DNA of 64,000 nucleotides, taken from contig DATGJN010000103.1 of NCBI GenBank assembly GCA_035295165.1, positions 1 through 64,000 of the forward strand, given 5' to 3'. The notes beneath the pieces were generated by a model. The model saw only the letters and a program-made list of their open reading frames with translations, ran no database searches and was not told the DNA's origin. The position numbers and the translations under genes are program-made. The stretch comes from a bacterium (GTDB taxonomy: Bacteria > Sysuimicrobiota > Sysuimicrobiia > Sysuimicrobiales > Segetimicrobiaceae). Of the stretch, positions 1-64,000 are shown in pieces (position 1 is the stretch's first letter; the number at the start of each line of letters is the position of its first letter).

Positions 1-232
1 ACCGTGGCCGGGTCGGACGATTCCACCCATCTGGTCCGACGCCGGCGCATTAGCCGGTACCTCACGTGGCGCAACCGGCGGGCGGGCAGCACCACCTGCC
101 CGCTGTACCGATTCCGCTCCATCAAGTTGGATAGGCACTAGATCACGGGTCTCCACGAGGCAAGGAGCGGCGTCCGCGGACCGGAGACGTCCGCCGGGGG
201 GGGTGAGTCTTCGACGGGAGTGGCGAGGCGCG

Positions 233-1114
233 TCACGCCCGCTTGCGCCGCAGGAATCCCGACAGGCCGTCCCCGACGAGGCTGAACGCGATGCCGACGA
301 CGGTGATCGCGAGCCCCGGAAAGGTCGGCAGCCACCACGCGGTCATGACGTACTCGCGGGAGTCCGCGATCATCGCCCCCCACTCGGGCGTCGGAGGCTG
401 CACGCCCAGGCCGAGGAAGCTCAGCGAGGCGCCCGCGAGGATGTTCAGCACGGCGGCCGACATCGCAAAGACGACGGCCGGGCCGATGACGTTGGGGAGT
501 AGGTGCCGGACGATGACGCGGAGGTCGCTGCAGCCGATCGCCCGCGCCGCGAGCGCGTATTCGAGCTGCTTCGCAATCAGGATTTCTCCGCGGATCAACC
601 GCGCGAACGCGACCCACCCCACGAGGATCAGCGCGTAGTACATGTTGATGAGGCCGGGCCCGAGGATCGCGACGATCGCGATCAACAGGACGTAGAAGGG
701 GAACGCCACCTGGATGTCGATGACCCGCATGAAGATCGCGTCGATCACGCCCCCGTAGTAGCCCGACGCCGCCCCCACCCCGATGCCGATGACCAGCGGC
801 AGCAGCGTGCAGAGAAAGCCGACGCTCAGGTCGATGCGCGTGCCGTAGAGGATCCGCGACAGCTGATCCCGTCCGAACTTGTCGGTGCCGAGCGGGTGCG
901 CGGCGCTCGGCGGTTGCACGGCCGCGGCGTAGTTCTGCCGGATCGGATTGTAGGGCGCGATCGCAGGGGCGACCACGGCGGCCGTCACGACCGCGGCGAT
1001 GATCACGATCCCCACCACGAGCGAGGGGTTTCGCAGCCAGACCCAGACGAGCGACCGGCGCCGCGGCGAGGCCGACGCCGCCTGCGTCATCTCACGACCG
1101 GCCGTCGCGCTCAT
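233..1114 (-). CDS. dppC: Dipeptide/oligopeptide ABC transporter permease, DppC/OppC type
   Basis: This is an inner-membrane permease subunit of a peptide or nickel type ABC importer. It forms the channel together with the DppB-type protein encoded just upstream. The 293-residue length is normal for DppC. The N-terminus (about residues 25-50) has one membrane helix after an Arg-rich segment, then the OppC-type periplasmic stretch APYNPIRQNY and HPLGTDKFGRDQ. The cytoplasmic coupling (EAA-like) loop reads ALAARAIGCSDLRV near residue 190. It lies 16 bp behind dppB in one operon. No ATPase genes (DppD/DppF) follow in the 232 bp left at the window edge, so they lie outside the window or elsewhere. 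The substrate cannot be decided from the permease. Confidence 0.9.
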   Translation of the reverse strand: MSATAGREMTQAASASPRRRSLVWVWLRNPSLVVGIVIIAAVVTAAVVAPAIAPYNPIRQNYAAAVQPPSAAHPLGTDKFGRDQLSRILYGTRIDLSVGFLCTLLPLVIGIGVGAASGYYGGVIDAIFMRVIDIQVAFPFYVLLIAIVAILGPGLINMYYALILVGWVAFARLIRGEILIAKQLEYALAARAIGCSDLRVIVRHLLPNVIGPAVVFAMSAAVLNILAGASLSFLGLGVQPPTPEWGAMIADSREYVMTAWWLPTFPGLAITVVGIAFSLVGDGLSGFLRRKRA

Positions 1115-1130
1115 GCGTGGTCCCGCTCCG

Positions 1131-2069
1131 TCACAGCGCGATACGGGGATCGATCAGGGCGTAGGTGATGTCGGTCAACAGATAGACGACCGACACCAAC
1201 ACCGCGTACACGAGCGTAAAGCCCTGCACGACCTGGTAGTCGCGTCCGAGGATCGCGGACACCATCTCGCTTCCCATCCCCGGCAGCGCGAACACCGACT
1301 CGATGATGACCGATCCGCCGACGAGGAAGCCGATGTACAGCCCGAGCAGGGTGATCGTCGAGATGATCGCGTTGCGCAGCACGTGACGGATCACCACGCG
1401 CCGGCCCGGCAACCCCTTCGCGCGCGCCACCACGACGTGCTCGGCGGTCAGCGTCGAGAGGATTGCGTCGCGCAGGTTTCGGGTGAGCACGGCCGACACG
1501 CCGAGCCCCATGGTCAGCGCGGGCAGGAACAGGTAGTACACGTGTCCCGTGAAGGTCTGCCCGCCGCCGCCGACCGGGAACCACCCCAGCCTGACCCCGA
1601 ACAGGATGAGCATCAGGATGCCCACCCAGAAGCTCGGGGTCGAGATCCAGAACACCGAGAACCCCCGGATCGCTTGGTCCACGGCGCTGTTCTTGCGCAG
1701 CGCCGCGACGGTGCCGAGCGGCACGGTGACGAGCGTGGCCAGAATCATCGCGTAGGTCACCAAGAACAGCGTGAGCGGCAGCCGCTGGCGGACGAGATCC
1801 AGCACCGGTGCCCGCACGAGGACCGACTGGCCGAGGTCGCCGTGGGCGAGACCGGCGACGAAGATCCAGAACTGCACCGGCACCGGGCGGTCCAATCCGA
1901 GGTGGTGCCGCAGCTCCTGGACCGAGTCCGGCGTGGCCTGGATCCCCAGCATCGTGATCGCCGGGTCGCCCGGGATGAGCCGGATCATGTAGAAGATGAG
2001 CACAGCCAGGACGGCGAAGGTGACCGCCATCTGCCCGAGCCGGCCGACGATGTACCCGCGGCGGTTCAT
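1131..2069 (-). CDS. dppB: Dipeptide/oligopeptide ABC transporter permease, DppB/OppB type
   Basis: This is the partner permease of the DppC-type protein. The 312 residues begin with the family N-terminus (GYIVGRLGQM, then a first membrane helix). The family signature RLIPGDPA follows near residues 30-37. Later comes a large set of hydrophobic helices with the coupling loop VVVARAKGLPGRRV near residue 220 and the C-terminal DITYALIDPRI. It sits 33 bp behind the binding-protein gene and 16 bp before dppC, so the three form one minus-strand operon. The family order binding protein-B-C is conserved, but the usual D and F ATPases are not visible. Confidence 0.92.
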   Translation of the reverse strand: MNRRGYIVGRLGQMAVTFAVLAVLIFYMIRLIPGDPAITMLGIQATPDSVQELRHHLGLDRPVPVQFWIFVAGLAHGDLGQSVLVRAPVLDLVRQRLPLTLFLVTYAMILATLVTVPLGTVAALRKNSAVDQAIRGFSVFWISTPSFWVGILMLILFGVRLGWFPVGGGGQTFTGHVYYLFLPALTMGLGVSAVLTRNLRDAILSTLTAEHVVVARAKGLPGRRVVIRHVLRNAIISTITLLGLYIGFLVGGSVIIESVFALPGMGSEMVSAILGRDYQVVQGFTLVYAVLVSVVYLLTDITYALIDPRIAL

Positions 2070-2102
2070 CGACGTCTCCCGGATGCCCGCGGCGTCCGCG
2101 CG

Positions 2103-3659
2103 TTACTTGTTGAGCCAGGTCGTCCAGTACATCGGCACCCCGAGCGGCGTCCGGAAGAACCCCTTGACGTTGGGCGTGAGATAGTTCACCGATGGCGTAT
2201 AGTACAGCGGGATCGTGCCGCCGACGTCGGTGTTGTAGATATTCTGGATCTCATAGTACAACTGCGCCCGCTTCTTGGGGTCAAGCTCCTCGGCTGCCGC
2301 CTTCACCATCTGCACCGCGCGGTCGCTCGGCTGGTAGCCCGTGTTCATCTTGGGATCGATGAAGAAGAACTGCACGAGCTGGTCGGGGTCCATCATCCCG
2401 TTCGTCCACTGGTAGCCCGAGATCAGATCATAGCTGCTCTTGTACCACGCGGCCGACAGCGCCGAGCCGTCGACCTCCTGGATCTGCACCTGGAGGCCGA
2501 TCTCCCCCCACATCTGCTGGGCGAGGACCGCGTTGTCGCGGCCGATCTGGCTGCCGCTCGGCAGCTGCAGCGTGATGCCGCTGCGCCCCGTGGGATACTT
2601 TGACTCCTTGACGAGCTGCTTCGCTTTCGTCAAGTCGTAGGGCAGGCTGGCGCGCGCGTTCCAGTAGAGGCCGCTTTTCGGCATGAACGAGTTCGCCGAC
2701 GTCGCCAGCCCGCCGGTCGCACGGTCCACGAACACCTTGCGGTCCAACGCCAGGCTCATCGCCTGGCGGACCTTGACGTCGTCGAACGGGGGACGTGTCG
2801 TCTGAACGACCATAAAATACACTTGTTGCTGCGGGAGCGGCAGGAGCTGTCCGCGCGGGTCGCGCTTGAGCGCAGCGATCTGGCTGAAGGGGATCGCCTC
2901 GGAGCCGTTCAGATCGCCGGCCTGGATCTGGAGGACTCTCGTCGTGTCCTCGGCGACCTGTTTGATGATCACCTGATCGAGGTAGGGGTACGGCTTGCCG
3001 TCCGGTGCCATCTCCCAGTAGTGCGGGTTGGCGTCCAGGGTCAGATGGTCGTTCGGCACCCAGTCTCGGACCATGAACGGTCCCGTGCCGATCGGTTTCG
3101 TAAACTCCTTTTGCCCGATCGCCTCGACCTCGTCCTTTGGGAAGATGGCGTTGGAGATCATGGCGAGCCGCGCGAGGATGCTGGCCACCGGCGAGTTCAT
3201 TACGATCGCGACCGTCGTGTCGTTCAGCTTGGCAAACGTCTTGACGTCCGCGAGGCTCCACTTGTAGACGCCGTACGCGCGGGAGCGCTCGAGGGAGGCG
3301 ATGACGTCGTCCGCGGTCACGGGCTTCCCGTTGTGGAAGCGGGCCTGCCGCAGGTAGAACGTGTAAGTGAGGCCGTTCCCGCTCACCGTCCACCGCTCGG
3401 CGAGCGCGGGTTCGACGGCGGTCGCATTCGCGTTCGCCCGCACGAGGCCCTGGGCGATGTTCGAGATCGTCGTGCTGTCCGTTCGCGCCTGCGTCCACAT
3501 GGGGTCGAGCCGCAACGGGATCGTGGTGTAGGCCCACGTCAGCGTGCCGCCGCGCCGGCCCGCCTGGGCCGCCGCGACCCTCGCGGCGCCTCGCCACCCC
3601 TCGAGCGCAACCAGCCCCGCGCCCCCAAGTGCCCGTCCCAAGAGCTCACGCCGTTTCAC
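2103..3659 (-). CDS. Peptide/nickel ABC transporter substrate-binding protein (SBP family 5)
   Basis: This is an extracytoplasmic solute receptor of 518 residues that delivers peptide-like substrates to the two permeases downstream. The N-terminus carries a twin-arginine-like export signal (MKRRELLGRAL followed by a small-residue hydrophobic stretch), and the mature part starts near GGTLTWAYTT. The family 5 pattern TFYLRQARFHNGKPVTADDV is plain near residue 105, as is KPIGTGPFMV near residue 190. The start codon is GTG, chosen because a strong GAGGAGG lies upstream of it. It is the first gene of the operon. The ligand is unknown. Confidence 0.92.
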   Translation of the reverse strand: MKRRELLGRALGGAGLVALEGWRGAARVAAAQAGRRGGTLTWAYTTIPLRLDPMWTQARTDSTTISNIAQGLVRANANATAVEPALAERWTVSGNGLTYTFYLRQARFHNGKPVTADDVIASLERSRAYGVYKWSLADVKTFAKLNDTTVAIVMNSPVASILARLAMISNAIFPKDEVEAIGQKEFTKPIGTGPFMVRDWVPNDHLTLDANPHYWEMAPDGKPYPYLDQVIIKQVAEDTTRVLQIQAGDLNGSEAIPFSQIAALKRDPRGQLLPLPQQQVYFMVVQTTRPPFDDVKVRQAMSLALDRKVFVDRATGGLATSANSFMPKSGLYWNARASLPYDLTKAKQLVKESKYPTGRSGITLQLPSGSQIGRDNAVLAQQMWGEIGLQVQIQEVDGSALSAAWYKSSYDLISGYQWTNGMMDPDQLVQFFFIDPKMNTGYQPSDRAVQMVKAAAEELDPKKRAQLYYEIQNIYNTDVGGTIPLYYTPSVNYLTPNVKGFFRTPLGVPMYWTTWLNK

Positions 3660-3861
3660 ACCGCACCTCCTCGGGTCGCGGGCGAGCCCGCCTTTCCTTC
3701 GGCATTTCGCCGCCCGCAGCGGAAATCTTCTCGGGGCGACGGCGCGCGGGCGGGATGCGGTGTGGTGAAGCCGATCGGGCGAGCGGTTGGAACGACGGCA
3801 ACAACGAGGCGCGGCCGGACGAGGGTTCTCGCCCGGCCGCGCTGCGAAACGCCGAGTCCCG

Positions 3862-4086
3862 CTACCGAGACGTGCTTCCTGCCGCCACGGAGGCGTCGAC
3901 GGTAGCCGACGCGCCGACCTCCGGACTCGCGACGGCGGTGTTGGAGTCGTCGGGCACCAGATTGACCGGCTGTACCGGCACCGGCACGGGCTCCGGGTAA
4001 ATCTGCGTGCCGGCGTGCGCCGTTGTGGCGGCGGGGCTCAGCGCCAGAACCGCGCCGAGCGTGAAGACGGCGGCGATGCGACGCAT
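3862..4086 (-). CDS. Small secreted protein, copy 1 of a tandem family
   Basis: This is a 74-residue protein of unknown function. It starts MRRIAAVFTLGAVLALSPAA, a classic Sec signal peptide ending near AHA. The mature part is short, Pro/Val-rich (YPEPVPVPVQPVNLVP) and then Ala/Ser/Thr-rich. The start at 4086 was chosen because AAGGAGGGG lies directly upstream; the longer open frame has no such site. It is the last and most divergent of three neighbouring genes sharing a near-identical signal peptide layout. It lacks the YLQ-N-Q tail of the other two. I do not recognise the family. Confidence 0.65.
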   Translation of the reverse strand: MRRIAAVFTLGAVLALSPAATTAHAGTQIYPEPVPVPVQPVNLVPDDSNTAVASPEVGASATVDASVAAGSTSR

Positions 4087-4179
4087 TGTCCACCCCTCCT
4101 TACTAGTGCGGTGGTGCCGTCCCGACCAAAAAGCACGCCGGCCGGAGGGGCGTCCCTCCGGCCGACGCGCCTCCACCCC

Positions 4180-4389
4180 CTACTGGCTCTGCTGGTTCTG
4201 CTGCAGGTAGACGGGGATGTTGTTGGTCGTGTTGAGCTGCGGGGTCTCGTCGGCGCTAGTGTTCATCGTGACATCGGGCGTCGAGGTGACCGGGTGGGAA
4301 GAGCCCTGCGTGTTGTCGTCCGCCATCGCGGCGGCCGGCGCCAGGGCCAGGAGCGCTCCCAGGCTGAGCATTGCGAGAACTCGCTGCAT
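4180..4389 (-). CDS. Small secreted protein, copy 2 of a tandem family
   Basis: This 69-residue secreted protein of unknown function has a signal peptide (MQRVLAMLSLGALLALAPAA, cleavage expected near AMA-DD). The mature part begins DDNTQG, is rich in Asn, Thr and Ser, and ends PVYLQQNQQSQ. An AAGGGAGG ribosome site precedes the ATG. The DDN-[ST]-QG start and the YLQ-N-Q ending are shared with copy 3, so the two arose by duplication. There are no Cys residues and no lipobox, so a free or weakly wall-associated peptide is more likely than a lipoprotein. Function cannot be inferred. Confidence 0.7.
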   Translation of the reverse strand: MQRVLAMLSLGALLALAPAAAMADDNTQGSSHPVTSTPDVTMNTSADETPQLNTTNNIPVYLQQNQQSQ

Positions 4390-4480
4390 AACGACTGCCT
4401 CCCTTATGGTTCTTGCCGGAATCTCAGCGGGGACGCGGCGGGCGAACGATGCCCGCTCGGCCGTCGCGCTCCAACTGGCG

Positions 4481-4705
4481 TTACTGGTTGTTCTGCAAGT
4501 ACACGGGCGCCTGCAGGTACGCGGGTACGCCGTCTGACGGATCGAGCTGCTGGGCGCCGTTTCCGTTGTCGGTGCTTGTCACGTCGACATTCGAGCTCGA
4601 CAGGGTCGTCGGGAGATTGCCCTGCGAGTTGTCGTCCGCCAGCGCGGCAACCGGTGCCAGCCCCACTACGGCCCCAAGGGCGAGCATTGCGAGGACCTGA
4701 CGCAT
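4481..4705 (-). CDS. Small secreted protein, copy 3 of a tandem family
   Basis: This 74-residue secreted protein is the first gene of the array. The signal peptide MRQVLAMLALGAVVGLAPVA is followed by ALADDNSQG. The mature part is Ser/Thr/Asn-rich and ends with PAYLQAPVYLQNNQ, in which the YLQ motif occurs twice. The internal ATG at 4705 was chosen because GGGAAAGGAGG sits just upstream of it. A promoter with TTGACA and TAGAGT lies about 80-110 bp upstream and faces this gene. It is divergent from an HxlR regulator, which suggests that the array is the regulator's target (inference). No known family recognised. Confidence 0.7.
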   Translation of the reverse strand: MRQVLAMLALGAVVGLAPVAALADDNSQGNLPTTLSSSNVDVTSTDNGNGAQQLDPSDGVPAYLQAPVYLQNNQ

Positions 4706-4786
4706 CGGTGGTTCCTCCTTTCCCTGCGGCCCGGGCATTCGCACCCGACCGCTTCTGTAGTTGTAGCCGCTTCCCTAACGCTAGTG

Positions 4787-4837
4787 ACTCTATCACCATA
4801 ACTTACTATTGTCAAGTGGCTTGTATTATGATAGTAT
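4787..4837. promoter_or_regulatory. Divergent promoter pair with overlapping -35 boxes and an inverted repeat
   Basis: On the minus strand TTGACA (4810-4815) is followed after 17 bp by TAGAGT (4787-4792) and fires toward the small secreted protein array. On the plus strand TTGTCA (4809-4814) is followed after 17 bp by TAGTAT (4832-4837) and fires toward the HxlR gene. The two -35 hexamers overlap, so the promoters should compete for polymerase. TACTAT at 4804-4809 and ATAGTA at 4831-4836 form an inverted repeat around them, a plausible HxlR-type operator. The whole segment is an AT-rich island in GC-rich DNA. Confidence 0.6.
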
Positions 4838-4923
4838 GTAACATGTTGGTAAGGAACGCGGACGGAAAATTGAGAAAGGATAGGGGCTCGCAAACCCTCA
4901 AGGGGGAAGAGGGGAGGCTATTT

Positions 4924-5262
4924 ATGGAGGGCGGCGCTCATATTTGTCCCAGGTATCGCAGGGCGATCGAACTGGTGGGCAAGCGCTGGACCGGCGGGAT
5001 CATCCGCGCCTTGATGGATGGCCCCCGGCGGTTCTCGTCCCTCTTGGATGCCGTACCGGGGATGCACGATCGGGTGTTGTCCGAGCGGCTAAAGGAACTG
5101 GAAGCGGCGGAGGTTATCCGGCGCCGCGTCTATGCGGAGACCCCGGTTCGGATCGAATACGAGCTGACCGAGAAAGGGCGCGAGCTGGAGAAGGTGGTCG
5201 AGGAGATGCAGCGGTGGGCGAACCGCTGGATGCCGGCCCCCGCGCAGTCGGACGGCGCCTGA
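4924..5262 (+). CDS. HxlR-family winged-helix transcriptional regulator
   Basis: This DNA-binding repressor or activator of 112 residues matches the normal HxlR length. The family start is visible: CPRYRRAIELVGKRWTGGII near residues 8-27, with a single Cys at position 8 in the place where redox-sensing HxlR proteins (YodB, HypR) have theirs. FSSLLDAVPGMHDRVLSERL follows as the recognition helix region, then LEAAEVIRRRVY as the wing and YELTEKGREL near the end. The ATG at 4924 was chosen because GAGGGGAGG lies upstream; the frame is open further upstream but without homology. It is divergent from the small secreted protein genes and probably autoregulated through the shared promoter. Confidence 0.9.
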   Translation: MEGGAHICPRYRRAIELVGKRWTGGIIRALMDGPRRFSSLLDAVPGMHDRVLSERLKELEAAEVIRRRVYAETPVRIEYELTEKGRELEKVVEEMQRWANRWMPAPAQSDGA

Positions 5263-5288
5263 TCGCGCGTTTGCTAAGGCGTCGTTGA

Positions 5289-5501
5289 TCAGCCCGGTTG
5301 TCGCCCGGGACGGCGCTGTTGTTCCCGGGCCTTGCGCTCGCGCAGCACCTCCCAGCACCGTTCGAGCGTCGTCTGGATGCGTGCGAGGCGAGCGCGGTCA
5401 GCGTCGCTCGCGTCGCCCTGAGACTCCTTGTCCCACAGCTTGTGTTCCTCGTGCGCCAAATCGTTGATGCGGTGAAAGATCTCGTGCTCCTGTTCCTCCA
5501 T
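5289..5501 (-). CDS. DUF2630 family small protein
   Basis: This cytoplasmic helical protein of 70 residues belongs to DUF2630, whose members are about 80 residues. The family pattern is clear: EIFHRINDLAHEEHKLWD, then ARLARIQTTLERCWEVLRER and a basic tail. It is predicted to be two helices, possibly a helical hairpin. The biochemical role is unknown. It sits 14 bp behind the HAD phosphatase gene with its own GAGAGGAG ribosome site, so the two are co-transcribed. It is convergent with the HxlR gene. Confidence 0.8.
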   Translation of the reverse strand: MEEQEHEIFHRINDLAHEEHKLWDKESQGDASDADRARLARIQTTLERCWEVLRERKAREQQRRPGRQPG

Positions 5502-5515
5502 CGGCGTCTCCTCTC

Positions 5516-6244
5516 TCACGATTGCTCGGCTCCGGGTGGACGCACCCCCACTTCGTCGAGATGTCGGAGGAGATCCGCGGGGTCCTCGTAGACCCGATAC
5601 GCGCCGGCCCGCTCCAGCTCCTCGCGCCCGTAGCCCCCAGACAGCAGCCCGATCCCCAGCGCGCGAGCGCGTCGCGCGGCGAGCATGTCCCACACGCTGT
5701 CCCCCACCACCAGGCAGTCCTCGATTGGCGTGCGGAGCCGTCGCGCCGCGAACAAGAACAGATCCGGATCCGGTTTCGCCCGCGAGACGTCGTCGCGCGT
5801 CACGACCGGGACGTCGTCCGGAATGCCCAAGGTTCGCACCGCCGGGTGCGCCGTGGCCAGGCGTCCGCTCGTGGCGATGGACCACGGCACGCCGTCGCGC
5901 GTCAGGGTCCTGAGCAGCTCCCGGGCCCCGGGCAGAGGGCGTACGCGGTCGGCCAGGGCCGCATACGCCCGCTCGTGATTGTCCTGGATGTCGCGGATTT
6001 GCGCCGGCGTGAGTCTGTGACCGAGTTCGCGCGCGAGCGCGTTCACAAACAGCCCGCCGCTCATGCCGATCCGGCGATGAATGCGCCACACGGAGAGTTC
6101 GATGCCGGCCCCTTCGAGCGCGGCGTGCCACACGGTCGCGTGATGGTACACGCTGTCCACGAGCGTGCCGTCGAGATCGAAGACGAACGCGATTCGCGCT
6201 CCGTCCGCCGTCGTGTCCACGGCGTCGCCCCCGCGCCGATCCAT
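5516..6244 (-). CDS. HAD-superfamily phosphatase (phosphoglycolate phosphatase-like)
   Basis: This is a Mg-dependent hydrolase of small phosphorylated metabolites, 242 residues. Motif I is FVFDLDGTLVDS near residues 19-30, with Asp nucleophile and Asp acid/base. Motif II is SIATSGR in the middle. Motif III/IV is KPDPDLFLFAARRL followed by CLVVGDSVWDMLAARRA. An alpha-helical cap between motifs I and II places it in HAD subfamily IA (Gph/PGMB/YjjG type). The exact substrate is not predictable. GGAGG lies upstream of the ATG. It is the first gene of a two-gene unit with DUF2630. Confidence 0.88.
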   Translation of the reverse strand: MDRRGGDAVDTTADGARIAFVFDLDGTLVDSVYHHATVWHAALEGAGIELSVWRIHRRIGMSGGLFVNALARELGHRLTPAQIRDIQDNHERAYAALADRVRPLPGARELLRTLTRDGVPWSIATSGRLATAHPAVRTLGIPDDVPVVTRDDVSRAKPDPDLFLFAARRLRTPIEDCLVVGDSVWDMLAARRARALGIGLLSGGYGREELERAGAYRVYEDPADLLRHLDEVGVRPPGAEQS

Positions 6245-6472
6245 GTTCCGACCTCCACCCGGCGCGCCCGCGCAGCCGCAGCCGCCGTCAGCATCACCGG
6301 CTCTCCGCTCGGATTCATTGGCTCCGGGCGTCCATCCTGCTACGTAGCCCGGGACCGCGACCGATCCCCCCGCAAGGAGGTCTCTTCCTGCAAAGACCCG
6401 AACAGCTTAGGACCAAGTAGCCCCGGTGCTTAGGGCCGGACGTCACCTGGTGTGGGGGGAGGAGTGGACGGC

Positions 6473-7732
6473 ATGCGCAAACGCAACCTGCTGGTTACGC
6501 TCGTGCTCTGTGGTCTCCTCGGGATGGTCGCGTTCACCGCGCCCGTACCCGCGGCTACCGTTGGACCGGTGACTGACGCGATGGGCGTCGTCCAGATCGG
6601 TCCGGGACAGCCGGTCGTCATCGCCACATGGCTCGTGACGTCGGGGCCGAACGCCGCGCTGGGGACGGACAGCCAGCGGGGGGTCGAGATCGCGATCGAT
6701 GACCAGGGGGGCAAGCTCCTCGGCCACCCGATCAAGCTGGAGGCCAACGACGACGGGTGTGCCGCCGAAGGCGGACAGACGGCCGCCCAGAAGATCGCGG
6801 CCGATCCGAACGTCGTGGCCGCGATCGGCGGCAGCTGCTCGAGCGCGACCGTGCCGGGCGCGCCGATCCTCTGGAAGGCCGGAATCGTCGACGTGTCCCC
6901 GTCGGCCACAGCCCCGCTCCTGACGGCGGCCAACCGCGGCCCTGACCTGAACGGGTTCCTGCGGACCGCCCACAACGATAAGACCCAGGGCGAAGTCGCC
7001 GCCACGTTCGCGCGACAGGTGCTGAAGAAGACCCGTGCGGCGACGATCCACGACGGCAGCCCGTACGCCCTGGGGCTGGCGAACGCGTTCGCGGACAACT
7101 TCAAGAGGATGGGCGGCACGATCACGTCGCAGGAAGCCATCTCGGTCGGCGACACCGATATGAAGCCCGTGCTGACGCGCATCGCCACCGGCAAACCGGA
7201 CATGATCTTCTATCCGATCTTCGTGGCCGAGGGCGGGTTGATCACGAGGCAGGCCAAGGAAGTCGCGGGTCTCGCGAACGTGACGCTGTTCGGCGCGGAC
7301 GGCCTGTTCACGCCGGACTTCCTCAAGGCCGCCGGGGCATCGGCGAAGGGGATGTATTGGAGCAGCCCCGACCTGACCCCGCAGACGCTGGGCCCCGCTT
7401 ATTCCTCGGTGTTCCTGCCGAAGTACCTGAAGAAGTACGGCGAGAAGCCGACCGCGGCGTTCCACCCGCATTCGTATGATGCCGCGAACATCATCTTCGC
7501 CGCGATCAAGAAAGTGGCGAAGAACCAGGGCGGCACCCTGTACATCGGGCGGAAGGCGCTCCGCGACGCGCTGTTCGCCACGAAGGGGTTTAAGGGCCTG
7601 ACGGGTACGATCACGTGCAACCAGTACGGCGACTGTGCGGACCCGCACATCGCGGTCTACCAGTCGGTCGCGGCCGACCCGGCGAACTTCGTGCCGGGCA
7701 CGGATCCGAAGAAAGTCTACCCCATGAAGTAG
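6473..7732 (+). CDS. Branched-chain amino acid type ABC transporter substrate-binding protein
   Basis: This 419-residue periplasmic binding protein (Peripla_BP_6/LivK type) feeds the permease and ATPase genes downstream. The N-terminus has a signal peptide (MRKRNLLVTLVLCGLLG, cleavage near VPA). The fold is recognisable from GTDSQRGVEIAIDDQGGKLL, the VAAIGGSCSSAT ligand-loop segment, and MIFYPIFVAEGGLITRQA. ATG 6473 was chosen over an upstream in-frame ATG because GGGGGGAGGAG precedes it. The 228 bp before the gene hold no other gene that I can see. A strong hairpin lies between it and livH, so it is probably expressed above the permeases. The ligand may be an amino acid, amide or urea. Confidence 0.92.
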   Translation: MRKRNLLVTLVLCGLLGMVAFTAPVPAATVGPVTDAMGVVQIGPGQPVVIATWLVTSGPNAALGTDSQRGVEIAIDDQGGKLLGHPIKLEANDDGCAAEGGQTAAQKIAADPNVVAAIGGSCSSATVPGAPILWKAGIVDVSPSATAPLLTAANRGPDLNGFLRTAHNDKTQGEVAATFARQVLKKTRAATIHDGSPYALGLANAFADNFKRMGGTITSQEAISVGDTDMKPVLTRIATGKPDMIFYPIFVAEGGLITRQAKEVAGLANVTLFGADGLFTPDFLKAAGASAKGMYWSSPDLTPQTLGPAYSSVFLPKYLKKYGEKPTAAFHPHSYDAANIIFAAIKKVAKNQGGTLYIGRKALRDALFATKGFKGLTGTITCNQYGDCADPHIAVYQSVAADPANFVPGTDPKKVYPMK

Positions 7733-7764
7733 CGGAACGGGATTTTCGTACCGGCCTGAGTCAC

Positions 7765-7807
7765 GGGGGGTGAGCACCGGTCGAACCGCGCCGGTGACTC
7801 ACCCCCC
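7765..7807 (+). terminator. Strong hairpin between binding-protein and permease genes (attenuator or RNA stabiliser)
   Basis: GGGGGGTGAG-CACCGG at 7765-7780 pairs with CCGGTG-A-CTCACCCCCC at 7791-7807, with one bulged base and a 10-base loop. No uridine run follows, only GAGCCGTTTCTCGG. It may therefore be a partial terminator or a 3-prime protecting structure. Such elements are common after binding-protein genes in ABC importer operons and raise their mRNA level over the permeases. Confidence 0.6.
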
Positions 7808-7837
7808 GAGCCGTTTCTCGGACGGAGAGGGGGGGCT

Positions 7838-8899
7838 ATGCGCCGCGGATTCGGCCGGCACCTATCCGTGATCGACCTACTCCTCTGGGTGTTCCGGGCG
7901 GCCATCATCGTCACGGTCGTTTGGGGCTCGATCGCCACGCTGCTCGCCGGACGGTACTCCGCGTCGCAGTGGTTGGATTTCGTCGGGTTCGGCCTCGCGC
8001 AGGGCGGGATCTACGCGCTCATCGCCCTCGGCTACACGATGGTGTACGGCGTACTCAACATGATCAACTTCGCCCACGGCGACGTGTTCATGGCGGGCGC
8101 CTACACCGCGTACTATGTCGCGGCGCCGCTCGGTACGTCCGGCTTTCTCGCGCGGCATCTGCTGAGCGGGCTCCTGCTCATCCTCGCCGTCTCGGTCGCG
8201 ACCTCGACCGCGATCGCCGTGGCGCTCGAGCGGATCGCGTACCGCCCGCTACGGCGGGCGCCGAGGCTCGTGCCCTTGATCACCGCGATCGGTGCGTCGT
8301 TCTTTCTCCAGTATTCCTTCCGGAGTCTCTACGGGGCCGGCGTGCAGTCCTACCCCGACATCGCCGCGCTGTCCGGGAACCTCTCGCTCGGCGGGATCGC
8401 CTTCCCCCGCACGCAGGCGCTCGTGCTGGCGGCGGCGGTCGCGATGATGCTCCTGCTGTACTGGATCGTCATGCGGACGCGGACCGGCAAGGCGATGCGC
8501 GCCGTCGCGGAGGACCGGGACGCCGCGGCGCTGATGGGGATCGACGTCGATCGCATCATCGTGTTCACGTTCGCCCTCGGCGGCGCGATGGCCGGGGCCG
8601 CGGGCATCCTCTACGCCCTCACCTTCAAGCAGGTGCACTTCTTCATGGGGTTCGTGCCGGGGATCAAGGCGTTCACCGCAGCGGTGCTCGGCGGGATCGG
8701 CAACGTCCCGGGCGCGATGCTCGGCGGGCTGTTCCTGGGCGTCGTCGAGTCGGTTGGACCGGCGCTGTTCCTCGACGGGCTCGGGGTCCCGGCACCGTAT
8801 CAGCTGCGGGACGTGATCGGCTTCACCATGCTGCTGGTCATGCTCATCTTCAGGCCGCAGGGCATCCTGGGCGAGCGTCTTGCGAGCAAGCGGGCGTAG
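7838..8899 (+). CDS. livH: Branched-chain amino acid ABC transporter permease LivH
   Basis: This 353-residue inner-membrane permease is longer than the usual 290-310 because of an N-terminal segment of about 45 residues with one extra helix (LLLWVFRAAIIVTVVWGSIA). The LivH core then begins FVGFGLAQGGIYALIALGYT. Family hallmarks follow: MVYGVLNMINFAHGDVFM near residue 68, the coupling loop MRAVAEDRDAAALMGIDVDR near residue 220, and KAFTAAVLGGIGNVPGAMLG near the C-terminus. It pairs with LivM, which overlaps its end. The start ATG has a GAGAGGGGGG site. Confidence 0.95.
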   Translation: MRRGFGRHLSVIDLLLWVFRAAIIVTVVWGSIATLLAGRYSASQWLDFVGFGLAQGGIYALIALGYTMVYGVLNMINFAHGDVFMAGAYTAYYVAAPLGTSGFLARHLLSGLLLILAVSVATSTAIAVALERIAYRPLRRAPRLVPLITAIGASFFLQYSFRSLYGAGVQSYPDIAALSGNLSLGGIAFPRTQALVLAAAVAMMLLLYWIVMRTRTGKAMRAVAEDRDAAALMGIDVDRIIVFTFALGGAMAGAAGILYALTFKQVHFFMGFVPGIKAFTAAVLGGIGNVPGAMLGGLFLGVVESVGPALFLDGLGVPAPYQLRDVIGFTMLLVMLIFRPQGILGERLASKRA

Positions 8900-10586
8900 C
8901 GCGCCGACCATCGGCGTCATCTTCGGCGGGGCGGCCGTCTATCTGTGCCTGGTCGGCATCATCGAGACGTTCAGCCGCCGCTGGGTGGTCGCGGACGTGG
9001 TCAGCCTGGGCCACGTCGTGCTGCTCGCGGTCGGCGTGGGCGCGGGCTACGTCGCCGCGTCGGCGCCCGCCCGGCGCGGACAGAAGCCGGGGCCGCTGGC
9101 CGGACCCGGCGCGGGCGTGGTGGTGGGCGCCTCGCTCGCCGTGCTGCTCTTGGCCGGCGCCGCCGTGAACTTGCGAACGATGTTCATCAACGCGTCCCCG
9201 ACGCTCTACGAGCTCCTCGCGTTCGGCCGATCGCTGCAGGAGGGCGTGGCGCTCCTGCTGCTGCTCGGCGCCGCGGCGGGGGCCGGCGGGAGTGCGCTGG
9301 CCGCGATGTCCGCGCGCGCGCGGCGCGTGTTCCTCACGGGTCTCGTGGCCGTGCTCATCGTCGGGGTCTTTCAGGATTTGCTGCAGCTGCTGCTGCAGGG
9401 GCCCGCGGTTGTGACGATGCTCCGCGGGGCGCTCTTCACGACGGACGGGCCCTCGGCCGGGGGCGCGGCGGCGATCTGCGGGCTGACGTGGGCCGCCGTC
9501 GCCGCGCGCGCCCGCTACGGGGACGCGCTCCAGCGCGGGGCGGCGTCGCTCAGCCCGTCGGGCCGGCGCGGGCTGCAAGTTCTGCGCTGGACGGTGGCGC
9601 TGGCGCTCCTGCTGGTGGTGCCGATTGCGGGCGGTCCGTTCGTCGCTCAGGTGATGGTGCTGGTCGGTCTCTACACGCTCATGGGGCTCGGATTGAACCT
9701 GGAGGTCGGCTTCGCCGGGCTGCTCGATCTCGGGTTCGTGGCGTTCTTCGCGATCGGCGCGTACACGATGGCGCTCTTGACGTCGCGCGGCGAGTACGGG
9801 ATCGCGCACTGGTCGTTCTGGGCGGCCGTCCCGGTGGCGATGGGCGTCTCGCTCGTCGCGGGCGTGCTGTTTGGGATCCCCGTGCTGCGCGTTCGGGGGG
9901 ACTACCTTGCCATCGCCACGCTGGGGCTCGGGGAGATTGTCCGGCTGCTGGTACTCTCCGACGCGCTCCGGCCGTGGCTCGGCGGATCGTTCGGCGTGCT
10001 GTTGATTCCCAAGCCGCGCATCGGCGGGTGGGAGTTGTCGGGGCCGCGCGAACTCTACTATCTGACGCTCGTGGCGTCGGGGCTGATCGCGTACGTGGCG
10101 TCGCGGCTGCAAGATTCCCCGCTCGGCCGCGCCTGGATGGCGATTCGCGAGGACGAGGACGTGGCGCAGGCGATCGGCATCAACCTCGTCACCACGAAGC
10201 TGCTTGCGTACGGGCTCGGGGGTGCGATGGGCGGCGTCGGCGGGGCGATCTTTGCCGTGCTCGTCGGATCGGTGTTCCCGCAGAGCTTCTCGCTGTTGAT
10301 CTCCATCAACGTGCTCGTCCTGATCATCCTCGGTGGGTTGGGCAGCCTGTGGGGCGTCGTCGTCGGAGCGCTGGTGCTCGTCGGCCTGCCCGAGCTGCTC
10401 CGGGAGTTTGGCGACTACCGGTTTCTGGTCTACGGCATCGTGCTCGTCGCGATGATGTTGTTCCGTCCGGAGGGGCTGTTGCCGGCCGCCGCGCAACGCC
10501 GAGAACTGCACGCCGGAGAGGATGCGTCGCCCCCCGCACCGAGGCCGGCCGTCTCCGTCGCCGGCACCGGCTCGGTGGAGGGCTGA
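8880..10586 (+). CDS. livM: Branched-chain amino acid ABC transporter permease LivM with extra N-terminal membrane domain
   Basis: The LivM core occupies about residues 252-545. It starts FVAQVMVLVGLYTLMGLGLN, then LLDLGFVAFFAIGAYTMALL, with the coupling loop AIREDEDVAQAIGINLVTTK near residue 425 and VLIILGGLGSLWGVVVGALV near the end. At 568 residues it is far longer than the usual 320-420. The first 250 residues hold about six further hydrophobic helices of no family that I recognise. The predicted start is TTG at 8880, which overlaps livH by 20 bp; other starts inside the first 30 residues are possible. The extra domain is continuous with the core, with no frameshift. It is co-transcribed with livH, livG and livF. 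Confidence 0.9.
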   Translation: MRASGRSAPTIGVIFGGAAVYLCLVGIIETFSRRWVVADVVSLGHVVLLAVGVGAGYVAASAPARRGQKPGPLAGPGAGVVVGASLAVLLLAGAAVNLRTMFINASPTLYELLAFGRSLQEGVALLLLLGAAAGAGGSALAAMSARARRVFLTGLVAVLIVGVFQDLLQLLLQGPAVVTMLRGALFTTDGPSAGGAAAICGLTWAAVAARARYGDALQRGAASLSPSGRRGLQVLRWTVALALLLVVPIAGGPFVAQVMVLVGLYTLMGLGLNLEVGFAGLLDLGFVAFFAIGAYTMALLTSRGEYGIAHWSFWAAVPVAMGVSLVAGVLFGIPVLRVRGDYLAIATLGLGEIVRLLVLSDALRPWLGGSFGVLLIPKPRIGGWELSGPRELYYLTLVASGLIAYVASRLQDSPLGRAWMAIREDEDVAQAIGINLVTTKLLAYGLGGAMGGVGGAIFAVLVGSVFPQSFSLLISINVLVLIILGGLGSLWGVVVGALVLVGLPELLREFGDYRFLVYGIVLVAMMLFRPEGLLPAAAQRRELHAGEDASPPAPRPAVSVAGTGSVEG

Positions 10587-10596
10587 AGTTCCGGCA

Positions 10597-11403
10597 ATGG
10601 GCGTCCTGGTCGTGGACCACGTGACGAAGCGGTTCGGCGGGCTCGTCGCCGTCTCGGATCTCGTGCTGGACGTGGCCGAGCGGGCGATTCACAGCGTGAT
10701 CGGCCCGAACGGCGCAGGGAAGACGACCGTGTTCAACTGCCTGACGGGGTTCTACCGGCCCGACGAGGGCCACGTGACCTTACGGGGCGAGCGCATCGAC
10801 GGGCTGTCACCGGACGACATCGCCCGCCTCGGGATCGCGCGGACGTATCAGAACATCCGGCTGTTCGCCAACATGAGCGTGCTCGACAACGTCCGCGTCG
10901 GACATCACATCCACGTCGCCGCCGCGTGGGTGGGCACGATCTTCAACACGGCGGGCGCACGACAGGAGGAAGCGCGCGTCCTCGACGAAGCCCGCCGGTT
11001 GCTGCGGTTCGTGGGCCTCGACGCCCACCGGGGGCGTCTCGCCCGGCACCTGCCGTACGGCGCGCAGCGCCGGCTGGAGATCGCGCGCGCGCTGGCCTCG
11101 CGGCCGGCCTTGCTGTTGCTCGACGAGCCGGCGGCCGGGATGAGCCCGCGTGAGGCCCTCGACACGATGGCCTTCATCCGTGAGCTGCGGGACGACCTCG
11201 GCATCACCATCGTGTTGATCGAGCATCAGATGCGCGTGGTCATGGGGATCTCGGACCGCGTCACGGTCCTGGACCACGGCGTCAAGATCGCGGAGGGCAC
11301 GCCGGCGGAGATCCAGCGCGACCCGCGCGTCATCGAGGCCTACCTCGGCGCGCGCAGAACCCAGGCCGGCGGCCCCGCGCCGCACACCCATGGCGCTTCT
11401 TGA
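10597..11403 (+). CDS. livG: Branched-chain amino acid ABC transporter ATP-binding protein LivG
   Basis: This cytoplasmic ATPase subunit has 268 residues. Walker A is GPNGAGKTT near residue 37. LivG-type TYQNIRLFANMSVLDNVRVG follows. The signature region is LPYGAQRRLEIARALA, with YGAQ replacing the canonical SGGQ as is usual in LivG. Walker B is LLLLDEPAAGMS, and the switch His lies in VLIEHQMRVVM. The ATG at 10597 lies 10 bp after livM with GGAGGG before it; the longer open frame into livM is not used. It pairs with LivF. Confidence 0.95.
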   Translation: MGVLVVDHVTKRFGGLVAVSDLVLDVAERAIHSVIGPNGAGKTTVFNCLTGFYRPDEGHVTLRGERIDGLSPDDIARLGIARTYQNIRLFANMSVLDNVRVGHHIHVAAAWVGTIFNTAGARQEEARVLDEARRLLRFVGLDAHRGRLARHLPYGAQRRLEIARALASRPALLLLDEPAAGMSPREALDTMAFIRELRDDLGITIVLIEHQMRVVMGISDRVTVLDHGVKIAEGTPAEIQRDPRVIEAYLGARRTQAGGPAPHTHGAS

Positions 11404-12100
11404 ACTTGACGCCCTGCACGTTTCCTACGGCGCGATCCAGGCGCTGCGCGGCGTGTCGCTCGAGGTCTGCGAGCGGGAGATCGTCACGCTGATCGGCGCC
11501 AACGGCGCCGGCAAGAGCACGACGCTGAACACCATCAGCGGCCTGCTGCGTCCGCACCGGGGTGCCGTGCGGCTCGACGGGGAGGACCTCACGGTCGTCC
11601 CGCCCCACGAGATCGTGACGCGGGGCGTCGTGCAGGTGCCCGAGGGTCGCCGGATCTTCGGCAGGCTCTCGGTGCTGGAGAACCTGGAACTCGGCGCGTT
11701 CACCCGGCCGTCGGCGGACGACATCCGCGACGGCGTCGCGCACGCGTTCGCCCTGTTCCCGAGGCTCAAGGAGCGGGCCACCCAGCTCGCCGGGACGCTG
11801 TCGGGGGGCGAGCAGCAGATGCTGGCGATCGGACGCGCGCTCATGGCCCGTCCCCGGATTCTGCTGCTCGATGAGCCGTCGATGGGGCTGGCGCCCGTGC
11901 TCGTCGAGCAGATCTTCGAGGCGATCCGCGGCATCAATCGCGAGGGCACCACGATCCTTCTCGTCGAGCAGAACGCCGTGATGGCACTCGAGACCGCCCA
12001 GCGCGGCTACGTGCTGGAGACGGGCGCGGTGGTCCTGGAAGGCGCCGCGGCCGATCTGCAGGCGAACCCCGAGGTCCGGCGGGCGTACCTCGGCCAGTGA
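11390..12100 (+). CDS. livF: Branched-chain amino acid ABC transporter ATP-binding protein LivF
   Basis: This is the second ATPase of the importer, with 236 residues as usual for LivF. It begins LLELDALHVSYGAIQALRGV. Walker A is GANGAGKST, the signature is LSGGEQQMLAIGRALM, and Walker B is ILLLDEPSMGLAP, followed by the switch His-equivalent VEQNAVMALE, where Gln precedes Asn as in other LivF proteins. It overlaps the end of livG by 14 bp, which suggests translational coupling. It is the last gene of the importer operon and is convergent with the aminotransferase gene. Confidence 0.95.
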   Translation: MALLELDALHVSYGAIQALRGVSLEVCEREIVTLIGANGAGKSTTLNTISGLLRPHRGAVRLDGEDLTVVPPHEIVTRGVVQVPEGRRIFGRLSVLENLELGAFTRPSADDIRDGVAHAFALFPRLKERATQLAGTLSGGEQQMLAIGRALMARPRILLLDEPSMGLAPVLVEQIFEAIRGINREGTTILLVEQNAVMALETAQRGYVLETGAVVLEGAAADLQANPEVRRAYLGQ

Positions 12101-12130
12101 GCGCCGGCGGCGTCTCCGGTCTGCCGCCCG

Positions 12131-13291
12131 TCAGACCCCCAGCGCCGCTTTGATTCGCGCGCCGACGCCCCGGATTCGCTCGGCCGGCTCGTTGGCGAAG
12201 ACAAAGCGCAGGTGCTGCCCGCCGTTCGTCTCTCCCCAGCCGTCCATCGGCGTCGCGGCCACGCCGGCGTGCTCGAGGAGACGCCGCGACATCTCCGCCC
12301 CGGTCAGGCCGAGCGGCGTGCCGTCGAGGAGCATCGACCAGCCGCCCCCCGGCGTGACCGCGGGCAGGCCCGCGAGTTCGCCGAGCAGGGCATCGCGGCG
12401 GCGGCCCCACTCGGCCACGGCCGCCTGGACGTCTGAGTCGCCGAGCTCGAGCGCGACGGCGGCCGCCTCCTGCGCGATCCCGACGGGGACGACCACATTG
12501 CCCATCGACACAAGGGCGAGGTCCGGGAGCAGGCGCTCCGGTGCAACGATCCAGCCGACCCGCCAGCCGATCATACGGAGCTCCTTGGACGCTGCGCCGA
12601 CCGTGATGACGCGGTCGGCCGCGCCGGGCAGGGACGCCGGGTGGATATACGGCCGGCCGTCGTAGAGGATGCGCTCCATCGCCGCGTCGTAGATCAGCCA
12701 CAGATCGCGCTCGCGCGCGAGTTCGACCGCAACCTCCCAATCCCCGCGCCGCAGTACACCGCCCGACGGCATCGACGGGCTCATCAGGAGCAGCGCCCGC
12801 GTCTTCGGGGTCACGGCTCTCCGCAGCGCATCGCGGTCGAGACGCCATTCACCGCGCGCTTGCGTGAACGGCGCGAGGCGCGGGACGCCGCCGGCGAGCC
12901 GGACGCGGTTGATCAGACCGACGTAGGTCGGGTCCGTCAACACAACCTCGTCGTCGGTGTCGACCACCGTCAACAGGACGTTGAGAATCCCGGACAGGCC
13001 CCCGGCCGAGATGATGACGTTGCGGGCACCGGAGTAGGGGACGCCGGAGAGCCGGGACACGTGCGCGGCCGCGGCCTCGCGCAGCCGGGTCTGGCCGACG
13101 AACGGCAGGTAGCTGTTGTTGCGGTCCTCGGTGAGCGCGCGCCGGGTCGCGTCGACGACACGCGGATGGGGTCGGAGATCGGTGTCGAGATTCTCGAATC
13201 GGAGAATGGACCGGTCGGCCAGGGCATCGGCGAGGCTGCCCACCCGGTCGACGCCGATGCCCGCCATCCCGGCCAGGCGTCGCGGTCTCAT
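12131..13291 (-). CDS. PLP-dependent aminotransferase, class I/II
   Basis: This 386-residue fold-type I aminotransferase probably acts on an aromatic or branched amino acid or a related amine. The PLP lysine lies in VGAASKELRMIGWRVGWIVA near residue 235, with the phosphate-binding Arg two turns later. LTDPTYVGLINRV and YDAAMERILYDGRPY line the cofactor site. The C-terminal Arg that binds the substrate carboxylate is in LRFVFANEPAERI. ATG 13291 overlaps the stop of the GNAT gene in an ATGA, so the two are translationally coupled. The frame is open much further upstream, but that part is a shadow of the GNAT gene. It is adjacent to the amino acid importer but on the other strand. Confidence 0.88.
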   Translation of the reverse strand: MRPRRLAGMAGIGVDRVGSLADALADRSILRFENLDTDLRPHPRVVDATRRALTEDRNNSYLPFVGQTRLREAAAAHVSRLSGVPYSGARNVIISAGGLSGILNVLLTVVDTDDEVVLTDPTYVGLINRVRLAGGVPRLAPFTQARGEWRLDRDALRRAVTPKTRALLLMSPSMPSGGVLRRGDWEVAVELARERDLWLIYDAAMERILYDGRPYIHPASLPGAADRVITVGAASKELRMIGWRVGWIVAPERLLPDLALVSMGNVVVPVGIAQEAAAVALELGDSDVQAAVAEWGRRRDALLGELAGLPAVTPGGGWSMLLDGTPLGLTGAEMSRRLLEHAGVAATPMDGWGETNGGQHLRFVFANEPAERIRGVGARIKAALGV

Positions 13292-13761
13292 GCGCCCGAC
13301 CCCCGCCATTCGTAGAGCGCGTCGGGCTCGCGCTCCTCGTTCTGCGACCCGTCGGTGAACTCGATGGCCACGAAGCCTCGCGCCTCGTAGAATGCCCTCG
13401 CGCGCGTGTTTCGCTGGAACGTAAACAGCCGGAGCCGGCCGGGGCTCAATTCCTTGGCCTTGTCGAGTAACAGGCTCCCGATCCCGCGTCCGTAGAATCC
13501 GGGCAGGAGGTAGAGGTGGTCGACATAGTCGCCGGCCAGCGAGAGAAAGCCGACCACTGTGCCCCCGATCTCGGCCACCCACACGTCCGCGCGTTTCATC
13601 ATGACCGCAGGCACCCACTCCCGAATCTCCGGGTCCGTGTGGGCGTTGCGGAGATACGGCAGCGCGTCTCGCCGCGAGGCGAGATACAGCTCCGCGATTG
13701 CGCTCGCGTCCGCGGCGCCGGCCCGGCGGAGGATCGTCGGAGGCCCGGGGGTCATGCGCAT
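13288..13761 (-). CDS. GNAT-family N-acetyltransferase
   Basis: This acetyl-CoA dependent transferase of about 157 residues has a single GNAT domain. It begins ILRRAGAADASAIAELYLAS. The acetyl-CoA loop is LLPGFYGRGIGSLLLDKAKE (the R-x-x-G-x-G/A pattern is GFYGRGIG), preceded by VDHLYL. The C-terminal NTRARAFYEARGFVAIEFTD is typical of the subgroup. Two ATGs (13761 and 13755) are six bases apart, and neither has a strong ribosome site. It overlaps the aminotransferase start by 4 bp and lies 50 bp behind the membrane paralogue gene. The acceptor substrate is unknown. Confidence 0.85.
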   Translation of the reverse strand: MRMTPGPPTILRRAGAADASAIAELYLASRRDALPYLRNAHTDPEIREWVPAVMMKRADVWVAEIGGTVVGFLSLAGDYVDHLYLLPGFYGRGIGSLLLDKAKELSPGRLRLFTFQRNTRARAFYEARGFVAIEFTDGSQNEEREPDALYEWRGSGA

Positions 13762-13811
13762 AATCTGCGCGCGCGGGCGGCGAAGGTCCTGCCAAGACCC
13801 CGACACGGACA

Positions 13812-14615
13812 TCACGAGCGCGCTGTTCGGCGGCGCCTGAGCCGCGCAAGCGCGACGGCCAGCGCAAGCGCGCCAGCCGCGGCGATCGCCGGCACCCACG
13901 GCCCCGGCGATAGGGCGGCGATGCCGGCAGGGGCCGCCGCCACAAAGATGCCGAGCTGGTCCGTGTTGGCGGCGACCTGCTGGCTCTCCCCGAATCGGGT
14001 GGTCGGCAGGCTCGTCCATGCGTCGCGGGAGGATCGAAGCATGACGGTCGCGTGCACAGGGTAGCGCAGCACAACCATCGCGCGTTTGGTCAAGCCCGCC
14101 TGGCTTCCCGACGCCGCGTAGGATGCCACGATGCGGTACGCGTTGCCGTCGAATCGGAAACCCTTCGGAGGGGGAGCGACGGTCAGAGGATCGATCGGCG
14201 TCAGCCGTACCCTGACCGCGGATTCGTGGGAGCGTTTGGCGAAGGTGCCCTCGGCAAACGAGATGACCGCCTGCTCATCCTCCGTGGATGCGTCGCCCGG
14301 CATCGATTCGAGTACGCCGATGGTGACGGCCGCGGCCCCGGACGCCGCACGCTGATTCCCGGCAGCCACATCTCGCGGGGGCAAGACCCATCGATATGGC
14401 GGAAGCGGGGCGGGACCGTCGTACAGCAACATGCCCGGCTGCGGCCACCCCAGCGCCAGTGTGATCAGGTAGAAGACGCCCGCGGTGACGCCGATCCAGA
14501 AACCCCGCCGTCGTTCACCTCGGTGCGGGCCTGCGCTCCTGCGATCAAGGGGCGAGCCGCTGCAGGCCGCGCGATCGCGGCCGGCGTCCGGGGCCCGAGG
14601 CCTCCGGTTCGTCAC
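13812..14615 (-). CDS. Membrane-anchored protein of unknown function, paralogue B
   Basis: This 267-residue protein has an N-terminal helix (residues about 40-57, FWIGVTAGVFYLITLALGW). The motif LLYDGPAPLPPYRWVLPP follows, then a beta-rich exported region. It ends with a second helix (PWVPAIAAAGALALAVALA) and an Arg-rich tail, LRRRRTARS. The start is GTG at 14615, overlapping the stop of paralogue A as GTGA. It clearly resembles paralogue A in the LLYDG-PLPPY-W motif, the DP/DAxTVAPxP-G segment, the HATVxLR strand and the TDQLGxFVA ending. Only this copy has the C-terminal anchor. Known family not recognised. Confidence 0.75.
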   Translation of the reverse strand: MTNRRPRAPDAGRDRAACSGSPLDRRSAGPHRGERRRGFWIGVTAGVFYLITLALGWPQPGMLLYDGPAPLPPYRWVLPPRDVAAGNQRAASGAAAVTIGVLESMPGDASTEDEQAVISFAEGTFAKRSHESAVRVRLTPIDPLTVAPPPKGFRFDGNAYRIVASYAASGSQAGLTKRAMVVLRYPVHATVMLRSSRDAWTSLPTTRFGESQQVAANTDQLGIFVAAAPAGIAALSPGPWVPAIAAAGALALAVALARLRRRRTARS

Positions 14616-15238
14616 GGCGACGCGACGAACGTTCCCAACTGGTCGGTGTGCACGACGATTTGCTGGCTCGCAGGGAACGCGGGACCGTGGAGGACCGTCC
14701 ACGTCTTCTCCTGGTCCTGCGCCCGGAGGATCACGGTGGCATGGGTCGCGTACGTCAGCGCGACGTCCACGGGTTTGGCCAGTTCCGCGGGCGTCCCCGA
14801 GGTCGCGTACAAGACCTCAAACCGGTACCCGTTGCTGTCAAAGTGGCGCCCGTTCGGCGCGGGGGCCACGGTGGCGGCGTCGAGCGGCGTGATCGTGACT
14901 TTTGCGGACGTCTCCCCGGGCCGAGACGCGACGGCGCCCTGCGAGAACGTGATGGTCGCCTGCAGGTCATCGGTGGAAACCTCGGCGGCGCCGGACGCGC
15001 CACCAGTAAATGCAACGATCCCGGTCGCGCCGCGCGGCGGGCTGCTGCTTCCGCCTCCCGGCGGATGCACCCACTGATACGGCGGCAGCGGGACGAGCCC
15101 ATCGTACAGCAGCCGAGACGGGGGCGTTCCGAGCATGCCGGATACGACAAGATAAAGCACGGCCGCGGCGGTGCCCCATCCGGGCCCGACGCGAGCGCGC
15201 CGACGGCTGGCCCACGCGATCGCGCGCACGCGTGTCAC
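14612..15238 (-). CDS. Membrane-anchored protein of unknown function, paralogue A
   Basis: This 208-residue protein has an Arg-rich start and one helix (WGTAAAVLYLVVSGMLG). LLYDGLVPLPPYQWVHPPGG follows, then an exported region with TITFSQGAVASRPGETSAKV, a hydrophilic beta-rich core and the ending TDQLGTFVASP. It starts with GTG at 15238 inside the TGA of the CPBP gene, and its own TGA overlaps the GTG of paralogue B. The pair therefore looks like a tandem duplication kept in tight translational coupling. The longer open frame upstream of 15238 is a shadow of the CPBP gene. Function unknown; a cell-surface or envelope role is inference from topology. Confidence 0.75.
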   Translation of the reverse strand: MTRVRAIAWASRRRARVGPGWGTAAAVLYLVVSGMLGTPPSRLLYDGLVPLPPYQWVHPPGGGSSSPPRGATGIVAFTGGASGAAEVSTDDLQATITFSQGAVASRPGETSAKVTITPLDAATVAPAPNGRHFDSNGYRFEVLYATSGTPAELAKPVDVALTYATHATVILRAQDQEKTWTVLHGPAFPASQQIVVHTDQLGTFVASP

Positions 15239-15771
15239 CCTACCTGCAGCAGATTCGCCGCCATGTGGGTGACGGCGGGGGCCGTCCACCCGCCGGTTGC
15301 CGCGCGCTGCCAACCGAAGAGCAGGCCCGCGGCGAAGTCGATCGGAAGTGCCCGAACGCCGTACGCCGGGACATGCACGGCGGCAAACGCCACGGCCGTC
15401 CCGACGAGCGCGAGCGTCAGTCCGCCGGTCGCCAGCCACCCGTAAAGCCACCGTCGGAAGAAGGCCTCCTCGGCCACGGACGCGACCATGAGCACAGCGA
15501 CCCCCCACGCGGAGAAGCGGAGGTGCGGCGGGTGCACGGGCATCAGCACCCGTCCCGCCGCAAGCGTCGCCACCCCGAGCGCCACAGCGGCCGCCCAGCG
15601 CGGCCACGCGGACGGGCGGTCCGTCGTCGCGGGCACGGCGGCGGTCACCCCGACGATCCCGATCGCGAGGTCGACGAGCGGCGCGCCGCGCACGGCGGCC
15701 GCGCGCGCCGCCAGCGCGACGCACCCGAGAATCCCGACGAGCACCGCCTGCCAGGTCCGCACGGCGCTCAC
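15235..15771 (-). CDS. CPBP-family intramembrane protease (Abi/CAAX type)
   Basis: This 178-residue multi-helix membrane protein carries the three CPBP motifs: EEAFFRR near residue 113 (paired glutamates and Arg), FAAVHVP near residue 140 (catalytic His), and THMAAN near residue 170 (second His and Asn). Family members are Glu-based intramembrane endopeptidases such as Rce1 and MroQ. In bacteria they process secreted peptides or give immunity to bacteriocins. ATG 15771 overlaps the lipoprotein stop (ATGA), and its own stop overlaps the GTG of the next gene. It is a little shorter than typical (200-300 residues) but has all three motifs. The substrate may be a neighbouring membrane protein (inference). 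Confidence 0.82.
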   Translation of the reverse strand: MSAVRTWQAVLVGILGCVALAARAAAVRGAPLVDLAIGIVGVTAAVPATTDRPSAWPRWAAAVALGVATLAAGRVLMPVHPPHLRFSAWGVAVLMVASVAEEAFFRRWLYGWLATGGLTLALVGTAVAFAAVHVPAYGVRALPIDFAAGLLFGWQRAATGGWTAPAVTHMAANLLQVG

Positions 15772-16184
15772 TTGACCGTGAACGTCAACGTTTTCACCAC
15801 GCGCGGTCGGAACGGGAAGTGATCTTGAGCGACGAACTCCGCGGTGAGGATGTGCAGTCCCGGGGAGACGTCGACGACCTGATCGAGGCCGTAGACCATC
15901 GAGATCACCTTCCCGTCGATCGACAGGTGGATGTGTCCTTTATCCGGGCTGAGGTGGGTCGTGGTCTGCGGCACCACCTGCGCGCCCTCCAGCGAGAGGC
16001 GGACGTCCACCTTCGTGCCGGAGACGACCGCGCCGGGCTCCGGATACAGGATCGCCAGCACGGCCGTGGAGCTCGGCCGCGGTGCTGCCAGAGAGGGCGT
16101 GGTCGCTGTTTGAGCGCGCGGTCCGCACCCCGCGCACAACAGGAGGATCCCGATCAAGCCGGTGATGGCTGTCGCGTGCCGCAT
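15768..16184 (-). CDS. Putative lipoprotein, first gene of the CPBP/twin-paralogue operon
   Basis: This 138-residue protein has a lipoprotein signal: a short hydrophobic stretch (TGLIGILLL) then the lipobox LCAGC, Cys at about residue 20. A Thr/Pro/Ser-rich linker follows, then one beta-sandwich-like domain with ILYPEPGAVVSGTKVDVRL, LSPDKGHIHLSIDGK and SPGLHILTAEFVAQDHFPF. This HIHL / G-x-H layout resembles small envelope domains of the DUF4399 or CopC-like kind, but I cannot assign it. It is coupled to the CPBP gene by ATGA. It is divergent from a binding-protein gene 143 bp away. Confidence 0.78.
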   Translation of the reverse strand: MRHATAITGLIGILLLCAGCGPRAQTATTPSLAAPRPSSTAVLAILYPEPGAVVSGTKVDVRLSLEGAQVVPQTTTHLSPDKGHIHLSIDGKVISMVYGLDQVVDVSPGLHILTAEFVAQDHFPFRPRVVKTLTFTVK

Positions 16185-16327
16185 CGCGCTCTCCGCATGG
16201 CCTCACATCATCCCTGCCTATATAGTGCGCCCACGCCGCGGGGAGAATCCTGCCTGCCGCGTGCGCCGTGTCGAACAGGGAGATGCCGGTACGCTGTCAA
16301 ACATGGGCAACGACCGAGGTGAGACGC

Positions 16328-17563
16328 ATGCGACATGTTCTCATGACCGCCGTGCTCACGATCTTGCTCGCCGGAACCGCCGTCGAGGGGCAGGAACCTG
16401 CGATCGCGATCGGGGCGGTCTACCCGACCGGGGGACCGCAGGGCGCGGTCGGCGCCGGCATCGACGAATATCACGGGCTGCTCCTGGCCGCCGCGTACGT
16501 GAACGAACACGGCGGCATCCGGGGACGCGCGGTCCACGTTCGGCTCGCATCCGCGAACTCCGTCGACGCGGCCGCAGGGGCGGTCCAGCAGCTCGCGGAG
16601 GGCGGGATCACGACGATCGTCGGGACCTACGGCAGCGTGATTGCCCGGCCCGCCGCGGAGACCGCGGCCCGTTTGGGGCTCGTGTACTGGGAAACTGGAG
16701 CCGTGGGCGAGATCGGGAGCGCGGCGGCTCCCGGCACCCACTTCTTCCGGGTGGCGCCGAGTGGTGCGCTGCTGGGACGGCAGGCAGTGGATTTCGTGCG
16801 CAACCAGCTTGGCCCGCGGCTGCGGCGCGCCGGTCCGCTCCGGTACACCGTCGCCTACGTCAACGACGGGTTCGGACGGGCGGAAGCCCAAGGAGAGATC
16901 GCCGAGATCCACCGGCTCAACCTGCCGCTCGCGGCGACGCTCCCGTACGATCCGTGGCACGCTGACTACGCGGCGCTCGCGAACAAGATCGCGGCCGCGC
17001 ATACGGATGTCCTGATCGTCGCCGCTTACATGGAGAACGCAGTGGCGCTGCGTCAGGCGGTGCTCACCGCCCACGTCCCGCTCGCCGTCAACATTGGAGG
17101 ATGTTCCGCGTACATCATGCCGGAGTTCGGGGAACGCCTCGGGGCGGATGCCGTCGGCGTGTTCTCCTCGGATAAGACCGGGGACCTGCTGCCCACGCGG
17201 GCGCTGACGAAACAGGCGTCGGCACAGCTGCTGTGGGCCAGGCAACAGTTCCAGGAGCGATACGGTCACCCGCTGTGGGAGCCGGCGCTGTCAGGTTTTT
17301 CGGGCGGCATCGCGCTGTTCCAGGACGTCTTGCCCTATGCGCGCGACCTGTCCCCGGCCGCGGTCGCGGCGGCCGTACGCCAGGGTCTCCTGCCGATGGG
17401 CGCGCTGCCGAACGGAAGCGGGCTGGCATTTGCTCCCGAAGGGTCGCCGCAGGCCGGGGAGAACCTGAGGGCCGCGAGCGTCGTGTGGGAGTGGGTGGCC
17501 CCGAACACGCGGGCGCTTGTGTGGCCGCCGGCGCTCGCGACGCACGCGATCGTCACGCCGTAG
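16328..17563 (+). CDS. Orphan branched-chain amino acid type substrate-binding protein
   Basis: This 411-residue periplasmic binding protein of the Peripla_BP_6/LivK class has signal peptide MRHVLMTAVLTILLAGTAVEG. The domain starts IAIGAVYPTGGPQGAVGAGI, with EYHGLLLAAAYVNEHGGIRG, the ligand-loop segment IVGTYGSVIARPAAETAARL and the hinge segment VAYVNDGFGRAEAQGEI. ATG 16328 was chosen with GAGGTGAG upstream; the frame is open 60 bp further. No permease or ATPase gene lies next to it, so it may share the Liv importer at 7.8-12.1 kb or another one. It is only distantly similar to the binding protein at 6.5 kb. Confidence 0.88.
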   Translation: MRHVLMTAVLTILLAGTAVEGQEPAIAIGAVYPTGGPQGAVGAGIDEYHGLLLAAAYVNEHGGIRGRAVHVRLASANSVDAAAGAVQQLAEGGITTIVGTYGSVIARPAAETAARLGLVYWETGAVGEIGSAAAPGTHFFRVAPSGALLGRQAVDFVRNQLGPRLRRAGPLRYTVAYVNDGFGRAEAQGEIAEIHRLNLPLAATLPYDPWHADYAALANKIAAAHTDVLIVAAYMENAVALRQAVLTAHVPLAVNIGGCSAYIMPEFGERLGADAVGVFSSDKTGDLLPTRALTKQASAQLLWARQQFQERYGHPLWEPALSGFSGGIALFQDVLPYARDLSPAAVAAAVRQGLLPMGALPNGSGLAFAPEGSPQAGENLRAASVVWEWVAPNTRALVWPPALATHAIVTP

Positions 17564-17590
17564 GCGCCACGGCACCGTCGGCGTTGCCGA

Positions 17591-18292
17591 TCACAACGCG
17601 GACGCCGCCTCGATGTCGGCGAACACCGTGGCATCGGCGTGTCGCTGCAACACCGAGGCGGGGCACGTCACCGATACGGCGCCTCGCACCATACGGCTCA
17701 GCGCCTCGCGTTTCGTGGGACCGGGAACGATGCAGACAATGGTGCGTGCCGCGACAATCGCAGGGACGGTGAGCGTAAGGGCCCGAGTCGGCACCGCATC
17801 CAGCGCATCGAAACACCCATCGTGCACCTGCTGCCGCCGCGACTTTTCAGTCAGCGCGACCACGCGAGGCAGAGCGGGATCGTCGAAGTCGGTGCTGTCG
17901 GGCTCGTTGAACGCCAAATGGCCATTTTCGCCCGCGCCGACGCAGCCCAGATCGAACGGCGCCTCGCAGAGCAGGCGTCCGTAGCGCGCAATCTCCGCAG
18001 ACGCGTCGCGCGCCTTCCCGTCGAGAAACCATACCTTCCGCGGCCGGCTTCGATCGAAGAGATGCTCCCGCAAGAACTGGCCGAGAGCCTGGGGAGCATG
18101 CGAAGGGAAATCGAGATACTCATCGAGGTGAAACGCCGTCACACGACTCCAATCAAGGTCCGGTGCTTCCGCGAGCACATGGAGAAACTCGACCTGTGAA
18201 GGCGCCGAGGCGAACACGGCGCGCGCTTCGCCGCGCGCGGCGACCGCCGCCCGCAGGCATCCGACTGCCGCGGACGCAGCCGCCCTGGCCAT
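17591..18292 (-). CDS. nagB: Glucosamine-6-phosphate deaminase family protein (NagB-like)
   Basis: This predicted enzyme converts glucosamine 6-phosphate to fructose 6-phosphate and ammonia. Its 233 residues compare with about 240-265 in the family. The substrate loop is ASAPSQVEFLHVL near residue 28, where family members read TGxSP/TGxT. The conserved FHLDEYLDFP near residue 54 carries the catalytic Asp region. GENGHLAFNEPDSTDFDDP near residue 120 carries the Asp/His/Glu triad, and ALTLTVPAIVAARTIVCIVP follows. The ATG lacks a good ribosome site and may not be the true start. The NagB HLDEY and GENGHLAFNEP motifs make 6-phosphogluconolactonase unlikely. It is convergent with the orphan binding-protein gene. 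Confidence 0.85.
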   Translation of the reverse strand: MARAAASAAVGCLRAAVAARGEARAVFASAPSQVEFLHVLAEAPDLDWSRVTAFHLDEYLDFPSHAPQALGQFLREHLFDRSRPRKVWFLDGKARDASAEIARYGRLLCEAPFDLGCVGAGENGHLAFNEPDSTDFDDPALPRVVALTEKSRRQQVHDGCFDALDAVPTRALTLTVPAIVAARTIVCIVPGPTKREALSRMVRGAVSVTCPASVLQRHADATVFADIEAASAL

Positions 18293-18658
18293 GTCGTCCC
18301 GGGTTCGGTGCGTGCACGCGGGCCGACTCGTCGTACGAATCTACCCCATCTTTCGATCCACGGTGTGCGAGTGCGCACTGGAAGTCGAACAGCCAAAACG
18401 AACACTCCCATTGAGATGGCAAGCAAGCCGGACGCTGGTACGCCACCGCGACCCTGAGCACGCCCTGCCAAAAGGACGGGCTCGTCTCGATGCCCGAGAC
18501 ATGAAGCTCCGGTACCACCTTCGCCCATCCATGCTTGGGGGAGCGCCGAGCCGCTCGTTGGTCGCGACGGTCCCCGCTCGCGTGAGGAACTCGACCGAGG
18601 CCGAGCGTGGAGAGCGCGTCGGGGCGCGATCGACTTCTACGGATCCGCGCGCTACGAC
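18293..18658. other. Gene-free stretch upstream of the znuA promoter
   Basis: I see no convincing gene here. Open frames exist on both strands, but they have Arg/Ser-rich shadow composition and no ribosome site. The base composition turns AT-rich only at the znuA promoter that follows. Confidence 0.6.
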
Positions 18659-18706
18659 TTGACAGCCGCCCGCGCGCCGTGATAGATAAATGATAATGAT
18701 TTTCAT
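18659..18706 (+). promoter_or_regulatory. Promoter with Fur-family (Zur/Mur/Fur) operator upstream of znuA-like gene
   Basis: TTGACA at 18659-18664 is followed after 17-18 bp by ATAGAT/TAGATA (18682-18688) as the -10 region. Directly behind it lies the near-perfect palindrome ATGATAATGATTTTCAT at 18690-18706, with only one mismatched pair around its centre base. It matches the Fur-superfamily box (GATAATGATAATCATTATC type). Repressor bound here would block initiation, so the downstream metal-binding protein should be induced by metal starvation. Zur is likeliest given the target, but Fur or Mur cannot be excluded. Confidence 0.75.
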
Positions 18707-18844
18707 ATGGAGTTAGTTGTCTGATCTGCGAGCACCCGTCCTTGGCGTGTCCCGCGGAGATTGAAGGGGGACGCGCCTGAAACGAGAGCGCTCGCAACAA
18801 CAGGGGCGCCGCCGCACATCGGCGGGGAAGGAGACTGATCGGCG

Positions 18845-19762
18845 ATGAGACGAACACAGCTGGCAGTCACGACCGTGGTCGTTGCGGCGGCGGTCCTGTT
18901 GGTCGCGTCGCTCGGAGTCACGCCGCCATCCGGCACGGCCGCGCCGAGCGCGTCGCGGCCGACCGTCGTCGCCGCGGAGAACTTCTACGGCGACATCGTC
19001 GGGCAGATCGCCGGCGATCACGTGTCCATCACGAGCATTATCAGCGATCCGAACGTCGACCCGCACGAGTACGAGTCCAGCGCGAGGGACGGCGCGGCCG
19101 TCGCGCGGGCGAGCCTCGTCGTCATGAACGGGATCGGATACGACGACTTCATGTATCGTCTGATGAAAGCGTCCCCGAACCCTGCGCGGAAGGTGATCGT
19201 CGTTGCCACCCTCGTCGGACGTAAGAGCGGGGACAACGTCCACCTCTGGTACGATCCCGGCACCATACCCAAGGTCGCGCAGGCCGTCACCGACGCGCTC
19301 GATCAGATCGATCCCGCGGATACCCGGCGGTTCCATCACTCGCTCGGGCTGCTCCAGGGGTCGCTACGCCCTCTGAACGACAAGATCGCGGAGCTGCGGA
19401 GCCGGTACCACGGGGCGCCGGTCGCGTTCACGGAGCCTGTGTTTGGGTACATGGCCGAGGCGCTCGACCTCCACGTGGTCACGCCTGAGGCGTTCCAGCG
19501 GGCGATCGAGGAGGGCGACGAACCACCCGCCTCGGCGATCGCGCAGATGGACGACCAGTTGCGGACGCACCAGGTGAAGGTGCTGCTCTACAACGTCCAA
19601 ACGGTCACCCCGATCACGACGAAGGTGCAGCAGCGGGCCAAGCAGCTTGGAATCCCGGTCGTCGGCGTTTCGGAAACGGAGCCGCTCGGAAAGAGCTATC
19701 AACAGTGGATGCTTTCGCAGCTGGACAATCTCGAGGCGGCGCTGACGGGAGCCAGTAAGTAG
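18845..19762 (+). CDS. Metal ABC transporter substrate-binding protein, ZnuA/TroA family
   Basis: This 305-residue cluster 9 (A-I) metal-binding protein is secreted by an N-terminal signal (hydrophobic residues about 8-25). The family core begins VVAAENFYGDIVGQIAGDHV. Metal ligands fit His74 in DPHEYE, His133 in NVHLWYDP, Glu197 in FTEPVFGYMAEAL and an acidic residue in SETEPLG. The Glu in third position, where manganese or zinc types vary, leaves the metal open. The His-rich loop of many ZnuA proteins is absent. GGAAGGAG precedes the ATG. A Fur-family operator lies upstream. No intact permease or ATPase gene follows; only a short remnant resembling a permease tail does. Confidence 0.9.
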   Translation: MRRTQLAVTTVVVAAAVLLVASLGVTPPSGTAAPSASRPTVVAAENFYGDIVGQIAGDHVSITSIISDPNVDPHEYESSARDGAAVARASLVVMNGIGYDDFMYRLMKASPNPARKVIVVATLVGRKSGDNVHLWYDPGTIPKVAQAVTDALDQIDPADTRRFHHSLGLLQGSLRPLNDKIAELRSRYHGAPVAFTEPVFGYMAEALDLHVVTPEAFQRAIEEGDEPPASAIAQMDDQLRTHQVKVLLYNVQTVTPITTKVQQRAKQLGIPVVGVSETEPLGKSYQQWMLSQLDNLEAALTGASK

Positions 19763-19764
19763 CG

Positions 19765-19953
19765 ATCGGGGGCGCCATCGTGCTGGTGGCCGCGGCCTGG
19801 TTTGTCCTGGCGTGGGTGTTCGGGCCGCGGGTCGCCGCCCAACGGCGTCGCGCGACAAGCCGCGCTCCCGCGCGGCCAACGCAGCGGGCCGGTCCCCGCG
19901 GCTTCACCGCTCCACGCGACACCCGGGTTCCCTTGACGTGGAGGACGCCGTAA
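19765..19953 (+). pseudogene. Remnant resembling the C-terminal end of a metal ABC permease (ZnuB-like)
   Basis: Directly after the znuA stop, a 62-codon open frame without its own start reads IGGAIVLVAAAWFVLAWVFG followed by PR and a basic tail. This hydrophobic ending closely resembles the last helix of ABC-3 family permeases (pattern GAxIVLVAAAxFLLAxLFxPR). The rest of the permease and the ATPase are absent. A likely history is an operon znuA-znuC-znuB that lost its middle by deletion. The assignment is pattern recognition on a short stretch. Confidence 0.45.
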
Positions 19954-20059
19954 GTATTACTCTGGAAGTGCATCAGTCACGGCGGCATCTAACCGTCGCG
20001 GATGAACGGCGACCGGCGCCGGCGGCCGTCGCACGGGAGCGGGGGAGGGGGGACGCAAT

Positions 20060-20584
20060 ATGGACATCGCGTTGGTCATCCTGCGGCTCGTCGTGGGTCT
20101 GCTCGTCGCCGGCCACGGGGCGCAGAAGCTCTTCGGTTGGTTCGGTGGGTACGGGCTCGCGACCACGAGCAAGTTCCTGGAGTCCATCGGATTTCGACCG
20201 GCCTCGGCGTGGGCGCTGCTCGGTGCGGCCGCGGAGGCGGTAGGCGGGGTGCTGTTCGCGGTCGGGCTCTTTAGCCCCCTCGGCAGCATCGGGATCGGCG
20301 CGGCGATGGCAATCGCGATCACGAAGGTTCATTGGCCGAAGCTTTGGGCGTCGAACGGCGGACTTGAATACCCGCTCGTGAACCTCGCAGTCGCGGTGGC
20401 CGTTGGCATCGTGGGGCCGGGTGCGTACGCACTGGATCGCGTCTGGGGTACGTCACTTCCTTCGGTCATTTCCCAGCCGTTCCTGGGGCTGGTCGCGCTC
20501 GGATATCTCATCGGCATGGTGAGCTCCGCCGCGACCAAGAGGGCGAGCGCGGCCACGCGCTCGCCCGATGCCCGGGCGCGCTGA
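20060..20584 (+). CDS. DoxX family membrane protein
   Basis: This 174-residue integral membrane protein has four helices. The DoxX pattern is LRLVVGLLVAGHGAQKLFGW at the N-terminus, with FLESIGFRPASAWALLGAAA, GVLFAVGLFSPLGSIGIGAA and YPLVNLAVAVAVGIVGPGAY following. Members are linked to quinol oxidase subunits, thiosulfate oxidation or oxidative stress complexes; the exact role here is unknown. GGGAGGGGGGA precedes the ATG. It is not in an evident operon. Confidence 0.88.
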   Translation: MDIALVILRLVVGLLVAGHGAQKLFGWFGGYGLATTSKFLESIGFRPASAWALLGAAAEAVGGVLFAVGLFSPLGSIGIGAAMAIAITKVHWPKLWASNGGLEYPLVNLAVAVAVGIVGPGAYALDRVWGTSLPSVISQPFLGLVALGYLIGMVSSAATKRASAATRSPDARAR

Positions 20585-20721
20585 GCTCGCGAACACCGAG
20601 CGGGCGAGCTCGACCGGCGCGCTGACGGCACATCTTCCGATCGGCGAGGTGGCGAAGCGCGCCGGCCATCGGCACAGCGGCATCGGCGCCTCGGGCGCAT
20701 CGCTTGCGCGGGGTGCCCCGC

Positions 20722-20820
20722 TTATCGCGGTGACGCGACCCGACCGATGGCTGCGACTTCGTCGCGCTCGAGAACGACACCCACCGCGCCGACATTCTCT
20801 TCCAGATGCCGCACCGACGC
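20722..20820 (-). pseudogene. Remnant of an aldo/keto reductase C-terminus
   Basis: The last 32 residues of an open frame read SVRHLEENVGAVGVVLERDE then VAAIG and a stop. This matches the end of aldo/keto reductases (R-LEEN-xx-A-xxxxLxxDExxxI). Nothing further upstream in that frame looks like the rest of the enzyme. The remnant abuts the start of the truncated membrane protein on the other strand, so this spot is a junction of two damaged genes. The intact aldo/keto reductase at 23.0 kb is related only at family level. Confidence 0.45.
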
Positions 20821-20821
20821 G

Positions 20822-21175
20822 GTGGCGGCCACGTGGCACGCGACCGACGGCACCGCGGCGCTCGCGGCCCCGCCGCACGAGCACGACCACCGCGCGGCGC
20901 CGCGACGCGCGCTCCTGCTCATCCTCGGTTCATCGCCGATGGTCGAGGGGATCCCCGCCTTTTTCGCGGCGAGCCGTTTCGGGCTCGGCCTGATCGCTGC
21001 GATGGCGGTGGTGTTCACGCTCGCCACGGTGGTCACATATGTCGCGCTGTGCGTGTCCTCGAGCGCGGCGGCGGAGCGCGTGCATCTTGGTCCGGTCGAG
21101 CAGTACGGCGAAGCCCTGAGCGGGGCGTTCATCGCGGCCGTGGGGCTGGTCTTTCTCGCCTGGGTGCGGTGGTGA
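20822..21175 (+). CDS. C-terminal half of a multi-helix transporter-like membrane protein, probably truncated
   Basis: About 117 residues from a possible GTG start. A short His/Asp loop (HEHDH, residues about 23-27) precedes three helices: RALLLILGSSPMVEGIPAFF, IAAMAVVFTLATVVTYVALC and EALSGAFIAAVGLVFLAWVR. The arrangement of a His-rich loop followed by three helices is that of the second half of NicO/RcnA and UreH-like six-helix metal transporters. The first half is missing, and the upstream DNA holds an aldo/keto reductase remnant on the other strand. It is therefore probably a broken gene. Start uncertain. Confidence 0.5.
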   Translation: MAATWHATDGTAALAAPPHEHDHRAAPRRALLLILGSSPMVEGIPAFFAASRFGLGLIAAMAVVFTLATVVTYVALCVSSSAAAERVHLGPVEQYGEALSGAFIAAVGLVFLAWVRW

Positions 21176-21246
21176 GCGCGATCGCCCCGGCCCGGCGACG
21201 GACGCCGCGGCTCGCGCCTCGCAGATCGGCGCCCGGTGTCGGCGGG

Positions 21247-21263
21247 GCCTCCCGGCGGGAGGC
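21247..21263. terminator. Short GC-rich hairpin between convergent genes
   Basis: GCCTCCC (21247-21253) pairs perfectly with GGGAGGC (21257-21263) around a 3-base loop, followed by TATCCTGTT. It lies between the convergent membrane protein fragment and the EamA gene and could end either transcript. There is no clear uridine run. The remaining DNA of 21176-21391 shows nothing else. Confidence 0.35.
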
Positions 21264-21391
21264 TATCCTGTTCGCGGCTCCCGTGACACCGCGACGATAC
21301 CCCCCAGTCCGTCGGGACGTGGACGCGGGCGACGCTCCCCGGGGAGGGGCTGCGGCCGGCCCTCCGTGCGCGGGGACCCGGCGCCGGTGTG

Positions 21392-22282
21392 CTAGTCTCC
21401 GGGTTCTCGATGAACGGCGACGCCGACAATGACCAGCGCCACTCCCGCAAGCTCGATCGGCGTCGGGATCTGGTGCAAAACGACCACTCCCACAACGGTG
21501 GCGGTGGCCGGGAGCAACGAGAGCAGGAGCGCGAACGTCGCCCGCGGCAGGCGCGCCATGGCCATCTGGTCGCACACGTACGGGATGACGGATGAACAGA
21601 TACCGACCCCGACGCCGGCGCCGAGCAGGGTGAGCTGGAGAAATGCGGGCGCGGCGGCAGCGATCGTGAACGGCGTGACGACGACCAAGGCGATGAGCAT
21701 CGCCGCGGCAAGCCGATCGACGCCGCTCGCCCCGCCGTCCTGGGCCACGCGGTGGCCGAGGATGACATAGAGGACGAACAGTGCGCTGTTGGCAAACGTG
21801 AGCGCGAAGCCGACGGACTCGCCCGCGATCCGCACGTGCGTGAGACAGTACACGCCGGCGACCGCGAGCCCGAGCGCGATGAGGTTGCGGTGGGAGCGCG
21901 CCCCCGCCGCCGCCAACGCAATGGGGCCGAGAAACTCGATCGCACCGACCGTCCCGAGTGGCACGCGGTTGATGGCGAGGTAGAAGCAGGTGTTCATAGT
22001 GGCGAGGACGGTCCCGAGCGCGACGAGCGTGACCCGCTGACGCGGGCGGACCTCCGCGAGCACGCGCCACGGACGCCGCCAGATGGCGAAGACGGCGGCC
22101 GCGCTCGCGATCCTGAGCCAGACCACCCCCAGAACGTCGACCCGGCTGAACAACAGGACCGCGAACGACGGCCCGAGGTAGTGAAATACGGCGCTCACCA
22201 GAAAGAAGGCCTGGGGCGGGAGACCGGTCACCGTGATGCCTACGGGCCGCCCCGGGACAAACCCACTCACGCGGAGGTTCAT
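21392..22282 (-). CDS. EamA/DMT family exporter (RhtA-like)
   Basis: This 296-residue inner-membrane exporter has ten predicted helices in two EamA repeats. The first repeat includes MNTCFYLAINRVPLGTVGAI and EFLGPIALAA, typical of RhtA-type amino acid exporters. The second includes ICSSVIPYVCDQMAMARLPR and FALLLSLLPATATVVGVVVL. ATG 22282 is preferred over the ATG at 22318 because the latter adds only a polar stretch and lies inside the divergent control region. It is divergent from an Lrp/AsnC regulator with an operator-like palindrome between, so amino acid efflux under Lrp control is a good working idea. Confidence 0.85.
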   Translation of the reverse strand: MNLRVSGFVPGRPVGITVTGLPPQAFFLVSAVFHYLGPSFAVLLFSRVDVLGVVWLRIASAAAVFAIWRRPWRVLAEVRPRQRVTLVALGTVLATMNTCFYLAINRVPLGTVGAIEFLGPIALAAAGARSHRNLIALGLAVAGVYCLTHVRIAGESVGFALTFANSALFVLYVILGHRVAQDGGASGVDRLAAAMLIALVVVTPFTIAAAAPAFLQLTLLGAGVGVGICSSVIPYVCDQMAMARLPRATFALLLSLLPATATVVGVVVLHQIPTPIELAGVALVIVGVAVHREPGD

Positions 22283-22326
22283 GCAACTATAATTGCAGTC
22301 GCGGAGCCTCTCGTCCATGCTATAAT
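22282..22326. promoter_or_regulatory. Lrp-type operator and -10 box between EamA and Lrp genes
   Basis: TGCAACTATAATTGCA at 22282-22297 is an inverted repeat (TGCAA, six bases, TTGCA), a plausible Lrp/AsnC site touching the EamA start. A perfect TATAAT at 22321-22326 lies 18 bp before the ATG of the regulator gene and would give a very short or absent leader. Both elements stand out as AT-rich in GC-rich DNA. Confidence 0.5.
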
Positions 22327-22344
22327 GCTGGCGAGGTGGCCAGA

Positions 22345-22857
22345 ATGCCTGGAAAACGAAATGTTCATGGCTCTCCTGCGTTAAGAACGGTAAGTCCGTT
22401 GCTTGACCGGGTCAACGTGCGGTTGCTGCGAGAGCTGCAGCATCACCCGCGGCTCGCGATGTCCACGCTGGCGCGGCGCGTCCGCATGTCGGCGCCGGCC
22501 GTGACGGAGCGCGTCCGGCGGCTGGAGGAAGCCGGGGTCATCGCCGGCTACAGAATGGACATTGCTCCGAGCGCCCTCGGCCTGCCGGTCACGGCGTATG
22601 TGCGCATACGGCCCACGCCGGGCCAGTTGGCGAAAGTCGCGGAACTCGCGCTGCGGACGCCGGAGGTGGTGGAGTGCCATCGGATCACCGGCGAGGACTG
22701 CTTCCTGGTCAAGGTCCACGTCTCGCAGGTCGACCAGCTTGACACCGTGCTCGACCGCTTTCTGGTCTTCGGGCAGACGACGACCTCGATTGTGCAGTCC
22801 ACGCCCGTGCCGCTCCGGTCTCTCCCGCTTCCCACCGATCGGCCCGAGCACGACTAG
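22345..22857 (+). CDS. Lrp/AsnC family transcriptional regulator
   Basis: This 170-residue regulator is typical of the Lrp family. The N-terminal winged helix reads [20 protein letters not shown], with recognition helix [20 protein letters not shown]. The RAM effector domain follows, with [20 protein letters not shown] and [20 protein letters not shown], which includes the effector-pocket GxxDxxL-like turn (here GEDCFL). The ATG at 22345 is used here; an in-frame GTG lies nine bases earlier at 22336. The divergent EamA exporter is the likely target, by analogy with other Lrp/exporter pairs. Confidence 0.9.
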
Positions 22858-23033
22858 GCGGCACCCGCCGCGTCTTGCGCGCGATCCCCCGCGGCGGGCC
22901 CGGCGGGCGAACGCATCTGCGGTGGGGAAATCCATGCCGTGGGATCGAACGTGTGAGGCGTCCCGCGCTGCTGTGGTGCCGGGTCCGTTCCGCCATGCGG
23001 CGGCGCTCAGAAGGTGAGGGAGGTGCAGATTCG

Positions 23034-24023
23034 ATGAAGCATCGCAGACTCGGCGCGCATGGGCCAACGGTTTCGGCGGTCGCCCTCGGAACGATGGCGA
23101 TGTCGGGCATTTACGGACCGTCCGACGAGGCCGAGGCGATCGCCACGATTCACCATGCGATCGACATGGGGATCACCCTCGTCGATACCGCGGAAGCGTA
23201 CGGCGCGGACGGCCACAATGAGACGTTGGTCGGCCGGGCGCTTCGCGACCGACGCGGCAAGGTCGTGCTGTCGACCAAGGTCGGCGGCGGTCCCGAGCTC
23301 GGGCGAGGCCGTCCGGAGTACATCCGCCGGGCGATCGACGACAGCCTGCGACGGCTCGGCGTCGAGCACGTGGACGTCTATTCGCTCCACCGGGTCGATC
23401 CGACCACGCCGATCGAGGACTCCGTGGGCGCCATGGCGGAGTCGGTGGCGGCCGGCAAGGTGCGCTATCTCGGACTCTCCGAGGCGGGCCCGGATACGAT
23501 TCGACGGGCGCACGCGGTGCATCCGATCACGTCGCTGCAAAGCGAGTACTCGTTGTGGACGCGCGACCTCGAAGCCGCGGTGCTGCCCGCGAACCGGACG
23601 CTCGGCATTGGGCTCATGGCCTACAGCCCGCTCGGGCGCGGGTTCCTTGCCGGTGAACTGCACCGGGCCGCGGATCTGGCGCCGAGCGATCGTCGCCGGG
23701 AGCACCCGCGCTTCCAGGGCGACAACTTCCGCCGTAACCTCGAGCTGGCGGACGCCCTCCGCGCGCTGGCTGCCAAACGCGGCGTCACCGCGGGCCAGAT
23801 GGCGCTCGCGTGGCTGTTGTATCGAGGCGATGATGTCGTGCCGCTGTTCGGCACCCGCAGGCGCGCCCGCATCGACGAGAACATCGCCGCCATCGACGTC
23901 GCGCTGACCGCCGAGGAGCTCAGGCGGCTGGACGAGTTGTTCGCGCCGGGGGTCGCGGCCGGGGCGAGATATCCTGAGTCCGCGATGCGCCGGGTGGAGT
24001 CGAGCACGCCCTCCCCGCGCTAA
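23034..24023 (+). CDS. Aldo/keto reductase family oxidoreductase
   Basis: This NADPH-dependent carbonyl reductase has 329 residues and a TIM-barrel fold. The catalytic tetrad can be placed: Asp and Tyr in LVDTAEAYG (near residues 48-54), Lys in [10 protein letters not shown] and His in YSLHRVDP. The cofactor-binding end is [20 protein letters not shown]. It belongs to the YajO/Tas-like group (AKR11/13 style) that begins with [23 protein letters not shown] 23034 was chosen because GAGGGAGG precedes it; the longer frame is a shadow. Substrate unknown. Confidence 0.92.
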
Positions 24024-24091
24024 CCTCCCGGCGTGCGGCGGCCCCCACCGCTCGTCCGCCGACCGGGGGCGCATGGCGCCGGCGGCGCGCG

Positions 24092-24862
24092 TCAGCGGGG
24101 CGGGGCCGGGCGATGCCCGTGCGTCCGCACCATCTGCACTGCCGCGGCGACCAACTCTGCGTTGTCTCGAGCGGGCCGCCCGTCTGCGAGCCACAGCGTG
24201 TCCTCCAGCCCGATGCGGATGTCGCGGCCCCGGTCGAGCGCGGCATCCAGCACGGCCCACGTCGCCGCTCCCTCTCCGTGGTGGACGCGCGGCAGTGTGA
24301 TCCCCGCGGTGTCGAGGACGGCGTCGATCGCCGCCGCGTCCGCAACGGCTGCCCCGGCGTCTTGTGGCTGCACCTCGACGAGGACCCGGAGACAGCGTGA
24401 CGCCAGGCCGCTTGCCACGAACGCCCGGGCGTCGTCGACGGACCACAGCCCCGCTTCGATCCCGATGCCGCGGCGGGCCAGCGCCGCGCACAGATCGGCG
24501 ATGCCGGGTTCGGAGACGTTGACGGACGCGAAGTCGGGAAGCACGGTCCAGGACTCGATGAGCCCCGGGCGGGCGTGGGGATCCGGCGCGATCCACGCCG
24601 CCGTGCTCAGCCCGACCGGGATCCCCGGGCACGCCTCGCGGATCGCGGCAACGGCGGCGCCGCAGGCCGAGGCGTCCAGCGTCTCGGCCTCGTCGCGACC
24701 ACGTGGGTGCACGTGCAGGGCCGCGGCGCCCTCGGCGACTGCGGCGCGCGCATCCGCCGCCAGTTCCCGCGGGGTCACCGGCGCCCCCTTGTGCTCCGTG
24801 CGCCGCCGGCCTCCGTTCAAGCAGGCCTTCACCACAATGCTGCGTCCCGCTCCGCCGTTCAT
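24092..24862 (-). CDS. Beta-keto acid cleavage enzyme family (DUF849/BKACE)
   Basis: This Zn-dependent TIM-barrel enzyme condenses a beta-keto acid with acetyl-CoA to give acetoacetate and a new CoA ester. Its 256 residues make it shorter than the usual 270-310. The family start KACLNGGRRRTEH is present near residue 12. The metal His pair is in ALHVHPRGRDEAETLD near residue 50. GLSTAAWIAPDP, ASVNVSEPG, GIEAGLWSVDDA and IRIGLEDTLWL complete the barrel. This resembles the shorter 3-keto-5-aminohexanoate cleavage-like subgroup; the true substrate is not known. It is convergent with the aldo/keto reductase gene and 41 bp downstream of a methyltransferase. Confidence 0.85.
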   Translation of the reverse strand: MNGGAGRSIVVKACLNGGRRRTEHKGAPVTPRELAADARAAVAEGAAALHVHPRGRDEAETLDASACGAAVAAIREACPGIPVGLSTAAWIAPDPHARPGLIESWTVLPDFASVNVSEPGIADLCAALARRGIGIEAGLWSVDDARAFVASGLASRCLRVLVEVQPQDAGAAVADAAAIDAVLDTAGITLPRVHHGEGAATWAVLDAALDRGRDIRIGLEDTLWLADGRPARDNAELVAAAVQMVRTHGHRPAPPR

Positions 24863-24903
24863 TGTCCGTGCGTCCTCCGGTCGCGGCCGCGGCACCCGAG
24901 CTG

Positions 24904-25542
24904 CTAGGGGGCGATCCGCGTTCCACGCAGGCAAAAGAACGGGTGGATCCTCTCCGCCGTCGCCTGGAAGCCGACGGTCCTCACGCGCTCGGCGAGAACG
25001 GCCGGATGGTAGTACACTTTCACGATCGAGAACGTCCGGCCGTCGAGCAGCGCGCGTTGTTCGTAGATCCCTTCTCGGGCGGGGACCGGATAGTTCGGCA
25101 GGTCGTCGCACTGGTCGACGATGAACAGGTGTCCCTCAGGACGCACCGCGCTGCACGTGCGCACGAGAAACGCGTCGACGAGATCCGGCGGCACGTGAGA
25201 AAGAAAGAACGCGCTGAACACAAGATCGTACTGCCGGTCGGCCGTCCACTGGAAGAGGTCCGCCTGTCTGTACTCGACCCGTGCATCGGCGATCCGCTGT
25301 CGGTTGATCTCCATCATTTCCGGGGAGGCGTCGACCACGGTGACGGTCTCGCCGATCCGCACCAGTTCCTCGGTCCAGTTGCCGGTGCCCGGCGCCAGTT
25401 CGAGGACGTCTCGGAGCGGCCCGAGCGCCAGAAGATGCCGTCTGGCGACGGCGAGCGGTCCCGACGAGAGAATCACGTTGTGGTACTCGGGCGCCCGTGC
25501 GCTGTAGTAGGTGATTTGCTCTCGGATGACGTCTCGCTCCAC
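24904..25542 (-). CDS. Class I SAM-dependent methyltransferase
   Basis: This 212-residue methyltransferase has motif I DVLELAPGTGNWTEELVRIG near residue 45, the acidic loop VVDASPEMMEINRQRI, motif IV DLFQWTADRQYDLVFSAFFL and SHVPPDLVDAFL. The N-terminal YYSARAPEYHN helix is common in ubiquinone/small-molecule type methyltransferases. No substrate is evident. It probably shares a transcript with the BKACE gene behind it and is divergent from the FAD oxidoreductase gene. Confidence 0.88.
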   Translation of the reverse strand: MERDVIREQITYYSARAPEYHNVILSSGPLAVARRHLLALGPLRDVLELAPGTGNWTEELVRIGETVTVVDASPEMMEINRQRIADARVEYRQADLFQWTADRQYDLVFSAFFLSHVPPDLVDAFLVRTCSAVRPEGHLFIVDQCDDLPNYPVPAREGIYEQRALLDGRTFSIVKVYYHPAVLAERVRTVGFQATAERIHPFFCLRGTRIAP

Positions 25543-25736
25543 AAGAGTATTCTACCAGCCCCGGGGCGAGATGCTCAGGGTGCCGCGCGTGCCGCCAGCC
25601 CGTGGCCGGTGCCGACGTTGGGCCCTCCAGGTCATCGCCGCTTCCCGAGCGAAACACCTGTCGAACCGTCGTCGCCCGCGGCGTCGCCGGGAGCCCGGGA
25701 TGGACGGGGCACACAGGTGCCTGGAGGTGCGGAGCG

Positions 25737-26849
25737 GTGAAGGTCGTGGTGATCGGCGCGGGGATCGTCGGGGCGTCCGTCGCGTATCGACTTGCTCGGG
25801 CCGGGGCATCGGTGACGATCTTGGAGGCGCGCTGGGTCGGGAGCGGCACGTCGTCCGCCAGCCTCGCCTGGATCAACGCCAACAACAAGCCGCCCCGTTC
25901 GTACCATGAGCTGAACGCTGCGGGCCTGCGCGCCCACGAGGCGCTCCGCGAGGAGTTCCCCGGGATGTCATGGTGGCACCGGGATGGCAACGTGGAGTGG
26001 GCCGTCGACGTCGCCGCACGGACGGCGCTCGGGCGGCGCATCGCGCGGCTGCGCGAGTGGGGGTATGCGGCCGAGGAGATCACCGCGCGGCGGTTGGGCG
26101 AGCTCGAGCCCGACATCGATCCCGGGCCGCTCCGCGGCGCGAGCATCGCGTATTTTCCCGAGGAAGGATGGCTCGATCCGGTCGTGTACGCGCACGCGAT
26201 GGTCGAGGCGGCGATCGGCGCGGGCGCCCGCCTCCTCGTGCACGAGCCGGTTCGGGAGATCCGTCGCACGGGCGAGCGCGTGGTTGGCGTCACGACGGGC
26301 GGCGGACAGAGGCACGACGCCGATTGCGTCGTCAACTGCGCCGGCCGATGGGCGAACGACGTCGCCGGGGAGGTCGGGCTCGGCATCCCGCTCGCGCCCA
26401 CGATGGGTCTGCTCGCCATCACGCCCCCCGTTCCGGTGCGCCTGCGGGTCGTTGTCCACGCGCCATGCTGTCAGGTTCGGCCCGACGGCGGGGGGCGCCT
26501 CATGGTGCAGGCGGACGATACCGACGAGATGATGACGCCGGAGACGCTCCCGAGCGCCGCGCTCGAGCCGGCCGCTGACATTGTCCGCCGGGCCGCGCGC
26601 CTGCTCCCGGGGATCGAGGGCGTGGGACCCGAGGCGGTGCGCATCGGGACCCGTGCGTATCCCGCCGACGGGTTTTCGGCGGTGGGGCCGCTGCCGGGCG
26701 TGACCGGATATTATCTGGCGGTGACCCACAGTGGGGTCACAATGGCGCCGGCGCTCGGGACGATCATCGCGGACGAGATCGTGCTGGACCGGGAGGACGC
26801 CCGGCTGGCGACGTTCCGGCCCGGCCGATTCTCGGCGGAGCGCTCTTGA
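25737..26849 (+). CDS. FAD-dependent oxidoreductase, DAO (glycine/D-amino acid oxidase) family
   Basis: This 370-residue flavoprotein begins with the dinucleotide fold KVVVIGAGIVGASVAYRLAR (GAGIVG fingerprint), followed by the acidic end of strand two, TILEARW, and SGTSSASLAWINANN where FAD binds. The substrate domain contains GASIAYFPEEGWLDPVVYAH and DCVVNCAGRWANDV. The C-terminal flavin segment is DGFSAVGPLPGVTGYYLAVT followed by HSGVTMAP. Likely substrates are N-methyl or D-amino acids. GTG 25737 was chosen because GGAGGTGCGGAG precedes it; the frame is open 135 bp further upstream without homology. Confidence 0.88.
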   Translation: MKVVVIGAGIVGASVAYRLARAGASVTILEARWVGSGTSSASLAWINANNKPPRSYHELNAAGLRAHEALREEFPGMSWWHRDGNVEWAVDVAARTALGRRIARLREWGYAAEEITARRLGELEPDIDPGPLRGASIAYFPEEGWLDPVVYAHAMVEAAIGAGARLLVHEPVREIRRTGERVVGVTTGGGQRHDADCVVNCAGRWANDVAGEVGLGIPLAPTMGLLAITPPVPVRLRVVVHAPCCQVRPDGGGRLMVQADDTDEMMTPETLPSAALEPAADIVRRAARLLPGIEGVGPEAVRIGTRAYPADGFSAVGPLPGVTGYYLAVTHSGVTMAPALGTIIADEIVLDREDARLATFRPGRFSAERS

Positions 26850-26921
26850 GCGCGGCCCGGCGCACGCCGTGACTCGACGGGCGGCCGGGCGTCATCCGGG
26901 CTTCCGCCGGGCCGCGCGCGA

Positions 26922-27902
26922 TCATTGCTCCGTCGTGAGCACGCCGGAGAACCAGACGAGGGACTGTTGGATCCGCTCGAACAGCCGGCTCCCGTGCGTG
27001 CCGTCGTGTTCCACGACGTCGTGGCGCACGCCGGCGTCGGCGAGGTGGCGGCTCAGCATGCGGTGCCCGTAGTGGAGCTCGAACTCGTCGTGATAGCCGA
27101 CGTCGAGTCGAATGCCGAGCAGCCGGCGGAGGTTCGCGAGCCGCGGCTGCCACGAGACGACGGGGTCGTAGCTGAGCCACTTCTCCCAGAGGTCCGGGAT
27201 GACTCTGCCGCTCGGGAACTCGACCGGCAGGTCCACGTAGAATGGCGGGTTCGCCACGTTCGGCGTGTAGCAGGACGCCAACCCGTAGCAGAACCACGAG
27301 TTCAAGTCGCCGTTGATGGGGCCGTTCGGCGGTTCCGGGAAGCGCGAGTTGTAGAAGCGGTAGAACCAGGGCTTGTGGGTGTAGTCGAAGTACGAATCGG
27401 CGGACAGGAGCAGCATCGCGCCGAAGACGTCGGGGTTGCGCGAGCCGAGATGCCAGGCGCCCAGGCCGCCGGACGAGATGCCGAAGACGCCTCGACTGTC
27501 CCGCTCGGGAATCGTTCGATAAGTGCGATCCACGTGCGCCACGATCTCGCGGGTGACGTACTGCTCGAAGTTGCCGTTGACCGGCGAGTCGACCCACTGG
27601 CTGCAGCCCCAGCGGCTCCAGCCGTCCGGCATGATGACGATCATCTCCTCGGCGCCGCGGTTGCGAATCGCGTCGTCGATCACGTCTCCGATCGGCGGGC
27701 GGAGCGCCCCGCCTTGCACCTGCGGGCCCTCGATCCAGCCCGTGGCGCGCCGGCCGAACCCGTGGAGGAGGTACGCCACCGGGAATCGCCGTTCCGACCG
27801 TGCGTACCCCGGAGGCAGATACACTACGAGGTCTCGGCGCGCGGGATCGCCGATTACATTGCCCGCCAGGTGCCGGCTGTCGATCTGGACAACCTCGATC
27901 AT
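26922..27902 (-). CDS. Putative esterase, alpha/beta hydrolase (esterase D/enterochelin esterase type)
   Basis: This 326-residue alpha/beta hydrolase has an N-terminal domain DLVVYLPPGYARSERRFPVA then YLLHGFGRRATGWI near residue 47 (oxyanion region HGFG). The nucleophile elbow is VFGISSGGLGAWHLG, with Ser in G-I-S-S-G. EFELHYGHRMLSRHL and HDVVEHDGTHGSRLF near the C-terminus supply the acidic and His residues. There is no signal peptide, so it is cytoplasmic. ATG 27902 was chosen with GGAGCGAGGAGG upstream. It is divergent from the molybdopterin oxidoreductase gene. Confidence 0.85.
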   Translation of the reverse strand: MIEVVQIDSRHLAGNVIGDPARRDLVVYLPPGYARSERRFPVAYLLHGFGRRATGWIEGPQVQGGALRPPIGDVIDDAIRNRGAEEMIVIMPDGWSRWGCSQWVDSPVNGNFEQYVTREIVAHVDRTYRTIPERDSRGVFGISSGGLGAWHLGSRNPDVFGAMLLLSADSYFDYTHKPWFYRFYNSRFPEPPNGPINGDLNSWFCYGLASCYTPNVANPPFYVDLPVEFPSGRVIPDLWEKWLSYDPVVSWQPRLANLRRLLGIRLDVGYHDEFELHYGHRMLSRHLADAGVRHDVVEHDGTHGSRLFERIQQSLVWFSGVLTTEQ

Positions 27903-28038
27903 CGGTCCGCCTCCTCGCTCCCGGGGCATGCTCCCTGCCGCGTGCCCGCGGAGACACCGGAGGTTTCTTCCGACGGCGCGGGGCCGCCTCCCTGTCGCGG
28001 AACGCCCGACACGGCCGACAGGGAAGCCCGCCCGAGTG

Positions 28039-30399
28039 ATGAATGAGTTTCTCCGTCGCATGCTCACGGGAGGCCACGATCGCATGGATCGCAACCTGCG
28101 TCCGCACACATCGCACTGGGGCGCCTTCGACGCGGAAGTGACCGACGGCGTCCTGACGAAGATCCGCCCGTTCCGCCTCGATCCCGACCCATCGCCAATC
28201 TTGGAGAACATCGTGGACAGCGTTCGGCACGGGACCCGCATCGCGCAGCCGATGGTCCGGGCGGGCTGGCTCGACCGAGGCCCCGGCCCGGACGAGCGCC
28301 GCGGCGCGGAGCCGTTCGTCCCGGTCGACTGGGCGACCGCGATCCGCGTGCTCGCCGCCGAGCTGCGGCGGGTGATTGAGGCCCACGGCCCTCAGGCGAT
28401 CTACGGCGGTTCCTACGGCTGGGCCAGCGCCGGGCGATTTCACCACGCGCAGAGCCAGCTGCACCGGTTTCTGAACTGCCTCGGGGGATTCACGCGATCG
28501 ATCAATACGTACAGCCTCGGCGCGTCGCGCGTGATCCTGCCCCACGTCATCGGTACCCACGACGATCTGATCACCCGGGGCACCTCGTGGCCCGTGATCG
28601 CCGCCCATACGCAGCTCGTCGTGTGCTTCGGCGGCATCCCGCTCAAGAACACCGCGGTCGCCTCTGGCGGTGTGACGCGCCACACCGTGCGTGACCATCT
28701 CGGCGACGCCGCGTCGCGGGGGGTGGAGTTCGTTCACGTCAGCCCCCTGCGCGACGACTTACCGGCGTTCCTGGACGCGCAGTGGCTGCCCCTCGTGCCC
28801 GGGAGCGACGTCGCCCTGATGCTGGCGATCGCGCACGTGCTCGTCACCGAGGGGCTGCACGATCGTGCGTTTCTCGCACGGTACTGTGTGGGATTCGAGC
28901 GGTTCGAGCGGTACGTGCGCGGGCTCGACGACGGACGGGCGAAAAACCCTGAGTGGGCCGAGGCGATCACCGAGATCCCTGCGGAGGTGGTGCGCGCGCT
29001 CGCCCGCCGGATGGCGTCCCGGCGCACGCTCGTGACGGTGAGTTGGTCGCTGCAGCGCGCCGATCATGGGGAGCAGGTGCCCTGGATGGGCATCGTGCTG
29101 GCGGCGATGCTCGGTCAGATCGGATTGCCCGGCGGTGGGTTCGGCTTCGGATATGGGTCCGTGCACGGGGTCGGCGCGCCGTTCTACGGCGGGTGGCCCG
29201 CCCTGCCTCAAGGGAGGAACGCGGTGGACGCGTTCATCCCGGTGGCGCGGATCTCGGACATGCTGCTCCACCCGGGCGAGCCGTTCGACTACGACGGGCG
29301 GCGGCTCTCCTATCCTCACGTACGGCTCGTGTACTGGTGCGGCGGCAACCCGTTTCATCACCACCAGGACCTCGGCCGCCTCCGCCGGGCGCTCGGACGT
29401 GCCGAGACGATCGTCGTGCACGATCCGTTCTGGACCGCGATGGCCCGCCACGCCGACATCGTCCTGCCGTCGACGATCACGCTGGAACGGAACGACATCG
29501 GTGCGTCGCGGAACGAGCCGTATCTCGTGGCCATGCACCAAGCGCTCGAGCCGCACGCCCAGTCGCGCAACGACTACGACATCTTAACCGATCTCGCGAA
29601 CGTCCTCGGGGTCGGTGAACGGTTCACCGAAGGGCGCAGCGACGAGGCGTGGCTCCGGCACATGTACGATGGGTGGCGCGCGGCGATGGCCAGATCGGGG
29701 GTCCACCCGCCGGCGTTCGAGGAATTCTGGCGTGGGGGATACCTGGAGGTGCCGCCGCACGAGGAAGCCGTCGTGTTGTTCGACGCGTTCCGGCGTGACC
29801 CGGCGGGATCGCCGCTCGGCACGCCGAGCGGCCGGATCGAGATCTTCTCCGAGACGGTTCACGGGTTTCACTACGACGACTGTCCCGGCCACCCCACGTG
29901 GCTTGAGCCCGTCGAGTGGCTCAAGTCTCGGCGCGCCGCTCGGTTCCCGCTCGTGCTGATCGCGAACAACCCCCGAACGCGCCTGCACAGTCAGCTGGAT
30001 GTCGGCGCGTTCAGCCAGGCGGCCAAGGTCAAGGGTCGGGAGCCGATCCGCATGCATCCCGCCGACGCCGCGTCCCGCGGTATCGCGGCCGGGGATGTGG
30101 TGCGTGTCTTCAACGACCGCGGCGGCTGCCTCGCCGGCGCGGTCGTCAGCGAGGACGTCCGCCGTGGGGTCGTGCAGCTGTCGACCGGAGCGTGGTACGA
30201 TCCCCTCGACCCCGCCGGCGATGAGTGGATGTGCGTGCACGGAAACCCGAACGTGCTGACGCTCGACAAGGGGACGTCGCGGCTGGCCCAGGGCTGCACG
30301 GGCCAGCAGACGTTGGTGGAGGTCGAGCGCTGGAACCGTCCCGTGCCGCCGATCAAGGTGCTCGACCCGCCCCCGGTCGAGCGCCGCGCGGAGGTGTAA
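28039..30399 (+). CDS. Molybdopterin-dependent oxidoreductase, DMSO/TMAO/biotin sulfoxide reductase type
   Basis: This 786-residue Mo-bis-MGD enzyme has no N-terminal Cys cluster, so no FeS centre. It has HTSHWGAFDAEV at the start. The Mo ligand is Ser159 in INTYSLGASR, the DMSO-reductase (type III) class. MGD-binding segments include VYWCGGNPFHHHQDLGRLRR, VVHDPFWTAMARHADIVLPS and TLERNDIGASRNE. The C-terminal molydop-binding domain includes IANNPRTRLHSQLDVGAFSQ. No twin-arginine signal is visible, so like BisC it is probably cytoplasmic, reducing a sulfoxide or N-oxide. No dedicated subunit genes are adjacent. ATG 28039 or the in-frame ATG at 28084 may be the start. Confidence 0.92.
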   Translation: MNEFLRRMLTGGHDRMDRNLRPHTSHWGAFDAEVTDGVLTKIRPFRLDPDPSPILENIVDSVRHGTRIAQPMVRAGWLDRGPGPDERRGAEPFVPVDWATAIRVLAAELRRVIEAHGPQAIYGGSYGWASAGRFHHAQSQLHRFLNCLGGFTRSINTYSLGASRVILPHVIGTHDDLITRGTSWPVIAAHTQLVVCFGGIPLKNTAVASGGVTRHTVRDHLGDAASRGVEFVHVSPLRDDLPAFLDAQWLPLVPGSDVALMLAIAHVLVTEGLHDRAFLARYCVGFERFERYVRGLDDGRAKNPEWAEAITEIPAEVVRALARRMASRRTLVTVSWSLQRADHGEQVPWMGIVLAAMLGQIGLPGGGFGFGYGSVHGVGAPFYGGWPALPQGRNAVDAFIPVARISDMLLHPGEPFDYDGRRLSYPHVRLVYWCGGNPFHHHQDLGRLRRALGRAETIVVHDPFWTAMARHADIVLPSTITLERNDIGASRNEPYLVAMHQALEPHAQSRNDYDILTDLANVLGVGERFTEGRSDEAWLRHMYDGWRAAMARSGVHPPAFEEFWRGGYLEVPPHEEAVVLFDAFRRDPAGSPLGTPSGRIEIFSETVHGFHYDDCPGHPTWLEPVEWLKSRRAARFPLVLIANNPRTRLHSQLDVGAFSQAAKVKGREPIRMHPADAASRGIAAGDVVRVFNDRGGCLAGAVVSEDVRRGVVQLSTGAWYDPLDPAGDEWMCVHGNPNVLTLDKGTSRLAQGCTGQQTLVEVERWNRPVPPIKVLDPPPVERRAEV

Positions 30400-30448
30400 C
30401 GTCCGCGACTACTTCCTGCGGACCACGCGCCTCGGGTTCGGGCGCTGG

Positions 30449-30937
30449 GTGGTCGCCGACCTGCCGGTCGCGGTCGCGCTGTGGAGCGATCCCGTGGTGA
30501 CGCAGTTCATCGGCGGCGCGCTCTCCCCCGCACAGGTGGAGGAGAAGCTCGCCCGGGAGATCGAGTTGATGCGCACCCACGGCGTCCAGTACTGGCCGCT
30601 CTTTCTCCTGCGCACCGGTGAGCACGTGGGGTGCGGCGGACTGCGACCGTACCGACTGGAGGACCGAATCTACGAGATGGGGTTTCATTTTCGGCCAGCG
30701 TACTGGGGACAGGGGTTGGCGCAGGAGGCGGGGCGAGGAATTATCGCGTTCGCATTCGAGACGCTCGGTGCCGCGGCCGTCTTTGCCGGCCACCACCCGG
30801 CGAACGCGGCGTCGCGGAGGGTGCTCGAGAAGCTCGGCCTGCGCTTCACGCACGACGAGTTCTACCCGCCGACCGGCCTCAGGCACCCGTCCTATCTGCT
30901 CACGCGTCCGGAGACCGCACCGCGCGAACCGGCGTAG
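30449..30937 (+). CDS. GNAT-family N-acetyltransferase (RimJ-like)
   Basis: This acetyltransferase shows VALWSDPVVTQFIGG near the N-terminus and RIYEMGFHFRPAYWGQGLAQ EAGRGII-type acetyl-CoA loop in the middle. HHPANAASRRVLEKLGLRFT at the end is typical of the GNAT_3 group. The listed start is GTG 30449. However, homology appears to extend upstream in the same frame (DYFLRTTRLGFGRW, from about 30407), and that part has no ATG, GTG or TTG. The start may be CTG 30416, or the start codon may have been lost or misread. It begins only about 10 bp after the reductase stop if the longer form is real. Confidence 0.8.
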   Translation: MVADLPVAVALWSDPVVTQFIGGALSPAQVEEKLAREIELMRTHGVQYWPLFLLRTGEHVGCGGLRPYRLEDRIYEMGFHFRPAYWGQGLAQEAGRGIIAFAFETLGAAAVFAGHHPANAASRRVLEKLGLRFTHDEFYPPTGLRHPSYLLTRPETAPREPA

Positions 30938-30978
30938 CGCGTCCCGGCGCGTCTCTGACCGGGGAACGTGCGCCGGTG

Positions 30979-32268
30979 CTAGCGTCCGGGGCCGGCGACG
31001 TCGAGGACGATCGCCAGGGCCAGGCGCGCGGATGCTTCGAGCAGCGCGGGGTCGACGCGATCCACGGTGTCCCTGGGAGTGTCGTAGTCGGGATCGTCCG
31101 GCCGCAGTAAGAATACGACCGGCACCCCGATCCGTTCGAAGTTCAGGTGGTCGCTTCCGCCATCGTGGCTCGGGGCCGCGGCGATCCCGAGCTCACCCGC
31201 CAGGCGTGTGGCCGTGCGCACGAGCGTGTCGCTGCCGTGGTACGTTGAGAGCAGAAGCCGTTGGCCGACCCCCTCCATGTCCAGGTTGACAAACCCGACG
31301 ATCGGGTCGGGGCCGTGATGGTCGACGTAGTACGCGGAGCCGTAGAGCCCCTCTTCCTCTGCGCCGAAGAACACGAACCGCACCGTGTCGCCGAGCGGCA
31401 CAGACTTGAGGACCTCTGCGACGTCGAGCACGACGGCGACGCCGGAGGTGTTGTCGTTCGCGCCCGGCGCACCCTCGACCGTGTCGCGGTGCGCGCCGAC
31501 GACCAGGACCCGGTGTGTGTCGCGCGTGCCCGGTTTGGTCGCAATGATGTTCCAGGTCGTGCGCTGTTCGTCCGCGGCCTGCACGTTGAGGCGCATCGTC
31601 ACGGGGCCGGATCGCGCCGCGGCCAGCAGCTGCTGCCCCTCGGCTCCTGAGAGGCCGACGACCGCAATCTTCATGGGAGCGCCGAGCGTTCCGGCGAACT
31701 CGCCGGGCTGTGTGTTGTAAATCACGACGCCGACCGCGCCGGCCGCGGCCGCCGCCTCGGCTTTGGCGTGGAACGTCGCGCCGCCGCGCTCGATGAGCGC
31801 GATCTTCCCCGCCGCCGCACCGCCGGCGAAATCTTCGGGACGGCCGAGCGCCGCGGCGAACACCTCGGCGGTCGCGCCGGCCGCCGGCGTGGAGCCCGAG
31901 TGCTGCAGCACGTGCGGGTGCAGCGCCAGACCGGGCTGCGAGGGCACGGCCAGCGAGACCGTACGCACCGCGAAATACGAGAGCGGAAACGGCTGCCACT
32001 CGACCGCGTACCCGTCGCGGGCAAGCTGCCCGGCGATGTACTCGCCCGAGGTCCGGTCCTCAGGCGTGCCGGCGACGTGGGGCCCGATCTTCTGCGCCAG
32101 CGCGAGTACGTGCTGGTAGGCACGGGCTCCGGACACGCGCGCCAGCACCGCCGTCGGAAGCTCGGCGCCGGAGGGGACCGCCGGGAGCAGGGCCGCCACC
32201 ACCAGCGCTGCGATGCCGGTCGCGAGTCGCGCGGGGATTCTCTGGGCGCGGATGGCTGTGGGTTTCAT
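30979..32268 (-). CDS. Secreted M28-family zinc aminopeptidase with PA domain
   Basis: This 429-residue exopeptidase is exported by an N-terminal signal (hydrophobic residues about 16-32, ending PSGA). The PA insert spans roughly residues 125-220 (KIALIERGGATFHAKAEAAA). The M28 catalytic core has zinc ligands His in VVGAHRDTV, Asp in GANDNTSG, Glu pair in FFGAEEEGLYGS, Asp in GFVNLDMEG and His in GSDHLNFERIGVP. All expected ligands are present. It probably releases amino acids from peptides outside the membrane, which fits the amino acid and peptide importers nearby. It is convergent with the GNAT gene. Confidence 0.92.
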   Translation of the reverse strand: MKPTAIRAQRIPARLATGIAALVVAALLPAVPSGAELPTAVLARVSGARAYQHVLALAQKIGPHVAGTPEDRTSGEYIAGQLARDGYAVEWQPFPLSYFAVRTVSLAVPSQPGLALHPHVLQHSGSTPAAGATAEVFAAALGRPEDFAGGAAAGKIALIERGGATFHAKAEAAAAAGAVGVVIYNTQPGEFAGTLGAPMKIAVVGLSGAEGQQLLAAARSGPVTMRLNVQAADEQRTTWNIIATKPGTRDTHRVLVVGAHRDTVEGAPGANDNTSGVAVVLDVAEVLKSVPLGDTVRFVFFGAEEEGLYGSAYYVDHHGPDPIVGFVNLDMEGVGQRLLLSTYHGSDTLVRTATRLAGELGIAAAPSHDGGSDHLNFERIGVPVVFLLRPDDPDYDTPRDTVDRVDPALLEASARLALAIVLDVAGPGR

Positions 32269-32465
32269 CGCGATCGCCTCCCGGCGAAGCTGTGGATCCT
32301 AGTGTAGCATTCCCGAATCGCGCTTCGCAGCGCGCGAGTGGCCACGTCTTCCGCGCGGGTGTGCTGCGGCGACAGGCGGATCGCGAGTCCTGGAAGAACT
32401 CTCTCAGCGCGGCCGTCAGGGGTGGGCGAATCGATCTGAGACGTGTCGGCCCGGGAGGCTTGAAG

Positions 32466-33202
32466 ATGGAAGAAGAGATCGAGATTCGGATGGCTGATGG
32501 AACCACCGACGCGGTCCTGTATCGGGCGGAGGACGGCCGCCGTCAGCCCGGCGTGATCCATTTACCGACATCGGCGGCATTCGCCCGTCCCACCGCGGCA
32601 TGGCGCGGCGGCTGGCTGTGCTCGGGTACACCGTGCTAATGCCCAATGTGTTCTATCGGACCGGGCGGCCGCCGGTGCTCGACCTTCCTGCGGGCGCAGG
32701 AGACGAGCAGCGAACCAAGCGAATCGCGGAGTTGAGAGCGCCATTGACGCCCGACGCGATGGACCGCGACGTCTCGGCCTACGTCGATTTCCTCGCCGGC
32801 GACCGGTCCGTCGGCGAGGGCGGCATGGGCGTCGTCGGGTACTGTTTCGCGGGCGCTATGGCGATGCGCGCCGCCGCGGCGCGCCCCGGCAGAATGGCCG
32901 CGGCCGCGTCCTTTCACGGCGGCGGCCTCTTCACCGACACTCCGGCGAGCCCGCACCTCGTGCTGCCGCGCACGAACGCCCGATTGTATTTCGGTCACGC
33001 CGTCCAGGACCGCAGCATGCCGGAAGAAGCGATCCACAAGCTGGACCGCGCGCTCGAGGCGTGGGGCGGGAGGTACGAGAGCGAGATCTACGAGGGTGCC
33101 TATCACGGGTGGACCGTGCCCGACAACCCGGTCTACAATCGGCCGCAAGCCGAACGTGCGTTTCAGAAGCTGACGGAGTTGTTCGCGAGCACCCTGCGCT
33201 AG
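32466..33202 (+). pseudogene. Dienelactone hydrolase family gene with a single-base frameshift
   Basis: Two adjacent frames together make one DLH-family alpha/beta hydrolase of about 245 residues. The first reads MEEEIEIRMADGTTDAVLYR then QPGVIHL. After a one-base loss at about 32562 the second continues TDIGGIRPSHRGMARRLAVL then GYTVLMPNVFYRT. The catalytic Cys is in VVGYCFAGAM, Asp in HAVQDRSMP and His in GAYHGWTVP. Total length is one base short of a multiple of three, so a single deletion inside CATTTACC explains it. Either this is a recent mutation or an assembly error. Everything else looks intact. GAGGCTTGAAG precedes the ATG. Confidence 0.8.
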
Positions 33203-33212
33203 ACGTTCTTGG

Positions 33213-33235
33213 GCCCCGCGCCGGGTGCGCGGGGC
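33213..33235. terminator. Hairpin between convergent genes
   Basis: GCCCCGCGC (33213-33221) pairs perfectly with GCGCGGGGC (33227-33235) around CGGGT. It lies between the dienelactone hydrolase gene and the convergent exporter operon and could terminate both. There is no uridine run, as is common in very GC-rich genomes. Confidence 0.5.
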
Positions 33236-33319
33236 TGACCGGCGATGCGCTGCGGCGTTGCGGGCAGGTCACGGTGCGGGCCGGGGCCGAGAGGGTTCCG
33301 GCCCGTGCGGGTGCGGTGT

Positions 33320-34489
33320 TCAGCTGAGCTGTTTGCGAAATCGCCAGACGCTGAGCGAAACCAGCACCACGGTGAACGCGAGCAGCGCGAGGAAGTTCGG
33401 CCAGAGGGCGTCGAGTCCGCTGCCCTTGATCATCGCGCCGCGTGTGATGCGGCCGAAGTGATAGATCGGGTTCAGCACGGTGAGCGGTTGCATCCACTGC
33501 GGCATAGCTTCGACCGGCATCAACGCTCCGGAGAGCGACGTGAGCGGTGGGTTGATGAAGAAGATCGTCAACATCGCCTGCTGCGCGGACCGGGTGAAGG
33601 TCGCCAGCAGGGTCCCGAGACCGATGCCGGAGAACAGGCAGAGGCCCGAGCCTCCCAACACCACGAGCGCGCTGCCGTGCATCGGCACCTGGAACGCGAC
33701 GCGAATCAGCCCCAGCGCGAGCAACGCCATCGCGGAGAGCAGGACGAATACCGGCGCGATCTTGGCAAGGATGATCTCGGCCGTGCTCGCCGGGGACATC
33801 AGGAGTTGCTCGATCGTCCCGAACTCGCGTTCCTTCAGCATCACCGTGGACGCAATGATGGTGCCGTTGAGGATCAACAGCATGCCGAACACGCCGGTCA
33901 CGACGAACCACGAGCTCACGAGGCCCGGGTTGAACAGGAAGGCCGGATCGAGCACCACCGTCCCTCGTTCCGTCACCGGTTGGATTGCGATTTGCGGTGC
34001 GGGCAGGTGCAGCCCCTGCGAGGCAAGGTCGGCGTTGTATGTTTGAATGACGCCTTCCGCGTACCCTTGGCTAATCTGCGCCGTGTTCACGTTCATCGCG
34101 TTGAGGAGGAACTGCACGGTGGTCGGACGACCGCGCACCAGAGCACGCGCGTAGTCGTACGGGATCACCACGCCGGCATCGACCACGCCGCGGCTGATCG
34201 CGTCTCCGAGCCCGCCGGCCGAAAGATAGTACCCTGCCAGGCGGAAGCTTTTGCTCTCGGTCAGCACGGCCACTAACTCGCGGCTCTCCGGCGTCCGGCT
34301 CTCGTCCACGACCCCCAGGCTCACGTTCGAGACCGTCGCGTTCAGCACCGACCCCAGGAGCAGCAACTGCAGGACCGGCGCCACGGTCAGCGAGATAACG
34401 AGGCGCCGGTCGCGAAGGATCTGCCGGAACTCCTTCCCGGCGAGGGCGTGGAACCGGCCGGTGAACAGGATGCGGATGAACGTCCTCAC
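33320..34489 (-). CDS. ybhR: ABC-2 type permease, YbhR-like
   Basis: This 389-residue exporter permease has one N-terminal helix (FRQILRDRRLVISLTVAPVL), a large extracytoplasmic domain (residues about 45-180) and five C-terminal helices. The ABC-2 pattern is REFGTIEQLLMSPASTAEII near residue 220 and GALMPVEAMPQWMQPLTVLN near residue 335. The start is GTG. It follows the second permease by 9 bp. It is the last gene of a five-gene operon of the E. coli ybhGFSR arrangement, an efflux system linked to antibiotics and cations. Confidence 0.9.
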   Translation of the reverse strand: MRTFIRILFTGRFHALAGKEFRQILRDRRLVISLTVAPVLQLLLLGSVLNATVSNVSLGVVDESRTPESRELVAVLTESKSFRLAGYYLSAGGLGDAISRGVVDAGVVIPYDYARALVRGRPTTVQFLLNAMNVNTAQISQGYAEGVIQTYNADLASQGLHLPAPQIAIQPVTERGTVVLDPAFLFNPGLVSSWFVVTGVFGMLLILNGTIIASTVMLKEREFGTIEQLLMSPASTAEIILAKIAPVFVLLSAMALLALGLIRVAFQVPMHGSALVVLGGSGLCLFSGIGLGTLLATFTRSAQQAMLTIFFINPPLTSLSGALMPVEAMPQWMQPLTVLNPIYHFGRITRGAMIKGSGLDALWPNFLALLAFTVVLVSLSVWRFRKQLS

Positions 34490-34498
34490 GGCGGCCCG

Positions 34499-35605
34499 TC
34501 AGTCCGTGAGCTGCATGCGGCGCATCGTCCGCCACGCCACGGCGTAGAAGACCGCACCGATCAGCCCGATGATCAGCACTTTGTACCACGTGGCGGCCCA
34601 CCCGCCTCCCTGGAGGAGGGCGTCGCGGACGACCTCGATGTAGTAGCGTCCCCAGACGAGGTTGGAGATCCAGCGGAGACCGGCCGGGATGTTTGCGATT
34701 GGGAACAACAGCCCGGACAGGAGCATCACGAGCAGGAATCCCCCGAACGCCACGGCCTGCATCGCCGCCGCCTGATTGGGGACCGCCGCGCCCACCATCG
34801 TGCCGAACGTGGCGACGCAGAACGCATACAACACCGTCGCGACGAGAAACGGCGTGGGATCTCCGGCGAAACTGAGCCCAAAGCTGGTGAACAACAGCAC
34901 GAGCAGCACGAGGGTCTCGGCCAGCGCCACGGCCATGAACGCGAGGATCTTGCCCAGCAGGAACTCGTGCGCGGAGATGCTGGACACATAGACTTGCAGA
35001 ATCGTCTTCTGTTCGCCCTCTTTCGCCATCGCGAGCGTGGCCAGGAGGGCAGGGAACATCGAGAGCGCCATCACGAAAATCCCCGGCCCGTAGAACTTGG
35101 CCGATGATTCCCCAGGGTTGAACCACAACCTGATCGCCGTCTGCACCGGTGCGGGGCGTGTCGCTCCGGCCGTGCTCGCGTTGTAGGCTTGCACGACCGT
35201 CGCGACGTCGCCGGACACGAGCCGGGCCGTGTTGGCGTCCGAGCCGTCGACCAGAAGCTGCACCGGCGCCGGGACGCCTCGCGCGATGTCGCGGCCGAAG
35301 TGCGGCGGGATGATCAGCGCGGCGCGGGCGGCGTTCGAGACCAACGCCTGGTCCGGCTGCCGGTCGGCGGGCCACGACACCACGTGGAACGTAATGGAAG
35401 CGCGGAGCGCCGCGACCAGGTCGTGCGAGAGCGCCGAATCATCGAGGTCTTGGACGACGATCGGCACGTCGGTCACCGACAGCGAGAACGCCCGGCCGAG
35501 CAGCAGCACGAGGATCACCGGCAGGACGAGGGCCAAGGCGAGCGAGAGGCGGTCCCGGAGGAACTGGATCAGCTCTTTGCGGGCCTGCGCCAGCATCCGC
35601 GTCAT
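34499..35605 (-). CDS. ybhS: ABC-2 type permease, YbhS-like
   Basis: This 368-residue paralogue of the neighbouring permease shares its topology. It begins MLAQARKELIQFLRDRLSLA and has a long periplasmic loop containing TARLVSGDVATVVQAYNAST. The ABC-2 motif follows as EGEQKTILQVYVSSISAHEF, and GLLFPIANIPAGLRWISNLV lies near the end. It starts 3 bp after the ATPase gene. Together the two permeases form the membrane channel of the exporter. Confidence 0.9.
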   Translation of the reverse strand: MTRMLAQARKELIQFLRDRLSLALALVLPVILVLLLGRAFSLSVTDVPIVVQDLDDSALSHDLVAALRASITFHVVSWPADRQPDQALVSNAARAALIIPPHFGRDIARGVPAPVQLLVDGSDANTARLVSGDVATVVQAYNASTAGATRPAPVQTAIRLWFNPGESSAKFYGPGIFVMALSMFPALLATLAMAKEGEQKTILQVYVSSISAHEFLLGKILAFMAVALAETLVLLVLLFTSFGLSFAGDPTPFLVATVLYAFCVATFGTMVGAAVPNQAAAMQAVAFGGFLLVMLLSGLLFPIANIPAGLRWISNLVWGRYYIEVVRDALLQGGGWAATWYKVLIIGLIGAVFYAVAWRTMRRMQLTD

Positions 35606-35608
35606 CGA

Positions 35609-37618
35609 TCACGCGCCTCCGTCTCCGCCGACCTTGCCGTCGCGGCGCGCCCGCTCCACGACGCTGATGAAAACGTCCTCCAGCGAGAACCGTCCCTCGC
35701 GAGCGTCGATCACGCGCACCCCGTTCGCGCGCAGCACGTCCGTCGTCGTCCGCGTCGCGCGCTCGGCGTCTTCGTCCGTGATGACGTGGAGCCGGTCTCC
35801 GAACAGCGACACCCGCCAGGCCTCGGTCTGCTGTTTCAAGACGTCCGCCGCGCGCTGCGGCTGATCGACCCGCAACTCCAGGAGATGGGTGCCGGCCATC
35901 TGCCGGCGCCTGATCCCGTCGGGAGAGCCCTCGGCGACGAGTTCCCCGGCCACCATCAGGCCGATGCGGTTGCACTGCTCCGCCTCTTCGAGGTAGTGGG
36001 TGGTGACCAAAATCGCCGTGCCGGCGTCGGCTAGGCCGTTGATCATGGTCCAGAATGCGCGGCGGGCGAGCGGATCCACGCCAGAAGTCGGCTCGTCGAG
36101 GAACAGCACGCTCGGCTCGTGCATGATGGCGGCGCCGAACGCGACGCGCTGCTTCCAGCCCCCGGGGAGGCTTCCGGTGAGCTCCCGCTCCTTGCCTTCC
36201 AGCCCCGAGAACGCGAGGACCCAGCGCCGTTTCTCCTCGCGCTCGCCCTGCGGCACGCCGTAGACGCCGGCGAAGAACTCAAGATTCTGCTCGATCGTCA
36301 GGTCGTTGTACAGGGAGAACTTCTGCGACATGTAGCCCACCCGCTGCCGCACGCCGGACGAACGGACGCGGCCGCGCTCCCCCGCGAGCCGCACCTCTCC
36401 GTGGGTCGGCGCTAGCAGGCCGCAGAGCATCTTGATCGTGGTCGTCTTCCCCGCGCCGTTGGCGCCGAGCAGGCCGTACACCTCGCCGTACCGCACCTGG
36501 ATGTGGACGTTGTTGACCGCAGTAAACGCGCCGAATTGTTTCGTCAGGTTCGTGCCCCCGATCGCCACCTGGTCGTGCAACCCACCACGGTCGTGGCGAG
36601 CGGGAAAGGGCGCCGCGTGCGGCTCCTGCCCCAGACCGCGCAGCGTTGCCACGAAGGTGTTCTCGAGGGTCGGCGCGTCCACCCGAACGTCTTCGAACGC
36701 CACGCCGGCGGCGCGCAGCGCGTCCTCGAGCAGACGCCGCGCCTCTTCCGTCTCCGTGGCGAGCACGTCGAGCCGGTCTCCGAACCGCTGGACGTCGACG
36801 ATCGCGCGGTCCGGTCCGTTGAGCTCGGACAGGACGCGCTCGGCCTCGTTCAACCGCGTGGTGCGGAGCTCGATGCGTTGCGCGTGCAGCCGCCCCCGCA
36901 GGTCCGCCGGCGTGCCGATGTCGCGAATCTCCCCGAGGTACATCAGCGCGACCCGGTGGCATCGCTCGGCCTCGTCGAGATACGGGGTCGCGACGAGGAT
37001 GGTTAGGCCCTCGGCCGCAAGATGAGCGAGCGTATCCCAGAACTCGCGACGCGAGACCGGGTCCACGCCGGTCGTCGGCTCGTCCAGCAGCAGCACCCGC
37101 GGTTCGGGCACGAGCGCGCACGCCAGGGCCAGCTTCTGTTTCATCCCACCGCTCAGCTGCCCCGCGAGGCGCCCGGCGAACTGGTCCATCCCGAACATCC
37201 GGAGATAGCGGTCGCCGCGTGCTGTGATCTCGCGTGCGGGGACGTGACGCAGGTCACCGATGTAGCGGATGTTTTCCCTGACCGTCAGGTCTGGGTACAG
37301 GCTGAACGTCTGCGTCAGGTAGCCCGTTTCGGCGCGCGCCGCGCGCGCCGGCCGGCCGAACACCTCGGCCGAGCCGCTCGTGGCTTCCATCACCCCGGCG
37401 AGGATCTGGAAGGTCGACGTCTTGCCGGCGCCGTCGGGACCGATCAGCCCGAAGATCTCGCCCTGCCGCACCTCGAAGCCGACTCCGCGCACCGCCTCGA
37501 CGGCGCCGTAGCGCTTCCAGAGGTCCGCGACGTGGATCACCGCGGTCCGGGCCGCCTGCGGGCGCGCGTCTAGCCCGGGCGGCGCGCCGGAGATCACTGG
37601 CTGTGCCAGCCCTTCCAA
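35609..37618 (-). CDS. ybhF: Fused dual ABC ATPase, YbhF-like
   Basis: This 669-residue protein has two nucleotide-binding domains in one chain. Domain 1 (residues about 27-245) has Walker A LIGPDGAGKTS, signature LSGGMKQKLALACAL and Walker B VLLLDEPTTGVDP. Domain 2 (about 350-570) has Walker A LLGANGAGKTTT, a relaxed signature LPGGWKQRVAFGAAI and Walker B VLFLDEPTSGVDP. Each is followed by the DrrA-like C-terminal region. The apparent start is TTG at 37618, inside the end of the membrane-fusion gene (25 bp overlap); a GTG at 37597 with GGAAGGG upstream is an alternative. It drives the two permeases that follow. Confidence 0.92.
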   Translation of the reverse strand: MEGLAQPVISGAPPGLDARPQAARTAVIHVADLWKRYGAVEAVRGVGFEVRQGEIFGLIGPDGAGKTSTFQILAGVMEATSGSAEVFGRPARAARAETGYLTQTFSLYPDLTVRENIRYIGDLRHVPAREITARGDRYLRMFGMDQFAGRLAGQLSGGMKQKLALACALVPEPRVLLLDEPTTGVDPVSRREFWDTLAHLAAEGLTILVATPYLDEAERCHRVALMYLGEIRDIGTPADLRGRLHAQRIELRTTRLNEAERVLSELNGPDRAIVDVQRFGDRLDVLATETEEARRLLEDALRAAGVAFEDVRVDAPTLENTFVATLRGLGQEPHAAPFPARHDRGGLHDQVAIGGTNLTKQFGAFTAVNNVHIQVRYGEVYGLLGANGAGKTTTIKMLCGLLAPTHGEVRLAGERGRVRSSGVRQRVGYMSQKFSLYNDLTIEQNLEFFAGVYGVPQGEREEKRRWVLAFSGLEGKERELTGSLPGGWKQRVAFGAAIMHEPSVLFLDEPTSGVDPLARRAFWTMINGLADAGTAILVTTHYLEEAEQCNRIGLMVAGELVAEGSPDGIRRRQMAGTHLLELRVDQPQRAADVLKQQTEAWRVSLFGDRLHVITDEDAERATRTTTDVLRANGVRVIDAREGRFSLEDVFISVVERARRDGKVGGDGGA

Positions 37619-38859
37619 CCCTTCGGCCAGTCGCCGCCCGACACGAGGATCTCGCCGTCGGCCGGCATCCCCGGCTTCGCGTACCCGAACGCGCCGCGGA
37701 GTTGCAGCTTGATGCCGACGACTTGCTTGACCCGGTCTTCACGGAAGTACGTGTTCTCGGGCGTGAACGTGGCCTGTGGATCGATCCGGAGCACGTAGGC
37801 GTCGACGGGTTGACTCGGATTCGAATCGAGATACACGTGCGCCGGCTGACCGATTTTGACCTTGCCGATGTCTCCCTCGGGCACGAACCCGCGGAGGTAC
37901 ACTTGATCGAGGTTGAGGAGGGTCACGATCGCCGTGCCGGCCGTCACGACCTCGCCTGGCTCCGCCGCACGCGTGATCACCGTCCCGCCGAAGGGCGCTC
38001 TGATGACGAGATCCTGCCGGTTCGCCTCTGCTTCGGCGAGTTGCGCCCGCGCCTGCGCCACCTGGGCGGCGGCGCTTGCCACGACCGCTCCCTGCTGCAC
38101 GATCTGCCTCTCCACCGTGGCGCTCGCGGCGCTGCGGATGCCGGGATTGGCGAGGTTCGCTTGTGCGGTGGTCAAGGCGCCGCGGGCGGAGTCGACCTGC
38201 CGCTGCGCCGCCGCGACGGCGGCCGCCTGCTGCTCGGCGGCCGTCACGGCCTGGACGCGCTGCTGCTCGGACACGGCGCCCTGTTGCGCGAGATGCGTGT
38301 ACGCGTCCTTGTTGAAGGCCGCCATCTGGTAGGCCGCCTTTTGCTGCGCGAGATTCTCTTCCGCGGCCGCGAGCTCGGCTTCCGCCTGCCGCACCCGGCC
38401 CTGGGCGTCGGTGGCGGCCTGCGCCGTCTGCAACTGATTCTGCTCCAACTGCTCCTGGAGCACGGCGATCTGGTCCCGCGCGGACTGCGCCTGCGCTTCC
38501 GCGTTCCGTAGTGCCGCCCGGGCCTGGTCTTCCTGGGCCCGGATCTGACTGTCGTCGAGCGCTGCGATGACGTCGCCGGCGTGCACCGTGTCGCCTTCTC
38601 GCACCCGGATCTCCAGGATCTTCCCGGCCACCTTCGGTGCAATCGCGGAGTCGTCGCCCTCGATGCGGCCGCTCAGGGTGACGATCCCGTCCGGCACCAG
38701 AGGCGGAGCGAAGAACGTGCGCCAGACGAATACCCCGGCGGCGGCCACCACCGCGAGCAGGATGAGAGGCAGCAGGCGGGGGCGTGTGCGTGCCCGCGCG
38801 GCACCGGATTCCGCCGACGGCGCCTGCGAAGGCACTTGGGCGGCGTCGTGTGCGCTCAT
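37594..38859 (-). CDS. ybhG: HlyD-family membrane fusion protein, YbhG-like
   Basis: This 421-residue periplasmic adaptor has a single N-terminal membrane helix (LPLILLAVVAAAGVFVWRTF). The lipoyl half-motif is KVAGKILEIRVREGDTVHAG near residue 95. A long Ala/Gln-rich coiled-coil hairpin (residues about 110-260) follows, then the second half-motif LVIRAPFGGTVITRAAEPGE and a barrel domain FVPEGDIGKVKIGQPAHVYL. The presence of an adaptor means the exporter spans a cell envelope wider than one membrane, or uses the adaptor for capture. ATG 38859 overlaps the regulator stop (ATGA). Confidence 0.92.
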   Translation of the reverse strand: MSAHDAAQVPSQAPSAESGAARARTRPRLLPLILLAVVAAAGVFVWRTFFAPPLVPDGIVTLSGRIEGDDSAIAPKVAGKILEIRVREGDTVHAGDVIAALDDSQIRAQEDQARAALRNAEAQAQSARDQIAVLQEQLEQNQLQTAQAATDAQGRVRQAEAELAAAEENLAQQKAAYQMAAFNKDAYTHLAQQGAVSEQQRVQAVTAAEQQAAAVAAAQRQVDSARGALTTAQANLANPGIRSAASATVERQIVQQGAVVASAAAQVAQARAQLAEAEANRQDLVIRAPFGGTVITRAAEPGEVVTAGTAIVTLLNLDQVYLRGFVPEGDIGKVKIGQPAHVYLDSNPSQPVDAYVLRIDPQATFTPENTYFREDRVKQVVGIKLQLRGAFGYAKPGMPADGEILVSGGDWPKGWKGWHSQ

Positions 38860-39524
38860 GTCCGCGTCCTACCTCGTGACGCCGGCGTCGTCCGCCCGTG
38901 CTCCGCTTTGAACGCGCGGAGATACGCGAGCGAGAAGTCGGCGATGTGATCCGCGATCCGGTCGACCCGGCCCGGCGTCATCTTGAGCTCCGGCCACAAC
39001 CGCGCCAGGAGCGGCCGCCCCTGGACGTAGTGGACGGCCTGCCCCATGATGCTGTGGACGCAGAGCCGCGTCGTTTCGTGGTCCCGCGGCAGCCCGAGGA
39101 TCGTGCCGACGATCTCCCGGAAGCGGTCGTAGAGCGGCCGCAGGGTCTCGTTCACCACGCGGTCCATCGCCGGGGTCGGCTGTGCCCACTCATGCATCAG
39201 GATTCGAAACGCCCAGTCCGGGTGGTCCGAGCCGAACACCCCGCGGAGTCTCATCCGCAGGATCTTCCGGAGGAGCTCTTCCGGGGGCACCGCACGATCG
39301 GCGATGAGGCGCTCGACGTCCAGGGTGCGGGCAAATCTCCGCAGCACCTCCGTGTACAGGGTGACCTTGTCGCCGAAGTGATAGTTGACCGCGGCGACGT
39401 TGGCCCCCGCGCGCAGACAGATCTCACGCACCGTGGCTCCATAGAACCCGCGCTCCGCAAAGATCTGCTCGGCGGCCTCGAGCAGCTTCTCGCGGGTGCC
39501 GTCGGAGGTGACGCGGACGGGCAT
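38856..39524 (-). CDS. TetR-family regulator with CecR-type C-terminal domain
   Basis: This 222-residue repressor has N-terminal helix-turn-helix TREKLLEAAEQIFAERGFYG and EICLRAGANVAAVNYHFGDK, with VTLYTEVL following. The C-terminal ligand domain has the DUF1956/CerR pattern (ILMHEWAQPTPAMDRVVNET, then SIMGQAVHYVQGRPLLARLW). This is the E. coli CecR (YbiH) architecture, and CecR controls the same exporter genes there. The ATG at 39524 was chosen because it has GAGGGA upstream and lies downstream of the predicted promoter; earlier in-frame ATGs lie at or inside the operator. It is the first gene of the exporter operon and is probably autoregulated. Confidence 0.88.
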   Translation of the reverse strand: MPVRVTSDGTREKLLEAAEQIFAERGFYGATVREICLRAGANVAAVNYHFGDKVTLYTEVLRRFARTLDVERLIADRAVPPEELLRKILRMRLRGVFGSDHPDWAFRILMHEWAQPTPAMDRVVNETLRPLYDRFREIVGTILGLPRDHETTRLCVHSIMGQAVHYVQGRPLLARLWPELKMTPGRVDRIADHIADFSLAYLRAFKAEHGRTTPASRGRTRT

Positions 39525-39567
39525 CGTCCCTCGGTCTGACCGTGAGCGATCGACTGTGTCTTTCATT

Positions 39568-39605
39568 TCAAACATCAGTTTAAATCGTGTGTTTGATCCC
39601 GTCAA
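39568..39605 (-). promoter_or_regulatory. Promoter and TetR/CecR operator of the exporter operon
   Basis: On the minus strand TTGACG (39600-39605) is followed after 17 bp by TAAACT (39577-39582). The inverted repeat TCAAACA (39568-39574) and TGTTTGA (39590-39596) encloses the -10 box and most of the spacer. A repressor dimer bound here would block polymerase. Transcription should begin near 39570, leaving a leader of about 45 bases before the ATG at 39524. Confidence 0.65.
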
Positions 39606-39711
39606 GGCCCCGATAACATTCTTCCCCGATGCCGGCGCCCGCGGACGCCCTGGTCGCGATGCCGGTGGTGCGCAGGCGTTCGGCGGGCCGGTGCGGAAGG
39701 GCACGGCCGCG

Positions 39712-40241
39712 ATGCGGCCATCCCTCGAACTTGTGCTTGCCGGCGGTGATCCGAGGTCACTCGGCCGCGTCGCTGCGGTCGTCCGGCTCGCGCGCAAAGA
39801 TCCGCGCCGCCTGGCGAGCTGTTTGGCTGCGTGCTGCACCGGGACGAGATCGTCCGGATGCGGGCCGGGGACGCGCTCGAGAAGGTCTGCCGGGACCGGC
39901 CCGAGCTGCTGCAACCGTATGTGGAGCGACTGCTCACCAAGGTGTCCGAGGTCAGACAGCCCTCGGTGCAGTGGCACCTCGCGCAGATGCTGGGCGGGCT
40001 CGCGCTCAGGCCAGGTCAGCGAGCCCGCGCGGTCCGCCTGCTGAAACGCACCCTCGACGAGTCGACCGACTGGATCGTGACCAACTACGCGCTCGAAACG
40101 CTCGCAACGCTCGCAGCCAAGGACCGAGTGCTGCGCCGGAATCTCATCGGACGCCTGCAACGGTACCGCCGGGAGAAACGGAAGTCGATCGCCCGGCGCG
40201 CGGAGAGACTGCTGGCGCGCCTGCGCGTGTTCGATGAGTGA
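39712..40241 (+). pseudogene. HEAT-like repeat protein gene with a single-base frameshift
   Basis: The first frame reads MRPSLELVLAGGDPRSLGRV and AAVVRLARKDPRRLA. After a one-base loss at about 39815 the next frame continues ELFGCVLHRDEIVRMRAGDA, LEKVCRDRPELLQPYVERLL, then WIVTNYALETLATLAAKDRV and a basic end. The joined product is about 176 residues of paired helices (HEAT or armadillo-like), of the kind seen in small scaffold proteins. The total length is one base short of a multiple of three. Function unknown. It may be an assembly error rather than a true pseudogene. Confidence 0.65.
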
Positions 40242-40297
40242 GGCATCGAACGGCGCGGCCGGCGCCCGATGCCGACGGTCCGCACCGGCCTGTGCCG

Positions 40298-41536
40298 CTA
40301 CACGGCCACGTGCAGCTCCGGTTGCCGCGCCAGGCGCCGCACGGGTGAGGTCATGATTACGACCGCTTGGACGAGGAACCCGAGCGCCGCGATGAGGAGG
40401 CAGGCGTCCGTTCCCAACGCGCCGCCCGCGGCGGCACCGATCGCGGCCCCAATCGGCCGGGCGCCGAACGTCGCCGTGGTGATGACCGCCGAGACCCGGC
40501 CGAGCAAGTCTCCCGGCGTTACGGATTGCCGGAGCGTGGTCGTGCTGATCGTCCAGAGAATCGGGCCCGCGCCGATCAGGAAGAAACTGATCCCGGCGAG
40601 GAGGGGCGACGGAACCCAGATCGTCAGCACCATCACGCCCGCCGCAGCGAGCCCCGCCATCGGCCCGATCGCGACGACGGTCCCGAACGGGAGCGCGCGC
40701 GAGATGCGTGCCGCGAAGATCGCGCCGACGACCATGCCGGTGCCGTAGGCACCGAGCGTGATCCCGACAGCGGACGCCGAGAGGCCGAGCCGGTGGACGG
40801 CATACGGCACGTACACGGCCTGAAGCACGAAGAACGCGGTGTTGAAGACCACGGCGGTCAGCAGAACGGGCCGGAGCAGCGGATGGCTGAGCACGAACAC
40901 GCCGCCCTCGCGCAGGCCGTGACAGAAGTGACGGCGCGGGAGCGCCGGCCGAGCTGGTTCGCGAAGTCCGGCGAGCAAGAGCACAGCGCAAATGGAGAGC
41001 GCGGCGGCGAACCCAAACGCCGGGGCGGCGCCGGTCCATCCGATCAGCGTGCCGGCCAGCGCGGGGCCGGCGACGAACGCCGTGCTGCGGGCCTGCTCCA
41101 ACCGCCCGTTCGCCGCGGCGAGCGCCTCGCGCGGCACGAGCGCCGGCACCAGCGACGGAGCGGCGACGCTGTAGGCGACCGTCCCCGCGGCGCCCGTGAA
41201 GCCCAGCAGCGCCAGTGTCGGCAGGCTCAATCGGTGGAACACCTCGACTGTCAGGATCCCAACGAGGGAGACGGCGCGCAGCGCCTCGGCGGACGCCATA
41301 AGGTGGCGGCGAGAGATGCGGTCGGCCAACACCCCTGCGGGGAAGGACAGCAACAGGAACGGCAGCGTCTGCGCCGCCTGGAGGAGACCCGTCTCGCCGG
41401 CTCCGGCGCCGAACGCGAGCACGGCGACGATGGGTGCGGCGGCCAGGCCGAGCTGGTCGGCCGACTGCGCGGCGACGTTGGACCAGGCCAGGCGGTTGAA
41501 CGCGACCGGAAAGCGAAGGACGAACTGCGAGCGCAT
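40298..41536 (-). CDS. MFS transporter, EntS-like (MFS_3)
   Basis: This 412-residue major facilitator has twelve predicted helices. The first repeat has FNRLAWSNVAAQSADQLGLA and the A-loop motif GVLADRISRRHLMASAEALR. A long loop precedes FCHGLREGGVFVLSHPLLRP, typical of the EntS/enterobactin-exporter group. ATG 41536 was chosen with GGGAGG upstream; a longer frame from 41578 is possible. Substrate unknown (siderophore or drug exporters fall in this group). It is convergent with the frameshifted HEAT-like gene. Confidence 0.88.
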   Translation of the reverse strand: MRSQFVLRFPVAFNRLAWSNVAAQSADQLGLAAAPIVAVLAFGAGAGETGLLQAAQTLPFLLLSFPAGVLADRISRRHLMASAEALRAVSLVGILTVEVFHRLSLPTLALLGFTGAAGTVAYSVAAPSLVPALVPREALAAANGRLEQARSTAFVAGPALAGTLIGWTGAAPAFGFAAALSICAVLLLAGLREPARPALPRRHFCHGLREGGVFVLSHPLLRPVLLTAVVFNTAFFVLQAVYVPYAVHRLGLSASAVGITLGAYGTGMVVGAIFAARISRALPFGTVVAIGPMAGLAAAGVMVLTIWVPSPLLAGISFFLIGAGPILWTISTTTLRQSVTPGDLLGRVSAVITTATFGARPIGAAIGAAAGGALGTDACLLIAALGFLVQAVVIMTSPVRRLARQPELHVAV

Positions 41537-42177
41537 CACGGCGGGACCTCCCACGACAGGTCTCGTGGCCGAAGCCACGTCGCCATTATGCGAGCGTCCG
41601 CGCGCTCATTCTATCCGGGTCTTGCCGTTGAACTTGCCTGGGGGCCAATGACGATGCGGGATCTCGGTTCAATATCCGGCGGCGAATCTTCGGACGCCCT
41701 GGCGCTGGGCGGGAGGATCAGGCGTTAGAAGCCGAGCCGGTGCTTCGCTCGACGCAAGAGGATGATGTGGATCGTCACTGCGGCGATTCCGGCCGCTATC
41801 AAGAACAGATTCAACGGCGTGATGGAACGCCTCGCGCGACGCTCGCCGCACCGACCCCACGGAGTGACGGGCGGCATGCGACGCGATGCGGCGTCCTGGG
41901 ACGTCCGGCCGGCGGCCTGCGTGCGTATCATCTCGTGCAAGAACATAGCAGAGCGCCGGGGACGGCGGGTTAGGTCAATGTTATGATTGAGCGATGTTTG
42001 GACTTGCATGGGGCTCATCGACACCCTCGAAGACACGCCGCCTGTTGATCAGCCACTCCGGAAAATCCGTGCGTGGCCTGATTGAGTCGATCCATCGACA
42101 ATGGTACACCTGTAGCACGCTGGGAAAGGGTATGCGAATGTCCGATGCGCGACCGGAATGGTAACTGAGAAGGAGAG
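41537..42177. other. Largely gene-free stretch between MFS and diguanylate cyclase genes
   Basis: Apart from one doubtful small membrane protein (41725-41946, minus), I see no gene here. The DNA is less GC-rich than its surroundings near 41980-42130. An AAGGAG ribosome site at the right edge serves the diguanylate cyclase gene. Confidence 0.5.
41725..41946 (-). CDS. Hypothetical small membrane protein
   Basis: This possible 73-residue protein has a polar, Arg-rich N-terminal half and one strong C-terminal helix, LNLFLIAAGIAAVTIHIILL, followed by RRAKHRLGF. The sharp hydrophobic helix with a positive-inside tail is unlike shadow frames in this DNA and suggests a tail-anchored peptide. No good ribosome site is seen before the ATG at 41946, so the start and even its reality are uncertain. 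Confidence 0.35.
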   Translation of the reverse strand: MFLHEMIRTQAAGRTSQDAASRRMPPVTPWGRCGERRARRSITPLNLFLIAAGIAAVTIHIILLRRAKHRLGF

Positions 42178-44133
42178 ATGAGGGTCATGGGCGTCATCCT
42201 TGCCGGAACTCCGCAGGCACTTCGTAGGAGATCTCCTGCAACCAGCAGCGGCGCCGGGAGACCGAGCGCGAAACCGCCACGGGACGACGCCTTGGCCGCG
42301 GTGGGACGCGAGGCCGCGCGGCTCGCCCAACCCGTCGATCTCGTTGCCGCGCTGGACGACATCCTGAGCAACGTGCAACAGCTTGTGAACGGCTCCGCGT
42401 CCGCGGTCTGGTTGCGCGATTCCACCGGCACGCGCCTCTCCGTGAAGACGCATCGCGGCTATGACGGCGGGACGCCGAAGCCGCTGGCGCTCGATGCGGA
42501 GCACGAAGATGCGCGGGCTCGTGTCTTGACCGCCGGGCAACCCCGTTACGCCGGGGATGCCCGGCGGATGTCGGGCCGCCCCGGTGCGGGCATCACGACG
42601 GGCTTCGGCGCGATCTTGCCCCTGCGGGTTGACGGTCACGTCGTCGGTGTCTTGACCCTCGAGCGTCGAGATCGGCACGCGATCCCCGCCGCCACGCGGA
42701 AGGCGTTGACCGTGTTCGCCGCGTTGGCGTCGCTGGCGGTGTATCAGGCGCGACAACAGGAGCTCCTGGCGGAGCAGGGTCGCACGGCCCGAGAGGTCAG
42801 CGACAGCGCCGAGAGCTTCGCGAGCTTGTTCAACGCCACGACCGAGGGGATCGTGATCCATGACCAAGCGCGCATCGTCGCCGTGAACCAGACGTTCGCC
42901 GCGATGAACGGATATACGCAGGACGAGCTCATCGGCAAGAACGCTCTGGATATCATGACACCCGAGTCCCGGCCACTGGCGCTCGACAACATCCGTACGA
43001 ACGCCGCGGAGCCGTACGACGTCGTGGGGTTGCGGAAGGATGGGTCGACCTTTCCGGCCGAGCTCGCGGGGCGGCCGATTCGTTTTCAGGGTCGGTTCCT
43101 CCGCATGGTCACGGTACGGGACATCAGCAAGCGCAAGCAGGCCGAGGAGATGGCGCGCGTTGGCGCGGATCTCAGCGAAGCGCTCCAGGTGAGTCTCAGC
43201 GTGGAAGAGGCAAGCACGGTGGTCAGCCGTTTCTCCATGCAAGCATTCCCCGACGCGTCCGGCACGATTGTGCTCAACAATGGATCACCGCTGACGCCCG
43301 CCGCCGCGTGGGGCCCGGCCTCGGCCCTCCTGGGGTCGGGTGGGTTTGCCCCGCAAGACTGCTGGGCCCTTCGCCGCGGGCGTCCGCATCTTGTGTCTGA
43401 CTCGAGCACCGGCCTCTTGTGTAGACACGTGTCCGCACCGGTTCCACCAGCGTATCAGTGCATCCCGCTGATCGCGCAGGGAGAAACCTTGGGTGTGATG
43501 TCGTTGACGGCAGGCGGCAAAGGGACAAAGGGCGAGTTGACCCCCGCCGTCGCGCGCCTCGCGAAGACAATGGCGGACCACCTGAGCCTGGCCCTGGCCA
43601 ACCTGCGGCTGCGCGAGGCGCTGCGCGCACAGTCGGTACGGGATCCCCTGACCGGGCTCTTCAACAGACGCTACCTTGAGGAGACGTTGGAACGTGAGTT
43701 CCGGCGAGGCCAGCGCGCGGGGAGCGCGCTGAGCGTCATCATGTTCGACATCGACCACTTCAAGCTGTTCAACGACAGTTTCGGCCACGACGTCGGGGAC
43801 ACGTTGCTGCGGCATCTTGCGGATCTCACGCGGAGTCAGTTTCGCAGCGAGGACATCGTGTGTCGGTACGGCGGCGAAGAATTCGTGGTGGTGCTCCCGG
43901 CGACCGGCCGTGACGAGGCTCGGGCGCGCGCCGAGACGCTGCGGGAGGTCGTCGCCGATCTGCGCATCGCGCAAGGCGGGCGGCGGCCGGGTGAGATCAC
44001 GATTTCGCTCGGCGTGGCGACGATTCCGGACCACGGCTCGAGCCCGGGCGCGCTGCTCCACGCCGCCGATGTCGCGCTGTATCGTGCCAAGCAGAATGGG
44101 CGCGACCGGGTCGAGACTGCGACGCCGGGGTAG
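42178..44133 (+). CDS. Diguanylate cyclase with GAF-PAS-GAF sensory domains
   Basis: This cytoplasmic c-di-GMP synthase has 651 residues. GAF 1 spans about residues 50-185 (AGITTGFGAILPLRVDGHVV). A PAS domain at about 210-325 is clear (VNQTFAAMNGYTQDELIGKN and TVRDISKRKQAEE). A second GAF covers about 335-480. The GGDEF domain (about 490-645) has DPLTGLFNRRYLEETL, metal Asp in MFDIDHFKLFNDSFGHDVGD and the active GGEEF at 565-569. The inhibitory I-site RxxD is present as RSED at 556-559, so product inhibition is expected. No heme or redox cofactor motif is evident. Start ATG 42178 or 42187; the latter has better spacing to AAGGAG. Confidence 0.93.
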   Translation: MRVMGVILAGTPQALRRRSPATSSGAGRPSAKPPRDDALAAVGREAARLAQPVDLVAALDDILSNVQQLVNGSASAVWLRDSTGTRLSVKTHRGYDGGTPKPLALDAEHEDARARVLTAGQPRYAGDARRMSGRPGAGITTGFGAILPLRVDGHVVGVLTLERRDRHAIPAATRKALTVFAALASLAVYQARQQELLAEQGRTAREVSDSAESFASLFNATTEGIVIHDQARIVAVNQTFAAMNGYTQDELIGKNALDIMTPESRPLALDNIRTNAAEPYDVVGLRKDGSTFPAELAGRPIRFQGRFLRMVTVRDISKRKQAEEMARVGADLSEALQVSLSVEEASTVVSRFSMQAFPDASGTIVLNNGSPLTPAAAWGPASALLGSGGFAPQDCWALRRGRPHLVSDSSTGLLCRHVSAPVPPAYQCIPLIAQGETLGVMSLTAGGKGTKGELTPAVARLAKTMADHLSLALANLRLREALRAQSVRDPLTGLFNRRYLEETLEREFRRGQRAGSALSVIMFDIDHFKLFNDSFGHDVGDTLLRHLADLTRSQFRSEDIVCRYGGEEFVVVLPATGRDEARARAETLREVVADLRIAQGGRRPGEITISLGVATIPDHGSSPGALLHAADVALYRAKQNGRDRVETATPG

Positions 44134-44156
44134 CGTCGAGGCGGGCGTAAGGGCGC

Positions 44157-45953
44157 CTACCGGGATGGCTCGAACAGGGGAACCCGATCCATCTCGGGGA
44201 CGGTCACCAAGCCCTTATCCGTGAGACGGATCGCGGGGATCACGCTGAGCGGCAGCAGGTTGAACCCCATGAAGGGCAGCAAGCACCCCGCCTCGGTCCA
44301 CGCGCGCTTGAGCCCGGCGACCTCCTCGGCGACCGCCACGGCGCGGCGGTCCGAGAGCAGTCCGGCGATCGGAAGCGCGACGCGGGCCCGGACTCGACCG
44401 TCCCTGACGACCACGACGCCGCCCGCCGTGTCCCGAACGGCTTCCACGGCGCGGCACATCTCCGCCTCGTCGATGCCGGCCACGATCAGGTTGTGCGCAT
44501 CGTGTCCGACGGAGCTGGCCACCGCCCCCGCCGTGAGGCCGAAGTCCGCGAGGAGCCCGTGCGCCGCCCCACCGCCGCGTCCGTAACGTTCGAGCACCGC
44601 GACGAAGCACAGGCGGTGCCGCGCGAGCAGCTCGGGCCAGGACGTCCCCGCGGCAACGTCAATCGTCTCGTGAACCGTCGCGATGCCGGGCATCGCGACG
44701 CGGATGACATGGGCGCGGCACGGCAGCGGTGGCAATTCCGGGGTGAGACGCGGGATCTCCGGAATCTGGACCGTCGCGTAGGCAGCTCGTGGGTAGGCGT
44801 AGCGCTGAGAGAGCACCTCATCCAGCACTGGAGTGATCTTGCGGTGTTCGACGACGAGCGTCCCGCCGTACCACGTGCTCTGCGGCTCGAGGTCGTCGTT
44901 GAGGAGGGCGATATCGGCACGACGTCCGTGCCCGAGGCCGCCGAGCTCGCCGTCCATCCCGTACCTGGTGGCCGGGTGCAGCGATCCCAGGCTCCACGCC
45001 GGCGGTTTCGGAATGCCGGCCGCGACGGCCTGACGGACCACCCAATCCAGCCCGAAATGGAAGAGATCGTCCGTATCGCGGTCGTCGGTGCACACGCAGA
45101 CGCGTTTCGAACTGGCCATCAGCTCGGTGATCGTGCGGACCGCCGCCGGCAGACTGTGCCACGGCGTGGTGGGAGGCCCCCCGCGGAGAAATACCCAGAG
45201 ACCGGCCTCGAGGAGATCGTCCGCGATCTCCCGGCTCACGGCTTCATGGGTGTCGGTGACACCGCTTGCCGCGTACGCGGCCACGAACTCCTGGCCGTAA
45301 ACGTGGCCGCAGACCGGGAGTCCCCGGGCCAGGGCTTGTTGGATGATGGCGTGGCTGCGCGGATCGCCGAGGGCGACCTGGACGAAGTCCATCTTCTCGC
45401 CCAACGCGACCGCTTCCGGCCAGCGGTCGAAGAGCCGGCCGACCGCCTGGGGCGAGAGATCGCCGCCGGCGGTCTCGAACTCTTCGGTCGTGGCAGGGAT
45501 CGTGCTGGGTACCGTGAGGAAGATGTTCAGGGGCGCCCGGCGCGCGTCTTCGAGCATCCACTCGATGCCCTGCTCGCCGCAGACGTTGCCGATCTCGTGG
45601 CTGTCGGCGAAGATCGTCGTGGTGCCGTTCAGCAGGGCCGCCTCGGCGAACGCGCACGCCGTGACCATGCTGCTCTCGATGTGCACGTGCGGGTCCACGA
45701 GCCCTGGGGCCAGGATGCCTCCCGCGGCGTCGTAGAATCGCGCCCCGGAGTCTCGCTTGCACCGGCCGGCCGGGACGACCGCCGCGATCCGCCCGGCGTG
45801 AATCAGGATCTCCCGGTCTTCGAGCACGCGGTCGGTGTAGACGGAGAGGATTCTCGCGCCGGTGATGACGGTCTCCGGGGCGAGCCGGAACGACGCCACC
45901 GCCGCGAGATCACGGGTTAGCGTGTGAAGGGGAGGGACCGAGAGCCGGTTCAT
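44157..45953 (-). CDS. ade: Adenine deaminase
   Basis: This 598-residue amidohydrolase of the Ade family deaminates adenine to hypoxanthine in purine salvage. The start of the metal-binding barrel is [20 protein letters not shown] near residue 85. [40 protein letters not shown] and [20 protein letters not shown] supply further ligands. The C-terminal Ade domain has [20 protein letters not shown] and [20 protein letters not shown]. Length and motifs are standard. ATG 45953 was chosen; the longer upstream frame is a shadow. No other purine gene is adjacent. Confidence 0.93.
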
Positions 45954-46146
45954 GCGCGCGCCGCACCCGTCGTCTGCGTCATCGCCTTCGCAGCATGGTA
46001 ACAGGGGCAGACGGCGTTCGTCAAGCCGGTGCGGGGGCACATTCTCCGTCGTCGGGGACTGCGTGTCGGCCGAAGGGATGCGGCTTCGGCCGACACGCGC
46101 AACAGCACTGCCTACCCTGCGCTGTTCCCGATGCGCGCCTGACCGG

Positions 46147-46521
46147 TCACGCGGACGCTTTCTCCGGAAGCTCCCCGAAAAAGCCGGTGATGCGCTGCAG
46201 CCGGCCGTCGGGGGCCAGTCGGCCGACGTCGATGCCAGCCACCACGACGCTGCCGTCAGGGGCCGCGAGTTCCCATGCGAAGCGGAGCTGGTCGTGGTGC
46301 GTGTCGACGCCGCTGGTACGGCGAAACCGGTGGCCGGGGAACCGGGCCTGCACGGTGGCCACCATGTCGCCGATGGCGGTGTGGCCCTCGGCCTCCAACT
46401 GGGGGTCGACGTAGCGGCCATCGCCCGCCCAACTGTGTCTGATGTGCGCGGCCCGCCGGGTCGGATCGGTCTCGTTCCACATCGCAAGATACGTGTCGAC
46501 GGTTGTCGTGGCGTTGCTCAT
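46147..46521 (-). CDS. NTF2/SnoaL-like domain protein
   Basis: This 124-residue single-domain protein of the SnoaL-like (NTF2) cone fold has helix [20 protein letters not shown], then [40 protein letters not shown] and [19 protein letters not shown]. Members are isomerases, hydrolases or ligand carriers; no catalytic residue set allows a choice here. ATG 46521 was chosen with GACAGGAGGCG upstream. Monocistronic. Confidence 0.8.
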
Positions 46522-46651
46522 CTGACGCCTCCTGTCAAACCGAGATTGGTGAGACAGGAGCATTCTCGCACCGACGGCGGCCGAAAGACAATTACCTCCG
46601 ACGTCGTGGATCACGCAGATGTTCGTCGTCCCCGCGTCCGGCGCGCGCCGG

Positions 46652-47050
46652 TCACTTCTTCGGATCGAGCTTCAACGCCGCCGAGTTGATGCAGTATCGC
46701 AGCCCAGTCGGCCGAGGGCCGTCGTCGAACACGTGACCCAGATGCGCGTCGCATCTGGCGCACAGGACTTCCGTCCGGAGCATTCCGTGGCTGCGGTCGA
46801 CGTGCTTGTCCACGCGGTCGTCGGCGACCGGGCTGGTAAAGCTCGGCCAACCGCAGCCCGCATCGAATTTCGCATCGGACTCGAAGAGTTCGGCACCGCA
46901 GCATACGCAGCGATAGACGCCGGGCGTCGTCGCTCTCTCATACTCGCCGGTGAAGGGCCGTTCGGTGGCCTTCTGGCGTGTGACAGCATATTGCTCTGGC
47001 GTCAACTGCGCACGCCATTCACTGTCGGTCTTTTGGATCTTGTCCGGCAT
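46652..47050 (-). CDS. msrB: Peptide methionine (R)-S-oxide reductase MsrB
   Basis: This 132-residue repair enzyme reduces methionine-R-sulfoxide in proteins. Zinc site Cys pairs are in [11 protein letters not shown] and [40 protein letters not shown] binds substrate. The catalytic Cys is in [12 protein letters not shown] near the C-terminus. A resolving Cys is the one in GCGWPSF. There is no signal peptide, so it is cytoplasmic. ATG 47050 was chosen over an upstream in-frame ATG because homology begins there. Confidence 0.95.
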
Positions 47051-47326
47051 CGTGGCACCCCGCGGATAGTCGGTGTTGGCGTCGGCGAACCGCCAGATGT
47101 GGTGTCGGCGGCCCGTTGACGCTGCTACGTGCATTCTACTACGGCGAGTGACGCGGGCACTGCGCTGAGCCTTAACATATTTTTAGCGCCCATCCCCCTC
47201 GAGGCAGTGCCGGCGCTGGTGCGCGATGTTCTTGCCCAGCGACACATTCTGGAGTCGGTTGTCGCCGCCGGCGTCCCCGGCTGGCTCCGCCTGCAGCGGC
47301 GCGCGACAGCCCACGCCGCACCCGGA

Positions 47327-47881
47327 CTACCGATCCCGCGACGTCGTCAGCTTGTGCTTGTTCACCCACTCGATTTGTGCGGTGTGGTGTCCAGCGTGCC
47401 AGACGTAGTGGGCGAGCGCGCGCCACAGAGGCACGACCTCCTGGTTTTCCGGGTGGTAGAACGATCGTTCGAACGCGTCGGGCGCAAGTGATCGGAGCAG
47501 GCACACCCAGCGCGCGTGCAGCCCCTCCAGGATCCGCAACGACGGCTCGACGTCCCCGCACCGAGCGTCGGCGAGCAGCGACCACCGAGTCTCGTCGTAC
47601 GGTCTGATGGTGGGGCGCTCTTCCGTCAGCGCCAGCTTAAAGCGAATGTAGCTGTTCTGGTGGCTGTCCGCCAGGTGGTGCGCGATTTGGCGGATCGTCC
47701 AGTTCCGATACACGGTGTCGAGCTGTTCGTTCGAGAGTCTCGACACCGCCTCGCGCAGCCGCGCGGGGGCGCGTTCCAGTTCGCCGATCCACGCCTCGCG
47801 GTGCCGGGCGTCGTGCGCCTCAGCGGCGACGAACGGCCCCGTCGGAAACGGCGGCGGTTCCGGCGATATCCGATCTTTCAT
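47327..47881 (-). CDS. DinB/YfiT-family protein (metal-dependent, bacillithiol transferase-like)
   Basis: This 184-residue four-helix DinB protein of the YfiT type has an N-terminal extension PTGPFVAAEAHDARHREAWI. The metal His triad is in RQIAHHLADSHQNSYIRFKL (first His) and AHYVWHAGHHTAQIEWVNKH (two His). In Bacillota YfiT (BstA) members act in thiol transfer; whether this organism makes bacillithiol is unknown. CTGGAGG precedes the ATG. It is 33 bp behind another DinB gene, so the two are probably co-transcribed. Confidence 0.85.
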   Translation of the reverse strand: MKDRISPEPPPFPTGPFVAAEAHDARHREAWIGELERAPARLREAVSRLSNEQLDTVYRNWTIRQIAHHLADSHQNSYIRFKLALTEERPTIRPYDETRWSLLADARCGDVEPSLRILEGLHARWVCLLRSLAPDAFERSFYHPENQEVVPLWRALAHYVWHAGHHTAQIEWVNKHKLTTSRDR

Positions 47882-47914
47882 GCGTGTCCCTCCAGGTGTG
47901 GCGTTTCGACCCGG

Positions 47915-48475
47915 CTACGCGAGCGGGATGCGCTCCACCATCAGCACCGAGTAGTCCAGGTTCTCCGCCGCGACTCCCGCCTGCCGCAACATCGTCATAA
48001 TCTGGGCCCGGTGGTGGATCTCGTGGAACAGAATCTGGCCGGCGATTCCCCCCGCGGTCAACTGGAACCGCATCGGCGGGGTCATGTCTCGCGCGACCAT
48101 GGCCGTGGGGCGGTCCGGATCGCCGAGATCGGCGAGCGCCGCCCGCGTGCTCGAGCGCTGTCGGTCCCATGCCGCGACTAGAGGCTCGAGATCCGGCAGC
48201 CGTTCGAGGGTGAAAGGGTTGTTCTGCCGGATCTCCTGCGCGACCACCTCACTCTTTCTCAGCGCTTCGACGTAGCCCCATTCCGCGCCCGCGACGTGAA
48301 GCAACGTCGCGCGGATGGAGCCTCGTCCGACCGGGAACGCCTGCGTGTACGCTTGGGGAGAAGCCTGCCGCACCCACTCCAGCAGCCTGGCGCGCGCGCG
48401 TACGAGATAGTCGAAGTATGTCACGAGCCCGTCAGCGAGGGTCGCCTTGGCGTGGGAATCAGAAGATTCGGCCAT
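47915..48475 (-). CDS. DinB-family protein
   Basis: This 186-residue four-helix DinB protein starts LVTYFDYLVRARARLLEWVR. The first metal His is in IRATLLHVAGAEWGYVEALR, and the distal pair is in AGQILFHEIHHRAQIMTMLR, giving the H-HxxxH-type triad that binds a divalent metal. Members transfer thiols or act on glutathione-like cofactors; substrate unknown. It is the first gene of a pair with the YfiT-like gene. Confidence 0.85.
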   Translation of the reverse strand: MAESSDSHAKATLADGLVTYFDYLVRARARLLEWVRQASPQAYTQAFPVGRGSIRATLLHVAGAEWGYVEALRKSEVVAQEIRQNNPFTLERLPDLEPLVAAWDRQRSSTRAALADLGDPDRPTAMVARDMTPPMRFQLTAGGIAGQILFHEIHHRAQIMTMLRQAGVAAENLDYSVLMVERIPLA

Positions 48476-48542
48476 TTCCTACAGTCACCTCCGTAGGGTC
48501 ACGTAGCCCCTAGCGCGTACGCTGCCGCATGCGCGGTCCACG

Positions 48543-50048
48543 TCACGATGAGCGGCGCGCCGCCTCAAGTGCGGCCGCCAGCTGCTCCGCGCCCCTTCGC
48601 AGTACGTCGGGGCGAGCCGCCGCGAATCCCAGCGCAAGCCCGTTCGCGGCTCGGGCAGGCCGCGCAGAATATGCCGCCAGCGGGGTAGCTTCAATGCCGC
48701 GACTGTGCGCCTCCGCGGATACCCTTACGGCGTCCACTCCATCGAGGTCAGCCACCGCGTGCAGGCCCGTCTGCACCGGCCGCAGCCGCAGCGCGCCGCC
48801 GCAGTAGCGTTCCACCGCGGCGGCCAGCGCCTCGAGGCGCTGGCGGTATGCCGTCCTCATACGGCGCAGGTGCCGGGCGAAATGGCCCTCGCGGATGAAA
48901 TCGGCGAGCACCGCCTGGTCGAGCACCGGTGGATGTTGGTCCGCGGCACGGCGCGCGGCGACGAGGCGATCCCGGAGATCGGGCGGTACGATGAGAAACC
49001 CGAGGCGGAGCGCCGGGAACAGCGTCTTGCTGAAACTGCCCGTATAGATCACGCGGCCGCCAGCATCGAGGCCGTGCAAGCAAGGGATGGCGCGGGTTCC
49101 ATAACGGAACTCGCTGTCGTAGTCGTCTTCGATCACCCACGCGCGCGCCGCCCCGGCCCACTTCAGCAGCGCGAGCCGCCGCCGCAGGCTCATCGGGACA
49201 CCGAGCGGGTACTGGTGGGACGGTGTGACATACACCAGACGAGCGTCATCCGCGCGGCGGGCACCAGCGTCGACGTCAAGGCCTTCCGCGTCGACCCGCA
49301 CCGGGACGATGTGCGCTCCGGCCCCGAGCAGGGCGCTGCGCGCGCCGGGGTAGCCAGGTTCCTCCATCCAGGCCCGATCTCCCGGATCGAGCAGCACTCG
49401 GCAGATTAAGTCGAACCCTTGCTGCGCGCCGGCGACGATGATCACGTGGTCGGCGACGCACTGGGTCCCACGTGCCGTCTGCACATGGGCGGCAATGGCT
49501 TCACGCAGAGCCGCAAGCCCGCCGACGTCACCGTAGTCCAGATTCGCCGCGGTCGCGGATCGAAGCCGGCGGTTGATGAGCCGTTGCCAGATCCTGATCG
49601 GGAAAAGATCGACTCCTGGTGTTCCCATGCGAAAGGCCCTCGGCGGGCCGGCGAGCCGCTGCGCGCCTTGCGGCGCCGCCGCCAGAGCCACGCCACGGTG
49701 CGACAGTGATAGGCGCGCCCGCCGTGCCGCGGGATGGTTCGTCCGCGGACCTCCCCGGCAGGGGAAAGAGGGCAGGTCATCCGGGAGGTCGTCCGCGACG
49801 AACGTGCCCGCGCCGCGCCGCGTGGCAAGATAACCTTCTGACAACAGCTGCTCAAGGGCAAGGACCGCAGTGGTCCGAGAGATGCGCAGGTCGTGGGCCA
49901 GTTCCCGTGACGACGGAAGACGTGTCCCTCGCGAGACTGCGCCAGACAAGATTGCGAGCCTGATGCTCCGATAGATCTGGTGTTGCAGCGTGCCTGCGGC
50001 GCGCGGATCGATGCGGACGAACAGGTCTGTGGCCAGATGCTCGGCCAT
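48543..50048 (-). CDS. MocR-type regulator (GntR helix-turn-helix fused to aminotransferase)
   Basis: This 501-residue PLP-dependent transcription factor has an N-terminal GntR winged helix (residues about 15-85: IYRSIRLAILSGAVSRGTRL, PSSRELAHDLRISRTTAVLA). A linker follows, then an aminotransferase-like domain with YGDVGGLAALREAIAAHVQT and YVTPSHQYPLGVPMSLRRRL. The PLP lysine is in YTGSFSKTLFPALRLGFL. MocR proteins sense pyridoxal phosphate or an amino compound. It is divergent from an amino acid permease, its likely target. The perfect inverted repeat GCGCACAAATGCGC at 50112-50125 between the genes could be an operator. ATG 50048 was chosen by homology. Confidence 0.9.
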   Translation of the reverse strand: MAEHLATDLFVRIDPRAAGTLQHQIYRSIRLAILSGAVSRGTRLPSSRELAHDLRISRTTAVLALEQLLSEGYLATRRGAGTFVADDLPDDLPSFPCRGGPRTNHPAARRARLSLSHRGVALAAAPQGAQRLAGPPRAFRMGTPGVDLFPIRIWQRLINRRLRSATAANLDYGDVGGLAALREAIAAHVQTARGTQCVADHVIIVAGAQQGFDLICRVLLDPGDRAWMEEPGYPGARSALLGAGAHIVPVRVDAEGLDVDAGARRADDARLVYVTPSHQYPLGVPMSLRRRLALLKWAGAARAWVIEDDYDSEFRYGTRAIPCLHGLDAGGRVIYTGSFSKTLFPALRLGFLIVPPDLRDRLVAARRAADQHPPVLDQAVLADFIREGHFARHLRRMRTAYRQRLEALAAAVERYCGGALRLRPVQTGLHAVADLDGVDAVRVSAEAHSRGIEATPLAAYSARPARAANGLALGFAAARPDVLRRGAEQLAAALEAARRSS

Positions 50049-50292
50049 CGACGGCCCCCGCGAGCGTCTTATGGGTGAGGCGACTCTCCATGTCATTTGG
50101 TTCTATGCACAGCGCACAAATGCGCAGCCTCATCATACCAGCTGGGCGGGACCTCGTGGCGGGTAAGTGGTCTGAACGCTTTCCACGCGACTGGACCTAC
50201 ATCGTGCACCAGCCCGCGGCGACAATAGGCGATGACGGTGTCGCGCAGTTCGAGATCGACGTACGAGGCCGCGAGCGGAGGGCGCACCCATC

Positions 50293-51558
50293 ATGAAACA
50301 TACGCTCGGTCTGTGGCAAGGCGTCGCGCTGTACGTGGGGGCGGTGCTGGGGACGGGCATGCTCGTTTTGCCCGCGGTGGCCGCGGCGACCGCAGGTCCG
50401 GCTTCGATCCTCGCATGGCTCGCGCTCGTGGTGATCTCGTGCCCGATGGCGCTCACCTACGCAGCCCTGTCACGCGACCGGCCTGATGCCGCCGGGTTCT
50501 CCGGCGCGATCGAGCGCGCCTTCGGTCCCCAGTGGGGCGCCGTGGCGGGATGGCTCTTTCTGGCGGCCGCGCCGACCGGATACGTCGTCGCCGCCCTCAT
50601 CGCCGGAGGGTATGCTGCGAGCCTCATCGGGGGCGGGCGGGAAGGCGCGTTCGCGCTCGGAGGGGGATTGGTGTGCCTCGCCTACGTCCTGAACCTCGTG
50701 GGCTTGCGCGTGAGCGCGGGCGCGCAGCTCTTCTCTGTCGGGGCGATTACAGCCGGAATGGTGCTCATCGTCGGGCGGGCGCTCGGCCACGTGGAGAAAT
50801 CCGCGTTCGTCCCGTTTGCCCCACATGGGCACGCCGCGATCGGCCTCGCCGCCGTGCAGCTGTTCTGGGCGTTCGTCGGGTGGGAAGCGATTACGCCGCT
50901 TGCCACGGAATTCCGCAACCCGCGAGACATCTCTCGCGCCAGCCTGCTTGCCGTCGTGGTTGTCGGCATCCTCTATCTGTCCCTCGCGGTCGCCACCGTC
51001 GGTATGCACGCGTACGGCCCAGCGCTCCAGTCGGCGACGCCCCTGGTCAGCATGGCGGCCGTCACGTTCGGGCCGTCGGCTGCGCTCATGATCGGTATCG
51101 CTGGTTTTGTGCTGTCGTTCGCCCCGGTGAACGCCTATGTCGCTGGCATGGGCCGGCTGATACCGGCGCTCGCGCGCCGGCGGCAACTCCCGGCCTGGCT
51201 CGGAAACGCGCCGGCATCGGGGACGCCGCGGCGCGCCCTCGCCGTGTTGGGAGCGTTGTGCGCCGCAGCGGCCGTGGTCGCATACGCAGCGGGGTGGAGT
51301 ATCGCCGATCTGCTGCCGTTCTCCACGTCATCGTTCATCGCGACCTACGTACTCTCGATGGCCGCGGCCGTGCGCCTGCTCCGTCCACCCCTCAGGTACG
51401 CGGCCGTCGCATCGCTCGTGACATGCACAATCGTCCTTCTCTTCATCGGTCCGTTGCTGGCGTGGATCGCCGGCGTCGCGGCCTGCGCACTCGCGTACCA
51501 GGGCGTTGTGGCGCTTCGGGAGCGCGGCGGCGCGCCCGGCGGGAAAGTGCCGGCGTGA
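50293..51558 (+). CDS. Amino acid permease, APC superfamily (YjeH-like)
   Basis: This 421-residue inner-membrane transporter has about eleven to twelve helices. The first two helices carry VALYVGAVLGTGMLVLPAVA (the unwound G-G-G substrate loop of APC proteins) and WLALVVISCPMALTYAALSR. LFWAFVGWEAITPLATEFRN lies in the middle and SFAPVNAYVAGMGRLIPALA later. The closest group is YjeH, a methionine and branched-chain amino acid exporter. It is divergent from the MocR regulator. The 226 bp after it, up to dnaB, show nothing recognisable. Confidence 0.87.
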   Translation: MKHTLGLWQGVALYVGAVLGTGMLVLPAVAAATAGPASILAWLALVVISCPMALTYAALSRDRPDAAGFSGAIERAFGPQWGAVAGWLFLAAAPTGYVVAALIAGGYAASLIGGGREGAFALGGGLVCLAYVLNLVGLRVSAGAQLFSVGAITAGMVLIVGRALGHVEKSAFVPFAPHGHAAIGLAAVQLFWAFVGWEAITPLATEFRNPRDISRASLLAVVVVGILYLSLAVATVGMHAYGPALQSATPLVSMAAVTFGPSAALMIGIAGFVLSFAPVNAYVAGMGRLIPALARRRQLPAWLGNAPASGTPRRALAVLGALCAAAAVVAYAAGWSIADLLPFSTSSFIATYVLSMAAAVRLLRPPLRYAAVASLVTCTIVLLFIGPLLAWIAGVAACALAYQGVVALRERGGAPGGKVPA

Positions 51559-51784
51559 TCTCGGCCCCTGCCAGATGCGGATCGGCAACTGCGTAATCGA
51601 GCGGCGCACACCACGCGATTCACGCTGGACCTGGGTCGTCGTGGTGGCGGTTGTGGCGTCGTGTGTGGTTCGCTTGAGGGGGCTGGCAGTTTCTTGTCGC
51701 ACGCCAGCCACGGCTCCAAGGCCGTAACTCCCAACCGACCGGTCTGGAGAACGCTGGACAACCAGCATCGAAATCCAACAGCAC

Positions 51785-54700
51785 CTATCGCTGCTTTGCG
51801 AGGTTGTCGAACCGGCTGTGCTCCTTGTGGAAGTACAGCTCCACGGTGCCGATCGGTCCGTTGCGGTGCTTCGCGATGATGACTTCGCAGATGTTCTCCT
51901 TGTTCTCCTTCTGTGCCTTCTCCTGATCGTAGTAGTCCTCGCGGTAGAGGAATAGTACGAGGTCGCTGACCTGCTCGATTTCGCCAGAGTTGTGGCTGAC
52001 GATTCCGTCGGCCAACCACGAGGCGGGACCGGGAACTGTGAGATCGAATACTTCCCCCTGCCCCGCTGGCTCACTGGAGATCACGCAGTCCCAAAAGAGA
52101 CCATTGCCGCATTCGGCTCCAACGGGACCATCGCCGAACAGTTCCGCGCGTTCGAGCAGCGTTGCACCGGACGCGACCTTGGACTGCGCTACGCTTCCGG
52201 GGACGCGTTTGGTGAATGCCGCGACGGTCCGCGCCTCCGGCAGGGATTCGGGCGCGAGTGCCTTCGGGAGTTCACGCGCGACAGCGACGCGATCTCCGAT
52301 TGACAGCTCCCGCGTCTGCACCCATCCCCTGCCGCTATACAGTCGGTGAGCCTTCGTTGCTCGGATCGTCCGGCCACTCGCCAATTTCACCTCGACGACA
52401 TCGCGTCGCCCGACGCACCACACAGCGTCTGCCTTCGCGCGAACAATGCGCCCGTCCTGCGCCATGGACAGTACTGACGGCGTCGTGCCTACGAGGTCGC
52501 GAATTGGCACGCGCCGACCGTCCGCGAGGAGTACGAGCGTATCGCCCGTGACGCACTCGCGAAGGTGGCTCAGCATCGGCCGCTTCTGTCCAAGAGACTC
52601 GACGGCCCGGCTGAGCTGCGAGATCGCGATAATGGGGATGTCCAGCTCCTTCGCGAGCGACTTGATGTTGCGCGCGATCTCGCTCAGCTCCTGGGTGCGG
52701 TTCTCGGTGCGCCTGAACGACTGGATCAGTTGGATGTAGTCAATGACGATCAGGCCCAGGCCGTGTTCCGCCTTGAGCTTGCGCGCCTTTGCGCGCATCT
52801 CGACCACCGAGAGCATCGCCGAATCGTCGATGAAGATCGGCGCCTCGCTGAGTCCGCCCATCGCCCGCGCGAGTTTGCGCCAATCCTCGTCGGCGAGAAA
52901 GCCCGTGCGCAGCTTCGTGTTGTCCACCTGCGCCTCGGAGCACAGGATGCGCTGCACGAGCTGCTCCTTGCTCGTCTCGAGGCTGAAGATCGCGACTGGA
53001 ATCTTGTGGGTGAGCGCCGCGTGCTGGGCGATGTTGACGGCGAACGTCGTGTTGTGGACGCAGACGTCGTTGGCCACGAAGTTGTGCGTGACCGGGATCG
53101 TCAGATCGTACACTTGCTTGGATCCCGCGGGGTCGATCGCGACGATCTCGTCCCAGTAGACGTCGCTGCCGGCGATCTGCGCCAGCGCCGCCAGATCCAG
53201 CGTGTGTGCGACCGCAAGCAGGCCTTCCCGAGTCAACTCCGCTGGCCTAGTGAGGGTGCGGGACGACGCCCCGAGGTCGCGGCCCTGCGCAACCGTGCCC
53301 CACGACGCGGGCCCCGTTGCCGCGGCGATCGCCTGCCAGACGCCTGAGGACAAGATGTCAGCGTTGGGCCTGCGGGTGCCGTCGGCGAGGGCGTCGACGA
53401 CGCGGCCGAGCTGTGCCTGCCGGCCAAAGATGCCGATCTCGCGCGCGAAGATCCAAAGCGAGGCGGGATCGGTAATCTCGATCTGCCAGCGTGATTGTTG
53501 CACGCCCCGGGCGAGCACCGTTCGGCCGCGGATCGCGGCGAGGATCCCGAACCGGAGCAAGAGGTGCTGGACCTGACGGGCAAGCCGCTCGCCGGTCGTC
53601 GCGTATCCGATCTTCGCTTGGCTCCCGGGTTCTGCCGCGACCCAGCCCCCGGTTGCAAACAGCTTGTTCAGAAACAGCGCGAGGTGGTGGCGAGGTAGCG
53701 TGAAGACCTTGGCAGGCACATGCCGCTCGCCCGTGCGCGCGGCGGTGAGGCCGTGCCGCTTGAGCCGGGACACCAGCGCGGTGTGGGTGCTCGTGCCGGC
53801 GGCGCGCGAGGGCGCGGGCGTCTGTCGGCGGGCCCGCCGCCGTGCGGCGCCGAACGCGTGGGTGGCGCGCAACACATCATCAGCGATGGCCGGATGCGCG
53901 CGCGCGAACGCGGCGCTTCCTCCGGTGAACAATGCACCGCCGGTGGCGTACGCGAGCAACGTGACCTCGCACTCACGCATCGAGGTATCGCCGAAGACGC
54001 CGATGCGTCTCGGCACGGCGATCCGCTCGCCGACGCGGAGTGCGGCGAGCGGAAGCCATCCCTCGATGGTCAGGAAGGGGTGGCTGGCGGTGCATTCTAC
54101 GGTCCGGCCCAATCTCGTCATGACGCGAAACACGGGCTTGATGCCGTCGTCTACGAACGCAGAGGGTTCCGTGGTGCGCAGCTTCCAGTCGGCGCCCAGC
54201 GTCAGGAGGCGCGCCCGCTTCCGTCGGTACACATCCTCGATCGTGGCGACGCTGCCGTCCGCCAGCACGATCTCGGCGTCGTGGCTGAGGCACTTCCCCA
54301 CCGACGGCCTCGCGGCGACGATGATCATGTCCGACGGTTGGAGCCCCGACGTCAGCATGTCCAAGTCGGTGAAACTGGTGGAGACGCCGGTGACGGTGCC
54401 CTTCTCCTGGTACCGTTTGTCGATCTTCTCGAAGCTTTCCTTGAGGATCTCCTTGATCGCCTGGAAGTCCTGGACGTTGCGGCGCGCCGCAATCCCGAAC
54501 ACGAGCTTCTCGGCCTGATCGATCAACGCGGCGACGTCGTCCGCGCCCTCGTACCCGAGGGTCGCGATGTGCGTGCCGGCGTTGATCAAGGACCGGAGCA
54601 TGGACTTCTCAAGCACGATGCCTGCGTAGTAGTCCACGTTCGCTGCGGTCGGCACGACGTTCGGGAGCGAGGCGAGATACGTCGCACCGCCGACGTCGTC

Positions 54701-54943
54701 GATCTTGCCCATCACGGAGAGCCGATTGGTCACGGTGATCAGGTCCACCGGCTCACCGCGGTCGAACAAGTCGATCATCGCCGCGAAGATCACGCGGTGC
54801 GCGTCGCGGTAGAAGTCCTCTGGTCGGAGCGCTTCCAGGACGCGCGCGATCGCATCGCGATCGAGCAGCATCGATCCCAGGACGCCCTGCTCTGCCTCAA
54901 GATTCTGTGGCGGGATACGCTCTAGTTGTTGGACGATGCTCAC
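51785..54943 (-). CDS. dnaB: Replicative DNA helicase DnaB interrupted by two inteins
   Basis: This precursor of 1052 residues is the hexameric replicative helicase plus two inteins. The extein parts (1-217, 632-796, 986-1052) add up to 449 residues, the normal DnaB length. The N-terminal domain starts QLERIPPQNLEAEQGVLGSM. The Walker A P-loop is split: ARPSVGK at 211-217 and TTFAVN from 632. Walker B is LIVIDYIQLI at 731-740. Motif H4 is DLVLFLYREDYY near 994, with KHRNGPIGTVELYF at the end. The start is GTG with GGAGG upstream. Splicing is essential for function because both inteins interrupt active-site motifs. It lies downstream of rplI but has its own promoter with a LexA-type box. Confidence 0.95.
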   Translation of the reverse strand: MSIVQQLERIPPQNLEAEQGVLGSMLLDRDAIARVLEALRPEDFYRDAHRVIFAAMIDLFDRGEPVDLITVTNRLSVMGKIDDVGGATYLASLPNVVPTAANVDYYAGIVLEKSMLRSLINAGTHIATLGYEGADDVAALIDQAEKLVFGIAARRNVQDFQAIKEILKESFEKIDKRYQEKGTVTGVSTSFTDLDMLTSGLQPSDMIIVAARPSVGKCLSHDAEIVLADGSVATIEDVYRRKRARLLTLGADWKLRTTEPSAFVDDGIKPVFRVMTRLGRTVECTASHPFLTIEGWLPLAALRVGERIAVPRRIGVFGDTSMRECEVTLLAYATGGALFTGGSAAFARAHPAIADDVLRATHAFGAARRRARRQTPAPSRAAGTSTHTALVSRLKRHGLTAARTGERHVPAKVFTLPRHHLALFLNKLFATGGWVAAEPGSQAKIGYATTGERLARQVQHLLLRFGILAAIRGRTVLARGVQQSRWQIEITDPASLWIFAREIGIFGRQAQLGRVVDALADGTRRPNADILSSGVWQAIAAATGPASWGTVAQGRDLGASSRTLTRPAELTREGLLAVAHTLDLAALAQIAGSDVYWDEIVAIDPAGSKQVYDLTIPVTHNFVANDVCVHNTTFAVNIAQHAALTHKIPVAIFSLETSKEQLVQRILCSEAQVDNTKLRTGFLADEDWRKLARAMGGLSEAPIFIDDSAMLSVVEMRAKARKLKAEHGLGLIVIDYIQLIQSFRRTENRTQELSEIARNIKSLAKELDIPIIAISQLSRAVESLGQKRPMLSHLRECVTGDTLVLLADGRRVPIRDLVGTTPSVLSMAQDGRIVRAKADAVWCVGRRDVVEVKLASGRTIRATKAHRLYSGRGWVQTRELSIGDRVAVARELPKALAPESLPEARTVAAFTKRVPGSVAQSKVASGATLLERAELFGDGPVGAECGNGLFWDCVISSEPAGQGEVFDLTVPGPASWLADGIVSHNSGEIEQVSDLVLFLYREDYYDQEKAQKENKENICEVIIAKHRNGPIGTVELYFHKEHSRFDNLAKQR
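51989..52555 (-). other. Mini-intein 2 in DnaB (residues 797-985)
   Basis: This 189-residue intein lies between LSHLRE and SGEIEQ. Block A is CVTGDTLVLLADGRRVPIRD with Cys797 as nucleophile. Block B is GRTIRATKAHRLYSGRGWVQ with the TxxH motif (Thr863, His866). Block F is GEVFDLTVPGPASWLADG, and block G is IVSHN with His984 and Asn985. The +1 residue is Ser986. All residues needed for splicing are present. No LAGLIDADG or HNH endonuclease domain is visible, only a short linker (about 895-950), so it is a mini-intein that cannot home by itself. Confidence 0.92.
53051..54292 (-). other. Intein 1 in DnaB P-loop (residues 218-631) with degenerate LAGLIDADG endonuclease
   Basis: This 414-residue intein is inserted between Lys217 and Thr632 of Walker A. 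Block A is CLSHDAEIVLADGSVATIED with Cys218. Block B is GRTVECTASHPFLTIEGWLP with Thr285 and His288. Block F is KQVYDLTIPVTHNFVAND and block G VCVHN with His630 and Asn631; the +1 residue is Thr632. The endonuclease domain lies at about 325-530. Its two LAGLIDADG helices are LLAYATGGALFTGG (329-342) and HLALFLNKLFATGGWV (420-435). In both, the catalytic Asp position reads Gly (Gly335 and Gly432). Splicing should be intact, but DNA cleavage is probably lost. Confidence 0.9.
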
Positions 54944-54975
54944 GCGGGCGGGCCTCCGGGGCCGGGTCTGTAGGA

Positions 54976-55004
54976 ATTATAGAACATATGTTCGGTCTCG
55001 TCCA
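54976..55004 (-). promoter_or_regulatory. dnaB promoter with LexA-type SOS box
   Basis: On the minus strand a perfect TATAAT (54976-54981) is preceded after 17 bp by TGGACG (54999-55004). The spacer holds the perfect palindrome GAACATATGTTC (54982-54993), flanked on the minus strand by C on the left and T on the right. This is the core of the Gram-positive LexA box (CGAACATATGTTCG). LexA bound here would repress the dnaB promoter until DNA damage. The box is identified by pattern only. Confidence 0.6.
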
Positions 55005-55380
55005 GTCCCAGGTGCGACCCCCGGCCTGCCCGCCGCCGGTGGCCGGGAGGTCGATTGCGCGACCCATGAGGATGTTCGACCAAGGGGAGAAATGCGAGAC
55101 CGCGAGGCGGCATCCCTTGTGGGCTGCTTGCGTCTTTGCTGGGACATCGCTGAGGATAACCTGGGTACGCGTGGGGCGAGCCTGTGGATGATCCCGTCGC
55201 CCGCTCCAGAAAGGTGTTGATAGCATGTGGAGAAGCTGCGTCCTCGATGTGGACCCGACGCGGGCCGGAGGGTTGAGGGCGTGCGCGCAAGGTCGTACCG
55301 TGGAGTCGAGTCGCCACTCCGGCGGCTTCTTCGGCCGCACACACGCGGCCACGTACCAGGCCGATTGGGGAGGGAGCGCC
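55005..55380. other. Gene-free stretch upstream of methyltransferase gene
   Basis: No convincing gene is seen between the dnaB promoter and the methyltransferase start. An open frame from 55225 runs into the methyltransferase without homology before 55381. A GGGGAGGGAG ribosome site at the right end sets that start. Confidence 0.5.
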
Positions 55381-56196
55381 GTGGCCGACGCAGGTGTGCC
55401 CCGGGATTTTCGCGGGTTCACGGAGGAGACGCGGGAGATCTGGAACGAGAACGCGGACTGGTGGGATCAACACGCCGGCGACGGGGGCCTGGAGTTCCAG
55501 CGGACGATGATCGACCCGGCGACGGCGAGGCTGCTCGCATTGTGCCCGGGAGAGCTCGTGTTGGACCTCGCGTGTGGGAACGGCGCCTCCGCCCGCAAGA
55601 TGGCGGAGGCGGGCGCCCGGGTGGTCGCCGTGGACTTCAGCGAGCGGCTGATTGCGCACGCGAGGCTGCGCACGACGAAACACGTCGACCGAATCGACTA
55701 CCGCGTGATGAACCTCACCGACGAGGACGCGCTGCGATCGCTCGGCGCGCGGTGCTTCGATGCGGCCGTGTGCACAATGGCTCTCTTTGATATCGCGGAC
55801 ATCGAGCCGCTGGGCGCGGCGTTGCCGGGTCTGCTGCGCGACGGCGGCCGGTTTGTGTTCTCAGTGACGCACCCGTGCTTCAACACGGCGGGGGTCACGA
55901 AAACGCTCGAAGAGCAATTGCTCAACGGGCGGTTCGCGGTGACGCGCGGGGTCAAAATCGTCGCGTACCTCCGGCCCACCGCTCGGACGGGCCTCGTGGG
56001 ACCGCCGAACCAGCCGGTACCGCACTACTACTTCGACCGCCCGCTCGGCATCCTGTTCGGCACCTTCTTCCGAGGCGGCCTCATGCTGGACGCGCTCGAA
56101 GAGCCCGCCGTGCCTGCGGGCGCCGGCGACGGTGGGTTGTCCTGGAGGAACTACACAGAGATTCCGCCGGTGCTCATTGCGCGGATGCGTGTCTAG
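55381..56196 (+). CDS. Class I SAM-dependent methyltransferase
   Basis: This 271-residue methyltransferase has the preceding helix ETREIWNENADWWDQHAGDG. Motif I is LVLDLACGNGASARKMAEAG near residue 60, post-I acidic loop VVAVDFSERLIAHARLRTTK, motif IV FDAAVCTMALFDIADIEPLG and post-motif GGRFVFSVTHPCFNTAGVTK. The last is typical of small-molecule and tetrapyrrole-like methyltransferases of the Methyltransf_11/25 group. GTG 55381 was chosen with GGGGAGGGAG in front. Its TAG overlaps the TAG of rplI on the other strand (shared CTAG), so the two genes are convergent with no spacer. Confidence 0.87.
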   Translation: MADAGVPRDFRGFTEETREIWNENADWWDQHAGDGGLEFQRTMIDPATARLLALCPGELVLDLACGNGASARKMAEAGARVVAVDFSERLIAHARLRTTKHVDRIDYRVMNLTDEDALRSLGARCFDAAVCTMALFDIADIEPLGAALPGLLRDGGRFVFSVTHPCFNTAGVTKTLEEQLLNGRFAVTRGVKIVAYLRPTARTGLVGPPNQPVPHYYFDRPLGILFGTFFRGGLMLDALEEPAVPAGAGDGGLSWRNYTEIPPVLIARMRV

Positions 56197-56639
56197 CCGG
56201 CGCCCACCACGTTGATCTCCACCATCGCGGTGTGCTGGTGGTGGAGATGCACCGGGACCTTGTAAAATCCCGTGGTCCTGATCGGCTCGGCGAGTTCGAT
56301 CTGCTTCTTTGTGATCTCCACGCCCTTCCGGCTGATCGCGTCGGCGATGTCCTGCGCGGTAACCGAACCGAACAGGCGTCCCTCCTCGCCGGCGCGAGCG
56401 CGAACCTCGACGACGAGCGCTTCGAGCCGGGTCTTGAGCGTGGCGACCTCCTGGAGGACGCGGGTTTCGCGCTGCTGTGCGGCCTCGCGGGTCCGGGCGA
56501 GATTGTGCAGGCTGCTCTCCGTCGCCGGCGCCGCCAGGCCGCGCGGCAACAGGAAGTTCCGCGCGTAGCCATCCTTGACGTCCCGGACTTCCCCGGTGCG
56601 CCCGATCGACGGAACGTCTTTCAATAGAATGACCTTCAT
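56193..56639 (-). CDS. rplI: Large ribosomal subunit protein bL9
   Basis: This 148-residue ribosomal protein binds 23S rRNA near the L1 stalk. The N-terminal RNA-binding domain MKVILLKDVPSIGRTGEVRD and VKDGYARNFLLPRGLAAPAT is canonical. A long connecting helix (about 40-75) and a C-terminal domain (GRLFGSVTAQDIADAISRKG) follow. Its ATG overlaps the TAA of the DUF2232 gene by one base (TAATG), so translation is coupled. It is part of the rpsF-ssb-rpsR-DUF2232-rplI operon. Confidence 0.97.
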   Translation of the reverse strand: MKVILLKDVPSIGRTGEVRDVKDGYARNFLLPRGLAAPATESSLHNLARTREAAQQRETRVLQEVATLKTRLEALVVEVRARAGEEGRLFGSVTAQDIADAISRKGVEITKKQIELAEPIRTTGFYKVPVHLHHQHTAMVEINVVGAG

Positions 56640-57721
56640 TATGGATGCACCGCCTTTGTCTGGTCGTCGCGCACGGCCCCGTCTGGGTCGGGTGCGTTGT
56701 TGGCCGGTTCCCGGCCTAGGGACTGGCCGGCGTCCGGGGCGTCGCCCCGAGCCTCCCCTGACGCTGTGGCGGGCGCGCTCAACCTGCGATAGTCGAACCA
56801 CGTATCGAGCACTCCGATCATGGCAATGGCCGCAATGGGCAAGATGCCCCCCGAGATCAGGAGCATGCCTGCCAGCACGATCACAAATCGCGGGATCTGG
56901 CGCGCGGTGAGCCACGAGATGCCGACCAGGGCGCCCTGAAACCCAAAGACGAACAGCGTCACCAGCGTCGCGTCGAGCGGCGCCGTGGCCAGGAGCGGCA
57001 CGCGCAGGCTCGCCAGCGAGAGGCCGCCGCCGGTCCAGAGCAGCACCGTCGCCAGCAGCGGCGGGACCCGCCACGCCAGAATCGGAGGCACACCGGGAAG
57101 CGTGTGGCCGATGCGGCGGAGCACGGTGCGGGCAACGACGTAGCAGAGATATGACCACAAGAGAGCGCCGAGTCCGAACATGACCGGGAGGGCAGCGTGC
57201 AGGAGCTTGGGCATCACCACAATCGCTTGCCGCAGCTCGTCGAGCTGCGGTGCGGGCGCCCCGAGCTTCTGCTGCAGAGAGATCGTCATCTGCATCGCGT
57301 CGACCTGGCTCTTGATGAACTGTCCGATGAGATCCTGGTGGAGCAGGGCCGTCGCGGCCAGGAGAGCGGCCACCGCTGACACGAGAAAGGCGACCGCGCC
57401 GGCCAGGATCGTGAGTTCGGCGCCGATTCCCCGCCACACCCCCCACCCAAGCGCGAGCCCGAGCGGGGCGAACGTGGCGGCGGCCGAGAGGGCGTTGACC
57501 GGACCGACGAACTGGAAAAGGACGGCCGATGCGACCACGGCGGCCAAGACTGCCGTGCGAGGTCCCCACCGGATGACTAACAGCATAATCGGGAGCGGGG
57601 CGAGCAGGACGCCGACGAACGGGGCGATCAGCCCCGCCGCGGCCACGATCACGGTGAGCGCGGCAAGGATCGCCCCTTCGGTCAGCCCTCGCGTAGGGTG
57701 GCGCCGTGCGTCCTTGGCCAT
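56639..57721 (-). CDS. DUF2232 (YybS-like) membrane protein
   Basis: This 360-residue membrane protein has about eight helices and a Lys/Asp-rich cytoplasmic tail. It begins GLTEGAILAALTVIVAAAGL and contains GPVNALSAAATFAPLGLALG. Residues near 290 (YCBHV...) are replaced here by the hydrophobic ALVGISWLTARQIPRFVIVL. DUF2232/YybS is found between rpsR and rplI in Bacillota and relatives; its role is unknown, though the fold resembles S-component or MreD-like proteins. It is translationally coupled to rplI. The ribosome site is weak. Confidence 0.82.
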   Translation of the reverse strand: MAKDARRHPTRGLTEGAILAALTVIVAAAGLIAPFVGVLLAPLPIMLLVIRWGPRTAVLAAVVASAVLFQFVGPVNALSAAATFAPLGLALGWGVWRGIGAELTILAGAVAFLVSAVAALLAATALLHQDLIGQFIKSQVDAMQMTISLQQKLGAPAPQLDELRQAIVVMPKLLHAALPVMFGLGALLWSYLCYVVARTVLRRIGHTLPGVPPILAWRVPPLLATVLLWTGGGLSLASLRVPLLATAPLDATLVTLFVFGFQGALVGISWLTARQIPRFVIVLAGMLLISGGILPIAAIAMIGVLDTWFDYRRLSAPATASGEARGDAPDAGQSLGREPANNAPDPDGAVRDDQTKAVHP

Positions 57722-57767
57722 CGCGGGGCTGGGCGAGGGAACCGATCGAGCACGGCCGCCGCGCAGA

Positions 57768-58031
57768 CTACTCCCCCGTGTACGGCAGGAGGGCCAATTC
57801 TCTCGCGCGCTTGATCGCGACCGCTAGGGCGCGCTGGTGCTTGGCGCAGTTGCCGGAGACTCGGCGCGGCAGGATCTTCCCGCGTTCGGTGACGAACCGC
57901 CGCAGCCGATTCACTTCCTTGTAGTCGATGAACGTCGCCTTTTCCGTGCAGAACGAACAAACCTTGCGCTTAGGACGGCGGCGGTAGTCCCGGCGCGGGC
58001 GTGACTCTCCTCGATCCCTGCCTTCGGGCAT
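57768..58031 (-). CDS. rpsR: Small ribosomal subunit protein bS18
   Basis: This 87-residue ribosomal protein pairs with bS6 on 16S rRNA. The basic start is followed by [40 protein letters not shown] and [20 protein letters not shown]. The Cys pattern CSFC ... NCAKH is the zinc-binding C-plus form. ATG 58031 was chosen with AAGGAGGGG upstream; a longer frame from 58064 is a read-through. Confidence 0.97.
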
Positions 58032-58103
58032 TGCTCCCCTCCTTGCGTGATGTTTCGAGCCCACCGGTCGTCGAGTCCCGACGGCCGGTGGCGAGCACGG
58101 CCG

Positions 58104-58511
58104 TTAGAACGGGACGTCCTCGTCCTGGCTTGCTGGCGCCGGTTCCTCAGCAGATCCGGCCTCGCCAGCGCCCGCCGCGGCGCGCGTACGATCTGCGCGA
58201 TCGAGGAACCGGACTCCATCCGCCACGACCTCGGCGACCTTTCGCTTCTGACCGTCCTGCGTCTCATACGAGCGGATCTGCAGGCGTCCCTCGACTGCCA
58301 CCATCCGCCCCTTCGTCATATACTGGCTGACCTGCTCCGCCAGCTTTCGCCACGCGACGATGTCGATGAAGTCGGTCTCCCGGTTGCCCTGCTGGTCGCG
58401 GAATGGTCGGTCCACGGCCAGCGTGAACGACGCGACGGGGGCTCCGCTCGGCACGTACCGCAGTTCGGGGTCCCGAGTCAGGCGACCGATCAAAATGATC
58501 CGGTTATACAT
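58104..58511 (-). CDS. ssb: Single-stranded DNA-binding protein
   Basis: This 135-residue OB-fold protein protects single-stranded DNA in replication and repair. MYNRIILIGRLTRDPELRYV begins the domain, with ETDFIDIVAWRKLAEQVSQY and GRMVAVEGRLQIRSYETQDG following. An Ala/Glu/Pro linker leads to the acidic tip DEDVPF, the docking site for partner proteins. The linker is short. It overlaps rpsF by 8 bp, the usual coupled arrangement. Confidence 0.97.
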   Translation of the reverse strand: MYNRIILIGRLTRDPELRYVPSGAPVASFTLAVDRPFRDQQGNRETDFIDIVAWRKLAEQVSQYMTKGRMVAVEGRLQIRSYETQDGQKRKVAEVVADGVRFLDRADRTRAAAGAGEAGSAEEPAPASQDEDVPF

Positions 58512-58995
58512 GGCCCGTGCCCGAAGGCGAGTCCGAGGGGTGCTCCTCCGTGGTCGGCGAAGCCGTCGCTGCCGGTTCGGCGGCGGTCGGGGCGGTGGGT
58601 CCCGCAGGGGGCGTGGTGGTGGGCGCCGCCGGTGCCGTCGCAGCGGGCGCCTGCGCCGGTGCCGTCGCAGCGGGCGCCTGCGTCGGTGTCGCCGCAGCGG
58701 GCGCTTGAGACGCCCGATGGGTGGCGACGGTAAACCGCAACAGCCCCTCGTGGAGGCCGAGCGTCTGGCGGAGCGGGCCCACCCGACCCGAATCGAGGTC
58801 AAAAACGGTCAGCACGTAGAAACCGTCGCGGTAGTTCTGGATGGGATACGCGATCCGGCGCTTGCCCCACCGATCGGTGGACTTGACGGTGCCCCCGTTC
58901 TCCGTGATCCGCTGGTGGATCCGCTCGATCGCGGCGTTCAGCGCATCCTCGTCGAAATCGGGACGAACAATGGAGACAATCTCGTAGGTGCTCAA
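58504..58995 (-). CDS. rpsF: Small ribosomal subunit protein bS6 with long Ala/Pro/Thr tail
   Basis: bS6 core of about 95 residues: STYEIVSIVRPDFDEDALNA, then GKRRIAYPIQNYRDGFYVLT and a final LLRFTVATHRA. It is extended by about 65 residues of low-complexity Ala/Pro/Thr sequence encoded by tandem repeats, making 163 residues in all. TTG 58995 is the likely start because AAGGAGG lies six bases before it; the GTG at 59001 overlaps that site. The tail has no known role and may be disordered on the ribosome surface. It is the first gene of the operon. Confidence 0.95.
   Translation of the reverse strand: MSTYEIVSIVRPDFDEDALNAAIERIHQRITENGGTVKSTDRWGKRRIAYPIQNYRDGFYVLTVFDLDSGRVGPLRQTLGLHEGLLRFTVATHRASQAPAAATPTQAPAATAPAQAPAATAPAAPTTTPPAGPTAPTAAEPAATASPTTEEHPSDSPSGTGHV
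58631..58711 (-). repeat. 27-bp tandem repeat in the rpsF tail
   Basis: Three consecutive 27-bp units lie at 58631-58657, 58658-58684 and 58685-58711. The first two differ at a single base and the third carries several changes. They encode the nine-residue unit QAPAATAPA. The reading frame is kept, so copy number could vary without breaking bS6. Confidence 0.85.
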
Positions 58996-59102
58996 TCGCA
59001 CCCTCCTTCCTCTGGGCTGTTCGGGTCTGGTCTGGATCCCGCGGCTCTGCTCGAACGACCCGGCGCGGCGTGCTCCGGGGCGGGGCAGGGCAGGAAGGCA
59101 GC

Positions 59103-59190
59103 GGCCGCGCAACACGCGGCCATCCGCTATGCAATTGTAAAGGGCTCGGCTAACCACGAGATTATACCACGTGCCCGATCGCGACCACAA
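59103..59190 (-). promoter_or_regulatory. Candidate promoter and leader hairpin of the rpsF operon
   Basis: On the minus strand a perfect TATAAT (59161-59166) has TTGTGG 18 bp upstream (59185-59190). Transcription would start near 59154, leaving a leader of about 160 bases before rpsF. The leader contains the perfect 7-bp hairpin GGCCGCG/CGCGGCC (59103-59121). In many bacteria the rpsF leader binds the bS6:bS18 complex for feedback; I cannot confirm the specific motif here. Nothing else is seen in 58996-59281. Confidence 0.5.
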
Positions 59191-59281
59191 GCGGCCATCC
59201 GCCTCGGAATGCGTGTGTTCCCCAGGCAGTCACGGTTACCTCACGGCCCGCGAAGGCAACCGCGGCGGTACGGTCGCCCGG

Positions 59282-60382
59282 TCACGACGCCGCGAACCGG
59301 AACGTGATCACGTCCCCGTCGCGGATTTCGTAGTCCTTGCCCTCGAGTCGCAGCAATCCGCGGTCGCGTGCCGCGGCGAGGGACCCGCAGACCACGAGGT
59401 CGTCCCACGCGATGACCTCGGCGCGGATGAACCCACGTTCCATGTCGGTGTGAATGCGTCCCGCCGCCTGCGGGGCGTGGGCGCCGGCCGGCACGTGCCA
59501 GGCCCGGACCTCCGAGGAGGCGATCGAGAAGAACGTCCTGAGGCCGAGGAGCGATTGGCACGCCCGCACCAGTCGCGGCAGCCCGCGCTCCGTGAGACCG
59601 AGCGCGGCGAGGAACTGGTGCGCCTCGTCGTTGGGCAGCTCGGACAGTTCCAACTCGAGTTTCGCGAAGATCCCCAACGCCGCCGCGCCGATGTGCGACG
59701 CGTAGCGCTCGACCGCCTCGAGGGCGGCCTGACTCTCGAGGTCGCGATCATCCAGGTTGGCGACGTACAACACAGACCGGGACGTCAGGAGGTGGAGCTG
59801 GTCGGTCACCAGCGCGGCGACGCCTCCGGCGCCCGGCATGACGAACGTCCGCGCCGGGCGCCCCGCGGCGACATGCGCCTCCAGCGCCGCCAGGATGGTG
59901 TCGTCCTCTCGCGCCGCGCGGTCGCCGCTCCGCGCCCGCGGCGTCACCTGCGCGCGCGCCCGCCCCACGGTGGCTAGGTCGGCGAGCAGCAGCTCCGTGT
60001 CGACGATACCGATGTCGCGCACCGGATCAACGCTGCCCTCCACGTGGGCGATGGAGCCGCCGAAACAGCGGACGACGTGGAGCAGGGCGTCCACCTCCCG
60101 GATGTGCCCGAGGAACTGGTTGCCCAGGCCCTCCCCGGCGTGCGCGTTTCGCACGAGCCCGGCGATATCCACCAGTTCGAGCGTCGTCGGTACGACGCGG
60201 TCGGGGTGCATGACCGCGGCGATGGCCGCGAGGCGGTCGTCTGGAATCCGAACGACGCCGACGTTCGGTGCGATCGTGGTGAAGGGGTACGGGGCGATGT
60301 CGGCGTCGGTGGCCGTGATCGCGCGAAAGAGCGTGGACTTGCCGGCGTTGGGAAGGCCGATCAGGCCGCAGGTCAGAGACAC
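59282..60382 (-). CDS. ychF: Redox-regulated ATPase YchF (OBG family)
   Basis: This 366-residue ribosome-associated OBG-family NTPase prefers ATP. G1 is GLIGLPNAGKSTLFRAIT, G2 region TTIAPNVG, G3 LVDIAGLVRNAHAGEGLGNQ and the relaxed specificity motif NLDD in place of NKxD, as in YchF. A coiled-coil insert follows, and the C-terminal TGS-like domain has IHTDMERGFIRAEVIAWDDL and LEGKDYEIRDGDVITFRF. GTG 60382 was chosen because the family N-terminus starts there (VSLTCGLIGLPNAGKST). It is downstream of the GGDEF gene by 28 bp. Confidence 0.95.
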   Translation of the reverse strand: MSLTCGLIGLPNAGKSTLFRAITATDADIAPYPFTTIAPNVGVVRIPDDRLAAIAAVMHPDRVVPTTLELVDIAGLVRNAHAGEGLGNQFLGHIREVDALLHVVRCFGGSIAHVEGSVDPVRDIGIVDTELLLADLATVGRARAQVTPRARSGDRAAREDDTILAALEAHVAAGRPARTFVMPGAGGVAALVTDQLHLLTSRSVLYVANLDDRDLESQAALEAVERYASHIGAAALGIFAKLELELSELPNDEAHQFLAALGLTERGLPRLVRACQSLLGLRTFFSIASSEVRAWHVPAGAHAPQAAGRIHTDMERGFIRAEVIAWDDLVVCGSLAAARDRGLLRLEGKDYEIRDGDVITFRFAAS

Positions 60383-60410
60383 GGTGTATGAGGGGCCGTG
60401 CGCCGGATGC

Positions 60411-63400
60411 TCACCCGGACGTCGCCGCGACCGCGTTGCCGCCGGACTGCTTGACCGCGTACATCCGCCTGTCCGCCGCATCGACGAGGGCGTCCGGCGT
60501 CGCCCCGTCGTCCGGGTGGGTGGCCACGCCGAGGCTCAACGTGATCGACGCCGACTCAGTGCCGACGACGAACGGCGTGCGTTCGACCGTCCTGCGGATA
60601 CGCTCGGCGACTGCGATCGCGGCGTCTTTGGCGGTGTGGGGCAGGCAGATCATGAACTCGTCACCGCCGTACCGGGCGACCACGTCCACCTGTTTCCGGT
60701 GCTCCCGCTCCAGCACGGCGGCGACCTTTCGCAGCACCTCGTCGCCCCGGAGATGGCCGTAGGCGTCGTTGTAGCGTTTGAACCGGTCGATCTCCACCAT
60801 GATCAGCGACAGCGGCAGTTCGTACCGCTTCGCCCGCTCCAGTTCGTGGTCGAGGGCTTGCCGGAAGGCACGGTGGTTCAGCAGGCCCGAGAGCCCGTCC
60901 GTGATCGCCAGGTGCCGGGCCTGCTGGTACAGTTTGGCGTTCTCGATCGCCGCCGCACCGTACGCCGCGATCGTCGTGAGCAGCTGCCGGTCGCGGTCGC
61001 CAAACGATCCCGGCGTGTCGGAGCCGACACTGAGCACGCCCAGCACACGTCCTTCCCAGATCAACGGTGCGGCGAACGCGGCACCCGCCGGCCCGTGCGG
61101 GGTCCCGTCGCCCGCCGCCGACGTATCGGTGATCAACACGGGTCTCGCGTCCCGGGCGGCCCGGCCTTCGGCGCCCTGGCCAACGGCGATGCGCTCCCCG
61201 ATCCGCGCCCGGCCGCCGTGGGCGGCGCGCACCTCCAGGCCGTCCAGCGCATCGGCCAGCGCGAACGTGGCGTGATCGTAGCCGAACCGCCGGCACGTCG
61301 CCGACGCGAGCGCTTCGGCGATCGTCGAGACCTCGAGGGAGGCGTTGAGTTCCTGGGCGATCTCGTACAGCGCCTGCAGGTCGTCCCGACGCTGCTGCGC
61401 CTCGGTGAACAGTTCGGCGTTGCGAAACGACGCGGTGACCTCGCTCGCCAACGTGGCGAGCAGATCGACATCCGCGCGGGTGAGCGTCGGCTCGACGACC
61501 TCGACGTTGAGCGCTCCGATCGCGCGTTCGTCCAACACGATCGGGACGCACGCCTGTTGGGTCACGCGCGGGTCGATCGCGACGTAGTCGGTATCGCGTG
61601 CCACGTCCTCCACGAGCTGCGGCCGTCCGGTGCGGATCGTTCGGCCGATCACGCCACGGGCGGCCGCCTCGGTGTCCGGCGGACGCGCGTAACCGCGATG
61701 GGCCATCACGTGAAGCTGGTCGCCCCGGACCAGGAAAATCGAGGCGAACGGGTACCCGCGCGCGGTGCGCAGTTCGTCGATGAGCGTCTTGCAGACTTCG
61801 TCGGGCCGGAGCGACGCGGCGACGCGGGTGACCGTTCGGTGCACCAACCCGAGCTGATGTGCCCGCTCCTCGGCCTGCCGCAGCAGGCGGGCGTTTTGGA
61901 CCGCGATCGCCGCTTGGTTGGCGAAGGCCCGGCCGAGCGAGATCTCGTCGTCGCCGTACGCCCGGATGACGTCGTGATAGAACGACAGCAGGCCGATCAC
62001 CCCGTCGCGGAAGACCAGCGGAAACATCGCGAGCGTTCGGTATCCGACCTGCCTGACGCCGGCCTGGTCGATCCGGGGATCCTCGAGCACGTCGGGGACG
62101 ACTACCGGCTCACGCAGTCGCATCGCAACATTGCCGAGACTGGTCCCCGCCCGCAGCCGTTCCTCGGCGCTGCGCAGGTGGTCATCGGGCACGCCACGGG
62201 CATGCGTCTGAATGCTCCCCGTCTCCGATTCGACGAGGGAGATCGCGCAGCGATCGGCACCGAGCACATCGCGGGCGCTCTGCTCGATGAGCGCGAAGAT
62301 CGCATCCAGATCGTGTTCGGTGTTGATCCGCTCGGAGATCTGTTCGAGCGCCTTCATCTGTTGCAGCTGGAGCGTGGTCGCGTGCGACAGCCGGGCATTC
62401 TCGATCACGATCGCGCCCTCGTTTGCGAGCGTCTGGAGCAACTCGATCTCCTCCGGAGTCCACTCGTGGGCCTCCGTTCGCCCCACGACGACGGTGCCGA
62501 CCGGCCGGCCGCGAAACGACATCGGCACGGCGAGGAGCGCGATCGACCGTCCGGCCGGGAACGGCACGGGGGCGTCCGGCAGCCTGCGTCGGTCGGCGAT
62601 GACCACCGCCCGCCCGGACTTCAGCGCCTCCGCGGAGACGCGCGTCTGCCAGAGGCCGCCGGGAGCCGCCGTGTTCCAGGCCGCCGTCTCCTCGGCTGTC
62701 AGGTTGTGAAACGCCACGCCCGTCAGCACGCGCGTCCCTGGATCGTACAGTGCCACGGCGCCGCGTTGAGCGCCAAGAGTCACGACCGCGGCGTCGACGA
62801 TCGTCTGCTCGATCGCGTGCGGCCGGCTGTCGCCGACGGCCGCGCGGGCCACCTGTTGCAACGCGGCCATCCTCACCAGCGTGCGGCGCGACGCTTCATA
62901 GAGACGGGCATTGTGGATCGCGAGCGCGGCCTGGGCGGCCAGCGTGGTCACGACCCGCTCGTGGTACGGGGTGAAGTAGCCCGGGATGCGCTTGATCAGG
63001 TGCAGCGTTCCCAGGGCCGTCCCTCCGGCGAGGAGGGGAGCGACGAGCAGCGACCGCACCGCGCTGGCGCCGAAGACCTGCTGCGTGTCGGGCCTCCGGC
63101 GCACGTCCTTGGCGTAGTCGTCAACCGTGACCGCGCGCCGCGAGGCGACCGCGTCGCCCGCGACTCCGACGTCGCCGACCTCGAGCAGCGGCGCGACCGT
63201 CGCCGGGTCCACGCCTCGGGCGAGCGCGAGTCGTTTCGCGCCGCCGGATTCGTACAGGACGACACAGGTGATGTCGGGGGCGGCGAGACGCTGGATCCGA
63301 TCGGCGAGCCTCCCGAGGAGCTCCTGCAGGTCGAGCGTCTGCAGGAGGTCGCTGACCGCGCGGCGGATGTCGGCGGACTCGCTGAGCGCCTGCCGCCGGA

Positions 63401-64000
63401 CGCTGTAGACCAGCAGCACGAAACTCGCGATCATGAGCATCATCAGGGACGCCGCCTCGGACCGCGGCAGGCTTCCCGCGGTGACGAGCGAGATCGCCAT
63501 GCCGGAGGCGCCGAGCACGAGGCTGATGGGGACCTGCCACGAGGCGTTTGCGCGCAAGATCGTCGCGACCGGTTCGCGGCGGCTCGCCGAAAGACGCAGC
63601 GTCACCTGCAGCGCGGTGGCCGCAGCGTACACGACCAGGGTCGCCGTCAGCGGGATTAAAATCAGTTGGTTGTCGGCCGCGCTCAGGCTTGGTCGGCCGA
63701 ACTGGAGGTGGCCCGGCGAAAGCCCGGTCCATGCGACTCCGGCGAGCAGCATCGAGACGGCGCGCTGTCCGATGTTGAATACCGTCCGGACGAGGGACCG
63801 GTGCCTCAGCAGGCTGCCGCCGATCGCGGTCCCGACCACAGCTACGATCGTCGCCGGGACGGGGCCCAGGATCGCGATCGCGGGGATCGTGACGAGCGGG
63901 CCGAACGTGGTTGCGCCCCCAAACGCCAGCGTGACCTGGCACCACTCCGCGCCGACGGCGAGCAGGGCGAACAGGGCGAACGTGCTCGTCGGAGGGTATT
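60411..64000 (-). CDS. Membrane diguanylate cyclase with five GAF domains (5-prime end outside window)
   Basis: At least 1195 residues; the frame is open to the window edge, so the start is missing. An N-terminal membrane region of several helices (FGGATTFGPLVTIPAIAILG, and later TATLVVYAAATALQV) is followed by five GAF-like domains in series. Each is joined by a linker helix ending in AxxAIxNARLYxxA-type sequence. The C-terminal GGDEF domain has DGLSGLLNHRAFRQALDHEL, metal Asp in MVEIDRFKRYNDAYGHLRGD and the active site ARYGGDEFMICL. The I-site position reads KQVD instead of RxxD, so feedback inhibition may be lost. It probably integrates several small-molecule signals into c-di-GMP output. 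Confidence 0.93.
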   Translation of the reverse strand, partial: YPPTSTFALFALLAVGAEWCQVTLAFGGATTFGPLVTIPAIAILGPVPATIVAVVGTAIGGSLLRHRSLVRTVFNIGQRAVSMLLAGVAWTGLSPGHLQFGRPSLSAADNQLILIPLTATLVVYAAATALQVTLRLSASRREPVATILRANASWQVPISLVLGASGMAISLVTAGSLPRSEAASLMMLMIASFVLLVYSVRRQALSESADIRRAVSDLLQTLDLQELLGRLADRIQRLAAPDITCVVLYESGGAKRLALARGVDPATVAPLLEVGDVGVAGDAVASRRAVTVDDYAKDVRRRPDTQQVFGASAVRSLLVAPLLAGGTALGTLHLIKRIPGYFTPYHERVVTTLAAQAALAIHNARLYEASRRTLVRMAALQQVARAAVGDSRPHAIEQTIVDAAVVTLGAQRGAVALYDPGTRVLTGVAFHNLTAEETAAWNTAAPGGLWQTRVSAEALKSGRAVVIADRRRLPDAPVPFPAGRSIALLAVPMSFRGRPVGTVVVGRTEAHEWTPEEIELLQTLANEGAIVIENARLSHATTLQLQQMKALEQISERINTEHDLDAIFALIEQSARDVLGADRCAISLVESETGSIQTHARGVPDDHLRSAEERLRAGTSLGNVAMRLREPVVVPDVLEDPRIDQAGVRQVGYRTLAMFPLVFRDGVIGLLSFYHDVIRAYGDDEISLGRAFANQAAIAVQNARLLRQAEERAHQLGLVHRTVTRVAASLRPDEVCKTLIDELRTARGYPFASIFLVRGDQLHVMAHRGYARPPDTEAAARGVIGRTIRTGRPQLVEDVARDTDYVAIDPRVTQQACVPIVLDERAIGALNVEVVEPTLTRADVDLLATLASEVTASFRNAELFTEAQQRRDDLQALYEIAQELNASLEVSTIAEALASATCRRFGYDHATFALADALDGLEVRAAHGGRARIGERIAVGQGAEGRAARDARPVLITDTSAAGDGTPHGPAGAAFAAPLIWEGRVLGVLSVGSDTPGSFGDRDRQLLTTIAAYGAAAIENAKLYQQARHLAITDGLSGLLNHRAFRQALDHELERAKRYELPLSLIMVEIDRFKRYNDAYGHLRGDEVLRKVAAVLEREHRKQVDVVARYGGDEFMICLPHTAKDAAIAVAERIRRTVERTPFVVGTESASITLSLGVATHPDDGATPDALVDAADRRMYAVKQSGGNAVAATSG

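Follow-up and report, generated by a model that had tools for sequence, protein, structure and literature searches.

Paired genes for small Sec-exported proteins beside a divergent YodB-like regulator, candidate envelope stress proteins of uncultured bacteria

Three adjacent genes for small exported proteins, termed here P1, P2 and P3, were characterized in a 64-kb stretch of bacterial DNA (the window), and their products were found to belong to an undescribed protein family from one family of uncultured bacteria, probably of soil origin. The array faces a divergently oriented gene for a YodB-like regulator of the HxlR type, and we give roughly an even chance to the reading that P1, P2 and perhaps P3 act as small stress proteins of the envelope under the control of this regulator. 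The best hints as to function, the regulator and the conserved promoter element next to it, had both been overlooked in the preliminary description of the array.

The three open reading frames (74, 69 and 74 aa), each with its own ribosome site and signal peptide, lie exactly where that description had placed them, at 3862-4705 on the minus strand, with P1 (4481-4705) transcribed first, followed by P2 (4180-4389) and P3 (3862-4086). Each begins with an ATG preceded by a purine-rich ribosome site and encodes a signal peptide of the classic Sec pattern with an AxA-type site at its end. In P1, the signal peptide comprises residues 1-23 and is followed by a mature part of 51 aa (DDNSQG...PVYLQNNQ) with a net charge of -6; the mature part of P2 spans 46 aa (DDNTQG...PVYLQQNQQSQ; net charge -5). 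In P3, a signal peptide resembling those of P1 and P2 precedes a mature part unlike theirs, which is Pro/Val-rich, 49 aa long and has a net charge of -4. The three genes have orthologues, in the same order, in two genomes of the same genus, G001 and G002. As noted on first inspection, P1-P3 have neither Cys nor a lipobox, yet Cys does occur in the gene that stands third in G001 and in G002.

The reading frames are coding and under selection. In the genus comparisons, dN/dS was 0.39-0.42 for P1, 0.18-0.33 for P2 and 0.51-0.62 for the more weakly constrained P3; between G001 and G002, the in-frame values were 0.42 for P1 and 0.18 for P2, with 0.51 for P3, versus 0.87-8.5 in the shifted-frame control. 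Judged by these substitution patterns, the mature parts of P1 and P2 are under purifying, not positive, selection. When ORFs of 35-135 aa were filtered for a ribosome site and a signal-peptide pattern, the whole window yielded P1-P3 only. That all three are chance reading frames, or that P1 and P2 alone are real, might be argued from the shortness of the ORFs, the GC-richness of the genome, the weak constraint on P3 and the outcome of a codon-usage caller trained on the large genes of the window, which called P1 and P2 and missed P3. This alternative appears exceedingly improbable in view of the frame specificity of purifying selection, the orthologues, ribosome sites and signal peptides, and the occurrence of just three such ORFs, all adjacent, in 64 kb. 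For P1 and P2, the frame-specific selection together with the ribosome-site and signal-peptide filter led us to reject chance or non-coding ORFs. Homologues with a signal peptide were found both within the genus and in the wider bacterial family, and the codon statistics are those of coding rather than non-coding DNA, contrary to the outcome that would have refuted the preliminary description. Taken together, the sequence data indicate that P1, P2 and P3 are real genes for proteins predicted to be exported by Sec.

The preliminary description regarded the array as three tandem, related genes, which holds for P1 and P2 but not for P3. The mature parts of P1 and P2 are homologous (z 7.5, with none of 2000 shuffles scoring as well), identifying the two as true paralogues, whereas P3 resembles them in the signal peptide alone: its mature part is unrelated to that of P1 (z -0.1) and to that of P2 (z 0.8), and a set of three equal paralogues was therefore rejected. 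The mature part of P3 matches that of the gene in third position at the same place in G001 and in G002 (z 5.5 and 6.6). The suggestion of duplication and divergence under selection, also made at the outset, is supported by the homology of P1 and P2 and by their purifying dN/dS. In the tree, P1 proteins group with P1 proteins (support 0.98) and P2 proteins with P2 proteins (support 0.91), indicating that the duplication predates the diversification of the genus and that both copies have been retained since. The best conserved mature segment is the C-terminal tail, PVYLQNNQ in P1 (4484-4507, minus strand) and PVYLQQNQ in P2 (4192-4215, minus strand), in which the residues P, V, Y, L, Q and N are invariant across the eight aligned genus members.

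Directly 3' of P2, folding revealed a hairpin followed by a U-run (4129-4174, minus strand), a likely terminator. The region 4115-4180 folds with -45.7 kcal/mol (z -4.1), and a hairpin with a U-run between P2 and P3 is kept in all three genus genomes (z -4.1, -4.5 and -5.5), with a sequence in the window genome that differs from that in the sister genomes. Given this strong hairpin, P3 probably forms a unit of its own or is reached by read-through, so that the array probably consists of P1-P2, the likely terminator and then P3. A second terminator-like hairpin after P3 (3809-3842, minus strand; 15 pairs) was found by a pattern scan with a background of 1.0 per region and is weak evidence when taken alone. 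No Rfam match to a structured RNA element was obtained within 3600-5400.

With a cut-off of E below 1e-3, a profile built from 24 members recovered 49 related small exported proteins, encoded at 41 loci, 7 of them tandem, in 11 of the 12 genomes of the bacterial family, and members outside the building set scored down to E 7e-12. In 31 genomes of the order that lie outside this family, E reached 8e-4 at best, and relatives there are accordingly not claimed. The profile relies heavily on the signal peptide, and the mature parts outside the genus are unlike those of P1 and P2, many of them sharing a G-x-[VI]-A-G motif instead; with such a profile and such differing mature parts, common descent of the whole peptide family seems likely rather than proven. 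The initial impression that the proteins match no known family was supported, as no convincing relative emerged from Pfam, NCBIfam or PHROG; the PHROG matches were limited to two, each to a single member, near E 0.01, and a profile search of the PDB returned chance-level matches alone (best E 0.3). Collections of phages, plasmids and viral contigs contained no relative of the peptides, and a phage or plasmid origin was rejected on these grounds.

Several further members and neighbours of the family were recorded. A second genus-wide member, with the C-terminus PVYLQGNGQGDGNGQ, is encoded at L033:4379-4582, L034:4253-4453 and L075:1477-1677; in G000 and G002, the member with this ending lies near a dihydrodipicolinate-synthase-like gene (ORFs read by eye), with no HxlR gene beside it. 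A subgroup of exported peptides of 49-50 aa from two genera (L125:1032-1181, L131:1013-1165 and L134:1006-1155) carries one Cys where the mature part begins and a PQ-rich tail. Immediately upstream of a family peptide gene, again in two genera, a protein of 255-262 aa is encoded (L148:4980-5747 and L138:1969-2757; 69% mutual identity, no match in a Pfam search), in which a VLIVE[TA]CFA[GE] stretch recalls caspase-like peptidases. In two genomes, family peptide genes adjoin a gene for an exported YncE-like beta-propeller with a cupredoxin domain (L144:5154-6461 and L147:6917-8239).

The divergent gene (4924-5262, plus strand) encodes a YodB-like HxlR/DUF24 regulator with a single cysteine, Cys8. 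Its HxlR domain matches PF01638 with E 6e-31 (106.6 bits versus a cut-off of 20.8), and the closest solved structure is that of Bacillus subtilis YodB (5hs7, E 3e-29). Cys8 aligns with the first cysteine of YodB, the redox cysteine C6, and is the sole cysteine in all seven regulator orthologues of the bacterial family. The P1-P3 array and the divergent regulator are kept together in three genomes of the genus, while the outer neighbours vary. Proteins of the HxlR type can act as activators too. In YodB, quinones S-alkylate C6, and diamide treatment leads to a disulfide between C6 and C101' (reviewed in PMC10458429); C101 has no counterpart in the window regulator, so that any switch would need a one-cysteine mechanism. 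The catDE operon of B. subtilis, which serves to degrade catechol, is under the control of YodB and CatR (PMC6212828). The system described here shares with the YodB/CatR electrophile response the HxlR/DUF24 type of regulator and the position of the N-terminal redox cysteine, and orthologues of the regulator face DoxX, or peptides together with DoxX and superoxide dismutase. It differs in that the divergent genes in the window genus encode small exported proteins, not detoxifying enzymes, and in that the window regulator has one cysteine and YodB three. A second HxlR paralogue in the genus (G000:C7:31587-32529, G001:C62:4869-5820 and G002:C115:35901-36845) is divergent from a YceI gene, pointing to HxlR-YceI pairing as a general feature of this group. 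Beyond the regulator gene, the window contains a gene for a DUF2630 protein (5289-5510, minus strand) beside a HAD hydrolase gene.

The regulator gene and P1 are separated by divergent sigma-70-like promoters with overlapping -35 boxes (4787-4837, both strands), namely, TTGACA-17-TAGAGT towards P1 on the minus strand and TTGTCA-17-TAGTAT towards hxlR on the plus strand; the promoter scan yielded three promoter-like sites versus 0.1 expected in shuffles. The same overlapping geometry is present in all seven orthologue genomes, although the divergent gene changes. A pattern search of the 12 genomes of the bacterial family, with one mismatch allowed, showed that a conserved 26-bp element, TTGTCAAGNNNCTTNNNNNNTGNTAG (4809-4834, plus strand), occurs exactly once in each of seven genomes, always beside this regulator, and is missing from the five genomes that lack a regulator orthologue; the reversed control gave 0 matches. 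The single site per genome suggests a local regulator with one operator in each genome. Conservation of the element is mostly that of promoter sequence, and we propose that, beyond the promoter, it may contain the HxlR operator, for which it is the candidate site.

The genes adjoining the regulator in more distant genomes recur. Its orthologue faces YceI in G005 and DoxX in G008 and G010; in the latter two genomes, genes for small exported peptides lie at a distance of 1.7-1.8 kb from DoxX, and they form a tandem pair in G008 and probably also in G010. In G004, which belongs to another genus, the regulator faces two small exported peptides, followed by DoxX and then by an Fe/Mn superoxide dismutase. 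HxlR genes were found within 2.5 kb of six family loci, versus 0.13 expected, and DoxX genes within 2.5 kb of four, versus 0.26 expected; as these statistics count orthologous loci, they correspond to about three independent cases each. YceI adjoins peptide genes at one locus, which is not significant, and in the rest of these genomes the majority of family members have no redox regulator as a neighbour. In Mycobacterium tuberculosis, DoxX, SodA and SseA form an oxidoreductase complex (PMC6930017). These neighbourhoods also bear on the idea that the peptides are produced in quantity as structural or surface material (for a matrix, a spore-like structure or as filler of the envelope) and that they lie beside hxlR owing to general control by stress or growth phase instead of a role in redox defence. 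Such a role would fit the strong ribosome sites, the low-complexity mature parts rich in Asn, Thr, Ser and Pro, and the several paralogues per genome, but we consider it unlikely, because the single conserved promoter element next to a YodB-like regulator, together with the recurrence of DoxX among the neighbours, favours a stress role that is more specific.

Whether the conserved tail could itself be a signal was considered as well. P1 and P2 would then be precursors of secreted signalling peptides, with a short tail peptide being sensed by neighbouring cells or re-imported by an oligopeptide transporter. Precursor size, the Sec signal peptide and the conserved C-terminal tail are indeed shared with the Phr/PapR peptides, and an oligopeptide/dipeptide-type ABC operon encoding a solute-binding protein and two permeases lies on the same strand directly downstream of P3 (233-3659, minus strand). 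However, this importer adjoins the array in the window genome alone, and the 12-kb neighbourhood of the array lacks it in either sister genome, so that a link to it was rejected; no TPR receptor, the partner of Phr/PapR peptides, was recognised among the scanned neighbour genes; members from other genera lack the tail; and the conserved partner is the YodB-like regulator. A signalling role of this kind accordingly strikes us as quite improbable.

The charge of the peptides argues against an antimicrobial role. Among 35 family members, the mature net charge ranges from -8 to 0, with none positive, and mature Cys is absent from all 35, with one present in the few shorter relatives found later (L125, L131 and L134). 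The antimicrobial option of the preliminary description, by which the peptides would be bacteriocin-like, draws on their small size, secretion and paralogy, and on mature parts that vary where the signal peptide is conserved. It is nonetheless very unlikely to be correct, given that the mature parts of P1, P2 and P3 are acidic, that all 35 members are neutral to strongly acidic, that neither an immunity gene nor one for dedicated export was recognised next to the conserved array, and that selection on P1 and P2 is of the purifying kind. The more generic surface or signalling options offered there are possible. AlphaFold2, run with five sequences, gave low confidence throughout (pLDDT 54, pTM 0.14), which fits, but does not prove, disorder of the mature peptides.

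Since the genome encodes Omp85, the cell has an outer membrane, and Sec export would lead first to the periplasm. Two of the relatives are metagenome assemblies, Centralia_MAG_47 and Centralia_MAG_233, deposited as 'Bacillota bacterium', a label that the outer membrane makes uncertain; their isolate name suggests that the relatives come from soil. Small Sec-exported stress proteins are known from enterobacteria, namely, the DUF1471/YhcN/BhsA-McbA proteins (PF07338), of which BhsA/YcfR is induced by chlorine and other stresses (PMC4092069). Like these, the proteins described here are small and Sec-exported, form several paralogues per genome, in subfamilies of low mutual identity, and are confined to one bacterial family. 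Unlike DUF1471, a folded domain of ~70 residues, the mature parts encoded in the window measure 46-51 aa and are probably disordered, and P1 and P2 lie beside a YodB-like regulator, their proposed controller. None of 24 members matched PF07338; NCBIfam gave weak YhcN matches only (best E 0.003, two members) and one match to Asr (E 2e-5, one member), confined to the signal peptide (residues 1-31) and below the Asr cut-off. The window peptides thus resemble BhsA/YhcN in kind and are not homologous to them.

The favoured reading, stress-switched envelope proteins, starts from what the sequences show, namely, the genes, their selection, the signal-peptide pattern, the joint retention of array and regulator in the genus, the conserved promoter element and the recurring neighbours; the steps that follow, from repression and sensing to cleavage, periplasmic location and protection, are inferred. 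A reduced HxlR dimer would occupy the shared promoter, where the -35 boxes overlap, and repress both its own gene and P1-P2. Modification of Cys8 by quinones, other electrophiles or oxidants would cause HxlR to leave the DNA, P1-P2 would be made, and P3 would perhaps be made by read-through from P1-P2. The P1 and P2 precursors would be exported by Sec and cut after AxA, leaving in the periplasm ~46-51 aa peptides that are acidic and probably unstructured, with the conserved PVYLQ-x-NQ tail probably serving as the functional contact. Their likely job would be envelope protection under oxidative or electrophile stress, beside or instead of functions of the DoxX, YceI and superoxide dismutase type. 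A more far-reaching version, in which a lineage-specific family of disordered acidic exported peptides forms a dedicated quinone/electrophile-stress arm, with a YodB-type cysteine switch acting on secreted peptides in place of detoxifying enzymes, and in which these peptides protect or regulate membrane quinone and DoxX-type redox systems from the periplasmic side, is doubtful and is offered as speculation.

At the level of approach, tiny proteins left unnamed by sequence databases can be brought together by a signal-peptide-led profile combined with promoter sharing. If the proposed role is true, an undescribed family of exported small proteins would join the electrophile/oxidant stress response, and a bacterial group known here from metagenome assemblies alone would offer a concrete handle for testing the role of such proteins, consisting of one regulator, one promoter element per genome and two conserved target genes.
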